From NCBI RefSeq assembly GCF_004135975.1, contig NZ_CP026538.1, positions 2,418,001-2,482,000 on the forward strand: DNA of 64,000 nt, given 5' to 3'. Below the pieces are notes generated by a model. The model saw only the letters and a program-made list of their open reading frames with translations. It was not told where the DNA came from and searched no databases. The DNA comes from Solidesulfovibrio carbinolicus. Lineage in GTDB: Bacteria; Desulfobacterota; Desulfovibrionia; Desulfovibrionales; Desulfovibrionaceae. This document shows positions 1 to 64,000 of this stretch, one piece after another. The translations under genes were made by a program, and so were the position numbers. The stretch's first letter is position 1; every line of letters starts with the position of its first letter.

Positions 1-177
1 GCCGTGTGCCGGGCCGAACAGCTTGAACTGGCCCGCCGCCTGGCCAAGGGCGAACCCGTGGCTCCCCTCCTCGCCCGCCAACCCGGCGGCGATCGTTGCC
101 AGTTGCCCATGGAGAGTGAGGAGAGAGAAGAAAAGATGCCGGCGGCCGGGGGGGATTATCCCCCCCGGACCCCCTAA
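1..177 (+). CDS. C-terminal fragment of an unidentified protein
   Basis: The reading frame is open from the window edge to a TAA at 175-177 and gives about 58 residues. The first 35 or so (Leu/Ala/Arg/Glu-rich, helix-like) look like ordinary high-GC coding sequence. The last 15-20 residues are read out of the palindromic repeat that begins near 131, so the C-terminus seems to have been extended or replaced by repeat sequence. I do not recognise the family, and the start lies outside the window. It is upstream of hisD on the same strand with 144 bases between. Alternatively the real gene ends elsewhere and this is only an open frame. Confidence 0.45.
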   Translation, partial: AVCRAEQLELARRLAKGEPVAPLLARQPGGDRCQLPMESEEREEKMPAAGGDYPPRTP

Positions 178-237
178 CCCGTTTCTTTATCTAGGGGGTC
201 TGGGGGCCTCAGGCCCCAGCCGCCAAGGCATCTTCAT
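131..237. repeat. Palindromic intergenic repeat
   Basis: Two arms of about 40 bases face each other. The left arm (about 134-178) begins AAGATGCCGGCGGCC and the right arm (about 191-236) ends GCCGCCAAGGCATCTT. Each arm also has an internal G-run/C-run hairpin. The right arm closely matches 12491-12540 in the same orientation (shared core around CTGGGGGCCTCAGG and GGCATCTTCAT), so this is a dispersed element and not a private terminator. It may still terminate transcription of the upstream gene. Confidence 0.65.
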
Positions 238-321
238 TCTCCACGTCTCGACATTTGGCGCGCTTGGCCCTAGATTGTGGGCCTTCACGCGTCACCTTCA
301 AGCTTGCCCAAGGATATTCCC

Positions 322-1626
322 ATGCCCTGTCCCCGCTTTACCGTCACCGGTCCGGCCGATTTCGGGGCGCTTCGCGCCCTGCTCGCCACTCGCGAGGAGG
401 CGGCCGGCGACGCCGAGGAAAAAGTCCGCCGCATCCTGGCCGACGTGGCCGAGCGCGGCGACGCCGCCCTGGTGGAACTGACCCGCGATTTCGACTGCAA
501 GACCTTCGACGCCTCCTGTCTGCGCGTGCCCGCCGCCGACATCGAGGCCGGCAAAAACGCCATCCCCGCCGCCGACCTAGCCATCATTGAGGAAGCCGCG
601 GCCAACATCCGCGACTTCCATGAGCGCCAGAAGGAACAGTCCTGGTGGGTTCCGTCCCCGGGCGGCACCATGCTCGGCCAGATCGTCACCCCGGTGGACG
701 CCGCCGGGTGCTATGTGCCCGGAGGGCGCGGCGGCGAAACGCCGCTTATTTCGAGCCTGCTCATGAACGCCATCCCGGCCGCCGTGGCCGGCGTGCCGCG
801 CATCGTGGCCGTGTCCCCGCCCCGGGCCGACGGCACGCTCAATCCCTACATCCTGGCCGCCGCCGCCGTGTGCGGCGTCACCGAGATCTACCGCCTGGGC
901 AGCGCCTGGGCCATCGCCGCCCTGGCCTACGGCACGGAGACCATCGCCCCGGTGGACGTGGTGGTCGGGCCGGGCAACATCTACGTCACCACGGCCAAGC
1001 GCCTGCTCATCGGCCGCATCGGCATCGATATGATCGCCGGGCCAAGCGAGATCGCCATCCTGGCCGACTCCACGGCCAACCCCGAATGGCTGGCCGCCGA
1101 CATGCTGTCCCAGGCCGAGCACGACCCCATGGCCGCCGCCGTGTGCTTAAGCGACGACAAGGCGCTTTTGGACGCCACCTGCGCCGAGCTGGCCAAGCAA
1201 GTGGCCGCCCTGCCCAGAAACGACATCGCCGCCGCCTCTCTCTCCCACTTCGGGGCTTTGGTCGCCGTGCCCGACCTCGACGTCGGCATGGAACTCATAA
1301 ACGCCATCGCGCCTGAGCATTTCGAGCTGTGCGTGGCCGATCCCTGGGCCATGGTCGGCAAGGTGCGCCACGCCGGCGCGGTATTCATGGGGCATCACTG
1401 CCCCGAACCGGTCGGCGACTATTTCGCCGGCCCCAACCATGTGCTGCCGACCATGGGCACAGCCCGGTTCTCCTCGGCCCTGTCCGTGTCCACCTTTACC
1501 AAGAAAACCAGCCTGATTGCCGCCGCCCCGAGCTACGTGGCCGCCAACGGCCCCAAGATCGCCCGGCTGGCCAGGCTCGAAAACCTCGAAGCCCACGCCC
1601 GCAGCGTGGAATGCCGTCTGAAATAA
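322..1626 (+). CDS. hisD: Histidinol dehydrogenase
   Basis: HisD catalyses the last two steps of histidine synthesis, oxidising L-histidinol to L-histidine with two NAD+; it is a cytoplasmic zinc homodimer. The product is 434 residues, a normal family length. The family signature IDMIAGPSE lies near residue 235, the zinc/active-site segment SQAEHD near 263, and GDYFAGPNHVLPT near 365. The frame stays open further upstream, but the ATG at 322 has AAGGAT seven bases before it and gives the usual N-terminus. purC follows 16 bases later, so the two are probably co-transcribed. hisA and hisB lie 36 kb away, so the histidine genes are scattered. Confidence 0.96.
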   Translation: MPCPRFTVTGPADFGALRALLATREEAAGDAEEKVRRILADVAERGDAALVELTRDFDCKTFDASCLRVPAADIEAGKNAIPAADLAIIEEAAANIRDFHERQKEQSWWVPSPGGTMLGQIVTPVDAAGCYVPGGRGGETPLISSLLMNAIPAAVAGVPRIVAVSPPRADGTLNPYILAAAAVCGVTEIYRLGSAWAIAALAYGTETIAPVDVVVGPGNIYVTTAKRLLIGRIGIDMIAGPSEIAILADSTANPEWLAADMLSQAEHDPMAAAVCLSDDKALLDATCAELAKQVAALPRNDIAAASLSHFGALVAVPDLDVGMELINAIAPEHFELCVADPWAMVGKVRHAGAVFMGHHCPEPVGDYFAGPNHVLPTMGTARFSSALSVSTFTKKTSLIAAAPSYVAANGPKIARLARLENLEAHARSVECRLK

Positions 1627-1642
1627 GCAAGGAGCGCCATAT

Positions 1643-2536
1643 ATGCACGCCGTGACCGAAACCGACATCAAGGCCTACCCCCTGCGTTCCCGGGGCAAGG
1701 TGCGCGACATTTACGACCTCTCGCCGGACAGCCTGCTTTTGGTCACCACCGACCGCATCTCGGCCTATGACGTCATCATGCCCGACCCCATTCCGCTCAA
1801 GGGCGTGATCCTCAACCAGATTACGCTTTTTTGGATGGACATGTTCAAGGACATGGTTCCCAACCACCTGATCGCCTCGGACGTGGCCGAGTATCCCGCG
1901 CCGCTGGCTCCCTACGCCGCCGATCTGGCCGGCCGGTCGGTGGTGGCCAAAAAGGCCAAGCCCCTGCCCATCGAGTGCATCGTGCGCGGCTTTATCACCG
2001 GCTCGGGCCTCAAGGACTATCAGGCCACGGGTTCGGTCTGCGGCCATGCCCTGCCGCCCGGGCTGGTGGAATCGCAAATCCTGCCCGAACCCCTCTTCAC
2101 CCCGTCCACCAAGGCCGATCTCGGGGCCCATGACGAAAACATCACCCTGGACACGGCCAAGGAGATGCTGGGCAGCGCGCTTTTCGCCAAGGTCGAGGTC
2201 ACGAGCCTGGCCATGTACGCCAAGGCCCGGGACTACGCCCGGGAGCGCGGCATCATCATCGCCGACACCAAATTCGAGTTTGGGCTTATCGATGGCGAGC
2301 TGATCCTCATCGACGAGGTGCTGACCCCCGATTCCTCGCGGTTCTGGCCGGCCGAGGGCTATCAGGCCGGCAAGTCCCAGCCGAGTTACGACAAGCAGTA
2401 CCTGCGCGACTGGCTGGTTTCCATTGGCTTCAACAAGCAGCCGCCGGCCCCGAATCTGCCCCAGGACGTCGTGGCCAAGACCCAGGAAAAGTACCTGGCG
2501 GCCTACGAGCTGCTGACCGGAAAAAAATTGGCCTAG
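1643..2536 (+). CDS. purC: SAICAR synthase (phosphoribosylaminoimidazole-succinocarboxamide synthase)
   Basis: PurC is the ATP-dependent ligase that joins CAIR and aspartate to make SAICAR in purine synthesis. At 297 residues it is the long form of the family. The N-terminus has SRGKVRDIYDL (substrate/ATP loop) near residue 12, followed by TTDRISAYDVIMPDPIPLKG, and the signature IADTKFEFG lies near residue 207. A strong AAGGAG stands eight bases before the ATG. It follows hisD by 16 bases. Histidine and purine synthesis share the AICAR by-product, so co-expression makes sense, though that link is an inference. Confidence 0.96.
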   Translation: MHAVTETDIKAYPLRSRGKVRDIYDLSPDSLLLVTTDRISAYDVIMPDPIPLKGVILNQITLFWMDMFKDMVPNHLIASDVAEYPAPLAPYAADLAGRSVVAKKAKPLPIECIVRGFITGSGLKDYQATGSVCGHALPPGLVESQILPEPLFTPSTKADLGAHDENITLDTAKEMLGSALFAKVEVTSLAMYAKARDYARERGIIIADTKFEFGLIDGELILIDEVLTPDSSRFWPAEGYQAGKSQPSYDKQYLRDWLVSIGFNKQPPAPNLPQDVVAKTQEKYLAAYELLTGKKLA

Positions 2537-2591
2537 GCAGCATTTTTTGCTTGCCAAGGCCACGGGTTCTTTGTAATTACCACCGTCTCGC

Positions 2592-2681
2592 GGAGAGGTG
2601 TCCGAGCGGCCGAAGGAGTACGATTGGAAATCGTATGTACCTTAACGGGTACCGAGGGTTCAAATCCCTCCCTCTCCGCCA
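2592..2681 (+). tRNA. tRNA-Ser (anticodon GGA)
   Basis: The acceptor stem GGAGAGG (2592-2598) pairs perfectly with CCTCTCC (2671-2677), followed by G and an encoded CCA. The anticodon stem TACGA/TCGTA encloses the loop TTGGAAA, giving anticodon GGA, which reads UCC and UCU. A long variable arm (around TGTACCTTAACGGGTACC) is diagnostic of serine tRNA, and the T-arm GGGTTCAAATCCC is intact. It lies only nine bases before the SRP RNA and probably shares its transcript. Confidence 0.97.
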
Positions 2682-2690
2682 CAGTTTTCA

Positions 2691-2777
2691 GGGAAGTCGG
2701 ATGGCGGGTGCGCCGCCAACCCCGTCAGGTCCGAAAGGAAGCAGCGGTAACGGTTGCAGCCGGGTGTCCGGCTTCCC
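2691..2777 (+). ncRNA. ffs: Signal recognition particle RNA, small (4.5S-like) bacterial type
   Basis: GGGAAG at 2691-2696 pairs with CTTCCC at 2772-2777 to close a long hairpin of about 87 nt. The conserved apical Ffh-binding part reads GTCAGGTCCGAAAGGAAGCA with the asymmetric loop partner AGCAGCGGTAA. This RNA binds Ffh and targets nascent membrane proteins to FtsY. It is flanked by tRNA-Ser upstream and a strong terminator directly downstream. Confidence 0.93.
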
Positions 2778-2780
2778 TTA

Positions 2781-2809
2781 AAAGCGCGAGGCAACTCGCG
2801 CTTTTTTTT
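2781..2809 (+). terminator. Rho-independent terminator after SRP RNA
   Basis: The stem AAAGCGCGAG / CTCGCGCTTT around a GCAA tetraloop is followed by a run of T residues (2802-2809). It ends the tRNA-Ser/SRP RNA transcript. Confidence 0.93.
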
Positions 2810-2851
2810 CTGCTGTTCTGGCCCGCCCAACGTCGAATATTCAGGCTTGCC

Positions 2852-4129
2852 ATGAAAAAATCCCTCCAGAATGTCTTGTTGGTTTGTGCCTCGCTGCTTC
2901 TGGCGTTTGTGTTCGTGGAAGCTGGTGCACGATTTTGGCTGGCGCACAAATATCTTCTCGGCAATTTCAAGACGACGTCCACATTTGTCCAAAGCGATGC
3001 CGAACAGCCGGGAAATACCGATCCTCTGGGCTGGGAGACGCCCAACAGGACACACTTCTACTACGTCTACGACGAAAAATCCGACATCGTTTGGAAGTCC
3101 ATATACCATTTCAACAACATGGGGCTTGTTTCCAGACGAAACTATGATCCGGTCAAAAAAACTGGCGAGTATCGAATCGCCATCATTGGCGATTCGTTTA
3201 CGGCATCCGTGCAAATGATGGAGCCTTGGCCAGACCGGCTGGAGGACGTTCTTAACACGGACAAAGCCCTCAAAGACAAGCTCGGCGTCACCACGTTCAA
3301 AGTCTACAACCTTGGCATGTATGCGGCCGGTTTTCCCGATTTCGTGAATTTGGCCAGGATCGCCCAAAAGCTCAATCCAGATATGGTGATCGTCAACTTT
3401 ATTGCCGCTGATTTCCCTCGATGCAACAATTGCACGACGGAAATCGACAATCCCCTCAAGGATAAAGCCAAGCAGTTGGTCAGCGGCGAAATTCCTGTCC
3501 CGATCGATGCCGAGGGCAAGGAAGTCGGCTACTTGCGCGTGTCCTGCGAACAGCCGCCAGTGGATTTTTCCAACGACACTTGCCGCCACTCGTATAATTT
3601 GTCTCTGCCGCCGGAGATTGCCGCCGATCCGACCAAGGTCCGCAAAGTGAAGCAGGAAGTGGTCAGCCGGTTTCTGCGTGGCCAACTGTTGACATCCTTT
3701 TACCCGTATTCCATAGCCATGGCCTTGGGGAAATCGCCGTCCCTGACCGACCTGCGTCATCCGGAGTGGTTCAAGGGACCGGAAACGAGAAAGCGCGAAT
3801 TGACTCAGGAAGAAATCATTCTCCAGGCAGCGGACAGCATGAAAGCCATCCGCGACATGTTTCCCGGCAAGATGTTTTTCGGGATGCTCAATCCGACCTA
3901 TGACGATCTGACGTGGCAGCCGGCCGAAGACACGACCAAGGCGTTGCTTGCTGCCGCGCCCTGGCTCTCGGTGAAACTGATGCGGGAATATCTGCCCAAG
4001 GACAAATCCAAGGAAGAGATGTACGCGTGGTTCTGCCTGCCCCATGACGGCCATATGAGCGACAAGGGCGGCGAGGTCTACTCCTTGGCCACGGCCCGGG
4101 TCATCGAGGAGGTCCTTGGCAAGCCCTAA
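2852..4129 (+). CDS. SGNH-hydrolase-like envelope protein
   Basis: The protein has 425 residues with an N-terminal hydrophobic segment (about 5-25) acting as signal anchor, so the bulk is probably periplasmic. The SGNH block I Ser motif IIGDSFTA lies near residue 112 and a block V-like DGHMSDKGG near 400, consistent with an esterase or acetyltransferase-type catalytic dyad. The C-terminus resembles polysaccharide or glycan O-acetylation accessory proteins, but the substrate cannot be read from the sequence. The open frame continues upstream through the SRP RNA and tRNA, so I take the first ATG after the terminator (2852), which gives the signal-like N-terminus. The local base composition is less GC-rich than its neighbours, possibly a transferred gene. 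Confidence 0.75.
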   Translation: MKKSLQNVLLVCASLLLAFVFVEAGARFWLAHKYLLGNFKTTSTFVQSDAEQPGNTDPLGWETPNRTHFYYVYDEKSDIVWKSIYHFNNMGLVSRRNYDPVKKTGEYRIAIIGDSFTASVQMMEPWPDRLEDVLNTDKALKDKLGVTTFKVYNLGMYAAGFPDFVNLARIAQKLNPDMVIVNFIAADFPRCNNCTTEIDNPLKDKAKQLVSGEIPVPIDAEGKEVGYLRVSCEQPPVDFSNDTCRHSYNLSLPPEIAADPTKVRKVKQEVVSRFLRGQLLTSFYPYSIAMALGKSPSLTDLRHPEWFKGPETRKRELTQEEIILQAADSMKAIRDMFPGKMFFGMLNPTYDDLTWQPAEDTTKALLAAAPWLSVKLMREYLPKDKSKEEMYAWFCLPHDGHMSDKGGEVYSLATARVIEEVLGKP

Positions 4130-4237
4130 CCGCATCTCCTCTCAGGTCCCAGCAAACAAACGCCGGGATTTGCTGGAGTCAGCAATTGTTTTGATCCCGA
4201 ACGGCGAAATGCGCCTGCGGCTTACAGGGACGCGGTC

Positions 4238-4840
4238 CTAGTCCGCCAGAAAGGCCAGCTCTTTTTCGGCAAAGCCCAGGGCTTCCCCGCGCAGATACCC
4301 GGCCTTGATGCCGTGGCGCAAAAGCTCTCCCAGATTCAGCGGAGCGGCCACGGGCAGGGGAAAGTGCACCCGCAGGCTTTGCGGCCGCTTGTCCACGAAG
4401 ACGAAAAGCGACGCCTTGCCTAGCCCTTTTTCGGCAAAAGCCCGAGCCGCTTCCACGGCCGTGCCGCCCGAGCTCAGCACGTCGTCCACAAGGACCACGG
4501 CCCCGCCCTTTTCGCCGCCAAACACCTGGCCGGACAGCCCCTTTTCCGAGGCGTCGGCCCGAAAAAGGGCCAACGGCAGGTCGAAACGGCCGGCAAAGGC
4601 CCCGCACAGCACCGGCGAAAGCAGGCTCGACACGCTGCCCAGGGTCAACTCCCGGCCTTCCAGCCATTCCCCGAACACGTCGCCGCAAAGAGCCAGATTG
4701 GCCGACTCGCAGACGAAATGGCGCAGCGACACGTAGACATGGCTCTGGCGGCCGGATTTGAGGGTGATGGGCGCGTTTTGCACCACCACCGCCCCGGCTT
4801 CCCAGCAACGCTCCATAAGGGCCTGGGCAAGGGCGATCAC
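4238..4840 (-). CDS. Orotate phosphoribosyltransferase-like protein
   Basis: A phosphoribosyltransferase of about 200 residues. The PRPP-binding loop VVLVDDVLSSGGTA lies near residue 115. The N-terminal LKSGRQSHVYVSLRHF resembles the OPRT motif SGxxSxxYxD, but the usual acidic residue after Tyr is replaced, so the substrate may not be orotate. I prefer the GTG at 4840: GGGAG lies eight bases upstream, and the codon overlaps the stop of the 28-codon ORF before it (GTGA). Longer open sequence upstream in this frame is out of frame with that ORF and looks like shadow. ATG 4816 is the next alternative start. No other pyrimidine gene is adjacent. Confidence 0.75.
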   Translation of the reverse strand: MIALAQALMERCWEAGAVVVQNAPITLKSGRQSHVYVSLRHFVCESANLALCGDVFGEWLEGRELTLGSVSSLLSPVLCGAFAGRFDLPLALFRADASEKGLSGQVFGGEKGGAVVLVDDVLSSGGTAVEAARAFAEKGLGKASLFVFVDKRPQSLRVHFPLPVAAPLNLGELLRHGIKAGYLRGEALGFAEKELAFLAD

Positions 4841-4923
4841 TGGGCCGTCTCCCGGTGGGCGTCGTACATGGCCAGATGTTCGCGCAACATCTCCGGGATG
4901 GGCAGGCGGAGGGTGTGGTGCAT
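4837..4923 (-). CDS. Small upstream ORF (28 residues), translationally coupled
   Basis: It begins with ATG at 4923, seven bases after a near-perfect Shine-Dalgarno AAAGGAG (4931-4937), the best ribosome site of this locus. It encodes MHHTLRLPIPEMLREHLAMY and eight more residues. Its TGA (4839-4837) overlaps the GTG start of the phosphoribosyltransferase as GTGA. It could be a real small protein or a leader that meters translation of the downstream gene. I do not recognise the peptide, and it contains no obvious run of a regulatory amino acid. Confidence 0.55.
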   Translation of the reverse strand: MHHTLRLPIPEMLREHLAMYDAHRETAQ

Positions 4924-5000
4924 GGACGGACTCCTTTGGCCGCCCGGACGGCGGCGAACTGGCGGATTGGTCCGTGTTGTGACGCCGGCCCTGGCTGCTG

Positions 5001-6260
5001 TCAATGCGTGGGCTTGCCTGGGCCGTCCTGGCCGGCTTTTTGTCCGGCGGCCTCAAAATATAAACTTGCCGCCACGCCCGCCAGGCAAAGGCTTCCGGCC
5101 AGGGCTATGGCCACGGGCGCGCCGAGCAGGCTGGCCGCGCCGCCGGCCAGAAGCGAACCAAAGGGGGCCATGCCGACCAGAGTGACGGCATACAGCGCCA
5201 TGACCCGGCCCCGCATGGCGTCCGGGGTGCGCAATTGGAGAATGGTGTTGGAGGCGGCGAAAAAAAGAATCAGGCAAAAGCCCAGGACGGCGGCGATGAC
5301 AGCCGAAAGAGCATAACTGCGGGAGGCGGCAAAGGCCATCATGCACAGCCCCACCCCAAGCCCGCAGACCGCCCGCCAACGCGACAGGCCCCGGCTTTCG
5401 CGCCGAAGGGCCAAGGTCACGGCCGCGACCACGCTGCCCGCGCCCATGGAGGCGGTCATAAAGCCCAGCTCCCGCGCGCCCTGGCCAAGGACGGCGTTGA
5501 CCACCACCGGCAACAGCACCATGACCACCGACACAAACAGGCTTACCACCACCAGGGCGCTTAAGATGGCGCGAATCTTCTCGTCGCCATAGGCGTAGGC
5601 CAGCCCCTGGCGGATGGCCCCGACGGCCGGCGGACAGGCGGCCAAAGGCGCGGCCGGCGGCAGACGCATGGCGGCCAGGGCGGCGATGACGGCCAAGTAG
5701 CTGACCCCATTTAAAAAAAAGCACCAGCCCTCGCCGAGGGCGGCCACAAGCAGGCCGGCCAGGGCCGGACCGAGCACCCGGGCGCTGTTGAACATGGAGG
5801 AATTGAGCGCAATGGCGTTGTGCAGGTCGTCGCGGCCCACCATGTCCACCACAAAGGCCTGGCGCGTGGGCATCTCCACGGCGTTGACCAGGCCCAGGAA
5901 GGCGGCCAAGCCGACTACCTGCCACAGGACAGCCGTGCCGGAAAGGGCCAGCCAGGCGAGCGTCAGGGCTTGGACCATGGCGGCGGCCTGGGCCAGGATG
6001 AGGATGCGGCGCTTGTTGCCCCGGTCGGCCAGACAGCCGCCCCAAAGGCCGAAGACAAAGACCGGGATATGGCTGGCGAACCCGGTCAGCCCCAGGGCCA
6101 GGCTGGAGCCGGTCAGGCGGTAGACCAGCCAGGACACGGCCACGGACTGCATCCAGGTGCCGGTCAGGGAGATGAACTGCCCGGCGAAAAACAGCCGAAA
6201 ATTGCGGTGGCGAAACGAACGCAACAGCAATTCCCGGGCTTTGGCGTTTGGAGTCGGCAT
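5001..6260 (-). CDS. MFS transporter (EntS-like exporter family)
   Basis: About 419 residues with ten to twelve hydrophobic spans from residue 20 onward. The opening LLLRSFRHRNFRLFFAGQFI is characteristic of the MFS_3/EntS-type branch of drug and siderophore exporters. It acts in the inner membrane as a proton-driven exporter; the substrate is unknown. The ATG at 6260 is the first that gives this family start, and no strong Shine-Dalgarno precedes it, so coupling to the MarR gene that ends 56 bases upstream is possible. The pairing with a MarR regulator suggests inducible efflux. Confidence 0.85.
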   Translation of the reverse strand: MPTPNAKARELLLRSFRHRNFRLFFAGQFISLTGTWMQSVAVSWLVYRLTGSSLALGLTGFASHIPVFVFGLWGGCLADRGNKRRILILAQAAAMVQALTLAWLALSGTAVLWQVVGLAAFLGLVNAVEMPTRQAFVVDMVGRDDLHNAIALNSSMFNSARVLGPALAGLLVAALGEGWCFFLNGVSYLAVIAALAAMRLPPAAPLAACPPAVGAIRQGLAYAYGDEKIRAILSALVVVSLFVSVVMVLLPVVVNAVLGQGARELGFMTASMGAGSVVAAVTLALRRESRGLSRWRAVCGLGVGLCMMAFAASRSYALSAVIAAVLGFCLILFFAASNTILQLRTPDAMRGRVMALYAVTLVGMAPFGSLLAGGAASLLGAPVAIALAGSLCLAGVAASLYFEAAGQKAGQDGPGKPTH

Positions 6261-6315
6261 GGGAAACGAAGAGACGCGCAGCGCCAGACCAATGAAGACA
6301 TGGCCTGGCGGCGCG

Positions 6316-6777
6316 CTAGGCGCTGGACGTGCCGTTTTCCTGGGGCTGGGTGAACAGCGTATGTAAAAGACGCATGCTGGCGGTGACGAGTTCCACGTCG
6401 TCCGGTTCCAGCCGGGCGAGCTTGGCGGCAAAGGAGGCCTTCACCGCTTCCCGGGCCTTGGCCAGGATGGCGTAGCCGGCCTCGGTCAAGCCCAGGCGTA
6501 CCCGGCGACGGTCCTGGGCATCCGGTGTGCGTTCGATAAGGCCCCGGTAGGTCAGGGTATCGACGAGCTTGGACATGGAGGGCAGGGAGACGCCGATGTA
6601 CTCGGCCAGATCGGTGAGGTTGGAGCCGGGATTGTGCCGTAAAAAAGCCAGGCTCCGCAGCTCCGGCACGCGCAGGTCCGGGGCGCTCTGGCTGCGCATG
6701 GTGCGCCGCAGATCCTGCATAATAAGCGGCATGACATCGAGCAGCTCGCGGGCGCAGGTGTCGAGTGGATCGGTCAT
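6316..6777 (-). CDS. MarR-family transcriptional regulator
   Basis: A winged-helix regulator of 153 residues. The DNA-binding part includes NLTDLAEYIGVSLPSMSKLV near residues 54-75 and the wing RTPDAQDRRRVRLGLTEAG near 84-105, typical of MarR/SlyA proteins that bind palindromes as dimers and respond to small ligands. AAGGAT lies seven bases before the ATG. It is upstream of and co-directional with the MFS exporter, so it probably controls its own operon. The 5' region to the next gene is only 71 bases. Confidence 0.9.
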   Translation of the reverse strand: MTDPLDTCARELLDVMPLIMQDLRRTMRSQSAPDLRVPELRSLAFLRHNPGSNLTDLAEYIGVSLPSMSKLVDTLTYRGLIERTPDAQDRRRVRLGLTEAGYAILAKAREAVKASFAAKLARLEPDDVELVTASMRLLHTLFTQPQENGTSSA

Positions 6778-6848
6778 GGCGGTATCCTTGGGATTAATAG
6801 TTAGCTTTAGAAACAGTAAGTCGCGGACAGGACCGCGTCAAGGCCGCT

Positions 6849-8675
6849 TTACGAGGATGACAACAAGTCGTCGTCCATGTGGGAGGCCGGCGGCAACCCC
6901 AGGCTCCGGCAGACCGTGGCGGCCAGACGGGTTTGGGACACGCCGTCGGCTGCGGCCAGGGGCAGGTTGGAAAAAAGCGAACCCGGCACGAAGGCCGCGT
7001 CCACGCAGTGGTCGCCGGACCATTTCTGGCGGTTGTCGGCAAAGACCTCGCCGCCTGTGCCGCCGATGACCGAGGTCCAGGCCAGGCGGTACGGCGGCCG
7101 GCAGCCGACGATGAGGTCAGGAGCTTCCCCGGCCAGAGGGCCGCTGTAGAGGGCTTCCCGGCGGTGGACGGCGGCGATGGGCGAGGCCGGACCGTCGGCC
7201 AGGGCGTTCAGGCGGGCGGCCAGTTCCCCGGCCAGGGCGTCGGCCTCGCCCGGCGGCACGATGCCTTGCTGTTCGCGACCGGCCACATTGAGGCACACCG
7301 AGCCGAAACCCAGGGCAAAGGCCCGGGTGGCCGACCAGTCCACATGGCGGAACAGTTCCCCGCTGTCGGCCGGGTCGTGGGGCTTAAGCTTCATGTAGCC
7401 TTGGCGCACGAGCCAGGCGTTGAGGCTGATGGAGCGGGTGTAGGAACAAAAACCGTGATCCGAGCAGACGAAAAGCGCCGTGTCGTCCCCGGCCGCGTCC
7501 ATGACCTTGCCCACCACGGCGTCCATGCGGGCCAGGTGGTCGTCGATGACCGGCCCCAGGCGCGCCGCCTCGGCCGCGTCATAGAGCGGATGCGTCTGGT
7601 CGGCCAGCCGCCAAAAACAGTGCTGGATGCGGTCGGAAGTATCGAAGACCACGGAAAGCAGGCCCTCGCGAAACCGGCCCAGCTCAAAGTCGAGCATGGC
7701 CTCGCGCTCGCGAGTCACGTCGTCGCACAAAGCCAAAAAGGCCTCGTCGGTCATGACGCCGTCAGTGAGTCCCTTGGTCTCCTCGGGCATACCCAGGGTG
7801 GAATAGGGGCCGCCAAGCGCGTCGGCCAGCTCGGCGGCGTAGCCGGCCGGCGCGGCGATGGGCAGGCAGGGCGCGGCCGGGTCGATCTGGATGGGGCCGA
7901 GGTAGAGTTCCAAGGGGTCCAGTCGGCCCAGCCACAGCCGGACCAGACCAGCCACGGGACTGCCCTGCCCGGTTTCAAAGCGCACGGCAAGATACGGCGA
8001 CCACTGCCCCGGCCCAAGGCTGCCGGATTGGCCGCCAAGGGTGTAGTCTAGCCGCCCGGCTTGACGTGCCAGGGCCAGGGGGGCCACGGCCGGGGTCTTG
8101 CGGCCGGCGACCACGGCCATGGGGCCTTCCACGGCTAGCGTCGCCTTGCCGTCATTAAACCGCACGGGCACGAAACGGCCCCGACCAGCTTGGCCGGCCG
8201 CCTCTTCGGCATACTGAACGTAGTTGCCAAGCCGCCCCTTGACGTCGGGCGCGCCGAGACCGGACAGGACCGTGGCCTGGCCAAAAGTCGGCGGGTAGCT
8301 CACCGGCCAGCGCACCACGGTGGTGGGCAGCCCGGCCTTGGCCGCGACCTCGAAAAAGGTCTCGCAGTCGTTGGCCGGAAGCGGCACGCCGCCCGGGCCG
8401 GGCCGGGTCAGCGACAGGCGCGGCAGATATGTTCCCGGGGCACGCACGATGAAATCGAAAATGCCGTGGTGGCCGGGATTGGTTCCGGTGGCCAGGCTTG
8501 TCCAGGCCACCGGACTCTGAGCCGGGTTGGACGTGGCCAGGGAAACGAAACGCCCCCCAGACGCCAGCCGGGCGAGATGGGGCAGTTGGCCGGCGGCCAT
8601 AAGGCGGCGGCACAGTCCCGGATCAAGTCCGTCGATGCCAAGGACGAGGGCTTTGCGAAAGGGCTTTGGCGACAT
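6849..8675 (-). CDS. Alkaline phosphatase superfamily phosphohydrolase / phosphodiesterase
   Basis: The product has 608 residues. The metal-binding start LVLGIDGLDPGL lies at about 8-19, and the nucleophile region SNPAQSPVAWTSLATGTNPG near 45-65 matches type I phosphodiesterase / predicted phosphohydrolase-phosphomutase proteins of the AP superfamily. The metal site VCSDHGF lies near 410. It may cleave phosphodiesters or phosphomonoesters, but the substrate is not evident and there is no signal peptide. The ATG at 8675 is preceded by AGGA at good spacing, whereas a longer frame upstream lacks one. It follows the hdrA-like gene by 93 bases on the same strand. Confidence 0.82.
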   Translation of the reverse strand: MSPKPFRKALVLGIDGLDPGLCRRLMAAGQLPHLARLASGGRFVSLATSNPAQSPVAWTSLATGTNPGHHGIFDFIVRAPGTYLPRLSLTRPGPGGVPLPANDCETFFEVAAKAGLPTTVVRWPVSYPPTFGQATVLSGLGAPDVKGRLGNYVQYAEEAAGQAGRGRFVPVRFNDGKATLAVEGPMAVVAGRKTPAVAPLALARQAGRLDYTLGGQSGSLGPGQWSPYLAVRFETGQGSPVAGLVRLWLGRLDPLELYLGPIQIDPAAPCLPIAAPAGYAAELADALGGPYSTLGMPEETKGLTDGVMTDEAFLALCDDVTREREAMLDFELGRFREGLLSVVFDTSDRIQHCFWRLADQTHPLYDAAEAARLGPVIDDHLARMDAVVGKVMDAAGDDTALFVCSDHGFCSYTRSISLNAWLVRQGYMKLKPHDPADSGELFRHVDWSATRAFALGFGSVCLNVAGREQQGIVPPGEADALAGELAARLNALADGPASPIAAVHRREALYSGPLAGEAPDLIVGCRPPYRLAWTSVIGGTGGEVFADNRQKWSGDHCVDAAFVPGSLFSNLPLAAADGVSQTRLAATVCRSLGLPPASHMDDDLLSSS

Positions 8676-8768
8676 GGAGTTCCTGTTTGGCGACGATTTA
8701 GCTGTCGAAAACGGTTCTCCGCATAGCAAAAAACGCTTCGTCTGCCCAGCCCCGAAAAAGTCCCGGGA

Positions 8769-10829
8769 TCAGGCCCGGCCGGACAGATAGGCCAAAGCGC
8801 GCATGGCCGCCGCCCGCCCTTCGGCCACGGATTCGTCCAGGGGTTTGGGGCCAAGGCACAGACCGGCGGCAAAAAGGCCCGGCTGGGGCAGGTCCACCGG
8901 CGCGAACACGGGATGGGCGGCAATAAAAAAGCCCAGGTGGCCGCGCGGCAGGTCAAAAAGACCGGCCAGCTCGTCCAGGCCCGATGGGACCAGGGGCGCG
9001 GCCAGGATGACCACATCGGGCCGCAACCGGACCTCGCGGCCGAGCAGCCGGTCGAAACCGGCCACGACGAGGTCCGGCCCCAACCGCTCCACCTGGGCCG
9101 GCGAAGCGTCGTCGTAGCGAAAAAAGGCCACGCCCAGGCGTCTGGCTTCGGTATACAGGGATTCGAACCGGCCGTAGGCGGTGACGTCGCGGTGAAACAC
9201 GGCCACCTGGGCGTCGGGCCGGGCTTTTTTGAGTTCCACGGCCGCTTGCAGGGCCTGGGCGCAGCAGGTTCGGGCGCAGGCGTCGTAGCCCCCCTGCCCT
9301 TGGCGCGAACCCACACACTGGATGAAGGCGGCCAGCCGTGGCGCTTCGTCCGGGCCGGGGTGCAGCCGCCGCCAGTTCTCAAACTCGAGCTGGGTCATGA
9401 CGCGTGGATCGCGGCCGTAGAGATGGCTGTCCACCCGGGCTTCGGCCCCGCCCAGGGCCAGCACTGCCGCGCCAAAGGCGATGAGCCGTTGGCCCGAAGG
9501 CGTGTGCGCCTCGCCTGTCCAGTCGCCGGCCCGGCCCGTGAGACCGACCAGCCGAGCGCCGCACAGCACCTCGATGTTGGGATGGGCCGTGACCGCCTCG
9601 GCCATGGCGGCCACGGCTTGCCGGGTGTCGCTGCCCTTCCAGACCGTCGGATGCTTGCGGGGATTGCCGCCTAGCGCCTCGGCTTTTTCCAGAAGCACGA
9701 CCGGAACGCCACCCTCGGCCAGCCCCAGGGAACAAGCCAGTCCGGCCGCGCCGCCGCCGACCACCAGCACGGCCGGCGTGTCGCGCCGTGGGTTCGGCAC
9801 GGGAGCGCAGGCCAAGGCCTCCAGGGCGGCGGCCGAACCTTGCACCGTGGCCATGGCCGCGTCGGCCGGGCCGGACGCGCCGCCGGCCACGAACACGCCC
9901 GGCCGGTTGGTCACGGCCGGGGCAAAAGGGTTTGTCGGCACAAACCCCTGCTTGTCCGTCTCCAGGCCGCAGGCCGCCGCCAACTCCCGGCCCTGGGGCG
10001 AAGGGCCAAGGCCCACGGCCAACACGGCCAGATCGACCTGCTCAAGGACTTCGGCGCCCTGCTCATCGACAAGGCGAAAGATCACGCCCCGCCCCTCCGG
10101 GCCGGCCTCCAAGGTATGGGGCCGGGCATGGCGCACGGCCGCGCCCGAGGCTTCGGCGGCGTTGGCCAGAGCTTGCCCTCCCGGGGCATGGACGCGCAGA
10201 TCCATGGCATAGATGGTCCGCCGGGTTTCGGGCAAGGCCAGGGCCTGGCGCAGGGAAACAGCGCAACACAGGCTGGAGCAGGCCGGGCGCTCCTCCGGGC
10301 GGCGCATCCGCGAGCCCACGCATTGAATAAAGGCCACTGAAGCCGGCGACGCGTCGTCGGAGGGCCGCCGCACACGGCCGGCCGCCAACATGGTTTCCAG
10401 TGCAATGCTGGTGATGACGTCGGCGACCGGGCCGTGGCCGAAAAAGTCGAGTCCGCCCGGATGGTACGGAACAAGGCCCGTGGCCAGGATCAAGACGGTG
10501 GCGCGCAGTTTCAACACTCCCGCTTCGCCGGCTTGCCGGATCGTGAGCACAAGGTCTCTGGGGCTGCCGGTGACACCCAGCAGGCGGCAGCCGGCCAGCA
10601 GGCGGATGCGCGGCTGGGCGGCCACGGCCTGGGCCAGGGCGTCCAGGGCCGGCCCGGCCGGTTGCCCGGTCTGGACCAGGGCGGCCAGATGTCTGGCCGC
10701 GCCGCCAAGCATCGGCCCGGCCTCAATGAGCAGAACGTCATGCCCGGCGGCAGCCAGATCCAGGGCGGCGCGCAGGCCGGCCGGTCCGCCGCCGGCCACG
10801 GCCACAGGCAGGATGTCTTGGGGCTCCAT
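8769..10829 (-). CDS. Tandem HdrA-like FAD oxidoreductase
   Basis: A soluble flavoprotein of 686 residues made of two similar halves. FAD-binding VAGGGPAGLRAA lies near residue 12 and VVGGGAAGLACS near 354. Each half also carries the HdrA/Qmo motif FIQCVGSR (about 166 and 503) followed by a CxxxxCC element. These features fit HdrA/QmoA/QmoB-type proteins of heterodisulfide-reductase-like electron transfer. The ferredoxin domains found in many HdrA proteins are absent. The start at 10829 follows GGAGG by eight bases, and the upstream hdrCB-like stop is one base before the ATG, so the two are translationally coupled. The electron partner is unknown. Confidence 0.85.
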   Translation of the reverse strand: MEPQDILPVAVAGGGPAGLRAALDLAAAGHDVLLIEAGPMLGGAARHLAALVQTGQPAGPALDALAQAVAAQPRIRLLAGCRLLGVTGSPRDLVLTIRQAGEAGVLKLRATVLILATGLVPYHPGGLDFFGHGPVADVITSIALETMLAAGRVRRPSDDASPASVAFIQCVGSRMRRPEERPACSSLCCAVSLRQALALPETRRTIYAMDLRVHAPGGQALANAAEASGAAVRHARPHTLEAGPEGRGVIFRLVDEQGAEVLEQVDLAVLAVGLGPSPQGRELAAACGLETDKQGFVPTNPFAPAVTNRPGVFVAGGASGPADAAMATVQGSAAALEALACAPVPNPRRDTPAVLVVGGGAAGLACSLGLAEGGVPVVLLEKAEALGGNPRKHPTVWKGSDTRQAVAAMAEAVTAHPNIEVLCGARLVGLTGRAGDWTGEAHTPSGQRLIAFGAAVLALGGAEARVDSHLYGRDPRVMTQLEFENWRRLHPGPDEAPRLAAFIQCVGSRQGQGGYDACARTCCAQALQAAVELKKARPDAQVAVFHRDVTAYGRFESLYTEARRLGVAFFRYDDASPAQVERLGPDLVVAGFDRLLGREVRLRPDVVILAAPLVPSGLDELAGLFDLPRGHLGFFIAAHPVFAPVDLPQPGLFAAGLCLGPKPLDESVAEGRAAAMRALAYLSGRA

Positions 10830-10830
10830 A

Positions 10831-12159
10831 TCAAAAGCCTCCGTCAAGTTCGGCTTCGAAATGCTGGCGCTGCACACGGAAGCGTTCGCTGGCCGCCGCG
10901 ACTTCCGCAGCCGTCCAGGGCGTTTCGATCATGGTCTCGGCTACGAGCTGCCAGAGGTATTTGACCTCGTAGCGGCAGCGGCCGGGATAGAACCGGGGCA
11001 GACGTTTTTGCAACTGATCGCGGCAGTTGGCGCAGCCGACCACCACCACGTCGGCCCGGCAGGCTTCGAGTTGCTCCACCTTGAACCGGCCGTGGGCGGC
11101 GGATTCCTTTTCAAAGGGCATGGGCCAATTGCCGCCGCCGGCCCCGCAGCAATAGTTGTTGGCCCGGTCCGGGGACATGGCGACGACGTTCTCGGCCCCC
11201 ACGCAGGCGGCCAGGATGGCCCGGGGTTCGTCGTAATAGCCCTTACCGAAATGGCGCTCCAGTTCGCGGCCGTGTTTGCAGGCGTCATGCCAGACATAGC
11301 TCCGGCCGGAGTTGCGAGCGGGATCGAGAACGAGGCGGCCCGAGGCGATGCGATCCAGCAGGTAGTCGTAGAAATAGACGGCGTCCACCTGCCGGGAAGG
11401 ATCTTCCAGTGCGCAGGTGGTCAGCCCCAGGCGGCAGCCGTAGGAGCCGCCGCCGCAGTCCGGGATGAAAAGGCGCGCCGCGCCGAGGCTTCGCATGAGG
11501 TCGAGCTTGCGTCGGGCCAGAACCAGGGAGACGTCGGCGTTGCCGGTGAAAAGCCCCCAGTCCTCGGCTTCCCAGTTGCGTGAAGGCACGGTCCAGTCCT
11601 CGCGGGCGTTGTAGAAAATGCGCCACCACCACTTGAGGTCGTCGAAGTCGCCGAAGACTTCCTTGGAATTGAGAAATACCAGCAGTTCGACGTTTTTTTT
11701 GTCCACGGGCACGTAAAACCCCGGGCACTGGTCTTCGGCCAATTCGCCGCCGATGTCGGCCAGGGTGTCGAGATAGTCTTCCAGGGGGATGGCCAGGGTG
11801 TTGCCGGTCTCCAGCACCGAGGCCACGCCCTTCTCCAAGGTTCCGGGCACGGAAGAACGCGGGGCCAGACCACGAAGCAGGGCAAAGACGGCCGGCAGGT
11901 CGATGCCCATGGGGCAGACGTGGGAGCAGCGGCCGCAGGTGGTGCACACCCAGGGGAAGGCCGAGGCGATCACTTCGGCCTCCCGGCCCATGGCGACAAG
12001 CCGTATGGCCGTGCGCGGATCGAAGCCTTCCATGCCCGGGGTGCCGGGGATGGGACAACCGCTGGCGCAGGCCCCGCAGCCGAGACAAGACCGGACGTCC
12101 AGGGCGCGCAGCCGGTCCTCGGGTTCCGGCAGGGCGGCGGCGAGATCGAGCAGTTCCAT
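10831..12159 (-). CDS. HdrC-HdrB fusion, iron-sulfur heterodisulfide-reductase-like subunit
   Basis: The product has 442 residues. The N-terminal HdrC-like part holds two [4Fe-4S] motifs, CLGCGACASGCP (about 23) and CTTCGRCSHVCP (about 75). The C-terminal HdrB-like CCG domain has DACKHGREL (about 293), NYCCGAGGGN (about 334) and CANCRDQ (about 378), the ligand pattern of the noncubane cluster site. It would form a soluble complex with the tandem HdrA-like protein encoded directly downstream and move electrons between low-potential carriers and a thiol/disulfide or quinone-linked partner. The ATG at 12159 has AGGAG six bases upstream. The longer open frame starts in the repeat region and is unlikely. 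Confidence 0.86.
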   Translation of the reverse strand: MELLDLAAALPEPEDRLRALDVRSCLGCGACASGCPIPGTPGMEGFDPRTAIRLVAMGREAEVIASAFPWVCTTCGRCSHVCPMGIDLPAVFALLRGLAPRSSVPGTLEKGVASVLETGNTLAIPLEDYLDTLADIGGELAEDQCPGFYVPVDKKNVELLVFLNSKEVFGDFDDLKWWWRIFYNAREDWTVPSRNWEAEDWGLFTGNADVSLVLARRKLDLMRSLGAARLFIPDCGGGSYGCRLGLTTCALEDPSRQVDAVYFYDYLLDRIASGRLVLDPARNSGRSYVWHDACKHGRELERHFGKGYYDEPRAILAACVGAENVVAMSPDRANNYCCGAGGGNWPMPFEKESAAHGRFKVEQLEACRADVVVVGCANCRDQLQKRLPRFYPGRCRYEVKYLWQLVAETMIETPWTAAEVAAASERFRVQRQHFEAELDGGF

Positions 12160-12538
12160 GGCGGTCTCCTGGCGCGGGCATCCAAGGGAAATGCGCCGCA
12201 GACGCAAGGCGGCATTGCCGGAAAAAGCAACGGTTTCGTGAAGAAAGCGTTGTCCGAACAGCGAACAGGGAGCTTGCACCAGCCTTGTATGCCAGAGGTA
12301 ACATGCAGGAAAATAAATTAAAATTGGCTTTTTTCCTGCCCGCCCGCCCAGACTGCCAAGAGCTTTGAATTTACGGAACAAAATGGGGGAAATAAAAAGT
12401 GGTTCCCGTCCAGCGGCAACGCCGGCCTTCTGCATCTCCTGACCGACAAAGAACCCAACCTTCGTCCCAACCCCTTTAAAACTTTCTCCATACGGGGGGC
12501 CTGGGGGCCTCAGGTCCCCAGCCGCCGGAGGCATCTTC
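12160..12538 (-). promoter_or_regulatory. Upstream region of hdrCB-like gene, with dispersed repeat
   Basis: These 379 bases hold no convincing gene. On the minus strand they start at the group II intron end with the dispersed hairpin repeat (12478-12538, containing a G-run/C-run stem around CCTGAGG). They then become locally AT-rich (around 12300-12400) before the hdrCB-like start. TTGCCG with TTTATT 17 bases later (about 12419-12390) is a weak sigma-70-like candidate. The promoter of the hdr pair should lie here, but I cannot fix it. Confidence 0.4.
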
Positions 12539-14396
12539 ATCGGGATAGGGGGGAGCCTTGCGGCTCCCCTCCTCCCACACCACCGTGCATACGGGTCCGT
12601 ACACGGCGGTTCGGCAGGTTAAGCGTTCACCTGGCACCTAGGGTTGGCAGTCCGAGTGAGGCAAAATAGCTGTTGGGCAGAGCGATGCTCAGGGCCGGGC
12701 TTCGGCTGATATGCCAAGGTCCGAGAGGACTTCCGGCCGTTTGAGCGGCAAGGTCTTTACCTACGCCCCTTGACCTCAGTTCAGCAAACCGCTTCCGCCC
12801 CCGTTTCCACTGCCGCCACAACACGCATCGCAAGCGACGCCTGAGCCATGAGTCCAGGCCTTTGAGCACTGATTTCGCCTGGCAGAATCCAAAGTACCCG
12901 ATCCAGCCGCGCAGGTAGACCGATAGACGTTCCACCGTCGTTTCGATACTCCGTCCCGTACCGGACAGTTCACGGATTCTGCCTTTGAACCGCTTGATCG
13001 CCTGCGGCGCTATCCGCCGTCGCGGCTCACTTCCGGCCGTAAAGCTGACTCCGAGAAACTTCCGCCGGGCTGGCCTGTCCACCGCACTTTTCCCTGCGTT
13101 CACCTTGAGCTTGAGGCGCTTTTCCAGAAAACGGCTGATGCTGTGCATTGTCCGCTCTCCGGCCCGCCTACTGCGCACGTAGATATTGCAATCATCCGCG
13201 TAGCGCACAAAGCGGTGGCCGCGTCTCTCAAGTTCCCGGTCCAAGACGTCGAGCACGATGTTCGACAACAGCGGCGAAAGGGGACCGCCTTGCGGCGTCC
13301 CTTCGTCCGTCGGGCCTACGAGCCCTCTCTCCATCACCCCCGCGTTCAGGAACGCACGGATGAGCCGGAGCATGCGTTTGTCTTCCAGCCGCTTGGCCAA
13401 AAGCCCCATCAGGATGTCGTGGTTGACCCGGTCGAAGAACTTCTCCAGGTCGATGTCCACCACGAAGCGCAAGCCCCGAGCGATGTGCTCCTGGGCCTGG
13501 CGCACCGCCTGATGGGCCGAGCGCCGGGGCCGGAAGCCGTAGCTGTGCTCGGAGAAGGAGGGATCCAACAGGCGCTGCAAAACCTGCATCACCGCCTGTT
13601 GCACGAATCGGTCGAGTACGGTGGGAATGCCGAGCTTGCGTTTGCCGCCATCCGGCTTGGGAATCTCCACCCGGTTCACCGGGCTGGGCCGGTACGCGCC
13701 CGTGAGAAGCCGTTGCCTGATGTCCGGCCAGTGCTCCTTGAGGTAGTCCGTAAGCTGATCCACGGTCATGCCGTCGATCCCCGCACTGCCCTTGTTGCCC
13801 TTGACTCGCTTGAGCGCCTCCCGGAGGTTTGCCCTCTCGCAGACCGCTTCCATCAAGTGCCTGGTTGACGCCGGGCTTTCGGTTTCCTGTGCCGCCATGG
13901 ACGTTTCGGTCCCTCCAACAGGCATCCTCGGGGCTTCACCCCTGCTTTCACCCGCCAAGGCCGGTCTACCGGTATTCCGCCGCAAAACGCCATGAGACAT
14001 AGGGCCTACTTACCGCTCCTTGCCGTTTGGCCCTTCGGCTTGCGCCTACTATGGCCTCTGCTGACTTCCGCGCCACGATCAGGCGGCATTGCTGCCGCCT
14101 CAGTCTCGATTCCGGGACATGGCGCGGACCTCCCGAGGTAAGCACGTCCGCCTTCCCCGCACACCCGCCGGATATACAGCCATGGGCCTTGATGGATAGG
14201 GACTTCGCGATCTCATGCCCGCTCGTCCGCCCATGACTGCCTCGTATCCGGTTCTTGTTCATCGGGTCGCGGTTTTGCTCCAGGCTTCCTTCAGACCCCG
14301 CCTCACGACGACGCCCTTGCCCTTCGCTAATCCTTCGCCTCCATCAGGCTGGATAGAGGACTTGCACCTCCAAGCTGACGCGCATGCTCGGCACAC
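12539..14396 (-). mobile_element. Group II intron, bacterial class C type, with maturase
   Basis: Read on the minus strand, the element begins GTGTGCCGAGC at 14396, a group II 5' end, and ends CTATCCCGAT at 12539. A 34-nt domain V hairpin (12612-12579) contains the paired CCGTGTACGG / CACGGTGG strands, and a domain VI stem with a bulged A lies just before the 3' end. The reverse transcriptase sits between in domain IV. The 5' exon is a Rho-independent terminator plus its T-run, the insertion habit of class C introns. The length of 1858 bases and an intact ORF suggest it may still be active. The 3' exon is the dispersed repeat, so no gene is interrupted. Confidence 0.88.
12627..13898 (-). CDS. 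ltrA: Group II intron reverse transcriptase / maturase
   Basis: About 423 residues. The RT palm contains FVDID-like VVDIDLEKFFDRVNHD, the GTPQGGPLSPLLSN block and the catalytic VRYADDCNIYV near residue 234. The C-terminal maturase (X/GIIM) segment WIGYFGFCQAKSVLKGLDSW is present. There is no HNH endonuclease domain, as expected for class C introns. It splices its own intron RNA and drives target-primed insertion. The start is uncertain: I use ATG 13898 (GGAGGG 12 bases upstream), while ATG 13925 is an alternative. The coding sequence shows no frameshift. Confidence 0.9.
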   Translation of the reverse strand: MAAQETESPASTRHLMEAVCERANLREALKRVKGNKGSAGIDGMTVDQLTDYLKEHWPDIRQRLLTGAYRPSPVNRVEIPKPDGGKRKLGIPTVLDRFVQQAVMQVLQRLLDPSFSEHSYGFRPRRSAHQAVRQAQEHIARGLRFVVDIDLEKFFDRVNHDILMGLLAKRLEDKRMLRLIRAFLNAGVMERGLVGPTDEGTPQGGPLSPLLSNIVLDVLDRELERRGHRFVRYADDCNIYVRSRRAGERTMHSISRFLEKRLKLKVNAGKSAVDRPARRKFLGVSFTAGSEPRRRIAPQAIKRFKGRIRELSGTGRSIETTVERLSVYLRGWIGYFGFCQAKSVLKGLDSWLRRRLRCVLWRQWKRGRKRFAELRSRGVGKDLAAQTAGSPLGPWHISRSPALSIALPNSYFASLGLPTLGAR

Positions 14397-14430
14397 ATAA
14401 AAAAAAGCGCGCCGGTCGCCCGGCGCGCTT
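14397..14430 (-). terminator. Rho-independent terminator used as intron target
   Basis: On the minus strand, the stem AAGCGCGCCGG / CCGGCGCGCTT closes a GCGA loop and is followed by eight T residues and AT, directly abutting the intron 5' end. It ends the carB-purF-14455 operon. Confidence 0.92.
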
Positions 14431-14454
14431 GCAATATTCGCTATCTCCAACAAT

Positions 14455-14808
14455 CTACAACATGGCCTGCAACATGGCCATGGGCGTGGCCGAGGGCAGC
14501 TTGATGCGCCGGTCGGCCAGGGCCTTGTCGGCGATGCGCGTGAGCCACTCACGGGAGGTGGTCAGGCTTTGGAAGGTCAGCCAGCCACGGCCGGTTTCAT
14601 CGGTGGCCAGGCCGTAGCCGGCCAGCTCCACCCGGATGGGTTCGCTCTCGCCCAGGGGCAGGACGTCCACGCGCACGGAGCGCTCGGCGCTTTTGATCTC
14701 CAGGGCCAGCACCTCGCCGTAGGGGGCGAGAAACGGCTTGGTGGCCGAGAGCAAGAGCTTGGACAGAGACTTGTCCTTGGCCGAGGCCAGATCGATATTG
14801 AGGTTCAT
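14455..14808 (-). CDS. Conserved hypothetical protein downstream of purF
   Basis: A 117-residue soluble protein with no signal peptide or membrane span. The sequence alternates hydrophobic strands and charged turns (LALEIKSAERSVRVDVLPLG, then VELAGYGLATDETGRGWLTF) and ends in an amphipathic helix, suggesting a small alpha/beta fold. I do not recognise a family. It starts seven bases after the purF stop with no clear ribosome site of its own, so translation is probably coupled to purF, and its terminator follows 25 bases after the stop. A link to nucleotide metabolism rests only on position. Confidence 0.75.
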   Translation of the reverse strand: MNLNIDLASAKDKSLSKLLLSATKPFLAPYGEVLALEIKSAERSVRVDVLPLGESEPIRVELAGYGLATDETGRGWLTFQSLTTSREWLTRIADKALADRRIKLPSATPMAMLQAML

Positions 14809-14814
14809 GGAGGA

Positions 14815-16230
14815 CTACCAGGAAAGAGCCAGGGACACGTCGTCCAGGCAGGTTTTGAGTCCCTCGCCGCAGGGCGGGATGATGTAGTTGCCGTCGAAAC
14901 AGGCCATGCAGTACGGCGGTTCCTGACTGTTGCCGCGCACCGACTCCAAAAGGCCCTCGATGGAGAGGTAGTGCAGGGAATCCAGGCCGATGAAACGGGC
15001 GATGTCGTCCACGGACTGGTGGGCGGCGATGAGTTCGCCCTTGGAGGAGAAGTCGATGCCGTAGAAGCAGGGGAAGCGGATGGGCGGACAGGACACGCGC
15101 ATGTGGATCTCGCGAGCGCCGAGTTCGCGCAGGCGTTTGACCCGGGTGCGGATGGTGGTGCCGCGTACGATGGAGTCCTCGACGATGAGGATGCGCTTGC
15201 CCTTGATCATGCTCTTGACCGGATTGAGCTTCACCCGGACGCTGAAATCGCGCATGTCCTGGGAGGGCTGGATGAAGGTGCGGCCCACATAGTGATTGCG
15301 CACCATGCTCATCTCAAAGGGCAGGCCCGAGGCCTGGGAATAGCCGATGGCGGCGTAGAAACCGGAGTCGGGGAACGGCATGACGTAATCGGCGTCCACC
15401 GGCGCTTCATGGGCCAGGGTGCAGCCCATCTGCTTGCGGCGTTCGTAGACCACCTCGCCAAAGACTTCGGAGTCGGGCCGGGCGAAGTAGATGAGTTCGA
15501 ACACGCACTGGCGCACCGGCTGGGGATCGCAGATGCGATACGACTGGAGCCGGCGGTCCTGGATGACGAGCATCTCGCCCGGGGCCACCGAGCGGATGGC
15601 CTCGGCCTCCATGAGGTCGAAGGCGCAGGTCTCGGAGGCCAGCACGTAGGCGTCGCCCATGCGGCCGAGCATGAGCGGCCGGATGCCGTGGGGATCGCGC
15701 ACGGCGATGATCTTGTCGTTGCACAAAAGGAGCAAGGAATAGGAACCCTTGACCTTGTTGCAGGCCTTGATGACGGCTTCTTCCAGGGAACAGCCGTTTA
15801 AGTACTTGGCAATGAGGTGGACGATGACCTCGGAGTCGATGGTGGTCTGGAAGATGGAACCGCTGGCTTCCAGTTCCTCGCGCAGCTCCATGGTGTTGAC
15901 TAGGTTGCCGTTGTGGGCGATGGCGAGGTTGTAGTTGCCAAAGCGCACCAGAAACGGCTGGCAGTTGCGCAAAAGCGACGCGCCGGTGGTGGAATAGCGG
16001 ATATGCCCCACCGCCACCGTGCCCTTGAGTTCCTTGCCCAGGTGGCGTTCGCTGAACACGTCGGCGACCAGGCCCATGCCGCGCTGTTCGCGGATGCGCG
16101 TACCGTCCCAGGTGACGATGCCGGCGGACTCCTGCCCGCGATGCTGCAGGGCGTAGAGGCCAAAGTAGGTCATCCGCGCGGCCTCGGGGTGGCCGTAGAT
16201 GCCGAACAGTCCGCAATATTCCTTTTTCAT
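14815..16230 (-). CDS. purF: Amidophosphoribosyltransferase
   Basis: PurF makes phosphoribosylamine from PRPP and glutamine, the committed step of purine synthesis. The product has 471 residues. It begins MKKEYCGLFGIYG; Cys6 is the probable N-terminal nucleophile after removal of a five-residue propeptide, as in the Bacillus-type enzyme. The PRPP loop ILIVEDSIVRGTT lies near 347. Cys residues in the C-terminal CMACFDGNYI and elsewhere fit the [4Fe-4S]-containing class. carB is 17 bases upstream and a small hypothetical gene seven bases downstream, giving a nucleotide-synthesis operon. Confidence 0.96.
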   Translation of the reverse strand: MKKEYCGLFGIYGHPEAARMTYFGLYALQHRGQESAGIVTWDGTRIREQRGMGLVADVFSERHLGKELKGTVAVGHIRYSTTGASLLRNCQPFLVRFGNYNLAIAHNGNLVNTMELREELEASGSIFQTTIDSEVIVHLIAKYLNGCSLEEAVIKACNKVKGSYSLLLLCNDKIIAVRDPHGIRPLMLGRMGDAYVLASETCAFDLMEAEAIRSVAPGEMLVIQDRRLQSYRICDPQPVRQCVFELIYFARPDSEVFGEVVYERRKQMGCTLAHEAPVDADYVMPFPDSGFYAAIGYSQASGLPFEMSMVRNHYVGRTFIQPSQDMRDFSVRVKLNPVKSMIKGKRILIVEDSIVRGTTIRTRVKRLRELGAREIHMRVSCPPIRFPCFYGIDFSSKGELIAAHQSVDDIARFIGLDSLHYLSIEGLLESVRGNSQEPPYCMACFDGNYIIPPCGEGLKTCLDDVSLALSW

Positions 16231-16247
16231 GACGCGCCACCCGGGGC

Positions 16248-19484
<3,237 letters not shown>

Positions 19485-19765
19485 GGCGTGGGGTGGTTTT
19501 TTAGAGGGTGAAACGACAAATGCGGAACCGGCAAGGAATAAGCCAGTTCGCTTGATCGCGCAAGGGCTTTGCGCCCATGGCCCGTCGCCGGCCGCCGCCC
19601 GGGCCTGCAGCGCCTTGGGGAGGAGCCGGAGGTGACGGAATTGTTGCATGTTGGCGGCATCCCGCCGGGACCGGCCGCCCTTCCTTGACTTCCGCCCTGC
19701 CTTGATTAAAAAAGCCTGTTTCTCCGGCGTCGCGCCGAAGCCGGAATCAAGCGCAAGGACCCGTC

Positions 19766-22588
19766 ATGACCACCGATTATAAAAAGACTCTGCGGCTTCC
19801 CCAGACCTCCTTTCCCATGAAGGCCAACCTCAGGGAGAAGGAACCGGAAACCCTGAAATATTGGGCCGACAACAGCATTTACCAGGCCATGCTCGAGGCC
19901 CGGGAAAACGCCCCCCGCTACATTCTCCACGACGGCCCGCCCTATGCCAACGGCCACCTGCACATGGGCCACGCCCTCAACAAGATTTTAAAGGACATCA
20001 TCGTCAAGTCGCGCCATCTGGCCGGCCAGCAAGCCCCCTACGTGCCCGGCTGGGACTGCCACGGCCTGCCCATTGAGCACAAGGTGTCCCAGGAACTCAA
20101 GGCCAAAGGCAAGGAAAACCTGCCCGCCGTCACCGTGCGCCGCCTGTGCCGGGACTACGCCGCCAAGTTTGTGGACATCCAGCGCAAGGAATTCAAGCGC
20201 CTGGGCGTTTTCGGCGACTGGGACGATCCGTATCTGACCATGCGCCCCTCCTATGAGGCGGCAACGGCCCTGGCGCTGTGCGATTTCGTGGAGCACGGCT
20301 CGGTCTACCGGGGCAAAAAGCCCATCCATTGGTGCCTGTCCTGCAAGACCGCCCTGGCTGAGGCCGAGGTGGAATACGCCGACGAGGTTTCGCCCTCGGT
20401 CTATGTCCGTTTTCCCCTGACCGACCCCAAGCTCAAAGACGTCTTTCCCATGGCCGATCCGGCCAAGGCCTATGCCGTCATCTGGACCACCACGCCCTGG
20501 ACCCTGCCGGACAACATGGCCGTGGCGCTGCATCCCGAATTCACTTACGCCCTGGTGGCCGCAGGCGACGGACAGTATGTCCTGGCCCTGGAGCTTCTTG
20601 ACGCCGTGCGCGAGCTGTTCGGCTGGACCGAGGCCACCGTCCTGGCCGAAGCCCCGGGCTCGGCCCTGGAAGGCCTGGCCGCCCGCCATCCCTTCTACGA
20701 CCGCCCGTCCCCCATCGTCACCGCCGACTACGTGACCCTGGACGCCGGCACGGGCCTGGTCCACACCGCCCCGGGCCACGGCCGCGAGGACTATGACACG
20801 GGCCTGCGCAACGGCCTGGACATCCTCTCGCCCCTGGACGACGCCGGCCGGTTCCTGGACGTGGTCCCCTACTTCGCCGGGCTGACCGTCTGGGAGGCCA
20901 ATCCCAAGGTTATTGAGAAGCTGACCGAGGTCGGCCATCTGCTGGCTTCCAAGAAGCTCAAGCACTCCTACCCCCACTGCTGGCGCTGCAAGGAGCCGGT
21001 CATCTTCCGGGCCACCACCCAGTGGTTCATTGCCATGGAAGCCGGCGAACTGCGTCAAAAGGCCTTGGCCGCCATCGAAAACGACGTGGAATGGATTCCA
21101 GCCTGGGGCAAGGAACGCATCCACAACATGATCGCCTTTCGCCCCGACTGGTGCATCTCGCGCCAGCGCAACTGGGGCGTGCCCATCCTGGCCCTTATCT
21201 GCGAATCCTGCGACGCGGCCTACAACGACGCCGACTGGATGCGCTCGGTGGCCACGAAATTCGCCGACCACGAGCGCGGCTGCGACTACTGGTTCGAGGC
21301 GGCCCTTGACGACATCGTGCCGGCCGGGCTGACCTGCCCCCAGTGCGGCGGGACCCACTGGCGCAAGGAGACCGACATCCTCGACGTCTGGTTCGACTCG
21401 GGCACGAGCTTTGCCGCGGTCCTGGAAAAGCGCCCGGAACTCGGCTTTCCGGCCAACATGTATCTCGAAGGCTCGGACCAGCATCGCGGCTGGTTCCACA
21501 GCTCGCTTTTGGCCTCCATGGGCACGCGCGGCGTCGCGCCCTACAAGCAGGTGCTCACCCACGGCTACGTCGTTGACGGCGAAGGCCGCAAGATGTCCAA
21601 GTCGCTGGGCAACGGCATGGAGCCCCAGGAGATCATCGACAAGCACGGGGCCGAGATCCTGCGCCTGTGGACCTCCGCCGTGGATTACCGCGACGACATC
21701 CGCATCTCCGAAGAGATCCTGGCCCGGCTGGTCGAGGCCTACCGCCGCATCCGCAACACCTGCCGGTTCATTCTCGGCAACCTGTCCGACTTCGACCCGG
21801 CCGTCCACGACGTGGCCCCGGCCGACATGCTGCCCCTGGACCGCTACGCCCTGGAGGCCGTGGCCGCCGGCCATCAGCGCATGGCCGAAGCCTATGAGGC
21901 CTACGAGTTCCACAAGGTGTTCCACACCCTGCACAACCTGTGCGTTACCGACCTGTCGGCCTTCTACCTCGACATCTTAAAGGACCGCCTCTACGTCTCG
22001 GCCGGCGCTTCCCACGAGCGCCGCTCGGCCCAGGCCGCCTTGTGGCGCATCCTGCGCGTGCTGCTCCTGGACATGGCCCCGATCCTGTCGTTTACTGCCG
22101 AGGAAGTCTTTCGCCACACCCAGCCCGGCCAGCGCGGCCCTGGCGCGTCCGTTTTCGCCATGGAACCCCTGGACGTTACGGGCTGGCGGCTGGACGAGGC
22201 CCTGCGCGAGCGCCTCGATCTGGTGGCCGCCCTGCGGGCCGAAGTGACCCGTGCCATCGAACCCCGGCGCAAGGCCGGCGAAGTGGGCCAGTCCCTGGAG
22301 ACGGCCGTTTCGCTCTATCTGCCCGAGGACGTGCTGGCCTCGGTATCGGGTTTGGGCATGGATCTGCGAGAGGTGTTCATCGTCTCCCAGGTGACGCTGG
22401 CCCCGGCCGCGCAGGCCCCGGCCGACGCCGTCGCCTGCGAAGCCGTTTCCGGCGCGTTTGTGGGCGTGGCCCGGGCCAAGGGCCAGAAATGCGCCCGGTG
22501 CTGGATCTACAGCGAAGAAACGGCCGGCCCGGAGCATCCGGACCTGTGTCCGCGCTGCGCCACCGTGCTGGCCGCCGAGGGAATCTAG
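19766..22588 (+). CDS. ileS: Isoleucyl-tRNA synthetase
   Basis: A class I aminoacyl-tRNA synthetase of 940 residues charging tRNA-Ile. The HIGH-type motif [11 protein letters not shown] lies near residue 60 and KMSKS near 609. The large CP1 editing domain lies between, with [10 protein letters not shown]-like [14 protein letters not shown], and a C-terminal zinc-binding segment has CARCW (about 909) and CPRC near the end. AAGGA lies eight bases before the ATG. lspA starts three bases after the stop, an arrangement common in proteobacteria. Confidence 0.97.
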
Positions 22589-22591
22589 CCC

Positions 22592-23083
22592 ATGCGTAAA
22601 AGCTACCGGATCGCCCTGCCCATCGCCGTGCTGGTGGTCATCCTGGATCAGCTCACCAAGCTGTGGATTCAGGACCACATGGTGCTCTACACCACCCGCA
22701 CGGTGATCCCGGGCTTTTTCAACATCGTCCACGTGCTCAACCGTGGAGCGGCGTTTGGATTCCTCAACCGCTCCGACATCCAGTGGCAGACCTATTTCTT
22801 TTTTGCCGCCACCGCCCTGGCCGTGCTCATCATTTTCCACTTGCTGCGCATGGCCCGTGACGACGACAAGCTGCTCATCACCGGGCTTGGCCTTATTCTC
22901 GGCGGGGCCGTGGGCAATCTCATCGACCGCATCAAGACCGGGGAAGTTGTGGATTTCCTGGACTTTTACTGGAAAACCTTTCACTGGCCGGCCTTCAACG
23001 TCGCTGATATCGCCATTTTCCTCGGCTCGCTGGGGCTGGTGTTCGCCTTTTACCGCCTGCGCCGGCCGCCCCAGGATTCCTGA
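22592..23083 (+). CDS. lspA: Lipoprotein signal peptidase (signal peptidase II)
   Basis: An aspartic peptidase of 163 residues in the inner membrane that cleaves prolipoproteins before the lipidated cysteine. Four hydrophobic spans are visible. The two catalytic aspartates lie in GNLIDRIKTGEVVDF (about 109-123) and FNVADIAIFLG (about 135-145). It is coupled to ileS, three bases upstream. Substrates in this window would include the CpoB-like lipoprotein at 23430 and the his-operon lipoprotein at 37960. Confidence 0.96.
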   Translation: MRKSYRIALPIAVLVVILDQLTKLWIQDHMVLYTTRTVIPGFFNIVHVLNRGAAFGFLNRSDIQWQTYFFFAATALAVLIIFHLLRMARDDDKLLITGLGLILGGAVGNLIDRIKTGEVVDFLDFYWKTFHWPAFNVADIAIFLGSLGLVFAFYRLRRPPQDS

Positions 23084-23202
23084 CGGCCCGCCCGGGAAGG
23101 GGGGCGTCGTTTTGACGAACACAGTGTTATGTCCAAGATTTTCCAGAGCGCCTCGCGCACCGGCCAAGCCCGGACGCGCGGCGAAAACTCCAGAGGTCGT
23201 CC

Positions 23203-23433
23203 ATGATTCTGCCTGAACTGCCAGCCATGACCCCGGGCCAACTGGCTCTTTTCCTGGGGCTGATGGCCCTGCCCATTCTTCCCAATTTCATTGCGATATG
23301 GCACAGCTTCTACCGGGTGTTCCCCACCCATACCGAGAAGATGTTCTGGTTCCTTCTGGCCATTTTTGTGCCCGTGCTCGGCGGGATCGCCTATCTCATC
23401 TGGGGACGCAAGCGAGGTCATAAACCGTCATGA
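23203..23433 (+). CDS. Small membrane protein with PLDc_N-like domain
   Basis: A 76-residue protein with two hydrophobic helices (about 13-35 and 46-66). The C-terminal half FWFLLAIFVPVLGGIAYLIW followed by GRKRG matches the N-terminal membrane domain of cardiolipin synthase-type proteins (PLDc_N), here standing alone. AGAGGT precedes the ATG. Its stop overlaps the start of the next gene (ATGA), so it is coupled to the CpoB-like gene. The function is unknown; an inner-membrane location is likely. Confidence 0.75.
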   Translation: MILPELPAMTPGQLALFLGLMALPILPNFIAIWHSFYRVFPTHTEKMFWFLLAIFVPVLGGIAYLIWGRKRGHKPS

Positions 23434-24398
23434 AAATGCGCCACGACGCCGCAGCGGCCTTGGCTGCCGTAATGCTCGCCGCCCTGGTTGGCGGCTGCGC
23501 CCCGGCCCAGCCCAAAGGCCCAGCGCCGCTCAACACCCCGGCCGACATGTGGGCCGAACTGGAAAACGCCAAGGGTGAAATCCGCCGTTTGAACGCCAAA
23601 GTCGAGGAATTGTCCCAGCAGGTGGAAGGCAACCGCCAGGACCCTGAACTGGCCGGGAGAATCACCCGTCTGGAGGGCCAGGTGAGCCGCATGGCCTCCC
23701 AACTGGCCATCGATGTCGATGGCGGCGGCGCGGCCCATGCTCCGACTGCCCCGGGAACCGGTTACGCCGCAGCGCCTGCGGCCGGATACGGCAACGCGCC
23801 TCAGACCAATTACGGCACGGGTGCACCCTACGGCGCGCCGGCCGCCCAGGGCGCTTACGGCGCGGGCCAAGGCCAGCCCGCCTACGGCGCAGGACAGAGC
23901 CAGGCCGGCTACGGCGCCGCCAACGACGAGCCCAGCATTCCGCCCTACAATCCCCAGACCGGCTACGCCGCCCCCCAGGCTCCGGCCGCGCCTGCGCCGG
24001 CTGTCCAGGCCCCGGCATCCGACGCCCAAAGCCCGGCCGACGCCGTCTACGCCAAGGGCCTGACCAGCTTCAACAGCCGCCAGTACCAGCAGGCCCTGGG
24101 CATTTTCCAGGAGTTCGCCCGCAACTTCAAATCCAGCCCGCTGATGGCCAACGCGATGTTCTGGACCGGCGAGTGCTATTTCCAGCTGGGCGATTTCGCC
24201 AACGCCGCCCTGTCCTACCAGGAAGTCATCGAGAAGTACCCCAAGAGCGCCAAGCACGCCGACGCCCTGTTCAAACGCGGCGTGGCCTTCTCCAAGCTCG
24301 GCAACGCCGGCGCGGCCAAGCTGTCGTTCAAGGAAGTCATCGACAAATACCCGGACTCCGCTTTTGCCGCCCGGGCCAAGACCATGATGCCCAAATAG
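23430..24398 (+). CDS. CpoB/YbgF-like lipoprotein with TPR repeats
   Basis: A probable lipoprotein of 322 residues, with signal peptide and lipobox LVGGC (Cys about 24). Residues 40-95 form a heptad-like coiled coil. Residues about 100-195 are a low-complexity linker rich in Ala, Gly, Tyr, Gln and Pro with repeated AYGAGQ-type units. The C-terminal 120 residues are three TPR-like repeats (DAVYAKGLTSFNSRQYQQAL, then two more), the layout of YbgF/CpoB, which coordinates cell wall synthesis with Tol-Pal constriction. No tol or pal gene is in the window. It overlaps the preceding small membrane protein by four bases. Confidence 0.85.
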   Translation: MKMRHDAAAALAAVMLAALVGGCAPAQPKGPAPLNTPADMWAELENAKGEIRRLNAKVEELSQQVEGNRQDPELAGRITRLEGQVSRMASQLAIDVDGGGAAHAPTAPGTGYAAAPAAGYGNAPQTNYGTGAPYGAPAAQGAYGAGQGQPAYGAGQSQAGYGAANDEPSIPPYNPQTGYAAPQAPAAPAPAVQAPASDAQSPADAVYAKGLTSFNSRQYQQALGIFQEFARNFKSSPLMANAMFWTGECYFQLGDFANAALSYQEVIEKYPKSAKHADALFKRGVAFSKLGNAGAAKLSFKEVIDKYPDSAFAARAKTMMPK

Positions 24399-24422
24399 GG
24401 CCGGCCAGGAGCTGCCACTCTT

Positions 24423-24863
24423 ATGGAAAATCAGCCAACAACGTATCGCAAGGTCGTCTACTTGACCTTTCCCCCCGAATCTTCGGGCAAGCCCCTGGTC
24501 TGCGATCTGGCCCGGGTGCATGGCCTGTGCTTCAGCATCCTCAAGGCCCAGATCACCCCGCGCCAGGAAGGCCAAATGACCATCGAGATCACGGGCGAGC
24601 GCGAGGCCTACAAGCGCGGCGTGGCCTATCTCCAGGAACAGGGCGTGGGCGTGGCCCCGGTGGCCCAGCGTATTTCCCGCGACGAGGACAGCTGCATCCA
24701 CTGCGGCATGTGCACGGCCCTTTGCCCTACCAAGGCCCTGGCCGTGAACCTTGAAAGCCGGCTGGTGGTCTTCGACGGCGAAGCCTGCTCGGCCTGCGGC
24801 ATGTGCACCAAGGTGTGTCCGGTCAAAGCCATGGAGATCCTGCTCGAAAACGGCGTCATGTGA
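24423..24863 (+). CDS. NIL domain ferredoxin (two [4Fe-4S] clusters)
   Basis: The product has 146 residues. Positions about 8-78 form a NIL-type alpha/beta domain like the C-terminal sensor domain of methionine transporter ATPases. Two ferredoxin motifs follow, CIHCGMCTALCP (about 91) and CSACGMCTKVCP (about 123). Such NIL-ferredoxins occur in anaerobes and are associated in the literature with sulfur assimilation and methionine or homocysteine synthesis; that role is inferred here from the family. The PilZ-like gene starts close downstream. Confidence 0.86.
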   Translation: MENQPTTYRKVVYLTFPPESSGKPLVCDLARVHGLCFSILKAQITPRQEGQMTIEITGEREAYKRGVAYLQEQGVGVAPVAQRISRDEDSCIHCGMCTALCPTKALAVNLESRLVVFDGEACSACGMCTKVCPVKAMEILLENGVM

Positions 24864-24880
24864 CGCGGGAGACGGCCGCC

Positions 24881-25405
24881 GTGGAAGAAAAACGCACCTA
24901 CATGCGCATCCCCACGCGACTGCGCGGGCATCTGCGTCTTGTGCCGAACGCGGACGAAATGCCGCTTTACCGGGAAACGCCGCCCATGGGATCCACGCCC
25001 TGCACGGTGGACCCGCGCGATCCCGGCATCAGCGAACCGCTTTTTTCGCTGCTTTGCACCATCAATTCCAAGCTCGACATGCTGCTGGCCATGCAGGACC
25101 GGGACGTGCTGGAAGCGGACTTCCCGGTGACCATGGACATCACGGAAATCAGCGGGGCCGGGGTGCGGTTTTCCACGACGGAAGAGCTGTCCTTGGAGCA
25201 ACCGGTCGAGGCCGTCATTGTGCTGGCGCGTTTCCCCATGCGCCTGGCCGGGGCCATGGGCCGGATTATCCGGCGCGAGGAAATCGACGGCCGTATTGTG
25301 TATGCCCTGGATTTCACGCGCATCCGGGAACGCGACCTGGAGAGCATCGTGCAATTCGTCTTTCAGAGCCAGCGCGACGACCTTCGCGGGAAAAAGTGGG
25401 ATTAG
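24881..25405 (+). CDS. PilZ-like domain protein
   Basis: About 174 residues. The N-terminus EEKRTYMRIPTRLRG resembles the RxxxR c-di-GMP-binding start of PilZ-type proteins. A beta-rich part follows, with MDITEISGAGVRFST near 85-100 standing in for the D/NxSxxG motif; it is imperfect, so c-di-GMP binding is uncertain. I choose the GTG at 24881 (GGGAG about eight bases upstream, start EEKR). The GTG at 24860 that overlaps the preceding stop is the alternative. It lies three bases before a CheZ-like gene, suggesting a role in motility or chemotaxis signalling. Confidence 0.7.
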   Translation: MEEKRTYMRIPTRLRGHLRLVPNADEMPLYRETPPMGSTPCTVDPRDPGISEPLFSLLCTINSKLDMLLAMQDRDVLEADFPVTMDITEISGAGVRFSTTEELSLEQPVEAVIVLARFPMRLAGAMGRIIRREEIDGRIVYALDFTRIRERDLESIVQFVFQSQRDDLRGKKWD

Positions 25406-25408
25406 GCC

Positions 25409-26152
25409 ATGGTCAACGACGACGAACTGCTCGAACGGCTGCTGGAAAAGATCGTCCAAGAAGTGGTGCCCGACCTGCGCGAGAGCATCGGGGCCACCAT
25501 CGAGAAGGAAGTGGCCAGGACCTTGTCCCGGGCGCTTTTGGAAAGCGAATTCCACAAGCGCCTCAACCAGGAGATGCGCGACGGCCTCCAGGATATCTAT
25601 AAAGAGATCGTCCAGGCGGCCAAACACGGCGCCGAGCAGCCGGCCGAAGGCGACAGCGGCAAACATCAGGCCGACCAGCTCTTCCAGGAAGCGGCCCAGC
25701 AACTCGACAACATTCTCCAGACCACGGAATCTGCCACGTCCGAAATCATGGACATCGTCGAGAAGCACATGGAACTGCAAGCCGAATGCGCCGCTATCCT
25801 CGACGGCCTGCCCGGCGGCTATGCCGGCCCCAAGGAAGTCACGCGGCTCAAAAGCGCCAACGAGGCCCTTGGCGAAGACCTCATGCGCATCATGACGACG
25901 TTAAGCTTCCAGGATCTCACCGGCCAGCGCATCAAGCGCATCATAACGGCTATCAAGAAGGTTGAGCAGATCGTCCTGGATCTCTATCTTTCCACCGGCT
26001 TGCAGATCCGTGCCCAGGCCCAGGCCCCGGACCGCAACATTGAGGACCTCAAGGCCGAGGCCAAACAGAAGGTCTCCGAACTCAAGGGGCCGCAGTCCGA
26101 CGTCAAACAGGGCGACGTGGACGACTTGCTCGCCCAGCTCGGCCTGGACTAG
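25409..26152 (+). CDS. cheZ: CheZ-type protein phosphatase
   Basis: A predominantly helical protein of 247 residues. The catalytic CheZ motif DxxxQ lies in SFQDLTGQRIKRII near residue 166, inside the long four-helix hairpin, and the extreme C-terminus DVDDLLAQLGLD resembles the CheY-binding tail. It is expected to dephosphorylate CheY-P. The N-terminal 100 residues diverge from enterobacterial CheZ. It follows a PilZ-like protein by three bases. The gene is solitary here, with no cheA/cheW/cheY nearby. Confidence 0.82.
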   Translation: MVNDDELLERLLEKIVQEVVPDLRESIGATIEKEVARTLSRALLESEFHKRLNQEMRDGLQDIYKEIVQAAKHGAEQPAEGDSGKHQADQLFQEAAQQLDNILQTTESATSEIMDIVEKHMELQAECAAILDGLPGGYAGPKEVTRLKSANEALGEDLMRIMTTLSFQDLTGQRIKRIITAIKKVEQIVLDLYLSTGLQIRAQAQAPDRNIEDLKAEAKQKVSELKGPQSDVKQGDVDDLLAQLGLD

Positions 26153-26169
26153 GCTGCTTTTTTTCAGCT

Positions 26170-26205
26170 AAGAAGCACGCCAAACAATGGCTTGGCGTGC
26201 TTCTT
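26170..26205. terminator. Inverted repeat between convergent genes
   Basis: A perfect 14-bp stem (AAGAAGCACGCCAA / TTGGCGTGCTTCTT) with an eight-base loop lies between the convergent CheZ-like and AT-rich genes. It has no long T-run after either arm, so it is at best a modest bidirectional terminator. Confidence 0.6.
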
Positions 26206-26222
26206 GAAAGTACAAAATGTTG

Positions 26223-26879
26223 TTACTCAATTGGCCAAGAACGAGAGATAGGTAACTGAAGCCTTTCCGGAAGGCTGTCAATGAATTTATTTATAGTTGT
26301 CACGTCATTTTCGCAAAAAAAGTGTATATGATACATTTCGCCGTTGGAGAATTTTACTGTTCCAGATATATCTTTGTGGTCTAAAGGCACTGGGTATCTT
26401 CCACCCCAAACAGCATGGCATGACAAACGCCTCAATAGGGCTTCTTCTTCGTTCGTTAAATCAAGACCAATAGAACCAGAGAGTTTATAAAGATCGTGGC
26501 TTTTTAGCTCGTTAGGAAATACAGATTTTAGTTTCTTTTTTTCATCAATGCTCGAATTCATGATTTCAAAAAAGCGCTGCCTACAAAAATAGCTATTGTG
26601 AAAAATGTATTTCGCCTTAAAAATATTTTCAATTGCAAATGACATGAGCATAAAATACGGCTTTTTATAATAATCACTGGGTATAGACTTTTGTTTTTCA
26701 TTACAAGCTCGCGTGAGTTCATTCCAATATTGCATTACTTCAGGTTCAAGTAATTTTGCAGCTTTTATCAGTTCAATCGCTTTATCTATCCATTGAACGT
26801 GGTTAAAAGCCAAGTTCTGGAAAACTTCTTGGTGAACCTTATCCCAATTTAAATCTTTATTGGTCTCTTGAGCTAACAT
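26223..26879 (-). CDS. AT-rich HEPN-like protein of unknown function
   Basis: The protein has 218 residues and is encoded by DNA much richer in A/T than everything around it, a sign of recent transfer. The N-terminal half is helical; PYFMLMSFAIENIFKAKYIF near 75-95 resembles HEPN-type helical proteins. The C-terminal half has SHDLYKLSGSIGLDLTNEEE and RRLSCHAVWGGRYPVPLDH, which I associate with uncharacterised HEPN-like families. A clear RxxxxH RNase motif is not certain. AAGGGG lies seven bases before the ATG and a near-consensus promoter is upstream. Defence or toxin-like activity is only a guess. Confidence 0.75.
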   Translation of the reverse strand: MLAQETNKDLNWDKVHQEVFQNLAFNHVQWIDKAIELIKAAKLLEPEVMQYWNELTRACNEKQKSIPSDYYKKPYFMLMSFAIENIFKAKYIFHNSYFCRQRFFEIMNSSIDEKKKLKSVFPNELKSHDLYKLSGSIGLDLTNEEEALLRRLSCHAVWGGRYPVPLDHKDISGTVKFSNGEMYHIHFFCENDVTTINKFIDSLPERLQLPISRSWPIE

Positions 26880-26903
26880 AGTATGCCCCTTGTTTTAGGT
26901 TGT

Positions 26904-26932
26904 ATTATTAGATATTTTATTTAAGCTGTCAA
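26904..26932 (-). promoter_or_regulatory. Sigma-70-type promoter of the AT-rich gene
   Basis: On the minus strand, TTGACA (26932-26927) is followed after exactly 17 bases by AATAAT (26909-26904), and the transcript would start about 20 bases before the AT-rich gene's ATG. It is the closest match to the consensus that I found in the window. Confidence 0.7.
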
Positions 26933-27009
26933 TCGTATATGTCTGTCTATTTGTTCTGCCCTTAATCAACTATAGCCTCCCGATCCCTCAACTTTGCCCA
27001 TGAAAACAA

Positions 27010-27735
27010 TCAGTGATGATGGTGATGCCGGTCCCCCAGGGGGTGGCCGTGGACGTGGCGGTGGAGCACGAAGTCGGGATCGCGCACGAGCCGGCCGTGC
27101 TCGATGGAATAGTAGGTGTCGGTGACGTGGGCCAGGAAATCCCAGTCATGGGAGATGATGATCATGGGCTTGGCCAGTTGGCAAAGGATGGCCACCAACC
27201 GCTCCCGGGTCTCGGGGTCAAGGCCGCCGGTGGGTTCGTCCAGGAGCAGCGCTTCGGGTTCCATGGCCAGCACGCCGGCCAGGGACACGAGCTTTTTCTC
27301 GCCGCCGGACAGCCTGTGGGCCAGGCGGTCGGCAAAGCCGTCCAGGCCAAGAAGCGTGAGGGTCCGCTCGGCCAGCTCCCGGGCGGCGTCCGGGGGCAAG
27401 CCCCGGTTCAGCGGCCCGAAGGCCACGTCGTCAAGGACAGTGGGATAGATGATCTGGTCGTCGGCGTTTTGCAGCAACATGCCGATCCCCAGGCGCACCT
27501 CCCGGAAATCGCGCTCGGTTTGGGCTTCGCGGCCTTTGTAGCGCACGACGCCGCTTTGAGGCCGGGCCAGGCCCATCATGACGTGGAGCAAGGTCGTCTT
27601 GCCCGAGCCGTTGGGGCCAAAAAGGCCGATGCGCTGTCCCGGGGAAAAGGTGAAATCCAGAGCGTCCAGCACCGGTGCGGCGGCGGCGGGATAGGCGAAA
27701 GTGATCTTTTCCAATGCGAGCAACGGCTCAGGCAT
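27010..27735 (-). CDS. cbiO: Nickel/cobalt ECF transporter ATPase (CbiO/NikO)
   Basis: An ABC ATPase of 241 residues: Walker A GPNGSGKTT at 40-48, signature LSGGE at 142-146, Walker B LLLDEP at 163-168, H-loop His196. It energises the metal transporter with the CbiQ and CbiM proteins encoded upstream. The last 17 residues are unusually His-rich and end in five consecutive histidines, a natural metal-binding tail. AAGGAG lies five to six bases before the ATG at 27735, which overlaps the cbiQ end by eight bases. This is the last gene of the operon. Confidence 0.93.
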   Translation of the reverse strand: MPEPLLALEKITFAYPAAAAPVLDALDFTFSPGQRIGLFGPNGSGKTTLLHVMMGLARPQSGVVRYKGREAQTERDFREVRLGIGMLLQNADDQIIYPTVLDDVAFGPLNRGLPPDAARELAERTLTLLGLDGFADRLAHRLSGGEKKLVSLAGVLAMEPEALLLDEPTGGLDPETRERLVAILCQLAKPMIIISHDWDFLAHVTDTYYSIEHGRLVRDPDFVLHRHVHGHPLGDRHHHHH

Positions 27736-28495
27736 GTCCGCTCCTTGAAATCCAGTCGCCGTAGGCCGCCAACGCCGCCGCGAGCGCCATGAGACAGAGG
27801 AAAACCCTATCCGGCCAGTTGGCGCGGAATAGGTCGAGGCTTGGAAATTTGCCGTGGAAACCACGCAGCAGCATGGCTTGGTAGACCCGCTGGGAGCGGT
27901 CGTAGGCGCGCACCAGCACCATGGCCACAAGGGCCGCGTACGTGCGGTAGGTGCGGCCATTGGACGCCGGGGCAAAGCCGCGCAGTCGGGCGGCCACGAC
28001 CAGCCGGCCGTACTCCTCGGCGATGACGTGCAGGTAGCGGTAGGTGAAGACGAAGAGGAAGGAAAATTTGGCCGGCACGCCCAGGGCCGTCATGGCCCGG
28101 CCCAGGGCCGGGGCCGGGATGGTGGCCAATAGCGAAAGCACGCAGAAAAAAACGGCGTTGGCCTTGACCGTGGCCAGCAAGGCCAGATCCAGGCCCTCCT
28201 GGGTGACGGTCAGGCCGTTGCCTGTCCAGACCGGGACGCCCGGCGTGGCGGCCGGCACGAAGAGCCACAGGAAGGCGACAAAGACGTTGACCGCCGCCGT
28301 GCGGCGCAACACGACGCCAAGGGGCGGCCGGGAAAGGAGCGTCAGCAAAAGCCCCAGGCCAAGGATGCCCAGCGGCGCGGCCAGCCCCTGGGCCAGGGCG
28401 GCCGGCAGGGACAGGAGCAGGCAGGCGGCCAGTCGGCAGCGGGCGTCCAGAGCGTGGATGGGGGATACGCCCCGGGCCAGCGGTTCGTCGATCAT
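27728..28495 (-). CDS. cbiQ: Nickel/cobalt ECF transporter membrane subunit (CbiQ/NikQ)
   Basis: A polytopic inner-membrane protein of 255 residues, the T component of the energy-coupling-factor transporter. The N-terminus SPIHALDARCRLAACLLLSL is typical of CbiQ. The coupling motifs with Ala-Arg-Gly appear as VVAARLRGFAPAS near 170 and AMLLRGFHGKFPS near 208. Its start overlaps the stop of the preceding accessory gene (ATGA) and its end overlaps cbiO. Confidence 0.92.
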   Translation of the reverse strand: MIDEPLARGVSPIHALDARCRLAACLLLSLPAALAQGLAAPLGILGLGLLLTLLSRPPLGVVLRRTAAVNVFVAFLWLFVPAATPGVPVWTGNGLTVTQEGLDLALLATVKANAVFFCVLSLLATIPAPALGRAMTALGVPAKFSFLFVFTYRYLHVIAEEYGRLVVAARLRGFAPASNGRTYRTYAALVAMVLVRAYDRSQRVYQAMLLRGFHGKFPSLDLFRANWPDRVFLCLMALAAALAAYGDWISRSGHA

Positions 28496-29190
28496 GGCTG
28501 GGGCTTTTTGCCCTTGGACGCGAAATAGGCGGCGATGCCGGCCAGTCCCACCAGCCAGCCCAGGCCCCCGACGATTTCGGTCAGTCCCGGCCCTTTTTCC
28601 TTTTCGCCAACGAGCATGGCCCGCAGCGGCGCGATTGTTTTCTCCACCGCCGCTTCCACGATACGCTCCAGGGCGGCGGCGTCCAGGGCCGGAGCGGCGA
28701 CTCCCTGGCCTGCTACCTGTCCCCCTGGCTGGGCTGGAGCCGACGCGGCGGCGACCGGCCCGGCCAGCGGACTCGAGGGAGCGGACGTGGCCGGCGTCGC
28801 AACGGGCGCGGCCGAGTCCGCCAGAGCGGCAGCCGGGGCGGCGGACAGGTATTCGGCCGCCTTGACCTCGGTGGTGTTCTGATGCCCTTCCCCGGCTTTA
28901 AGGACAATGCGCAGGTCGGCCTTGGCAGCACGCGCGGCCGGGGGCACAGAGAATCGGAATTCGCCCTTCTCGTCGGTCTTGCCGGCCAGGAGCGCCGCGC
29001 CGGAAGCGGCGTCAAAGACGTCGACGTCGCCGAAACGCACCCGCTCGGAGCGGCTGTAGCTGCATTCCACGACAACGTCATTGCCTTCAACGTAGGCAAA
29101 AACGTTAACCCGGTGGGCCAAGGCCGGCGCGGCCAGGACAGCCAGCAAGGCCAGGGACGCGGCAACGGGCTTTATCCTGTGCAAGATCAT
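28492..29190 (-). CDS. NikL/CbiL-like periplasmic accessory protein of metal transporter
   Basis: A 232-residue protein with signal peptide (about 1-25, cleavage after ALA), so the mature form would start with His, as in several metal-uptake accessory proteins. A beta-domain of about 85 residues follows, then an Ala/Pro-rich linker (about 110-160), a helical stretch, and a C-terminal membrane span (about 208-226) with a basic end. This architecture matches NikL of NikKMLQO-type transporters. It sits between cbiM and cbiQ with overlapping or near-overlapping ends. Its job is probably periplasmic nickel capture or assembly with NikM, which is known for the family but not proven here. Confidence 0.8.
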   Translation of the reverse strand: MILHRIKPVAASLALLAVLAAPALAHRVNVFAYVEGNDVVVECSYSRSERVRFGDVDVFDAASGAALLAGKTDEKGEFRFSVPPAARAAKADLRIVLKAGEGHQNTTEVKAAEYLSAAPAAALADSAAPVATPATSAPSSPLAGPVAAASAPAQPGGQVAGQGVAAPALDAAALERIVEAAVEKTIAPLRAMLVGEKEKGPGLTEIVGGLGWLVGLAGIAAYFASKGKKPQP

Positions 29191-29198
29191 GTTGTTAC

Positions 29199-29822
29199 CT
29201 AAGATCCCAAAGCGTTATGGGGCGGAACCTGAGCCAGCAGTTCCGGCCGGACCTTGGCCAGAAAGCCCACGGCCATGGCCGTGACGACCCCTTCCACCAG
29301 CATGATGGGCACATGGGCCACCACAATGGCCTTGGCTGTGGCGATGAAGCCTTCGCCGGACAAAGCCAGGGCGCAGGCCGTGAGCAGCGCCGCCAGCAGC
29401 ACGGCGAAAAACCCGCAGCAAAACGCGCCCACGGTCCGCGCCTTGCCGGCGCGGCGCAGAAGCGGCCCGAAAGCAAAAGAGCAGGCCACGGCCGGGCCGG
29501 CCATGTCAAAGACATTGGCCCCAAGGACGATCAGTCCGCCGTACTGAAAAAGCACGGCTTGCAGCAGCAAGGCCACAGCAATGGCCGGGAAGGCGGCCGG
29601 TCCGAGAATGGCCCCGAGCAGGCCGTTCAAAATGAGGTGGGCGCTCACCGGCCCGATGGGCACATGAATGAGCGAACCCACGAAAAACGCGGCCGACAGG
29701 ATGGCCACGGTCATGAGCCGGTCGTAATCCAGGCGCTTGAGTCCAAGCCCTACGCCGACGGCGGACAAGGCCCAGCCGCCGGCCAGCACCGGCCCGGATA
29801 GCACCCCTTCGGAAATATGCAT
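29199..29822 (-). CDS. cbiM: Nickel/cobalt ECF transporter substrate-binding membrane protein (CbiM/NikM)
   Basis: An S component of 207 residues with about six membrane helices. It begins MHISEGVLS; the N-terminal Met-His and a second conserved histidine (GSLIHVPIGPVSAHL near 50-63) form the metal site in this family. Whether nickel or cobalt is carried cannot be read directly, but the DUF4198-type protein upstream favours nickel, which these organisms need for [NiFe] hydrogenases. It lies 69 bases after the upstream periplasmic gene and eight bases before the NikL-like gene. Confidence 0.93.
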   Translation of the reverse strand: MHISEGVLSGPVLAGGWALSAVGVGLGLKRLDYDRLMTVAILSAAFFVGSLIHVPIGPVSAHLILNGLLGAILGPAAFPAIAVALLLQAVLFQYGGLIVLGANVFDMAGPAVACSFAFGPLLRRAGKARTVGAFCCGFFAVLLAALLTACALALSGEGFIATAKAIVVAHVPIMLVEGVVTAMAVGFLAKVRPELLAQVPPHNALGS

Positions 29823-29891
29823 GGCGTCCCTGTCCGGTTTGGTGAGCGGCCCGGGGACGAAACGGCTTCATCCCCGGGCAAGCGCGCCGTT

Positions 29892-30683
29892 TTACTTCTT
29901 CTTGCGCTTGGGTTCAACGAACTTGGCCCACAAAACCGCCCCACGCTCGACCTTTTTGGCCGCGCCGTCCTTCTGAATGGTTTCGGGCGCGTCAACCAGG
30001 GCGGCAAAACCCCACCAGCCGGCAAAAGGCACGGCGTAGCTGAAGACGCCGTTCACGTCGGTCTTGACCACCTGGGTGACCATGTAATCGTTTGGGGCCT
30101 CATACGCCTTGTCCTTGTTGTAGAATTCCACTTCCACGGGCACGTCGGCGGCCGGCTTGCCATCGACAAGCAGCTTGCCCGTGAAAACGTTGCCTGCGTA
30201 GTTGCCGAAGGGGCGGGTCAGCGGCACGATCTCGGCGGCCAACCCGACGGGCGCGTCCCAGCCCTCTTCCTCGCCGAAAGCCGGCACCGTCACCTTGGTC
30301 AGGTGCTCGATAAACTTGTCCTCGGCCGGCTCGAAATAGGGTTCCGGAATGACGAAGAACGTTCCCACTCCCGGCTTTTTGAACGTGTACTCGGCGGTCC
30401 AGGCGGCGTGGTCCATGATCTTGGCCGGCTTGAGGGCGGGGAGCAGATCGGTCTTCTGGCCGTTGTCCACGACGCCAAACGCCTTGGGCTTGGCCATGTC
30501 CATGCCGTTGCCTTCCATGGGATGGGAAAAAGACACCGCCAGGTCCACCTTGGCTTTGGCCTTGTCGGCCACCGTGTCGTTTGACGGGATGACCATGCCG
30601 AAGTGGGCCAGGGCCGGAGCGGCGCAGAGGGTCAGGGCGGCCAGGGCCAGGGACGGAACGAGGGAAAGACGAGGAGTGCGCAT
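29892..30683 (-). CDS. DUF4198-type periplasmic nickel transport protein (NikK-like)
   Basis: The product has 263 residues. A signal peptide with cleavage after ALA (about 26) leaves a mature N-terminus HFGMVIPSND with a leading histidine, typical of NikK/DUF4198 proteins of nickel uptake operons. The rest is beta-rich, including AFGVVDNGQKTDLLP, and the C-terminal DVNGVFSYAVPFAGWWGFAA block is characteristic of the family. It ends in Lys/Arg. As first gene of the five-gene minus-strand operon it probably carries the operon promoter upstream. Confidence 0.84.
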   Translation of the reverse strand: MRTPRLSLVPSLALAALTLCAAPALAHFGMVIPSNDTVADKAKAKVDLAVSFSHPMEGNGMDMAKPKAFGVVDNGQKTDLLPALKPAKIMDHAAWTAEYTFKKPGVGTFFVIPEPYFEPAEDKFIEHLTKVTVPAFGEEEGWDAPVGLAAEIVPLTRPFGNYAGNVFTGKLLVDGKPAADVPVEVEFYNKDKAYEAPNDYMVTQVVKTDVNGVFSYAVPFAGWWGFAALVDAPETIQKDGAAKKVERGAVLWAKFVEPKRKKK

Positions 30684-30765
30684 TTTGAAGTCTCCTTAGC
30701 AAAGTTGTGCCTGCCATGGAATACGAAACCCCGTCTTGATATGCCTCTATGCAATAAATTTCAAG

Positions 30766-30778
30766 TTCGTGACACGAA
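30766..30778. promoter_or_regulatory. Candidate operator upstream of the nickel operon
   Basis: TTCGTGACACGAA is a 13-base palindrome with six perfectly paired positions on each side of the central A. It lies about 85 bases before the NikK-like start, in the only AT-richer gap of the region. It does not match the NikR box I know for this group (GTGTTAC repeats), so the regulator is unknown. Confidence 0.35.
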
Positions 30779-30823
30779 TAAACGAAGGACAAAGCAAAAC
30801 AACTCCATTACGCCGCCATTGTC

Positions 30824-31669
30824 TTAAAAAGAGACGGCCAGACGCAGGGCGACGTCGGGCTGGTCGGCGGGCCGGATGCTGCCTTCCAGGGTCAGCCCGG
30901 CGACCGGGCGCACAGCCAGGGAAAGGAAGGGAACAACAGGCAAACGCGGTTCGTAGCCATAGCGGCTGGGCAAGGCGTTAAGGGCCAGGATGGCGGCCAG
31001 GGCGTTGCCCGAGGCCCCGGTGGCATCGGCATGGTGGGTCAGGCGCTTGTCCAGGCGAAAAGCGACAAGCGAGGCTCCGGCGGCGGCTTCCACCGGACCG
31101 AAGTCGTAGCCGAGGCGGGCCGTGGCCTCATGGCTGGTCCAGGAGAAAAAAGCGTCCCGGGCCGAGGGCGGCGTGCCGCCACCGGAGCGGCTGGCCCCCT
31201 CCTCCCGGGCTTCCGGGGCGGCGGCCGAAAAAAAGGCGTAGTCGAACCGGGCAAAGACGCCCTCTCCGGGCTGGCGGCGCAGGATGAGCCGGGCGCACGG
31301 CCCCCAGAGAAAGGCCGGCCGGGTTTCCCAGGCCTCATACACGCCCTGCCCCACGTTCTTGGCCTCGAACCGGCCCACCGAAGCCCCGACCTGGCCGCCC
31401 AGGGCCAACACGACATGACTGGTGTCTAGGAGGCGGTAGACGGCTTCGACGTAGCCCCGTTGCTCGGTCCAGTTGCGGACCCAGCCGCCCTGCTGGGGCA
31501 CGAAAGCGGCCGAGGGCGTAAACGACGTCGGCTCACGCATATCCCGGTAGCCCAGGGTCCGGGCAATCAGCGACACCTCGAACCGGTCCGCATCGGCCAG
31601 CGCCGGTGTCGGCTGGGCCAGGGCCAGGATGAGCGCCAACCCCATAAGCCAGAACGACAAGCGCCTCAC
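30824..31669 (-). CDS. Predicted exported, beta-barrel-like protein
   Basis: About 281 residues. The signal peptide ends at ALADADRF (about residue 28) when GTG 31669 is used. The remainder alternates polar and hydrophobic residues with many aromatic strand ends (RGYVEAVYRLLD, ARFDYAFFSA, ATARLGYDFGP) and finishes LRLAVSF with a terminal Phe, the typical end of outer-membrane barrels. No family is recognised. The start is uncertain: ATG 31645 or a longer N-terminus are alternatives. It lies 155 bases after the S9 peptidase and before the nickel operon on the same strand. Confidence 0.65.
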   Translation of the reverse strand: MRRLSFWLMGLALILALAQPTPALADADRFEVSLIARTLGYRDMREPTSFTPSAAFVPQQGGWVRNWTEQRGYVEAVYRLLDTSHVVLALGGQVGASVGRFEAKNVGQGVYEAWETRPAFLWGPCARLILRRQPGEGVFARFDYAFFSAAAPEAREEGASRSGGGTPPSARDAFFSWTSHEATARLGYDFGPVEAAAGASLVAFRLDKRLTHHADATGASGNALAAILALNALPSRYGYEPRLPVVPFLSLAVRPVAGLTLEGSIRPADQPDVALRLAVSF

Positions 31670-31824
31670 AGCCCGGTCAGCCCCAACCTGGGCACGGCAA
31701 GTCCATGGCGGACCAAGCCGTCGCATCGCCATACGGCGCGGTCCGGCAGCAAAACGGCAGGCGACGAGCGATTCCATGGCTCTTCCTGCCACGAATGGCG
31801 ACGGGAGGAAAGGCGGTCCGAAGT

Positions 31825-33885
31825 TCAGGAAGGGTCGGCCTTGGCCATGGCCGGCCGTGTTTGGGACGCCGCGGCCGGCACGAAGCGCGTGAACCAGTCG
31901 AGGTTGCGGACCATGAGATCGCGCAGCAGGCCCGTTTCGGTGATGTCGTGGCCGCTTCGCGGATAGGCGGCCAGTCTCGTGACCACGCCGCGACGGGACA
32001 GGGCGGTATAGAGTTCCAGGGCCTGGGTGAAGGGGACGCGCTCGTCGGCCACACCGTGCTGGAACAGCGTCGGGGTCTGGATGGCGGCAGCGTATTTCAG
32101 CGGCGAGCGGTCAAACAGGAAATCGAAGCGCTCGTAGGCTTCGCCGCCCATGTACAGCGGCATGAAATCGGGCAAATCCATGCTGCCGCACTGGCTGACC
32201 AGATTGGTGATGCCGCCGCCAATGGAGGCGGCCTTGAACCGGTCGGTGTGGCCGATGGCCCAGGCGGCAAGGTAGCCGCCGTAGCTCCAGCCCATGACGC
32301 CAAGACGCTGGGGATCGGCCTGACCCTTGGCGATGAGCGCGTCGAGGCCGGACATGAGGTCGGCGAAATCGACCCCGCCCCAATCATTGACAATGGCTCG
32401 GCGAAAAGCCGGCCCGTAACCATCGGAGCCCCGGACGTTGGGCTGGAACAGGGCATAGCCGTGGGCGGAAAAAACCGCCAGGGGGTAGCTGTTGAGCAGG
32501 CCGGGATACAGGCGCTGGGCCGCCTGGGCCGGGCCGCCGTGGAGTTCGACCAGAAGCGGCGGCGCGCCGACCACAGGCACGGCCGGCGGGGTGTAAAGGC
32601 CCTCGATCGTGGTCCCGTCAGCCGATTTCCAACGCACGATCTCGGGTTTGACCGTCTGGTAGGCGGCGAATTCCCGGTTGACGGCGGACACGGCCTTGGG
32701 GTCGTAGCGCTCGGCCGAGGTCACAAAAGCCTCGGGGGGCAAGTCCCAGTCGGTGAGCACCAGCCCCAGATGGCGAGAACCGGGCGACAAACTGGCCTGG
32801 AGCGGAATGCGCCGGTCGTCGTCGAGGCGCGTCGGCGGCTGGCCGTCCAGGGGCAGGGCATAGAGCGCGGCCCCCATGCCGTCGGCTTCCCGCACAAGAA
32901 GGCTCTGGCCGTCCTCGGCCCAGCCCAGGAGTTCCGGCCGGGCGTCGGGGGTGGGGGCCAGGGGGCGCGCCTCACCGCCAGCCAGGGGCACGACCATGAC
33001 CCGGCCGGCGTTGTAATAAAATCCGGGCGCGGCCGTGGCCACATAGGCCAAGAGCCGACCATCGGGCGAGACGGTTGGCATGTTCTCGGAGGCGTCTGAG
33101 GCGGCCACAAGCTTCACGCCGCCCTTGTCAAGATCGACCACGGCGATGTCGGCATGGCCGGCGTCCACTGGAGCCGCGCCGCCGGCGGCGCCGGTATGGG
33201 CGCGGCCCCGGGGCGGGGCGTGGGGGTTGGCGGTTTCGAAAACGATGCGGCGGCCGTCCGGGGAAAAGGCGAATGCGCCCACGTCCCGGTCGGTGACAAG
33301 CTGGCGCATGACCCCGGGTTGCGACACGGCCAGGAGGTAGAGTCCGGCCAGTCCGCCAGGGCTGTCCAACACTTCGACGTCGCCGTCGCAACCCTCGGGA
33401 CGGTTGGGGCCGGCCTTGGGACTGGTCGTGGCGGTGACGGCCAGTTTCTTGCCGTCCGGGGAAAACGCCAGATCAAGGATGTCGGCCCGGCCGTCGCTGA
33501 AGCGGCGCGATTGGCCGGCGTTGAGCTGGAGTAAATGGAGCTCGGAGGCGTTTTCGCCCTGGCAGAGATAGGCCAGCCATTTGCCGTCCGGGGAAAAACG
33601 CGGGTGGTCGCAGGAGGTCGTTGCCGGGGTGACCGCCCTCCCGCCCTCCCGGGCCATGTCGGTCAGAAAAATGCGAGAGACAGGTTCGCCGGCCTGGTCG
33701 GACATCCTGGTCACGACAAAAGCGACGCGTTTGCCGTCAGCAGCAACGCGGACATCGTCCACAGAGGCCAGACGCAGCATGGCCTCAATGGTGAACGGCT
33801 TGTCGCCGCCGGCCATGGCGGACACGGCTGGCAAACACAGCGTCAACAGCCAAAGGGCCAGGACGACGCACAGGCGTTGGGACAC
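31825..33885 (-). CDS. S9 family peptidase (prolyl oligopeptidase / acylaminoacyl peptidase type)
   Basis: An exported protein of 686 residues. The signal peptide lies at about 1-25, followed by a beta-propeller of TolB/WD40-like repeats (several FSPDGKxL units) and a C-terminal alpha/beta hydrolase. The catalytic Ser is in GWSYGGYLA (about 531), Asp in VADERVPF (about 616) and His in SGHDITE (about 646). It should cleave small peptides in the periplasm. The GTG start at 33885 has GAGGT five bases upstream and yields the signal peptide; a longer open frame upstream crosses the secD terminator and is rejected. Confidence 0.9.
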   Translation of the reverse strand: MSQRLCVVLALWLLTLCLPAVSAMAGGDKPFTIEAMLRLASVDDVRVAADGKRVAFVVTRMSDQAGEPVSRIFLTDMAREGGRAVTPATTSCDHPRFSPDGKWLAYLCQGENASELHLLQLNAGQSRRFSDGRADILDLAFSPDGKKLAVTATTSPKAGPNRPEGCDGDVEVLDSPGGLAGLYLLAVSQPGVMRQLVTDRDVGAFAFSPDGRRIVFETANPHAPPRGRAHTGAAGGAAPVDAGHADIAVVDLDKGGVKLVAASDASENMPTVSPDGRLLAYVATAAPGFYYNAGRVMVVPLAGGEARPLAPTPDARPELLGWAEDGQSLLVREADGMGAALYALPLDGQPPTRLDDDRRIPLQASLSPGSRHLGLVLTDWDLPPEAFVTSAERYDPKAVSAVNREFAAYQTVKPEIVRWKSADGTTIEGLYTPPAVPVVGAPPLLVELHGGPAQAAQRLYPGLLNSYPLAVFSAHGYALFQPNVRGSDGYGPAFRRAIVNDWGGVDFADLMSGLDALIAKGQADPQRLGVMGWSYGGYLAAWAIGHTDRFKAASIGGGITNLVSQCGSMDLPDFMPLYMGGEAYERFDFLFDRSPLKYAAAIQTPTLFQHGVADERVPFTQALELYTALSRRGVVTRLAAYPRSGHDITETGLLRDLMVRNLDWFTRFVPAAASQTRPAMAKADPS

Positions 33886-33955
33886 AGGGACCTCGCTTCT
33901 CACGATGGCCGGCACTCTACGGCCCCTTGGCCCGACGGTCAAACGCCGAAACGAC

Positions 33956-33979
33956 GAAGGCCCCCGTACGGGGGCCTTC
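33956..33979 (-). terminator. Hairpin terminator after secD
   Basis: A perfect 12-bp palindromic stem made of GAAGGCCCCCGT and its complement lies 29 bases after the secD stop. The T-run that follows on the minus strand is weak (GTCGTTT); on the plus strand A residues follow. It probably ends the yajC-secD transcript. Confidence 0.7.
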
Positions 33980-34007
33980 AAAAAATCAATACATTGAAAT
34001 CAAAAGG

Positions 34008-35612
34008 TTAGATACGCATCCCCGCGTCGGCCGGCCGCTTGGACAGCCACAGGTCGAAAAGGAACCGCGTAAAGAAGATGGCCGTGAACATGGAGGCCAC
34101 GATGCCGAGAATCAGGGTCACGGCGAAGCCGCGAATGGGGCCGGTGCCGAACTGGTAGAGGACCACGGCGGCGATGACCGTGGTGACGTTGGCGTCCAGG
34201 ATGGTAAGCGTGGCCCGGCTGTAGCCGACGTCCACGGCCGAGCGGGCGGTGAGCCCCCGGCGCAGCTCCTCGCGAATGCGCTCAAAGATGATGACGTTGG
34301 CGTCAACGGCCATGCCGATGGTCAGGATGATGCCGGCAATGCCGGGCAGGGTCAGGGTGGCCCCGAAACCGGCCAGACCGGCCATAATGAGCACGAGGTT
34401 GAACAGCAGGGCCGCGTCGGCCACGGCTCCGGCAACGCCGTAGTAGACGATCATGAAGGCGATGACGATCAGGCCGCCGATGACGGCCGAATGGACGCCC
34501 TTTTCGATGGATTCCTGGCCCAAGGAAGGACCGACCGTACGCTGCTCCAGGATGGTGACCGGAGCGGGCAGCGCCCCGGCGCGCAGCACGATGGCCAGAT
34601 CGCGGGCTTCCTCGGTGGAGAATCGGCCGGTGATGCTGGCCCGGCCGCCGCCGATTTTTTCCTGAATGGTGGGCGCGGAATACACCTTGCCGTCGAGCAC
34701 GATGGCAAGCTGCTTTTTGACGTTCTCCGCCGTGACCCGCTCGAACTGCCGCGCGCCGCTGGGAGTGAAGGTCAGGGCCACGTAGGCTTGGTTGTTGGGG
34801 TCGAAGTTGGCCCGGGCGTCGGCAATGCTCTCGCCGGTCATGACGGCGTCGGCCTTGAGCGCAATGGGCCGCTCCAGGTAGGAGCCGTCGGGATTGCGGT
34901 GGCGCAGCACGGACAGTTCGTCGCCCGGGGGCAGGATGCCCTTCTGGGCTTTTTCCATGTCCACGGTCTCGTCCACGACCTTGAATTCCAGGTGGGCGGT
35001 CTTGCCGATAAGCTTGATGGCCCGTTCGGGGTCCTGCAGTCCCGGCAGCTGGATCTGGATGCGGTTGTCGGCCTGCTTGCGGATGTCGGGCTCGGCCACG
35101 CCGAATTCGTCGATGCGGTTGCGGATGGTCTTGACGGCCTGGTCCACGGTCATGCGGGCCTGGTCGTCCTTGTAGCGCTGGGTGAACGACAGCTTGTAGA
35201 GGAGCTTGTTGTCCGCGGCGGATTCAACGCCATCGACGTGGAGCACGGAAAAGTGGCTGGACAGGAACGTGTCCAGGGCGTCGCGCTTGTCGGGGGTGGC
35301 CAGGACGAACTCCAGGCGCTTGCCGTCCGGGCTGGTGCCCGGACGTTGGATGACGATGCCCTCGTCCTTGACCTGGTCGCGGACGTCGCGGCCCATCTGG
35401 GCCAGGGAATTGGCCAAGGCCTTGTCCACATCGACGCCAAGGGTCAGGTGGATGCCGCCCTTGAGATCAAGGCCGAGGCTGACGACGTCATCGGGCAGGA
35501 ATTTGCCCAGAAAGCTCTGCTTCACCGACCCCAGGGAGGGCAGCATGTAGATGAGGCCCAGAAAGGCCACGAGACTGATCACGGCCAGTCGCCAACGCAG
35601 ATTTCCAGTCAT
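34008..35612 (-). CDS. secD: Protein translocase subunit SecD
   Basis: SecD is an RND-fold inner-membrane subunit that uses the proton gradient to pull proteins through SecYEG. The product has 534 residues with TM1 at about 8-27, SLGLDLKGGIHLTLGVD near 45-61, a large periplasmic domain, and five more C-terminal spans. The conserved SIEKGVHSAVIGGLIVIAF and the TM4 region DANVIIFERIREELRRG are present. yajC is directly upstream. Downstream, where secF normally sits, there is a terminator and an unrelated peptidase, and SecF is not fused to this protein. Confidence 0.95.
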   Translation of the reverse strand: MTGNLRWRLAVISLVAFLGLIYMLPSLGSVKQSFLGKFLPDDVVSLGLDLKGGIHLTLGVDVDKALANSLAQMGRDVRDQVKDEGIVIQRPGTSPDGKRLEFVLATPDKRDALDTFLSSHFSVLHVDGVESAADNKLLYKLSFTQRYKDDQARMTVDQAVKTIRNRIDEFGVAEPDIRKQADNRIQIQLPGLQDPERAIKLIGKTAHLEFKVVDETVDMEKAQKGILPPGDELSVLRHRNPDGSYLERPIALKADAVMTGESIADARANFDPNNQAYVALTFTPSGARQFERVTAENVKKQLAIVLDGKVYSAPTIQEKIGGGRASITGRFSTEEARDLAIVLRAGALPAPVTILEQRTVGPSLGQESIEKGVHSAVIGGLIVIAFMIVYYGVAGAVADAALLFNLVLIMAGLAGFGATLTLPGIAGIILTIGMAVDANVIIFERIREELRRGLTARSAVDVGYSRATLTILDANVTTVIAAVVLYQFGTGPIRGFAVTLILGIVASMFTAIFFTRFLFDLWLSKRPADAGMRI

Positions 35613-35660
35613 GGGCGAGGCTCTCCTTGGGAGGCTTGCGCTTGGGAGTCAACGACAAAA

Positions 35661-35716
35661 CGAAGGGACTGCCGGGGCAGCCCTTCGCCGTCGCTTCGGG
35701 CCTGTGCGGCCCGAAG
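35661..35716 (-). promoter_or_regulatory. Two tandem hairpins between yajC and secD
   Basis: On the minus strand, the first hairpin has a nine-base stem CTTCGGGCC / GGCCCGAAG (35716-35694). The second pairs CGAAGGGCTGCC with the imperfect complement ending CCCTTCG (35687-35661) and is followed by TTTTGTCGTT. The second looks like an intrinsic terminator, so it may attenuate secD relative to yajC. Confidence 0.55.
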
Positions 35717-35726
35717 AGGAATATCC

Positions 35727-36098
35727 CTAATCCTTGGACTTGTCTTTGCCCTTGGGCTCGGCCTTGGCGGCCGGAGCGCCGGCTTCGCCGGGGCCGGAGA
35801 CGAAGTTGCGGTTGATCTCGATATTGAGGTCCTTGGCGATCTCAATGGTGATCTTGTCCCCGTGGACTTCCATGATACGGCCGTAGATGCCGCCGCCGGT
35901 CAGGATGTAATCGCCGCGCTTGAGGCCGGCCAGGTATTCCCGGTGCTGCTTGGCCTTCTTCTGCTGGGGACGGATGAGCAGAAAGTAGAAGATGGCGAAC
36001 ATGAGGATAAGCGGCAAAAAGGCGGTGATGGGGTTGCCCCCCGCGGCGTCGCCGCCGGGCGCGGCGCCCATGGCGTGCGCCAGACTCGGAAACAGCAT
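35727..36098 (-). CDS. yajC: Preprotein translocase accessory subunit YajC
   Basis: A 123-residue protein with an Ala/Gly/Pro-containing N-terminus, one membrane span (about 24-43) ending FLLIRPQQKKAKQHREYL, and the cytoplasmic beta-domain GDYILTGGGIYGRIMEV. The C-terminus is charged and disordered. It associates with SecDF in the holotranslocon. The ATG at 36098 has GGAGG five to six bases upstream, which favours it over the longer open frame. secD follows after 114 bases containing two hairpins. Confidence 0.94.
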   Translation of the reverse strand: MLFPSLAHAMGAAPGGDAAGGNPITAFLPLILMFAIFYFLLIRPQQKKAKQHREYLAGLKRGDYILTGGGIYGRIMEVHGDKITIEIAKDLNIEINRNFVSGPGEAGAPAAKAEPKGKDKSKD

Positions 36099-36272
36099 GA
36101 TGCCTCCAATTAGGATGATGGTGCCGCCGGCGACTGGGCGCGCTTCGAACTTCCGAAGCATCGCGCCGTGGCCGGGACGCGTCTATCGCGCCAAAATGGA
36201 TGGTCTAAAAACGCCGTCGCGTCAAGGCCATTCGCGCGCCAAGGCCGGCTTGCGCCCGTCGGTTGTTCGGCT

Positions 36273-36950
36273 TTACGGCCAGGGCGTGCAATCACGAGCC
36301 GGCGCATAGCCTTGGTTAAACGCCTCGCCAAGGGTCGCCAGGGCCACCCGGTTGCGCCGGGCTATCCGGGCCGCGTCCGGGCAGTTGGAGCCATGGAAGC
36401 GATGCGACGACGCATTGCCGACATAGGGCGCGGCCGGGGGCGGCAGCGAAAGCAGGCGCGGCCAAAACCCTTGCCCCTGGGCCATGGCCCGTCGCTGGAG
36501 GGCGAGGAGGCGATTGAATACGGCCGGCCCCATATCTTTATGCCAGAAAACAAAGACGCATCCCCTGGAGAGCAGGATCTCCGTCAAGGATCGCCCGTCC
36601 GGCAGGACGAGATCGCCCAGCAGCCGGCCGAAACGGTCCTGGGCCGGCCCGACTTCAACAAACCGCAACGCAACGCCCCGCGTCAGACCGTCCAGGGCCG
36701 CCTTGGCCTGCTCGGCGAAATACTGGGCCGGCCGGCCCTCGTGGGCGGTTTCCGGGGCGTCCACGCCAGCCAGGCGCAATGTGCGGCCGTCGGCCAGCCG
36801 ACAGGTGTCGCCGTCATAGACCGCGACCGCCCGAACAGTCTCGTCGGCCGCCCTGCCCGCCTGCGCCAAGCTCGCCAGGCAAAACGCGGCCAGCGCCAGC
36901 ACGACCCAAAGCCGTCGCCCTCCCCTTGCCGTCAACGCCCTGCTTTCCAT
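36273..36950 (-). CDS. Thermonuclease-family (SNase-like) protein, exported
   Basis: The product has 225 residues. A signal peptide (about 10-35) is followed by a staphylococcal-nuclease-type domain: AVAVYDGDTCRLADGRTLRLAGVDAPET (Asp pair plus Arg) and later AQDRFGRLLGDLVLPDGRSL, which together supply the calcium and phosphate-binding residues of the SNase fold. The C-terminal segment NASSHRFHGSNCPDAARIAR resembles the Ada/excalibur-like motif found at the end of some bacterial homologues. GGAGGGGCC directly precedes the ATG at 36950. It probably degrades nucleic acids in the periplasm. Confidence 0.87.
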   Translation of the reverse strand: MESRALTARGGRRLWVVLALAAFCLASLAQAGRAADETVRAVAVYDGDTCRLADGRTLRLAGVDAPETAHEGRPAQYFAEQAKAALDGLTRGVALRFVEVGPAQDRFGRLLGDLVLPDGRSLTEILLSRGCVFVFWHKDMGPAVFNRLLALQRRAMAQGQGFWPRLLSLPPPAAPYVGNASSHRFHGSNCPDAARIARRNRVALATLGEAFNQGYAPARDCTPWP

Positions 36951-36960
36951 GGCCCCTCCA

Positions 36961-36995
36961 AAACAAACGGCCGCCGCGAACGCCGCGACGGCCGT
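36961..36995 (-). terminator. Rho-independent terminator after HMA protein gene
   Basis: On the minus strand the stem ACGGCCGtCGCG pairs with CGCGgCGGCCGT and is followed by TTGTTT. It separates the guaB-to-HMA operon from the nuclease gene. Confidence 0.75.
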
Positions 36996-37019
36996 CAAAA
37001 GAACACAGCGGGCAGGCCG

Positions 37020-37220
37020 CTATTTCACGGCTCCGGGAACAAAGCCGATCTTGTCGATAGCCGCCTTGATGTCGTCCACAGGGGCCTCGCCTTCAAAAGA
37101 CACGAGTCCCTTCCCCAGGTCCACGGAGACGTTGGACAGCCCCGGCAGAGCCGAGAGGGCCTTGGTCACGGAATTGGCGCAGTTCTGGCAGTGCATGCCG
37201 CCGACTTCAATGGTGGGCAT
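37020..37220 (-). CDS. Heavy-metal-associated (HMA) domain protein, CopZ-like
   Basis: A single ferredoxin-like HMA domain of 66 residues with the metal-binding GGMHCQNCANSV (about 7-18). It is expected to be a cytoplasmic copper (or similar metal) chaperone that hands metal to a P-type ATPase, which is not in this window. Its ATG overlaps the hisA stop (TGATG), so it is translated with the histidine genes, an odd partnership. A terminator follows. Confidence 0.9.
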   Translation of the reverse strand: MPTIEVGGMHCQNCANSVTKALSALPGLSNVSVDLGKGLVSFEGEAPVDDIKAAIDKIGFVPGAVK

Positions 37221-37963
37221 CAGGCGTCCTCCTTCGCTTTTTCGGCGATATAGGCCAGGGCCGCCGGAAAATCGAGGGTGCCCTCGTAGATGGCCCGGCC
37301 GGAAATCAGGCCTTCAAGACCCTTGTTCGCATAAGGATAGAGCACTTTGACGTCGTCCAGGGTGGCCACGCCGCCAGCGGCGATGACCGGCAGATCGGTG
37401 AGTTCCAACAGCCTTGTAAGGGCCGGCAGATTCACGCCCGACTGCATGCCGTCGCGGCTGATGTCGGTGTAGACCACAAAGGCCGCGCCAGCGGCGGACA
37501 GGCCCGGCAGCACGTCCTCGACGGTGAGGCCGGAATCCTCCACCCATCCTTTAACTTTGAGGTTGCCGTCCACGGCGTCCAGGGAGACGCCCACCCGGCC
37601 GGGATGGGCCGCGCAGATGGCGGCAAACGCGTCGGGATCCGCCAAGGCCAGGGTGCCGATAATGAGCCGTTTGACGCCGGCCTCAAGGTAGGCGGCGGCC
37701 GTGGCCGCGTCGCGCACCCCGCCGCCGAGCTGCACCGGAATGGACAGCCCGGTGCAGATGCGGGCGATAAGGTCGAAGTTACGCGGCTTGCCGCTAAAAG
37801 CTCCGTCCAAGTCGATGAGGTGGAGCCATTTGGCCCCAAGTCCTTCCCAATGCCGGGCCATGGCCTCGGGATCGGGGGAAAACACGGTGACGGCGTCGGC
37901 CACGCCCTGGCGCAGCCGGACGCACTGCCCGTCCTTGATGTCGACAGCCGGGAAAATGATCAC
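37220..37963 (-). CDS. hisA: ProFAR isomerase (phosphoribosylformimino-AICAR-P isomerase)
   Basis: A TIM-barrel enzyme of 247 residues for the fourth step of histidine synthesis, opening the ribose of ProFAR. The catalytic Asp8 is in [10 protein letters not shown] and the second Asp in [12 protein letters not shown] near 168-179; phosphate-binding glycines appear in LGGGVRD and [10 protein letters not shown]. It starts with GTG at 37963, overlapping the stop of the preceding lipoprotein gene (GTGA), and ends overlapping the HMA gene. Confidence 0.95.
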
Positions 37964-38640
37964 AACCCAAGCTCCGCGATGCCCTTCTTGAGGCCTTCCT
38001 GGGCCAGTTCCATGGCCGAGAGCCAACGGCCGTTGCGGGCAACGAACTTCTTGGCGTCCAGGATGTTGGAAACCAGGGACTGCTGGGTCTCGTCGAAATG
38101 GAAGTTGCGAACCATGGCCCCGGTGCGCACATCGATCAGATACAGCACGAAGTCGACGCTGGCCGGCTTGGTGGCCCCGATCTCGGAGCCGTCGCGCTCG
38201 CGCCAGTCGATGACCATGGGCACGACGACGTAGTCCGCGCCAGCGCACTTGCCGATGTTGACGTAGGACCGCAGGGTCCCCAGCCGTCCGGGCTCGTCGC
38301 CGCGCGGGGCGGACTTGGCGCAGGAGGCGGCCATCTTGGCCGGCACGAACTGCTGCTTGGCCCCGGCCAGATCCTGCTCCAGGGCGGCGTCGAGGTGGAC
38401 CGGAGCCACCTCGGGCACGTGTCGGGCCGACGGCAGATAGCCGGCCAAGAGGTCGGCGTCGGTGGCCGGGATGGTAAAGGGCAACACGGCGAACTTCTTG
38501 TCCAGGAAGGCCACGGCCGAAGCCGGGGCATCGCCAGAGGCCGGGGCCTTGGACACCGGGGCGGTCTTGCGCACGCAGCCGGCGGCGAGGCTTAAGCCCA
38601 AAAGCGCCACGCCGAGATAGGCCAGAGATTTGCTTCGCAT
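37960..38640 (-). CDS. Putative lipoprotein encoded between hisB and hisA
   Basis: The product has 226 residues. The signal peptide ends in LAAGC (Cys about 22), a clear lipobox. The mature part has [20 protein letters not shown] and later [39 protein letters not shown], which resembles periplasmic GNA1162/CsgG-like or LpoB-like lipoprotein folds that report on envelope assembly; this similarity is impressionistic. Start and stop overlap hisB (TGATG) and hisA (GTGA), so it is firmly embedded in the operon. I do not know why a lipoprotein is co-translated with histidine enzymes. Confidence 0.8.
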
Positions 38641-39230
38641 CAGTCCAGGCTCCCTTTGGTGCTCGGCACCCTGCTCGATCCGTGCGCGGCCGTGGCCCGG
38701 CGCAGGGCCAGTCCCAACGCCTTGAAGGCCGCTTCCACCAGATGGTGGCCGTTTTGGCCGTACACGAAATGGATATGAAGGTTCATGCGGGCGGAAATGG
38801 CCAAAGACTTGAAGAATTCCCGCCACAGGTCCTTTTCCTCGCCGGCAATGACCGGCGGCAGCACGTCTTCGCGGTAGACCAGATACGGCCGGCCCGAGAA
38901 GTCCACCACCACGTCGCACAGGGCCTCGTCCATGGGCACCCGGGCGTCGCCCACCCTGTTTATGCCCACGCGTTCGCCCAGAGCCTGACGGAAGGCCTCG
39001 CCCAGGCAGATGGCGACGTCTTCCAGGGTGTGGTGGGCATCGACTTCCAGGTCGCCCCGGCAGGTCAGGTTGAGATCAAAGCCGGCCCAGAAGGCCAGCA
39101 GGTTGAGCATGTGGTCGGCAAAACCAAAACCGGTGTCGATGGCGGCTTTGCCCGCGCCGTCGATGGTGATCTCGACGGCCACGCGGGTTTCGCCGGTCTC
39201 CCGGGAATAGGCTCCAAAGCGTTCGGCCAT
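38640..39230 (-). CDS. hisB: Imidazoleglycerol-phosphate dehydratase
   Basis: A monofunctional IGPD of 196 residues, without the phosphatase domain of the enterobacterial fusion. It dehydrates IGP to imidazole-acetol phosphate in histidine synthesis. The manganese-binding His/Glu motifs are [20 protein letters not shown] near 64-83 and the C-terminal [18 protein letters not shown] near 161-178. Its stop overlaps the lipoprotein start. tatB lies 17 bases upstream. Confidence 0.95.
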
Positions 39231-39247
39231 GGCGGTTCCCCGACCGG

Positions 39248-39529
39248 CTAAGCGGTCGGGGCCTCCTTGGCGGCGTCCTTGGCGGCGGCCGGCGGGGCAG
39301 CCGGGGCGTTTTCGGGATGCAGCTGTTTTTGTGCCTCGGCCTGTTTCTGTTCGCGGTCCGCCCGATCCACTTCCGCTTCCAGGGTGGATTTGACGTCGCT
39401 GCTCATGCGGCGAAACTCGGCCATGCCCTTGCCAAGCGTCTTCATGAGATCAGGCAGCTTGGAGGGGCCGATGACGATCAGGGCCACCACCAGGATGACC
39501 AGAAGTTCCGTGGAACCGATGCCGAACAT
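39248..39529 (-). CDS. tatB: Twin-arginine translocase TatA/TatB-type subunit
   Basis: The product has 93 residues. The N-terminus [20 protein letters not shown] forms the membrane helix with the TatB-like Glu8, followed by [20 protein letters not shown], an amphipathic helix along the membrane. A charged, Ala/Pro/Lys-rich tail ends the protein. The MFxIG start and GP-LP hinge favour TatB over TatA. It helps export folded cofactor proteins such as periplasmic hydrogenases. No tatC is adjacent. It sits between guaA and hisB. Confidence 0.85.
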
Positions 39530-39586
39530 AGCACTACTCTTTTGGCCGGGCGCGTAAGGTCCGGGATTGCGTCGCGTTGCGACCTT

Positions 39587-41137
39587 CTATTCCCACTCGA
39601 TGGTCGCGGGCGGCTTGGACGAGACGTCGAACACCACACGGTTGACGCCTTTGACCTCGTTGATGATGCGGTTGGACATGACGGCCAGGATTTCCGACGG
39701 CAGCCGGCTCCAGTCGGCGGTCATGGCGTCGAGGCTGTCCACCACGCGGATGGCGGCCACGTTTTCATAGGTGCGTCCGTCGCCCATGACCCCGACGGTC
39801 TTGAGCGGCAGCAGCACGGCAAACCCCTGCCAGACCTTGCGGTACCAGCCCGAGGCGACAAGCTCGCTCTGGACGATCTTATCCGTTCGCCGCAAAATCT
39901 CAAGCCGTTCCTCGGTCACCTCGCCGATGATGCGGATGGCCAGGCCCGGCCCGGGGAAAGGATGACGCCAGATGATGAAGTCGGGCATGCCGAGTTCCAC
40001 GGCCACCTTGCGCACCTCGTCCTTGAACAGTTCACGCAGGGGCTCAATGAGCGCCAGCTTCATGACCTCGGGTAGCCCGCCCACGTTGTGGTGGCTCTTG
40101 ATGACCGCCGAGGGTCCCTTGAAGGACACGGACTCGATGACGTCGGGATACAGCGTGCCCTGGGCCAGGTACTTGACCTTGGGCAGCTTGGCCGCTTCGA
40201 CCTCGAAGACCTCGATGAAGGTCTTGCCGATGATCTTGCGCTTTTCCTCGGGGTCGGTCACGCCGGCCAGCTTGTCGAGAAAGAGTTTGGCGGCGTCAAC
40301 GTAATGCAGGTTGAGGTCGAAGTGTTCGCGCAGATACGCGGCCACTTCCTCGCCCTCGCCCATGCGCAACAGGCCGTTATCGACGAAGATGCAGTGGAGC
40401 TTCTTGCCGATGGCCTTGTGGAGCATGACGGCCACGACGGTGGAATCCACGCCCCCGGACAGGGCGCAGACCACTTCGTCGTCGCCGACCTTTTCCTTAA
40501 GCGATGCCAGTTCGGTTTCCAGGAAGCTCGACATGGTCCAGCCCGAGGTCAGGCCGGCGATCTCGAACAGGAAGTTGTGCAGGATGCGTTCGCCGTCCTC
40601 GGTGTGGGCCACCTCGGGGTGGAACTGCAGGGCGTAGATGCGCCGCGAGACGTTGGCCAGGGCGGCGATCTCGACGTTTTTGGTGCGCGCGGCCACCACG
40701 AAGCCCTCGGGCGCGGCCATGACCTTGTCGCCGTGGGACATCCAGACGATGTGCCCGTCTTTTTGGGGCAGGCCGGCGAAAAGCGGCACGTCGGCCAAAA
40801 GCTGCAAGTCGGCCCGGCCATACTCGCGGTCGGTGGAGGCGGCCACATGGCCGCCGGGCAGGTGGTGGGCCAGAAGCTGCATGCCGTAGCAGATGCACAG
40901 CGTCGGCAGGCCCAGATCGAACACGGCCGGGTCAAAGGGCGGCGCGTCGGCGTCGGCGACGCTGGAAGGCCCGCCGGACAGGATCACGGCCTTGGGGGCC
41001 ATGGCCGCCACTTCCTTGGCCGTGACGGTGCAGGGATGGATTTCGGAATACACCCCGGCCTCGCGCACGCGGCGGGCGATGAGCTGGGTGTACTGGGAGC
41101 CGAAGTCGAGGATGAGAACCTTGTCGGGCTGGCTCAT
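39587..41137 (-). CDS. guaA: GMP synthase (glutamine-hydrolysing)
   Basis: GuaA converts XMP to GMP. The product has 516 residues. The N-terminal class I glutamine amidotransferase has catalytic Cys in [10 protein letters not shown] (about 80) and a His-x-Glu dyad ([11 protein letters not shown]). The central ATP-pyrophosphatase P-loop is LSGGVDSTV (about 227), and the C-terminal dimerisation domain ends in PPATIEWE, the conserved GuaA tail. The ATG at 41137 follows the guaB stop by one base, so the two are coupled. Confidence 0.97.
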
Positions 41138-41138
41138 G

Positions 41139-42611
<1,473 letters not shown>

Positions 42612-42624
42612 TTATATGGGCGGC

Positions 42625-43324
<700 letters not shown>

Positions 43325-43332
<8 letters not shown>

Positions 43333-44113
43333 GGGCCGCCCCTTTGCCGAGGTAGGCTTCGATGACGTCGGGGTTGGCCCGGACTTCCTGGGGCGAGCCG
43401 TCGGCGATCTTGACGCCGTGGTCCAGGACCACCAGGCGTTTGCAGATGCGCATGACGAGCTTCATGTCGTGTTCGATGAGCACGACGGTGACGCCCCGGC
43501 CCAGAATGGCGTGGATGAGATCAACCAGGGCCTCGGTTTCCCTGGGATTCATGCCGGCGGCCGGTTCGTCGAGGAGGATGAGCTTGGGGTCGGTGGCCAG
43601 GGCCCGGGCGATCTCCAGTCGGCGCTGGTCGCCGTAGGACAGGCTGGCCGCCGGGGACAGGGCCGTCTCGCCAAGCCCCACGAAATCGAGGTTTTCCATG
43701 GCCGCGTCGATGATGGCCCGTTCCTCGGCCCGCTGGGAACGGGTGCGCAGCACCGAGCCGAAGAAGTTGGCCGAGGTGCGGCAGTGGCGGGCGATGCGCA
43801 CGTTGTCGAGCACGGTCAGCGCCGAAAAAAGCCGGATGTTTTGAAAGGTCCGGGCCACGCCCAGGGCGGTCATGCGCTCGGGTTTGCGGCCGGCGACGTT
43901 TTGTGGCTCCCCTTCCCCGCCGGCAAACAGAATGCGGCCGTCGGTGGGGGTATAAATGCCGGCCACGCAGTTGAACATCGTGGTTTTGCCCGCGCCGTTG
44001 GGGCCAATGAGGCCGGTGATGGCCCCACGCTCCACGGCAAACGACACGTCGCTTAGGGCCATAAGGCCCCCAAAGCGTTTGCTGACTCCGTCTACGGTAA
44101 GTATCGCATCCAT
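43325..44113 (-). CDS. livG: Branched-chain amino acid ABC transporter ATPase LivG
   Basis: An ATPase of 262 residues: Walker A GPNGAGKTT (about 37), ARTFQNIRLF, signature LSYGDQRRLEIARAL (about 155, the SYG variant usual in LivG), Walker B LILLDEPAAGMNP. The C-terminal YLGKGAAHA is also typical. It overlaps livF and starts one base after the livM stop. Confidence 0.94.
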
Positions 44114-44114
44114 A

Positions 44115-45161
44115 TTACGCCGTCCGGCGCGCCGCGATCCTGGCGCGCAAGTCCTTGATCAGACTGCTTTGCATGGTCGATTCCGCCACCTGGGTGAAAA
44201 GGCCGTGGGGGCGGAAGCGCATGATGATCACCATGATGAGGCCGTAGGCCAGAAACCGGGTCTCGGCCGGCAGGCCGAGCTTGGGCAAGGCCACCCGCAA
44301 CACTTCGCCCAGGGCGATGAGGATGGCCGAACCAACCAGCGCCCCCCGGATGTTGCCAAGGCCCCCCAGCACGACCATGCACAGGACCAGGAAGGATTCC
44401 CAGAACTTGAACATGTCCGGCGAGATGAAAAGGGTCCACCGGGCCAAAAACGCGCCGGCCAAGGCCCCGATGCCGGTGGACACGGCAAAGGCGATGACCT
44501 TGTAGGCGAAGAGGTTGACTCCGCAGGAGGCGGCGGCCATGGGGTCCTCGCGGATGGCCAGCCAGGCCCGGCCCAGGCGCGAATCCTCCACCCGGGTCAT
44601 GACCAGGAAGACGAGTCCCACCATGACCATGGCCAGATAATAGTACGGGACCTCGCCGCGAAAGGCGTAGCGCCAGCGTTCGTCAATACCCATGAGGGTC
44701 GCCAGCCAGGTGACGTCAAGGGAAATGGGGGCGATGCCGGGGATGCCCAAGGGGCCGCGAGTCAGCCATATTTCGTTGGTGAGAAACAGCACCACGAGTT
44801 CGGAAAACCCGAAGGTAACGATGGCGAAATAGTCGCCCACCAGCCGCAAGGTCGGCGCGCCGAGGAGTACTCCGAAAAACGCCCCATTCATGACCGCCAG
44901 GGGCACGATGACCCAAAACGACATGTTGTAGTGGATGGTGAGAAGCCCGGCCGTATAGGCCCCGATGCCGTAGAAGCCTACGAATCCGAGGTCAAGCAGG
45001 CCGCAGAAGCCAGGCAGGATATTGAGTCCCATGGCCAGCACCATGTAGACCATGATGAGGACCAGGACGTGCAAGACGTAAACGTCCCGGAAAGGCATCA
45101 GCGGATAGGCCAGGGCCGCCGCCAGAAGCAGGTATTTGAGTGATTGTGCCGCGCCGCGCAT
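44115..45161 (-). CDS. livM: Branched-chain amino acid ABC transporter permease LivM
   Basis: An inner-membrane permease of 348 residues with about eight to ten spans. It includes GLLDLGFVGFYGIGAYTAGL (about 55-74, the LivM family start) and the EAA-like loop REDPMAAASCGVNLFAYKVI near 205, contacting the ATPases. It pairs with LivH. A weak GGAA precedes the ATG. Adjacent genes are livG (one base away) and livH (45 bases upstream). Confidence 0.93.
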   Translation of the reverse strand: MRGAAQSLKYLLLAAALAYPLMPFRDVYVLHVLVLIMVYMVLAMGLNILPGFCGLLDLGFVGFYGIGAYTAGLLTIHYNMSFWVIVPLAVMNGAFFGVLLGAPTLRLVGDYFAIVTFGFSELVVLFLTNEIWLTRGPLGIPGIAPISLDVTWLATLMGIDERWRYAFRGEVPYYYLAMVMVGLVFLVMTRVEDSRLGRAWLAIREDPMAAASCGVNLFAYKVIAFAVSTGIGALAGAFLARWTLFISPDMFKFWESFLVLCMVVLGGLGNIRGALVGSAILIALGEVLRVALPKLGLPAETRFLAYGLIMVIIMRFRPHGLFTQVAESTMQSSLIKDLRARIAARRTA

Positions 45162-45206
45162 GTGTGTTCCAGTCGGTTCGAGGCGGCCGGCGACGGCCGC
45201 CGGTTG

Positions 45207-46091
45207 CTAGGCTTTTTCCGTCACGGCCCGGCCGAGCAGGCCCGAGGGACGGAAAATGATGACCAGGATCATGACGGCGTAGGCGACGCCGTCGCGGTAG
45301 GGCGAGGAGACGTAGCCCGCGCCCAGGGTTTCGGCGATGCCGAGCACCACGCCGCCGAGCATGGCCCCAGGCACCGAGCCGATGCCGCCGAGCACGGCGG
45401 CGGCAAAGGCCTTGACCCCGGCCAGATAGCCCATGGTCGGATACATGGTGTTGTAATACATGGACACCATGATGCCGGCCATGGCCCCCATGGCCGAGCC
45501 GAGAGCGAAGGTGAAGGAGATGACCCGATTGACGTTGATGCCCATGAGCGAGGCGGCCGTCTGGTTCTGGGCCAGGGCGCGCATGGCCGTGCCGACCCTG
45601 GTGCGGGTGATGATGAGGTTGAGTCCGATCATGAGGATGATCGCCACGGCGTAGATGATGACCTGCATCCAGGAAATGGTGACGTCGGAAAAGGTCAGGG
45701 CCGGTTCGCTGAAAAAGGCGGGCAGGGCCTGCTTGGGAAAGGGCATGGGCCGGCTGCCCCAGATGATCATGGCCAGGTTTTGCAGAAAGATGGACATGCC
45801 TATGGCGGTGATGAGCGCGGCCAGACGCGGGGCCTCCCGCAGGGGGCGGTAGGCGATGATGTCCAGCAGCACGCCGATGGCGGCGGCGGCCAGCATGGCC
45901 AAAAGCACTGCCAGGGGCAGCGGCAGTCCCATGGAAATAAACGACAGGGTAAGGAAAGCCCCGAGCATGTAAATTTCGCCGTGGGCGAAATTGATCAACT
46001 CAATGACGCCGTAAACCATGGTGTAGCCCACGGCGATGAGCGCGTAGATGAGACCCAGGGTGAACCCGTTGACGAGCTGTTGTTCGAGCAA
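45207..46091 (-). CDS. livH: Branched-chain amino acid ABC transporter permease LivH
   Basis: A permease of 294 residues with about eight spans. The N-terminus QLVNGFTLGLIYALIAVGYT and the motif IELINFAHGEIYMLGAFLTL are diagnostic of LivH. The start codon is TTG at 46091 with GGAG about six bases upstream; no ATG gives the conserved N-terminus. It lies 99 bases after livK, a gap that holds a stable hairpin. Confidence 0.93.
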   Translation of the reverse strand: MLEQQLVNGFTLGLIYALIAVGYTMVYGVIELINFAHGEIYMLGAFLTLSFISMGLPLPLAVLLAMLAAAAIGVLLDIIAYRPLREAPRLAALITAIGMSIFLQNLAMIIWGSRPMPFPKQALPAFFSEPALTFSDVTISWMQVIIYAVAIILMIGLNLIITRTRVGTAMRALAQNQTAASLMGINVNRVISFTFALGSAMGAMAGIMVSMYYNTMYPTMGYLAGVKAFAAAVLGGIGSVPGAMLGGVVLGIAETLGAGYVSSPYRDGVAYAVMILVIIFRPSGLLGRAVTEKA

Positions 46092-46130
46092 CGTCTGCTC
46101 CGAAGCGTTTGGCGTTTAGAGGGGCATGAA

Positions 46131-46166
46131 GCGCGAACAGGCCGGATGATCTCCAGCCTGTTCGCG
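46131..46166 (-). promoter_or_regulatory. Intercistronic hairpin between livK and livH
   Basis: GCGCGAACAGGC pairs with GCCTGTTCGCGT around a 12-base loop, 25 bases after the livK stop, with no T-run. It is best read as an mRNA-stabilising or attenuating hairpin that keeps the binding protein in excess over the permeases, which is common in ABC operons. Confidence 0.6.
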
Positions 46167-46190
46167 TTTCGTTCCTGCGGCGGTTTCCGC

Positions 46191-47357
46191 CTAATTCATC
46201 TGCTTTTCGGCCGGGACGAACTTGCCGTCCTTGACGACCTTGACATAGGCGGGCTTGAGGCAGTCGCCATTGCCGTCAAAGTAATTGACGCCGGTGACGC
46301 CCTTGTAGCCCTTTTCCGGGGAATCAAGGCCAGCCAGGTAATCGCGGATCTTGGCGCGGTCAGCGCCGACCTTGGCGATGGCTTCGGCGACGATGCCGGC
46401 GGCGTCATAAGCGTTGGCGCTCATCCAGTCCACGTCGCGCTTGTACTTGGCCTTGAACGCCTCGATGAACTTCTTGGCGTCGGCTCCGGCGGTCTCGACC
46501 AGGAAGGGAGCGGTCAGGTAGGTGTTGTCGGCCGAAGCGCCGCCAAGCTTGACGTAGTCAAGGTTGTCGAAGCCGTCAGCGCCCATTTTGGCGACATTGA
46601 GGCCGATTTTCTTGGCCTGGTCGGCGATAAGCGCGCCTTCGGGATAGTAGCCGGCGACGAACATGGCCTCGGGGGCGGCGCCCTTGAGCTTGGTCAGCTG
46701 CGGGGTGTAGTCCTGGTCGCCCTTCTTGTAGGCTTCCTCGCCGACCACGGTCAGGCCCAGGGCCTTGGCTTCCTTGATGAAGGCGTCTTTGAGGCCAATG
46801 CCGTAGTCATTGTTCTCGTAGAACACGGCCACTTTCTTGAGGCCCAGGACCTTGGCCGAGTAATCGGCCAGGAACTTGCCCTGGAAGTCGTCGCGGTAAA
46901 CGTTGCGGAACGACCAAGCCTTGCCCTTTTCGTCCTTGCTCTTGGTGGAAATGGTGGTGTTGGTGGCCGTGGGCGTGATGGCGGCGATGCCTTCGCGCAC
47001 GTAGGCCGGCAGGCCGGCCAGGTGGGCCGAGGAGCACAGGTGGCCCACGATGGCGACAATGGCCTCGTCATTGACGATGGACGAGGACACCGTGGCGGCC
47101 TCGCGGGGCTCGCACTGCTCGTCGAAGTAGACGGCCTCGAGCTTCTTGCCGTTTATCCCGCCAGCGGCGTTGATCTCTTCGAGCTTGAGGTCCACGCCGG
47201 CCTTGACGTTCTCGCCGTAGCCGGCGGCGCTGCCGGTGAGCGGCGTGGGAACGGCGATCTTGATGGCGTCGGCGGCATGAGCCGGCGCGGCGGCCAGGCC
47301 AAGGGTCAGGCCGAGGGCGCAGGCAAGGGCGGCCCGGGTCGTTTTTCTGCCAAACAT
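46191..47357 (-). CDS. livK: Branched-chain amino acid ABC transporter substrate-binding protein
   Basis: A periplasmic binding protein of 388 residues. The signal peptide ends PAHAADAIKIAV (about 27). Type I periplasmic-binding fold, with PLTGSAAGYGENVKAGVDLK at the start and AVFYENNDYGIGLKDAF near 165. GGAGGAAACGTG precedes the ATG at 47357 with ideal spacing, so the 11 residues upstream in the open frame are excluded. It heads the livKHMGF operon. The exact ligand (Leu/Ile/Val or another amino acid) cannot be deduced. Confidence 0.93.
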   Translation of the reverse strand: MFGRKTTRAALACALGLTLGLAAAPAHAADAIKIAVPTPLTGSAAGYGENVKAGVDLKLEEINAAGGINGKKLEAVYFDEQCEPREAATVSSSIVNDEAIVAIVGHLCSSAHLAGLPAYVREGIAAITPTATNTTISTKSKDEKGKAWSFRNVYRDDFQGKFLADYSAKVLGLKKVAVFYENNDYGIGLKDAFIKEAKALGLTVVGEEAYKKGDQDYTPQLTKLKGAAPEAMFVAGYYPEGALIADQAKKIGLNVAKMGADGFDNLDYVKLGGASADNTYLTAPFLVETAGADAKKFIEAFKAKYKRDVDWMSANAYDAAGIVAEAIAKVGADRAKIRDYLAGLDSPEKGYKGVTGVNYFDGNGDCLKPAYVKVVKDGKFVPAEKQMN

Positions 47358-47489
47358 CACGTTTCCTCCGGTTGCGGTTGCATGGGGCATCGGTCTCGGC
47401 GTCCGGGAACAGCCCTAAAGCCAGCCCGGGTTGGGTACGGTCGCGTTACGCGGCAACATTCACCAAATCGACACGAAAAGCAATCTCGC

Positions 47490-48098
47490 TTAGGAACCCG
47501 GCTTCGCCTCAAGTTCTTCCTGAGCGGTTTTCCGCGTCTCGGGGTCGGTTTTGGGCGAAGCAATGACGGCGGAAAGCATCTGTCTGGCCTTGGCTTCGTC
47601 CTTGTAGGCGTATTTGTAGAGCAGGCCCAGGTTGAAGCGGGCCCGGAAGTCCTCGGCGTCCTTGGCCAGGATGGCTTCGAAAGCCGCCTTGGCCCCGTCG
47701 AGGTCCTGCATGTTGTAGCGCACCACGCCCAGGGCGTTTAAGACGTCGGGATCGTCAGGACGGACCTTTGCAACTTTGTCGAGAAAGGTCTTGGCCCGGT
47801 CAAAGGAACCCATGGCCATGAAGCGTTCGGCCATGGCCATTTGCAGACCAGGATCGTCGGGATTTTCCTGAAGCTTCTGCATGAGTTCCATGACCTCACG
47901 CATGGGGCCGTTCATGGCTTGGTCCATGCCCCCGGGCATCCCCTGCCCCATGCCGCCGCCTTTTTTCTGGTGGACCTCAAGGGTCGGCCGTTCCAGGCGG
48001 TAGATGAAGGAGGCGGCGAAGATGATCACCAGGCAAAAGCCCATGAAGGCCAGGACCATGCGGCCCGAAGCGTTGGGGCCGTGTTCAGTTGTCGTCAT
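47490..48098 (-). CDS. TPR protein of the cytochrome c maturation operon (CcmI/CcmH-like role)
   Basis: The product has 202 residues: one N-terminal membrane span (about 14-33), a Met/Gly-rich stretch (KKGGGMGQGMPGGMDQAMNG), then three TPR repeats (NPDDPGLQMAMAERFMAMGS, RPDDPDVLNALGVVRYNMQD, DAEDFRARFNLGLLYKYAYK). Its place as last gene of the ccm operon and the anchor-plus-TPR layout suggest it escorts apocytochromes as CcmI does, although no CcmH is encoded with it. Its ATG overlaps the ccmD end by 14 bases. Confidence 0.82.
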   Translation of the reverse strand: MTTTEHGPNASGRMVLAFMGFCLVIIFAASFIYRLERPTLEVHQKKGGGMGQGMPGGMDQAMNGPMREVMELMQKLQENPDDPGLQMAMAERFMAMGSFDRAKTFLDKVAKVRPDDPDVLNALGVVRYNMQDLDGAKAAFEAILAKDAEDFRARFNLGLLYKYAYKDEAKARQMLSAVIASPKTDPETRKTAQEELEAKPGS

Positions 48099-48225
48099 TT
48101 AAAATCTCCAGGCGTGACAGACGCCGTTTGAGACGCTGTTGGGAAGTTGCCAGAAAAGCCACGTAGCAGCCGAGACCAACCCAGACCAGGACGTTGGCCG
48201 CGAACAGGTAGACTTCCTTCCCCAT
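48085..48225 (-). CDS. ccmD: CcmD-like small membrane protein
   Basis: A 46-residue protein beginning MGKEVYLFAANVLVWVGLGC, with one hydrophobic helix (about 5-27) and a strongly basic segment after it (QQRLKRRLSRLE), exactly the CcmD pattern. CcmD helps release holo-CcmE from the CcmABC complex. It begins three bases after the ccmC stop and ends inside the TPR gene (14-base overlap). Below common ORF length cut-offs, so easily missed. Confidence 0.85.
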   Translation of the reverse strand: MGKEVYLFAANVLVWVGLGCYVAFLATSQQRLKRRLSRLEILNDDN

Positions 48226-48228
48226 GGC

Positions 48229-48897
48229 TTAATTCCTTATGGAACCGTGGCGCATAAGGGCCGTGACGGCCGCGCCGGTTTCGAGTTGTCGGGTGCGAAA
48301 GGCGAGCAAGGCCAACCAGAGAAGGCCCATGGCCACAAGGTTGGCCACGACGGCCAGCCACATTTCGGGTTCCATGCCGCCGCCCTGGGAGCCCAGGACC
48401 GAAGGATGGATGCTGCGCCAGTAGCGGGCCGAAATAAAGACCAGCGGCACATCGAGAAAGGCCACCACGCCAAGGACGGCCAGGACCGTGTCCTGGCGCT
48501 GGCCGCCGATGTCCGAGGCTCGCAGCAGCAGATAGGCGGCATAGACGAACCACATGACAAGCGTGGTGGTGAGCCGGGGGTCCCAGGTCCACCAGACGTT
48601 CCAGATGGGCCGGGCCCAGCACATGCCGGTTATAAGAGCCAGTCCGGAAAAGAGCACGCCAAGTTCCGCCGCCGCGCCGGCCAGCCGGGAATAGGCGTCC
48701 CGACGTTTGGCCAGATAGAGGATGGAGGCGACGAAGTTGACGAAAAAGCTCACCGTGGACCACCAGGCCAGGGGCATGTGGGTGTAGAAGATCTTTTGCA
48801 CCACGCCCATGGATTCCTCTACTGGGGCGTAGAACCAGATCAGGTACTGGGCGATGATCGAAGCGGCCGCGAAGGCCAGGGCGCACAGGCGGATCAT
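48229..48897 (-). CDS. ccmC: Heme exporter / cytochrome c maturation protein CcmC
   Basis: An inner-membrane protein of 222 residues with six spans. The tryptophan-rich heme-handling WWD motif NVWWTWDPRLTTTLVMW lies near 100-116, with flanking His residues (TYH-like FYTHMPLAWW near 38 and RSIHPSVLG near 160) that ligate heme. CcmC attaches heme to CcmE. It lies five bases after ccmB and three before ccmD. Confidence 0.95.
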   Translation of the reverse strand: MIRLCALAFAAASIIAQYLIWFYAPVEESMGVVQKIFYTHMPLAWWSTVSFFVNFVASILYLAKRRDAYSRLAGAAAELGVLFSGLALITGMCWARPIWNVWWTWDPRLTTTLVMWFVYAAYLLLRASDIGGQRQDTVLAVLGVVAFLDVPLVFISARYWRSIHPSVLGSQGGGMEPEMWLAVVANLVAMGLLWLALLAFRTRQLETGAAVTALMRHGSIRN

Positions 48898-48902
48898 GCG
48901 GG

Positions 48903-49580
48903 CTATTCCTCGCCGGTATAGAGAAAAGGAAAAAGGACCAGGGCGGCGGCGGTGAAAACGGCGTCAAAGGCGACCACCGTTCCGGTCCAGGCCCCCACGG
49001 CCTCCAGGCCCCGGCCCGAGATGACGGTTTCCAGAAGCCGGATTCCAGCCAGAAGCGCCGGCACAAGCAGCGGGAACAGGATCACGGTCAAAAGCGACTC
49101 CCGCGACGACTTCCCCACCGACAAGGCTCCCAAAAGCGAACCCAGGGCGCAAAGCCCCCAGTCCACGGCCGCGACCACGGCCAGGCCCATGAGCGGCGAA
49201 CCAGCCACGGTCTGGCCGAGAAAGGCGACCGCCGCAGGGGCGAATACCATCTGACAGCAAAAAAGCAACACCCAGCCGGACAGCGCCTTGCCCAGCCACA
49301 CGGCCTGGGCCGGGGCCGGTGACAAGAGCAGCCCCAGGCGCGCCCCCTCGGCCTCTTCCAGGCCGTAGAGGAAGTTAAAGATCAGCACCTGTCCAAAGGC
49401 CGTGGCCAGCCAGAAAACTGCGGCGGCGGCCAAGGGCGGCGACAGTTCGCCCGGTTCCCGGGACAGGCTCATGATGAAGATGAGGAGCAGGCCCAAAAGC
49501 ACGGTCTGGACCAGCCCCTGGGCCCCGGACAGGGCCAGGGACAGGTCCTTGCGGGCGATGGCCAGGGCGGCTTTCAGCAT
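48903..49580 (-). CDS. ccmB: Heme exporter protein CcmB
   Basis: A 225-residue membrane protein with six spans, beginning KAALAIARKDLSLALSG and including FNFLYGLEEAEGARLGLLLS, recognisable CcmB features. It forms the membrane part of the CcmAB ATPase that drives release of heme-loaded CcmE. Its start overlaps the ccmA end by seven bases. Confidence 0.93.
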   Translation of the reverse strand: MLKAALAIARKDLSLALSGAQGLVQTVLLGLLLIFIMSLSREPGELSPPLAAAAVFWLATAFGQVLIFNFLYGLEEAEGARLGLLLSPAPAQAVWLGKALSGWVLLFCCQMVFAPAAVAFLGQTVAGSPLMGLAVVAAVDWGLCALGSLLGALSVGKSSRESLLTVILFPLLVPALLAGIRLLETVISGRGLEAVGAWTGTVVAFDAVFTAAALVLFPFLYTGEE

Positions 49581-50245
49581 ACGCCCTCCCCGGCCAGGGC
49601 GGCGGCGTCAAAACCGGCGGCCGGGCCGTCGTAGGCGACGCGGTGGCCGTCAATACGCACCACCCGGTCGCAGGCGGCCAGATCGGCGGCGATGTTGTGG
49701 CTCACCCAGGCCACCGAAGCCCCGGCGTCGGCCACGGCCCGAATCTCCCGGCGCAGCCACACGGCCGAGGCCGGGTCCAGGCCCGAGGCCGGCTCGTCGA
49801 GCAGCAGCAGCCTGGGCGCGGTCAAAAACACCCGGGCCAGGCTCAGGCGCTGGGACATGCCCCGGGAGAACACCCCAGCCTCCTCGTCGGCAAAGCCGAC
49901 CAACCCCACGCGCGATAGCACGGCCGTGACGGCCGCGTCGTCGCGGGGCTGGCCGAACATGGACTGCCAAAAAGCCAGATTGGCCCGGGCCGTGAGCTTG
50001 GGGTAAATGAGCGTGCGATGGCCGAGGTAGCCGATGCCGCCGGACGGCAGTTCGGTTTCCACCTCGCCCTCGCTTGGCGGCAACAGCCCGGCGACAAGGC
50101 GCAACAGCGTGGACTTGCCCGCGCCGTTGGGGCCGACCACCAGCGTCACCTGGCCCGGGACCAATTCCAGGTCGATGTTTTTCAGCACCGCGCGTTCGCC
50201 GTAAAAACGGCAGACCCGGCGCAGGCGGACAAGGACTTCGGCCAT
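49574..50245 (-). CDS. ccmA: Heme exporter ATPase CcmA
   Basis: An ABC ATPase of 223 residues: Walker A GPNGAGKST (about 37), signature FSRGMSQRLSLAR (about 128-140, the SRGM variant typical of CcmA), Walker B LLLLDEPASGLDP. With CcmB and CcmC it cycles CcmE. I start at ATG 50245, the usual MAEV-type N-terminus; the longer frame upstream runs into ccmF and is unlikely. Confidence 0.93.
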   Translation of the reverse strand: MAEVLVRLRRVCRFYGERAVLKNIDLELVPGQVTLVVGPNGAGKSTLLRLVAGLLPPSEGEVETELPSGGIGYLGHRTLIYPKLTARANLAFWQSMFGQPRDDAAVTAVLSRVGLVGFADEEAGVFSRGMSQRLSLARVFLTAPRLLLLDEPASGLDPASAVWLRREIRAVADAGASVAWVSHNIAADLAACDRVVRIDGHRVAYDGPAAGFDAAALAGEGVC

Positions 50246-50261
50246 GAGCTGCAATACCGCC

Positions 50262-52154
<1,893 letters not shown>

Positions 52155-52343
52155 GAAAACTCCTCTATAGGGTCCCCGGGGACGACGGCGGCACAGACAC
52201 AGGGCGTCGAGCCGACAACGCCAGGGGATGGCAAGCGGTTTCGCGGCAATTGAGCATGGGACGGTCGCGCGTCGCCGCCAAGGCGGCAGGCGCTCGGGGC
52301 GGCCCTGCGGCCGGCTTCGCGGACCCGTGGCCGGGGCTGTGGG

Positions 52344-52757
52344 TTAGCCTCGGTTTTCCTTCTGGTACTTGGAGGGACACTTGGTCATGAGCGTGCTGGC
52401 CGCGAAAGCCCCGGAAGCGGGATTGACGCCACCTTCCACGATGACCTCGACGCCGGGCTTGAAGGTGTCGGGCACCACGCCCTTGAAATCGACACGAATG
52501 GTCTTGGCGGTCTGTTCCTTGTCCAGCAGCGTGAAACTGACGCCCAGGGCGTCGGCCGGCCGGTCAATGCCCTCATCGGCCACGGTGCCGAAAAGCCGAG
52601 CCTTGGACAGCTCCTTGGGCGGCATGGCCAACGCTTCGGAGACATTGAGGAAATAGGCGGTGTTCTCACCCAGGCCGGAATACAGCAGATAGCCCAGGCC
52701 CCCGAGAAACAGGGCCAAGGCCACGAGATACATGGGAGTGTTCTTCTTTTTCGCCAT
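52344..52757 (-). CDS. ccmE: Cytochrome c maturation heme chaperone CcmE, Cys variant
   Basis: The product has 137 residues. One N-terminal membrane span (about 8-28) is followed by the periplasmic OB-fold beta-barrel (LFGTVADEGIDRP, VSFTLLDKEQTAKTIRVDFK, VPDTFKPGVEVIVEGG). In canonical CcmE a histidine in HxxxY binds heme covalently; here it reads C127-PSK-Y131, the CxxxY form described for Desulfovibrio and some archaea. It is the first ccm gene, 23 bases after the CNNM-type gene. Confidence 0.93.
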   Translation of the reverse strand: MAKKKNTPMYLVALALFLGGLGYLLYSGLGENTAYFLNVSEALAMPPKELSKARLFGTVADEGIDRPADALGVSFTLLDKEQTAKTIRVDFKGVVPDTFKPGVEVIVEGGVNPASGAFAASTLMTKCPSKYQKENRG

Positions 52758-52780
52758 GGCAAAACCCGATAGGTTGAAGA

Positions 52781-53842
52781 TTAGGACGGCATCGCATCGT
52801 CCCGGGCGCGCTGGCGCAAAAGCGCCTCACGTCGGGTCCGGGCCAGTTCGCGCATGTCCGCCACCTGGTCGGTTTCGTCAATGATTTCCTTCCCCAATAT
52901 CTCTTCCAAGACATCTTCCAAGGTGATGACGCCGGATACGCCCCCGTATTCGTCCAGCACCACGAAAAGATGCATACGCGATTCCAGGAATTTTACCAAC
53001 ACCCGGTCCAGGGTCATGGTGTCGAGCACGAAGCGTACAGGCTTGGCCAGGTCGGACAAGCGCTTGTCGTCCTGATCGTTGGCCAGGGCTTCGAGGACCT
53101 CGCGTCGGTAGACGATGCCGACGATGTTTTCCGGATCGTCGGCGGCGTGGACCGGGATGCGGCTGTGGGGCCACACGCCCTTGCCCTGCCCCCGGGTCTC
53201 GGCCACGGTCATCTCGGCCGGCAGGGAAAAAACCACCGTGCGCGGCGTCATGGCGCCGCTGGCGGTCTTGCGGTCCAGGGACAGGATGTTGGTGATGGAG
53301 AGTTCCTCCAGGGGATTAATTATCCCCTCGCGCCGGGTCAGGCTCACCACGGCGCGCAGGTCCTCTTCCGAGGACACCGGGTTCTTGCGGCGGCCGGACA
53401 CCAGCCTGGCAAGGAACCCGCCGGCCCAGATGATAGGCAAAAGGGCCAGGATCAGCATTTTCATGGGCCGGGCGATGAAGGCCGAAACCGGCCGACAGTA
53501 GGCCACGCCCACGGTTTTGGGGAGGATCTCGCCGAAAATGAGGATGACGACGGTAAAGATGGCGGTGAATAGCCAGAGATCTTCGGCGCCGAACACGGAG
53601 GCGGCCGCCGCGCCGGCCACGGCCGCGCCGGCGGTGTTGGCGATGGTGTTGAGCGTCAGGACGGCGGTGATGGGTTTTTCAATGTTGCTGCGCAGGGCGA
53701 AAAGGAGTTCTCCCGAAGCCCGGCCGCTTTTGCGCAGCCGCTCAATCCAGCTCCAAGGCACGGAATAGAGCGCCGCCTCGCTCATGGAGCAAAACGCCGA
53801 CAGCACGACGGCCAAGCCGACGGCCAAAGCCAGGGTCAACAC
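52781..53842 (-). CDS. CNNM/CorC-type membrane protein with CBS domains
   Basis: The product has 353 residues. The N-terminal DUF21/CNNM membrane domain (about 1-160, four spans, with FGEILPKTVG) is followed by a CBS pair (about 200-325; LDEYGGVSGVITLEDVLEEI is typical). Family members export or sense magnesium, cobalt or other divalent cations. The C-terminal CorC/HlyC domain is short or absent. The start is GTG at 53842 with GGAGG six bases upstream, overlapping a 33-codon ORF. It lies directly before the ccm genes on the same strand. Confidence 0.88.
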   Translation of the reverse strand: MLTLALAVGLAVVLSAFCSMSEAALYSVPWSWIERLRKSGRASGELLFALRSNIEKPITAVLTLNTIANTAGAAVAGAAAASVFGAEDLWLFTAIFTVVILIFGEILPKTVGVAYCRPVSAFIARPMKMLILALLPIIWAGGFLARLVSGRRKNPVSSEEDLRAVVSLTRREGIINPLEELSITNILSLDRKTASGAMTPRTVVFSLPAEMTVAETRGQGKGVWPHSRIPVHAADDPENIVGIVYRREVLEALANDQDDKRLSDLAKPVRFVLDTMTLDRVLVKFLESRMHLFVVLDEYGGVSGVITLEDVLEEILGKEIIDETDQVADMRELARTRREALLRQRARDDAMPS

Positions 53843-53937
53843 GATCCGCCTCCGGTCCCGGGGCGCTTGGCCGGGTCGGCGTTGGCGGGTTCGGAAGCAT
53901 CGGCGTCAGGAGATGACGAAGAAGTGTCGTGTTCCAT
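53836..53937 (-). CDS. Possible small ORF (33 residues) before the CNNM gene
   Basis: An ATG at 53937 opens 33 codons rich in Ser, Asp, Ala and Pro that end in TGA overlapping the GTG start of the CNNM gene. A GGAG lies about 14 bases before the ATG, which is far. The peptide has no fold-like features. It could be a leader or simply chance; I list it because of the overlap. Confidence 0.25.
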   Translation of the reverse strand: MEHDTSSSSPDADASEPANADPAKRPGTGGGSC

Positions 53938-54032
53938 GGAAAAAGACAAAACTCCAGGCGGATTGTCCGCGATAGATTGGGTCTTCAATCCCTTATACGA
54001 ACTCACGCGCCGGTGTAAAGGCCACTGGTCCG

Positions 54033-55241
54033 TTATTCCTTGATGGCAGCCGTGTCGTTTTTGATCCGAAACCCGCCCTTGAGCGGCGGAATGATGTAGC
54101 GTTCCGTGAACTCCTCAATGACCATGTCCGGTTTCTCACGCTCAATAAGCGCCTTGTCGAAAAAGCGCAGCTCCATTTCGGACTGGGGCTTGAGCCAGAC
54201 ATACAGCGCCTTGCTGAAGGATTCGGCCATAAACGGCAGCAGCTCCCACCAGAAGGAATCGTGGAAGATGACGGCCGTGGGCAGCTTGGCGTTGCCGGTG
54301 AACGAATACTGCGGCACTTCGAAATAGTGCGGATCAACCGGGCCGTCGTAGGACGCGCCCCGGGCCTTGTACCATTCCTTGTTGAAAAGCAACACCCGAT
54401 CTTCCTTCAAATAATCGGACAGCCCCATCATGAAGGCCAGGTCGCCGGCCATCCAGGCGTACTGTTCCACCCGGAACTGTTCACGCGGCAAGGGTTTGAC
54501 CTCCGGAAAATCCCGAACAACGGGTCCCATGATCTGCCGGTAGGCGGCGTAAGCGCCGAAAGCGTTCCAGTGGCTGTCGGTCATGTAAAAGACGTTATGC
54601 TGTTTTTTTTCTTCAAGCAAAGCCGACGTGACGTCGATGATTTCGACATGCCCCTTGGCCCGCACGGCTTCCACGAACTGTTCGCGGTGGCTTTTCGGCC
54701 GCACCGGACGCAAGGCCTCGGGCAACATCTCGGGATAAACGGAATTCTTGTTGGGGGCCAGGATCACCAGATAGCGGATGCCGCGTTCCTCCAGCCACTG
54801 GCGGCGATGCTCCAGTTCCGTGGCCAGCAGGTCCACCGAAGCGGCAGGCAGATCCTCGGGGGAACGGGCGTCCTCAATCACATTGCGAAACGCCCCGTCC
54901 TGGGCTAGAAACAGCCAATGCTCCCTGCCGGCCATGACCTTGGAGGACGGCGTGGTGGACGCCAGAACAAAGGTGTCCATGTAGCTGTTCCAGCTGATGA
55001 GCAGGCCGCGCAGGTTGTAGCGACGGTCGAGATAGCCCCGGCGCAGGGCATTGAACCAGCGGCCCCAGGTGGCGGGATCGGCGCTGACCGACGGCAAGGG
55101 CGCGGTATCGGTCTCGGCGATGGTGCCCTTGGGCGCTAAGGCGAAATACCTGTCCGCCGTCGGCAGCACCAGCATGGTCAGAAACAGGCACGAGGCCAGG
55201 CAGGCGATAACGCGGCAAAAAAAAGAAGATCGGCTTTGCAA
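54033..55241 (-). CDS. AlgJ/AlgX-like SGNH protein (O-acetylation type)
   Basis: About 402 residues. After an N-terminal membrane anchor (about 7-30) comes the ALGX/DHHW domain: REHWLFLAQDG (about 105), YLVILAPNKNSVYPEMLP (about 155), the Asp-His dyad TDSHWNAFGAYAAY (about 220) and the Ser motif FHDSFWWELLPF (about 325). Such proteins acetylate exopolysaccharides in the periplasm; no alg or MBOAT gene is nearby to confirm the substrate. No ATG gives the anchor; TTG 55241 is my choice and ATG 55175, inside the anchor, is the alternative. nadD is upstream. Confidence 0.75.
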   Translation of the reverse strand: MQSRSSFFCRVIACLASCLFLTMLVLPTADRYFALAPKGTIAETDTAPLPSVSADPATWGRWFNALRRGYLDRRYNLRGLLISWNSYMDTFVLASTTPSSKVMAGREHWLFLAQDGAFRNVIEDARSPEDLPAASVDLLATELEHRRQWLEERGIRYLVILAPNKNSVYPEMLPEALRPVRPKSHREQFVEAVRAKGHVEIIDVTSALLEEKKQHNVFYMTDSHWNAFGAYAAYRQIMGPVVRDFPEVKPLPREQFRVEQYAWMAGDLAFMMGLSDYLKEDRVLLFNKEWYKARGASYDGPVDPHYFEVPQYSFTGNAKLPTAVIFHDSFWWELLPFMAESFSKALYVWLKPQSEMELRFFDKALIEREKPDMVIEEFTERYIIPPLKGGFRIKNDTAAIKE

Positions 55242-55257
55242 GGCGTGCGTCCGTACG

Positions 55258-55941
55258 TCAGGCCGATACGGCGCGGCCCCAGGCGGTCCGCAGCGTCTCG
55301 GCGTTGGTGAGAAGTTGGGACAAGACGGCCTGGCAGACCAGTCCGTCGATGCGACGGCCGGACCGCCAGCGGGCCCGGATGTCCGAGGCGCTGACGTCAA
55401 GCCGGGTGATGGGCACAAAACGGGCGGCGTGGCCGCCGGGCAGCGTCCAGACGGCCGGATCGGCCGTGGGCGTGGCCCCCATGCCCTGGGCATGGGTGGT
55501 CAGAAATGCCGTGAAAGCCTCGATCCCCTGCCCTTCCCGGGAATGGACGGCCAGATCGGCCAGTCGGCCCAGGCCCAGGCCGTCTTTCCAGGAAGGCAGG
55601 CAGAGCAGGTCGCCCAGGCCGAGGATAAAGCAGAAATCCTGCCCCGGACGCGAAGCGGCCAGCTCGGCCAAAGTGTCGCAGGTGTAGGACGGCCCGGGCC
55701 GGTCGGCTTCTAGAAGATTGACGGAAAACCCCGGGATGCCGGCCACGGCGGCCCGACACAGGGAGGCGCGCAGCTCGAAATCCAGCAGCTTGCCGCCGAG
55801 CTTATGGGGCGGCCGGGCGGAAGGAATAAATTCCACGGCGGAAAGCCCCAAGGCCTCGGCCACCTCAATGGCGGCCCGGACATGGGCGACGTGGACGGGA
55901 TTAAACGTCCCGCCGAAAATGCCGATCCTGGCCCCGGACAT
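55258..55941 (-). CDS. nadD: Nicotinate-nucleotide adenylyltransferase
   Basis: NadD transfers AMP to nicotinate mononucleotide in NAD synthesis. The product has 227 residues. The nucleotidyltransferase loop GIFGGTFNPVHVAHV lies at 7-21, FIPSARPPHK near 38-47, and the C-terminal TRLDVSASDIRARWRSGR corresponds to the ISxTxIR signature. It starts nine bases after the proA stop. Confidence 0.95.
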   Translation of the reverse strand: MSGARIGIFGGTFNPVHVAHVRAAIEVAEALGLSAVEFIPSARPPHKLGGKLLDFELRASLCRAAVAGIPGFSVNLLEADRPGPSYTCDTLAELAASRPGQDFCFILGLGDLLCLPSWKDGLGLGRLADLAVHSREGQGIEAFTAFLTTHAQGMGATPTADPAVWTLPGGHAARFVPITRLDVSASDIRARWRSGRRIDGLVCQAVLSQLLTNAETLRTAWGRAVSA

Positions 55942-55950
55942 GCCGCTTCG

Positions 55951-57210
55951 CTAGCCCCGCACCTGCCCCTGGCCGAGCACCACGAACTTGGCGCTGGTCA
56001 GTTCCACCAGCCCCATGGGACCGTAGGAATGGAGCTTTGAGGTGGAGATGCCGATCTCCGCGCCCAAGCCAAGTTCGCCGCCGTCGTTGAACCGCGTGGA
56101 GCAGTTGACGCCGACCATGGAGGCGTCGGCCCGACGCAGGAAATCCATGGCCCGGTCATGGTTCTCGGTGAGAATGACTTCGGTGTGTCCGGAACCGTAG
56201 CGGTGGATGTGGGTGAGCGCCTCGTTAAGGGAGTCAACGACCTTGACGGCCAAAATGAGGTCATGGAACTCGTGGCCGAAATCCTCGGGCGCGGCCGGCC
56301 CAGCCCCTTCGCCCAGAAGCGGCTGGGCGCGCGGGCAGGCCCGCATGGTCACGCCGGCCCGGCGCAAGGCGTCGCCAATGCGGGGCAAGAAGGTCGGCGC
56401 GGCATCGGCATGGACGAGCAGGCACTCCAGGGCGTTGCACACCCCCGGGCGCTGGGCCTTGGCGTTGACCACGATGGTCTCGGCCCGGGCCTCGTCGGCT
56501 CCGCTGTCGATGTAAGCGTGGCACACGCCCTTGTAATGCTTGAGCACGGGCATGGTGGCCTGGGAGACCACGGCCCGGATGAGCCCTTCCCCGCCGCGCG
56601 GGATCATGACGTCAATGAGTTCGTCGAGCTTGCACAGGGCGGCCACGGCGGCCCGGTCGGCCGTGGGCACGAGCTGGGCGGCGTCGGCCGGCAGGTCCGA
56701 AGTCTCAAGGGCTTCACGCAACAGCCCGGCCAGAGCCAGGTTGGAGGCCAGGGCTTCGGAACCGCCCTTTAAAATGACGGCGTTGCCGGCCTTGAGGCAC
56801 AGGATGGCGGCGTCAATGGTGACGTTGGGCCGGGATTCGTAGATCATGCAGATAACGCCCAAGGGCACGCGCATGCGCCCGACGAGCAAGCCGTTTGGCC
56901 GGGGCCGCATGGACTCGATGGCCCCCACGGGGTCCGGCAGGGCGATGATCTCGCGGCAGGCCTTGGCCATGCCGTCCATGACCGCCGGGGTAAGCGTCAG
57001 GCGGTCCAGGCGCGGGGCGTCCAGGCCGGCCGCGCGCGCTTTTTCGAGGTCAGCGGCGTTGGCGGCAAGCACCCCCTCGCGGCGGGTTTCCAGCAGCTCG
57101 GCCAGCCTGGCCAAAAAGGCGTCCTTGGCCGCGCCGGAAGCGGCGGCCATGGCCCGGGACGCTTCCTTGGCCTTTCGGGCCATGACTTCCATGTCGGCGG
57201 CAACGCTCAT
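55951..57210 (-). CDS. proA: Gamma-glutamyl phosphate reductase
   Basis: ProA is the NADPH-dependent enzyme reducing gamma-glutamyl phosphate to the semialdehyde in proline synthesis. The product has 419 residues with the aldehyde dehydrogenase fold. The catalytic Cys is in GVCNALECLLVH (about 253), with VPLGVICMIYESRPNV near 110 and the C-terminal YGPMGLVELTS. GGAGG lies five bases before ATG 57210, which rules out the slightly longer frame. proB is not in the window. Confidence 0.96.
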   Translation of the reverse strand: MSVAADMEVMARKAKEASRAMAAASGAAKDAFLARLAELLETRREGVLAANAADLEKARAAGLDAPRLDRLTLTPAVMDGMAKACREIIALPDPVGAIESMRPRPNGLLVGRMRVPLGVICMIYESRPNVTIDAAILCLKAGNAVILKGGSEALASNLALAGLLREALETSDLPADAAQLVPTADRAAVAALCKLDELIDVMIPRGGEGLIRAVVSQATMPVLKHYKGVCHAYIDSGADEARAETIVVNAKAQRPGVCNALECLLVHADAAPTFLPRIGDALRRAGVTMRACPRAQPLLGEGAGPAAPEDFGHEFHDLILAVKVVDSLNEALTHIHRYGSGHTEVILTENHDRAMDFLRRADASMVGVNCSTRFNDGGELGLGAEIGISTSKLHSYGPMGLVELTSAKFVVLGQGQVRG

Positions 57211-57267
57211 GAGAACCTCCAGGATAGGGCGCAAAAAGTAGGCTGATAGCCCCTTGGCCCCGGAAAG

Positions 57268-57963
57268 TCAAAGCGCCTTTGCCGCCAGCGACACGCCGGC
57301 CACAATGTTGCCGCTACGGGTTTTGACCGGCGCAAAGACGGCCTGGACCACGCCAAAGCCCGCTTGCGACAAAAGCCCTTCAAGCTCTCCAAACGTGAAG
57401 TGGTGGGCCTGATACAGCACGACCCCACCCTCGCGCACCAGGAAGCTTCCGGCCTCGCCGGTTTCGGCCAGACCGGCCTCGTACCGGGCTCGGTAATACG
57501 GCAGATCGGGATTGCGCAGAAAATCGCCCAGGCACAAGAGTCCCGTGACCACTCGCCGGGCTTCGGCCAGCACGGCCAACCGGGCCGCCGGCGTCGGCAG
57601 CGTGGTCATGACCGCCTGGAGCACGGCCACGTCAAAGGCGCCGTCGGCAAAGGGCAAGGCGGTCAAGTCCGCCCGGACCACGGCCAGCCCAAGCCCTGCG
57701 GCCAGGGCCAGACTCGGCGGATTGCAGTCGGCCCCGACATGGGACGCCCCAAGCCCGCCCCGGCGCAGTCCGTCCAGGGTCCGGCCCGGGCCGCAGCCCA
57801 AATCAATAATATGGTCGCGCGGGCCAATGCACGCCCGCACTTCCGGGACAAGTTCCAACGAAGACGGCACGGCGGCGGCGGTTTCCCAATACATGAAAGC
57901 ATTATAGCCAAAGCGCCCTGCTCCGCCCAGCGCTTTTACGGCCTTCTCGGCCCATTCCTTCAT
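57268..57963 (-). CDS. Class I SAM-dependent methyltransferase
   Basis: The product has 231 residues. Motif I IDLGCGPGRTLDG lies near 54-66, HVGADCNPPSLALA near 75-88 and FDVAVLQAVMTTLP near 110-123, giving the Rossmann-like SAM fold of the Methyltransf_11/25 type. The acceptor is unknown. The N-terminus contains FGYNAFMYWETAAAVPSSLE, which resembles ubiE-like or small-molecule methyltransferases. I use ATG 57963; the upstream open frame is not supported. It diverges from the outer-membrane protein gene at 58331. Confidence 0.8.
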   Translation of the reverse strand: MKEWAEKAVKALGGAGRFGYNAFMYWETAAAVPSSLELVPEVRACIGPRDHIIDLGCGPGRTLDGLRRGGLGASHVGADCNPPSLALAAGLGLAVVRADLTALPFADGAFDVAVLQAVMTTLPTPAARLAVLAEARRVVTGLLCLGDFLRNPDLPYYRARYEAGLAETGEAGSFLVREGGVVLYQAHHFTFGELEGLLSQAGFGVVQAVFAPVKTRSGNIVAGVSLAAKAL

Positions 57964-58272
57964 TGCCAACAAATTGGTGCGAAACCCGTCCCCTCGGGGA
58001 CAACACGCCGCAGCGCCTGGCGCAGGTTGGCAGTGGAGTCCGGCGTCACTGTCGCAGGATATGCCGGGTGGGCGCACAACGAAACATGCTGTTTGGCGAT
58101 GCAAGGCTTCTGCCCCTGCTCAGGCAAACCGTCTTGCGACGGCGTGTCAACGCGCCGCTTTTGTTTCAGTTTTTTAAAAAAACAAACACCTTTTGTCGGG
58201 GTTTGGTCCCGCCAGGGCAAGGCGACTTATGCCATCTTGCTGAATTTATTAATAATAAAACACATAAACCGT

Positions 58273-58288
58273 TGGCATGACAATTGAA
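58273..58288 (+). promoter_or_regulatory. Candidate sigma-54 promoter of the barrel protein gene
   Basis: TGGCATGACAATTGAA aligns with the -24/-12 consensus TGGCACG-N4-TTGCA over its full spacing, deviating at one -12 base (GA for GC). It lies 43 bases before the ATG at 58331. The 367 bases between the divergent genes (57964-58330) hold no gene; the part next to this site is AT-rich. No enhancer-binding site was identified. Confidence 0.45.
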
Positions 58289-58330
58289 AACCACCTTGCG
58301 TCAATCAATCCGCCCTACAGGGAGAAGGCT

Positions 58331-58912
58331 ATGGATGCTTTACTGAAAAAACTGATGCTCGTTCTCGCCGCCGTCTGCCTGACCCTGGCCGCTACGGCCG
58401 GCTGGGTCATGGCCCAGAACTTCTCGGCCGGAAGCTTCAACTTCGAACCCCGGTTCAGCGCCTACGGAACCACCAATGCCCGGGTCAACTCCATCATGAC
58501 CTACGGCGGCGCCTTCAATTACTACGTCTTCGACAACTTCGCCGTGGAAGCCGAAGGCATGGGCGTCTACGTCGATCAAAACAAGCGCTTCGAGACCGCC
58601 CTGGGCTACGGCAACAAGTCCGACCCGGCCAACGGCATCGGGGCCAACTTCAACCTGCGCTGGCATTTCGTGGCCACGAGCCAAGCCACCATGTTCGCCG
58701 GCGCGGGCTTCGGCGGCTTGTGGGCCGACGCCAAGACCCCGTACAACGGTTTCGAGAACAACCTGACCGAAAACGGCGAGATCGGAGCGACCTACTCCCT
58801 GACCCAGCAACTGAGCCTCAAGGGATCGGTCAAGTATCTCCACATCGGCCAGTTCAACAACCAGGGCATCAACGCCTTCGGCGGCACGCTGGGCCTTAAT
58901 GTCAGCTTCTAG
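58331..58912 (+). CDS. Outer-membrane beta-barrel protein, OmpA/PagL-like size
   Basis: A 193-residue protein with signal peptide (about 1-29, cleavage at VMAQN). The mature part consists of alternating strands with aromatic ends (AYGTTNARVNSIMTYGGAFN, YYVFDNFAVEAEGMGVYVD, FNLRWHFVATSQATMFAGAG) and finishes GGTLGLNVSF with a terminal Phe, the hallmark of outer-membrane barrels with eight strands. It resembles acyloxyacyl-hydrolase-like or OmpW-like small barrels, but catalytic residues cannot be confirmed. GGAGAAGG precedes ATG 58331. A strong terminator follows. Confidence 0.8.
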   Translation: MDALLKKLMLVLAAVCLTLAATAGWVMAQNFSAGSFNFEPRFSAYGTTNARVNSIMTYGGAFNYYVFDNFAVEAEGMGVYVDQNKRFETALGYGNKSDPANGIGANFNLRWHFVATSQATMFAGAGFGGLWADAKTPYNGFENNLTENGEIGATYSLTQQLSLKGSVKYLHIGQFNNQGINAFGGTLGLNVSF

Positions 58913-58968
58913 CCAGCCCCGGGCGTTCGCCACGCCCGTGTGACCGGGGCCGCCCCCGGAGGAAGGAT

Positions 58969-59001
58969 CCGGCCGCCCCCACACGGGCGGCCGGTTTTCG
59001 T
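58969..59001 (+). terminator. Rho-independent terminator after the barrel protein gene
   Basis: CCGGCCGCCC pairs with GGGCGGCCGG around a short CCACAC loop and is followed by TTTTCGTTT. Confidence 0.88.
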
Positions 59002-59072
59002 TTGCACGCCTCCCTTTTCATTTCGCGCCGATAGCCCTATAGTGGGCCGATAAACGGCCGAAAGGTGCGGGC

Positions 59073-60053
59073 ATGAGCAAAATTCTCGATCAGGACGAAG
59101 TCGATGCGCTGCTTCGGGGCTTATCCGGCGGCGAGATCGAAGCGGAAAACGACATTCTGGAGGACGACTCCGGGGTCGTGGTCTTCGACCTGTCCAACCA
59201 GGACCGCATCATCCGCGGGCGCATGCCGGTTCTGGAAATCATCAACGACCGCTTCGCCCGCCTGGCCTCCAACGCCATGGCCAACGCCATGCGCAAGCGC
59301 GCCGACGTCAACCCCATTTCCATCGACATGTCCAAGTTCGGGGACTTCATGCGCTCCTTGCCCGTCCCCACCTCCATCAACATTTTCAAGCTTGATCCGC
59401 TGCGCGGCAACGCCATCCTCGTCGTCGACTCCAGGCTCGTGTTCGCCATGGTGGAGAGCTTTTTCGGCGGGGCCGGCTCTCAGCCCAAGATCGAGGGCCG
59501 GGATTTCACCCCCATCGAGCAGGCCATCATCAACCGCGTGGTGCGCATCGCTCTGGAAAACATGGAGGAATCCTGGCAGCCCGTCCACGAGGTCCACATC
59601 GAACTCGTGCGCAGCGAGGTCAATCCCCAGTTCGCGGCCATCGTGCCGCCAAGCGACGTGGTCGTGGTCGTCACCTTCGAGGTCGAGCTCGAAAACGCCA
59701 TCGGCTCGCTCATCGTCTGCCTGCCCTATGCCACCATCGAGCCCATCCGTTCCAAGCTCTACGCCTCCTTCCAGACCGAACGCCTGGAAGTGGACCATGC
59801 CTGGATCGCCCGGTTCAAGGAACGGCTCATGGAAACGCCCGTGGAGCTGCTCGTGCGCTTTGGCCGCTCCCAGATCACCGGCCGTCAGCTGTTGTCGCTC
59901 AAGCCCGGGGACATCCTCATGCTTGAAAACGACGTGGACGAGCTGCTGGAAGCCGAGATCCAGGGTGTGCGCAAGTTCCAGGGCATCCCGGGGCTGGTCA
60001 AGTCCAACAAGGCCTTCCAGATCGTCAAGGAAGAAGAGATTCGCCTTGAATAG
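59073..60053 (+). CDS. fliM: Flagellar motor switch protein FliM
   Basis: FliM is the C-ring component of the flagellar switch that binds CheY-P. The product has 326 residues. The N-terminal CheY-binding helix KILDQDEVDALLRGLSGG, a CheC-like middle domain (about 45-230; LVVDSRLVFAMVESFFGGAG), and the SpoA/FliN-like C-terminus (about 245-320; QLLSLKPGDILML) are in order. GAAAGGTG precedes the ATG. It stands alone here; other flagellar genes are not in the window, although a CheZ-like gene lies 33 kb away. Confidence 0.96.
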   Translation: MSKILDQDEVDALLRGLSGGEIEAENDILEDDSGVVVFDLSNQDRIIRGRMPVLEIINDRFARLASNAMANAMRKRADVNPISIDMSKFGDFMRSLPVPTSINIFKLDPLRGNAILVVDSRLVFAMVESFFGGAGSQPKIEGRDFTPIEQAIINRVVRIALENMEESWQPVHEVHIELVRSEVNPQFAAIVPPSDVVVVVTFEVELENAIGSLIVCLPYATIEPIRSKLYASFQTERLEVDHAWIARFKERLMETPVELLVRFGRSQITGRQLLSLKPGDILMLENDVDELLEAEIQGVRKFQGIPGLVKSNKAFQIVKEEEIRLE

Positions 60054-60075
60054 CCTTGCCGCGTTTTTTTGAGCA

Positions 60076-60104
60076 TTGACAACCGCTTCCAATAGTTCAA
60101 TTTT
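60076..60104 (+). promoter_or_regulatory. Candidate sigma-70 promoter of the C39/RimK/GCS2 operon
   Basis: TTGACA (60076-60081) is followed after 17 bases by AATTTT (60099-60104). A transcript would begin near 60111, just before the peptidase gene. The -10 box is weak. Confidence 0.35.
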
Positions 60105-60119
60105 TCACAAACCTTGCAA

Positions 60120-60908
60120 ATGCGTCATGGTCACATCCTTGCGACCGTGATAGTTTCCCGTCCCGTGGAACCGCAAACCCTGGCCCTGTCCATCCTGCCC
60201 CAGCCCGACGACGCCACCTGCGGGCCGACCTGCCTGCACGCCGTCTACGGCTACTACGGCGACCGCCTTCCCCTGGAGGACGTCATCGCCGAGGCTCCCA
60301 CCCTGCCTGGCGGCGGGACGCTTGGGGCCTATCTCGGTTGCCATGCCCTGCGGCGCGGCTACAAGGCCAAGCTCTACACCTTTGATCTTTCGGTCTTTGA
60401 CGTTACCTGGTTCGCCCCGGGCGTCGATCTGTCGGCCAAACTGACCGAACAGCTGGCCGTCAAAACCGGCCGCCGCCTGCATCAGGCCTCGGCTGCCTAT
60501 CTGGAATTCCTGCGCCTGGGCGGCCAGATTCGTTTCGAGGACCTGACCGCGCCGCTTATCCGCGACATATTAAAGCGCGGCCGGCCTATCCTGGCCGGCT
60601 TGTCCGCCACCTATCTCTACCGCACCCCGCGCGAACGCGACGTGGCCGGCAAGACCGTGTTCGACGACTTGCGCGGCAAGCCGTCCGGGCATTTCGTGGT
60701 GATAAACGGTTACGATTCCTCGGCCCGCGTCACCCATATCGCTGATCCGCTCCTGCCTAATCCCATCAGCCGCAGCCAGTACTACGAGGTGACGCTTAAC
60801 CATCTGGTCTGCGCCGTCATGCTTGGCGTCATCACCGACGACGCCAATCTGCTCGTGCTTTCGCCCCGAAAGAAAAGCCGGTCCGAGGACCGGCAAAGGA
60901 GTCTCTAG
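60120..60908 (+). CDS. C39-type cysteine peptidase-like protein
   Basis: About 262 residues, no signal peptide. The papain-fold C39 signature is complete: QPDDATCGPTCLHAVYGYYG (oxyanion Gln, catalytic Cys), GHFVVINGYD (His) near 200 and ADPLLPN (Asp) near 215. Unlike bacteriocin exporters it has no ABC or membrane part. No start has a good ribosome site: ATG 60120 is used, GTG 60147 or 60165 are serious alternatives and would suit the predicted promoter better. The TAG stop overlaps the next GTG (TAGTG). It heads a four-gene operon of ligases, so it may trim or release a peptide made by them. Confidence 0.8.
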   Translation: MRHGHILATVIVSRPVEPQTLALSILPQPDDATCGPTCLHAVYGYYGDRLPLEDVIAEAPTLPGGGTLGAYLGCHALRRGYKAKLYTFDLSVFDVTWFAPGVDLSAKLTEQLAVKTGRRLHQASAAYLEFLRLGGQIRFEDLTAPLIRDILKRGRPILAGLSATYLYRTPRERDVAGKTVFDDLRGKPSGHFVVINGYDSSARVTHIADPLLPNPISRSQYYEVTLNHLVCAVMLGVITDDANLLVLSPRKKSRSEDRQRSL

Positions 60909-62377
60909 TGTCTGTCTTGGTGGTCATGGAAAACCCCGAGGACTGTTCCCTGGTGTTTTCCGGCGTCGAACCCGTCGCCGCCCGCAGCTATCTGGCCGAC
61001 GAGGCCTTCACCGCCCTGCGCGGGGTCAAGATCATCAACCTCTGCCGCTCCTTCCGCTACCAGTCCATGGGCTATTACGTGTCGCTTCTGGCCGAAGCCC
61101 GGGGCCACAAGCCCATCCCGTCCATCACGGCCATTCAGGACATGAAGTCCGTGGGCATCATCCGGCTGGCTTCGGAAGAACTGGCCGAACTCCTGGAACG
61201 GGCCCTGGCCGACAGGCCCCAAGAAAAAATAAGCTTCTCCGCCTATTTCGGCAAAACGCCGGAAAAGGGCCTGGAACAACTCGCCTCGCGGCTGTTCAAG
61301 CTCTTTCCCACGCCGTTTTTGCGGGCCGACTGCAATTGGCAAAACGGCTGGCAGCTGCAAAACGTCTCGCCTCTGTCACTGCGCGATATCCCCGAGGAAG
61401 AGCGCGACTTTGCCGAGGCCGTGTCCACCGACTACTTCACCGGCAAAAAGCTCACCATCCCCAAGCGCCAAGTGAGCCGCTACGATCTGGCCATCCTCCA
61501 CGACCCCGAGGAGGAACGCCCGCCCTCCGACGCCCGGGCCATCAAGCGTTTCGTCAAGGCCGCCGAGAATCTGGGCCTTGGCGTCGAGATCATCACCCGC
61601 GAGGATTCCAACCGCCTCTCGGAATTCGACGCGCTGTTCATCCGCGAAACCACCAACGTGGACCACCACACCTACCGCATGGCCCGCAAGGCGGCGGCCG
61701 AAGGGCTGGTGGTCATCGACGACCCGGAATCCATCCTGCGCTGCTCCAACAAGGTCTATCTGGCCGAGGTGCTGTCGCGCCTGAAAATTCCGGCCCCGCG
61801 CACGGTCATCGCCCACTGCAAGAATATCGACCATATCCTGGAAGAGCTGCCCCTGCCCTGCGTGCTCAAGCAGCCCGACAGCGCCTTTTCCCAGGGCGTG
61901 GTGCTGGTGCGCGAATCCGACGCGCTCATGCAGGAGGCCAAGCGGCTTTTGTCCAAGTCCGATCTGGTCATCGCCCAGGAATACCTGCCCTCGGAATACG
62001 ACTGGCGCATCGGGGTGCTGGACAAGCGGCCGCTTTTTGCCTGCAAGTACTACATGGCCTCGGGCCATTGGCAGATCCTGCGCAAGGGCAAGTCCGGCAA
62101 GGACGTTTACGGGCGGGTGGAGACCCTGCCCGTGGCCAAGGCCCCCAAGAAGGTGGTCAACGCGGCGCTCAAGGCGGCGGCGGCCATCGGCGACGGGCTT
62201 TATGGCGTGGACCTCAAGCAAGTGGGAGACAAGGTCTACGTCATCGAGGTCAACGACAATCCCAACATCGACGCCGGCTTCGAGGATGAGGTGCTGCAGG
62301 ACGAACTGTACCTGCGCGTGGTGGAAGTCTTTCTCAAACGCATCGAACGCCGCAAAACCGGGAGCCTCAACGTATGA
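60908..62377 (+). CDS. RimK-like ATP-grasp ligase
   Basis: The product has 489 residues. The C-terminal half is an ATP-grasp domain: CVLKQPDSAFSQGVVLV (about 318), DLVIAQEYLPSEYDWRIGVL (about 355) and the magnesium-binding VIEVNDNPNID (about 445-455). The N-terminal 280 residues resemble a RimK-like pre-ATP-grasp region but are longer than in RimK. The family ligates amino acids, typically Glu, to a carboxylate with ATP; the acceptor is unknown. GTG start with AAAGGAG well spaced. It overlaps the peptidase stop and its own TGA overlaps the GCS2 start (ATGA). Confidence 0.87.
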   Translation: MSVLVVMENPEDCSLVFSGVEPVAARSYLADEAFTALRGVKIINLCRSFRYQSMGYYVSLLAEARGHKPIPSITAIQDMKSVGIIRLASEELAELLERALADRPQEKISFSAYFGKTPEKGLEQLASRLFKLFPTPFLRADCNWQNGWQLQNVSPLSLRDIPEEERDFAEAVSTDYFTGKKLTIPKRQVSRYDLAILHDPEEERPPSDARAIKRFVKAAENLGLGVEIITREDSNRLSEFDALFIRETTNVDHHTYRMARKAAAEGLVVIDDPESILRCSNKVYLAEVLSRLKIPAPRTVIAHCKNIDHILEELPLPCVLKQPDSAFSQGVVLVRESDALMQEAKRLLSKSDLVIAQEYLPSEYDWRIGVLDKRPLFACKYYMASGHWQILRKGKSGKDVYGRVETLPVAKAPKKVVNAALKAAAAIGDGLYGVDLKQVGDKVYVIEVNDNPNIDAGFEDEVLQDELYLRVVEVFLKRIERRKTGSLNV

Positions 62378-63639
62378 GCAAGGCCAGACCGCTTTTTTCC
62401 GCTTTTGGCGTCGAGATCGAATACATGATCGTGGACCGCGAGACCTTGGCGGTCCGGCCCATTGCCGACAAGCTGCTGGCTGCCGCCGCCGGCGTCCCGG
62501 ACGCCTCCGACGCCGAGCTGGGGCCGGTCACCTGGTCCAACGAACTGGTGGCCCATGTGCTGGAGATGAAGGTCACCAAGCCCGCCAAGACGTTAAAGGG
62601 CCTGTCCGCCGCCTTTGCCGCCAGCGTGGCCAAGGCCGAGGAACTGCTGGCTCCCCACGGGGCGCGCCTGCTCCCCACCGGCGCCCATCCCCTCATGGAC
62701 CCCTTCACGGAAACCGTGCTGTGGCCCCACGAGAGCAGCGAAATCTACAAGGCCTTCGACGCCATCTTCAATTGCAAGGGCCATGGCTGGGCCAATCTGC
62801 AAAGTATGCATCTGAACCTGCCCTTTGCCGGCGACGACGAGTTCGGCCGGCTCCATGCCGCCATCCGCGTGCTCATGCCCATCATGCCGGCCCTGGCCGC
62901 CTCCACGCCCATCCTCGACGGCAAGGCCACGCCCTGGCTCGACGCGCGGATGCGCCACTATGCCCACAACGCCGACCGGGTGCCGGCGGTCATGGGCGCG
63001 GTGATCCCCGAAGCCGTCTTTTCCATCGACGAATACCACGCGCGCATCCTGGAGCCGCTGTACCGCGACATCGCGCCCCTGGACCCCAAGGGCGTGCTTC
63101 GCGGCGATTTCCTCAACGCCCGGGGGGCCATCCCGCGTTTTGAGCGCTCCACCATCGAAATCCGGGTGCTGGACACCCAGGAATGCCCGGCCGCCGACTT
63201 CGCCCTGGCCGACGTCGTGGTCTCGGCCCTCAAGGGGCTGGTGGAGGAACGCTGGTCCACCTATGAGGAGCAAAAAGCCTGGGCCACAAGCGAGCTGGCC
63301 ACGATATTTAACGCCACCATCGAAAACGCCGGCCGGGCCAAGGTGCCCGACGAATACGCGCGCCTTTTCGGCGTCTACGCCCCGTCCTGGATTCCGGCCC
63401 GCGTCATCTGGCGGCGGCTGGCCATGAGTTCGTTGCCGACCATGGTCTTCGACCCGGACTGGGAAAAGAGTCTCGCTGTGCTGGTCGATCAGTCGAGTCT
63501 GGCCCGGCGCATCCTGGCCGCCGTGGACGGCGACTATCGCCCGACGACCATCCGCCGGGTCTACGGCCAGTTGGCCGATTGCCTGGAGCAAAACGAGCCC
63601 TTCAATGTCGGCATCCTGGGCGCTCCTTATTACCTGTGA
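62374..63639 (+). CDS. GCS2-type carboxylate-amine ligase (glutamate-cysteine ligase family)
   Basis: The product has 421 residues. FSAFGVEIEYMIVD near 8-21 has the metal-binding Glu pair of the GCS2/YbdK family, NLQSMHLNLPF near 145 the conserved His strand, and STIEIRVLDTQECP near 262 further metal ligands. Such enzymes form gamma-glutamyl or similar amide bonds with ATP. It is co-translated with the RimK-like ligase (four-base overlap), so two distinct ATP-dependent ligases act in one pathway. The product is not known to me. Its end overlaps the next gene by 35 bases. Confidence 0.87.
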   Translation: MSKARPLFSAFGVEIEYMIVDRETLAVRPIADKLLAAAAGVPDASDAELGPVTWSNELVAHVLEMKVTKPAKTLKGLSAAFAASVAKAEELLAPHGARLLPTGAHPLMDPFTETVLWPHESSEIYKAFDAIFNCKGHGWANLQSMHLNLPFAGDDEFGRLHAAIRVLMPIMPALAASTPILDGKATPWLDARMRHYAHNADRVPAVMGAVIPEAVFSIDEYHARILEPLYRDIAPLDPKGVLRGDFLNARGAIPRFERSTIEIRVLDTQECPAADFALADVVVSALKGLVEERWSTYEEQKAWATSELATIFNATIENAGRAKVPDEYARLFGVYAPSWIPARVIWRRLAMSSLPTMVFDPDWEKSLAVLVDQSSLARRILAAVDGDYRPTTIRRVYGQLADCLEQNEPFNVGILGAPYYL

Positions 63640-64000
63640 GCACGGCGGGGCCGACATCCCCGCCGCCTATGCCCCGCTTTTTGGCGACTGGCGCGACGCC
63701 TTGGCCAGCCACCGGGGGCACGATCTCGGCGCGTTGGAAACGGCCCGGAGGCTCGCCCGGGCCGCCCACGCGCCGCTGCTCTTTTCCACGACCAGCCGGA
63801 TGCTCGTGGACCTTAACCGTTCGCTCGGGCATCCCGGGCTTTTTTCCGAGGCAACCAAGGGCCTGCCGCGCCGGGACAAGGACGCCATCCTTGCCACGTA
63901 CTACCATCCCCACCGCGACGCCGTGGCCGCCCTCGTGGCCGAGGGGATTGATGCCGGGCGCACGGTGCTGCACATCGCCAGCCACAGCTTCACCCCGCGT
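63605..64000 (+). CDS. N-formylglutamate amidohydrolase-like protein (3' end outside window)
   Basis: The frame opens with ATG at 63605, inside the GCS2 end, and stays open to the window edge (132 codons). It begins MSASWALLITCEHGGADIPA, where CEHGG matches the SxEHGG zinc-site motif of the FGase/HutG family, then MLVDLNRSLGHPGLF near 75-89, the typical Asn-Arg-Ser motif, and HIASHSFTP at the edge with the conserved SHSF zinc histidine. Members hydrolyse formyl or acyl-glutamate amide bonds. The 35-base overlap with GCS2 ties it to the operon. The C-terminus is unseen. Confidence 0.85.
   Translation, partial: MSASWALLITCEHGGADIPAAYAPLFGDWRDALASHRGHDLGALETARRLARAAHAPLLFSTTSRMLVDLNRSLGHPGLFSEATKGLPRRDKDAILATYYHPHRDAVAALVAEGIDAGRTVLHIASHSFTPR

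Follow-up and report, generated by a model that had tools for sequence, protein, structure and literature searches.

What do four overlapping genes, two encoding ligases and two encoding hydrolases, build or modify, and do they act together at all? This question is raised by the end of a 64,000-nucleotide stretch of Solidesulfovibrio carbinolicus DNA (hereafter the window), where a sequence-only reading had proposed one coupled, undescribed pathway. The four protein families that it named are all present on the + strand, with every protein scoring above its Pfam cut-off, and the genes overlap just as it had described, by 1 base (TAGTG), 4 bases (ATGA) and 35 bases. They occupy positions 60120-64324, the last gene extending beyond the window end (64000):

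60120..60908, + strand: C39-like cysteine hydrolase (Peptidase_C39_2), a single domain; start ATG 60120, stop TAG 60908.
60908..62377, + strand: RLAN-RimK ATP-grasp ligase; start GTG 60908, stop TGA 62377.
62374..63639, + strand: GCS2 carboxylate-amine ligase of its own subtype, assigned by Pfam; start ATG 62374, stop TGA 63639.
63605..64000, + strand, with its end at about 64324: FGase-like hydrolase (N-formylglutamate amidohydrolase family), assigned by Pfam; start ATG 63605.

Layout and protein families of the cassette

The first gene has two alternative in-frame starts, TTG 60114 and GTG 60162, the latter of which may be the true one. For the last gene, the window covers residues 1-132 of 239, and the whole gene is present in L004 (5606-6325). 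The operon lies downstream of fliM, and by eye it is followed by genes for a sigma-54-type regulator, an aminotransferase and branched-chain-type ABC transport. Scanning the operon revealed no promoter, and 6 terminator-like sites as compared to a shuffled mean of 4.4. A role in anti-phage defence was rejected, as the four cassette proteins matched 0 PADLOC-DB families at E <= 0.01. Spread by viruses was likewise rejected, viral contigs having yielded two pattern matches, neither of them a relative.

The C39-like hydrolase scored 36.8 bits with Peptidase_C39_2 (cut-off 24) and 25.3 bits with Peptidase_C39 (cut-off 22), and Pfam confirmed that it is a single domain with no transporter part. All 79 of the aligned rows retain the C39/papain-site Gln, Cys, His and Asp, which we take to be the catalytic residues. 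In fold comparisons with the AF2 model (pLDDT 94.1), phytochelatin synthase (Alr0975) tied with C39 proteases as the match, the Alr0975 structure being a solved acyl-enzyme with glutathione. Profile comparisons pointed to C39: both C39 families were matched by 67 of 67 C39-like members, as against seven for PF05023 (Phytochelatin) at E <= 0.1, with a best E of 0.001 and the window member not among them, and a PDB profile search at E <= 10 returned no phytochelatin synthase. Judged by its sequence, the hydrolase is thus classed as C39. Outside the cassette, the C39 subtype occurs in one genome (G135) on the same strand as an Acetyltransf_6 (GNAT) gene and an ATP-grasp gene, on a short contig.

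The extended N-terminus that had been remarked on in the first ligase proved to be a named Pfam domain, RLAN (PF14401), which spans residues 25-170 and scores 160.4 bits (cut-off 25). The ATP-grasp half, at about residues 190-485, scores 38.1 bits with Pfam RimK (cut-off 21), and the protein stays below the NCBIfam RimK cut-offs (TIGR00768, 69.3 vs 143.4 bits; PRK10446, 23.4 vs 331 bits). Its closest folds include RimK, also in complex with RpsF (5zk6), and ArgX/LysX, enzymes that act on a carrier protein. Moreover, the ATP-grasp half shares the poly-Glu contacts Arg64, Arg189 and Asn262 of Pseudomonas aeruginosa RimK; these residues partly serve generic ATP-grasp catalysis, and Glu as the substrate does not follow from them. 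Model secondary structure also suggested that RLAN is a duplicated pre-ATP-grasp domain, an idea that was rejected at hhalign probabilities of 6% and 2%.

The second ligase reached 96 bits with Pfam GCS2 (cut-off 21) and remained below the NCBIfam cut-offs (TIGR02050, 54.3 vs 176.4 bits; EgtA, 14.7 vs 370.8 bits). It is the sole GCS2 match in the window genome, which has no PF04262 match, and the FGase is likewise the genome's only one. The latter scored 62 bits with the FGase family on the part within the window and 81.7 bits as the full protein (cut-off 28.9); at E <= 0.1, the full protein matched no NCBIfam family, including the HutG model TIGR02017. Its nearest solved structure is 2odf (Atu2144, E 3e-21). 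All four cassette enzymes look soluble.

Conservation of the gene set

Two peptide patterns derived from aligned RLAN-RimK proteins were scanned against the genome_contigs collection (84,980 species) and yielded at least 591 relatives. The best 80 of these were retained and named, a selection that favours the form seen in the window. Among these 80 are Desulfobacterota, Proteobacteria, Planctomycetes, Bacteroidetes, Nitrospirae, Verrucomicrobia and Spirochaetes, together with one Acidobacteriota bin and candidate phyla, most entries being metagenome bins. For 63 of the best 80, the sequence reached far enough beyond the RLAN frame (upstream by 1000 bases or more, downstream by 2600 or more), and 51 of these carried both C39 and GCS2. 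All four genes were present at 36 of the 63 loci and C39, RLAN and GCS2 without FGase at 15, the remainder comprising five with RLAN alone and seven partial sets. The 17 loci of the window's own phylum, the window included, behaved similarly, 13 having both C39 and GCS2: nine had four genes, four lacked FGase, three had RLAN alone and one was partial. One locus is common to the two sets (L035 and L059, identical). The sequence-only reading had asked for the four-gene order in other genomes; far from being mostly scattered, the order was found in distant phyla.

Within the window genus, RLAN was present in 14 of 14 genomes, and the four of the 13 others that were fetched (L129-L132) all had the four genes in the same order. 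Across the phylum (395 genomes) there were 17 RLAN carriers. The GCS2 subtype occurred in 14 of the 395 genomes, all 14 with RLAN, the C39 subtype in 14, 13 of them with RLAN, and the FGase subtype in 12, ten with RLAN and two without it; because scoring for these three families was confined to no more than 4 to 7 first-look candidates per genome, weak members can escape these counts. The co-occurrence of C39 and RLAN corresponds to a hypergeometric P of 4e-20 over the 395 genomes, a value that treats related genomes as independent. Pairwise distances of the four families correlated with r of 0.51-0.73, as compared to at most 0.21 in 499 permutations, part of which is accounted for by shared ancestry, there being no species tree as control. 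A set with SH-aLRT 97 in a quick tree of RLAN comprised 83 of the 89 rows, including the window. The phylum labels required 27 changes on this tree (minimum 15, shuffled mean 49.8; 10 rows unlabelled), a pattern that combines descent with possible transfer.

These data bear directly on the notion of a chance operon of unrelated genes, or of generic acyl-amino acid salvage. The loose attachment of FGase would fit such a scheme, as would the loci at which RLAN stands alone (5 of the 63 from the best 80 of at least 591 relatives, and 3 of the 17 from the own phylum). The order conserved over many phyla, the co-occurrence and the correlated distances, however, contradict it for C39, RLAN and GCS2, and we regard it as extremely improbable. 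The genes for C39, RLAN, GCS2 and FGase are a real unit, one operon that is co-inherited and whose catalytic residues are intact, and the coupling first proposed is borne out.

FGase is the loosest, least fixed member of this unit. At E <= 1e-10, its subtype was not found in 4 of the 14 GCS2-bearing genomes of the phylum (G145, G226, G261 and G301). In two single cases the neighbourhood of GCS2 differed: L107 has a divergent FGase (PF05013, E 9e-19) in the FGase slot, overlapping the end of GCS2, and an AstE/AspA-type deacylase adjoins GCS2 on the opposite strand in L045. The FGase and AstE/AspA families are both named for the cleavage of N-acyl acidic amino acids. Outside the cassette, FGase lies next to a proteasome-like protein in G343 (PF00227, 19.8 bits, below the cut-off of 22.4) and, by eye, beside a probable cytochrome c peroxidase gene in G325, two neighbourhoods with no common theme.

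The surroundings of the cassette were also compared. After the cassette genes themselves, the next neighbour family was an ABC ATPase at 9 of 102 loci, three inspected examples being import-type by eye, and no other recurrent gene was seen across the 102 loci. In the examples inspected, the larger unlabelled neighbour clusters were other frames of cassette genes. It had been remarked that no export or redox gene is present, and none recurs beside the cassette elsewhere. Likewise, a search of the 1 kb on either side of 77 cassettes found no conserved frame of 20-75 codons; its widest cluster consisted of three near-identical relatives. Given the lack of both a recurrent neighbour and a conserved short frame, no carrier, precursor peptide or exporter appears to be linked to the cassette. 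C39 proteases cut double-glycine leaders and ATP-grasp ligases make graspetides, so that the C39-like enzyme might remove the leader of a ribosomal peptide or small carrier protein on which the ligases act. Set against this scheme are the missing transporter part, the lack of a recurrent exporter and the absence of a conserved short frame on either side of the 77 cassettes. A linked precursor peptide is nearly refuted, and the scheme as a whole is very improbable.

The GNAT form and the likely product

Loci without GCS2 pointed to a sister form of the cassette. Using a profile built from Azospirillum and Tistrella proteins, we detected a GNAT within 3.5 kb at 8 of 15 loci lacking GCS2 vs 1 of 69 loci with it (Fisher P 1e-6; 84 full-flank loci, L035/L059 counted twice). 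Removing the two profile-seed rows and one near-duplicate left 5 of 12 vs 1 of 69 (P 1.7e-4). No such GNAT was present at the other 7 of the 15 loci. Among the eight GNAT loci, the gene is on the other strand in L025 and 2.3 kb away in L114. Azospirillum (L026) encodes a fusion of the GNAT with a C39-like domain (DUF3335) immediately ahead of RLAN-RimK, Tistrella has a close relative of this fusion, and in L043 the GNAT is fused to RLAN-RimK itself. The C39-type part thus occurs in both forms, though not at every GNAT locus. The three RLAN-bearing phylum genomes that lack C39, GCS2 and FGase (G123, G151 and G186) are all of the GNAT form. Three GNAT-form rows (L043, L114 and L119) fall inside the 83-row set of the RLAN tree. 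Because a GNAT is frequent where GCS2 is missing, the two may be alternative capping steps. RLAN-RimK is the constant component, while GCS2 and GNAT, both presumed to cap an amine, exchange.

Considering these findings together, we propose that the cassette encodes a cytosolic pathway for the synthesis and recycling of a small, N-capped peptide of the Glu type, a proposal whose chances of being right or wrong we judge about equal. By RimK/LysX chemistry, RLAN-RimK would activate a carboxylate with ATP and join it to an amino acid. GCS2 would place a gamma-glutamyl-type cap, or a first unit, onto an amine, a step presumably performed by the GNAT acyltransferase in the sister form. The C39-like enzyme would attack the product via a cysteine acyl-enzyme, leading to hydrolysis or transpeptidation, in the manner of phytochelatin synthase acting on glutathione. 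Finally, the FGase-like enzyme could free Glu, or an acidic amino acid resembling it, from the acylated product. Two ligases alongside two hydrolases, with no exporter linked to them, suggest that the cell raises and lowers the amount of the compound, as it might for a stress solute, a storage compound or a metal/redox ligand. Our preference for the small peptide comes from GCS2, FGase and the phytochelatin-synthase-like fold, all indicative of small molecules, and from the lack of a linked protein partner; the divergent FGase of L107 and the deacylase of L045 also speak for it. Counting against it are the C39 character of the hydrolase sequence, the RimI-level GNAT described below, which favours protein modification, and the FGase, which was not found in 4 of 14 GCS2 carriers and is present without RLAN in two genomes. 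More broadly, and somewhat more tentatively, the pathway may be widely shared and make a new small capped peptide, with RLAN-RimK served by interchangeable cappers, GCS2 (using ATP) or GNAT (using an acyl donor), and a phytochelatin-synthase-like cysteine enzyme recycling or polymerising the product; we place this wider proposal a little short of even chances.

A more specific thiol peptide, resembling glutathione or phytochelatin, would arise if GCS2 formed gamma-Glu-Cys or a like dipeptide, RLAN-RimK added the third residue and the C39-like enzyme polymerised or trimmed the peptide for metal or redox handling. The glutathione synthase equivalog PRK05246 gave 21 bits (cut-off 272), and the single GSH-S_ATP match of the window genome (27.9 bits, cut-off 23) lies in a gene other than the cassette's. 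Searching 20 genomes, we found some GSH-S_ATP match in 19, a weak one (E 1e-5) in the sulfate-reducer L052. Of 12 proteobacterial RLAN carriers, 11 had a match at E <= 3e-66 separate from the cassette and one (L068) had none; two of the 12 are a GNAT form (L119) and a locus without GCS2 (L110), and among the ten GCS2-bearing carriers 9 of 10 had a strong match. The cassette is therefore unlikely to be the source of glutathione in these proteobacteria. Together with NCBIfam glutathione models far below cut-off, this agrees with the initial impression that plain glutathione synthesis fits poorly. The thiol-peptide scheme moreover leaves FGase without a role, no redox or metal gene recurs near the cassettes, and the similarity of the C39-like hydrolase to phytochelatin synthase is weak by sequence. 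We consider the scheme distinctly unlikely.

The product could also be a protein mark: RLAN-RimK, together with GCS2, would add residues to a housekeeping protein, at its C-terminus or on a side chain, and the two hydrolases would reverse this by trimming the tail. To our knowledge, the GCS2 and FGase families act only on small molecules, which counts against such a tail, as do the lack of a target protein linked to the cassettes and the position of RLAN-RimK below the RimK family cut-offs. The closest folds of the ligase, namely RimK, RimK-RpsF (5zk6) and the carrier-protein enzymes ArgX/LysX, argue for it, and no small-molecule genes are linked to the cassettes either. The Azospirillum GNAT (L026) just passes the NCBI model for RimI, a ribosomal-protein acetyltransferase (87.4 vs 86.4 bits), which favours protein modification. 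The pairing of a ligase with a peptidase also repeats the RimK/RimB pattern, as described in part of PMC12239564. On balance, we rate a protein tail as rather unlikely, and the small capped peptide remains our preferred product. Glutathione and NAGGN illustrate how small capped peptides bear on redox balance and salt tolerance. So compact a gene set, spread over many phyla and with RLAN in 14 of 14 genomes of the genus yet in only 17 of 395 in the phylum, would indicate a metabolite or protein mark that these bacteria share and that has so far gone unseen.

Comparison with known systems

Iyer 2009 reportedly made a general prediction of operons with amide ligases, GNATs and papain-like peptidases. 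According to parts of later papers that point to this source, the C39-like family DUF3335 is often fused to GNATs (PMC10318531), and linked genes for ATP-grasp, COOH-NH2 ligase and GNAT proteins were observed in multiple instances (PMC4431377). Judged from these accounts, the cassette resembles such amidoligase/peptidase operons in its linked peptide ligases, GNATs and peptidases. A paper on the four-gene cassette was not found in the open-licence literature, from which its absence from print does not follow, and the portions of PMC2922099 and PMC4431377 covered do not name it. The description of the pathway as undescribed is justified only in part: RLAN already has a Pfam entry of its own, and fusions of GNAT with DUF3335 are in print (PMC10318531).

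The hydrolase shares its fold and its Gln/Cys/His/Asp site with the C39 double-glycine peptidases of ABC exporters, but it has no transporter part and, counted from GTG 60162, comprises 248 residues, whereas the matched C39 domains have about 140. By the tests made, the window set belongs to none of the RimK/RimB, NAGGN and glutathione-to-phytochelatin schemes, although each fits parts of it. RimK/RimB, a ligase and peptidase acting on ribosomal protein S6 (PMC12239564, in part), is similar in that the ATP-grasp half has the RimK fold with the shared Arg64/Arg189/Asn262 and in that a ligase is paired with a peptidase. The cassette differs in the extra RLAN domain, the second ligase GCS2, scores below the RimK cut-offs and hydrolases of the cysteine and FGase type, RimB being an aspartic protease. 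The NAGGN system of P. aeruginosa places a GNAT, a ligase and a peptidase around an N-capped dipeptide (Ngg, AsnO and peptidase; PMC8070244, in part), and the sister form likewise combines a GNAT with an ATP-grasp ligase (fused in one case) and sometimes with a peptidase domain. However, no AsnO gene recurs at RLAN loci and the window form has GCS2 where the sister form has GNAT. With the NAGGN GNAT-ATP-grasp synthetase model TIGR03103 (cut-off 569), L026 and L043 scored 36 and 23.6 bits, and the window RLAN-RimK gave no match at E <= 0.1. Glutathione and phytochelatin synthesis, finally, likewise relies on a GCS2-family and an ATP-grasp ligase, and the cassette hydrolase is papain-like with a fold that ties with Alr0975; in contrast, the cassette enzymes fall below the subfamily cut-offs, an extra FGase is present and most tested proteobacterial carriers have a separate synthetase.

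Cassettes with a missing or split gene

L028, Legionella adelaidensis plasmid, 1-3232: RLAN-RimK (ATP-grasp ligase), GCS2 and FGase genes, in order
L044, genome G228, contig C6, 5187-8691: split RLAN-RimK, GCS2 and a partial FGase match

The L028 plasmid record is circular and 9 kb long, and its RLAN gene spans the record start. As calculated from the annotated end of dapF and the match position, about 170 bases are left ahead of the RLAN gene, and therefore no C39 gene fits there; none was found anywhere in the 9 kb record. For L044, two overlapping frames together make up the RLAN-RimK gene, and the GCS2 frame is open. The split ligase gene and the partial FGase match point to sequencing error or decay.

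RLAN-RimK, and a further ATP-grasp match, outside the cassette

L024, Pseudomonas aeruginosa plasmid pZYPA1927, 1-9494: solo RLAN-RimK gene
L025, Aeromonas caviae, NZ_AP026896.1: RLAN-RimK with an adjoining divergent GNAT gene
Window genome, G000:C1:1886792-1887355: second RimK/GSH-S-type ATP-grasp match, in a 342 aa frame

Genes for a Glu/Asp ABC transporter, a gamma-glutamyltransferase and an asparaginase lie ~2 to 7 kb from the solo ligase gene of L024, all on the opposite strand, an acidic amino acid setting. The L025 record, 4.9 Mb and filed as a plasmid, contributes the longest end branch of the RLAN tree (3.8).

C39 and FGase subtypes apart from the cassette

L125, genome G135, contig C85, all on one strand:
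3167-3901: C39 protein of the cassette subtype
802-1758: Acetyltransf_6 (GNAT)
3-821: ATP-grasp gene, truncated at the contig end
L134, genome G343, contig C1, 6664-8193: FGase of the cassette subtype with an adjoining proteasome-like gene

L125 lacks RLAN, and two further genes lie in between, one of them TetR-like as judged by eye. This combination of C39, GNAT and ATP-grasp genes is perhaps a third form of the cassette idea. When the remaining cassette subtypes were looked for in the genome holding L134, none was found; the proteasome-like gene beside its FGase is possibly Anbu.
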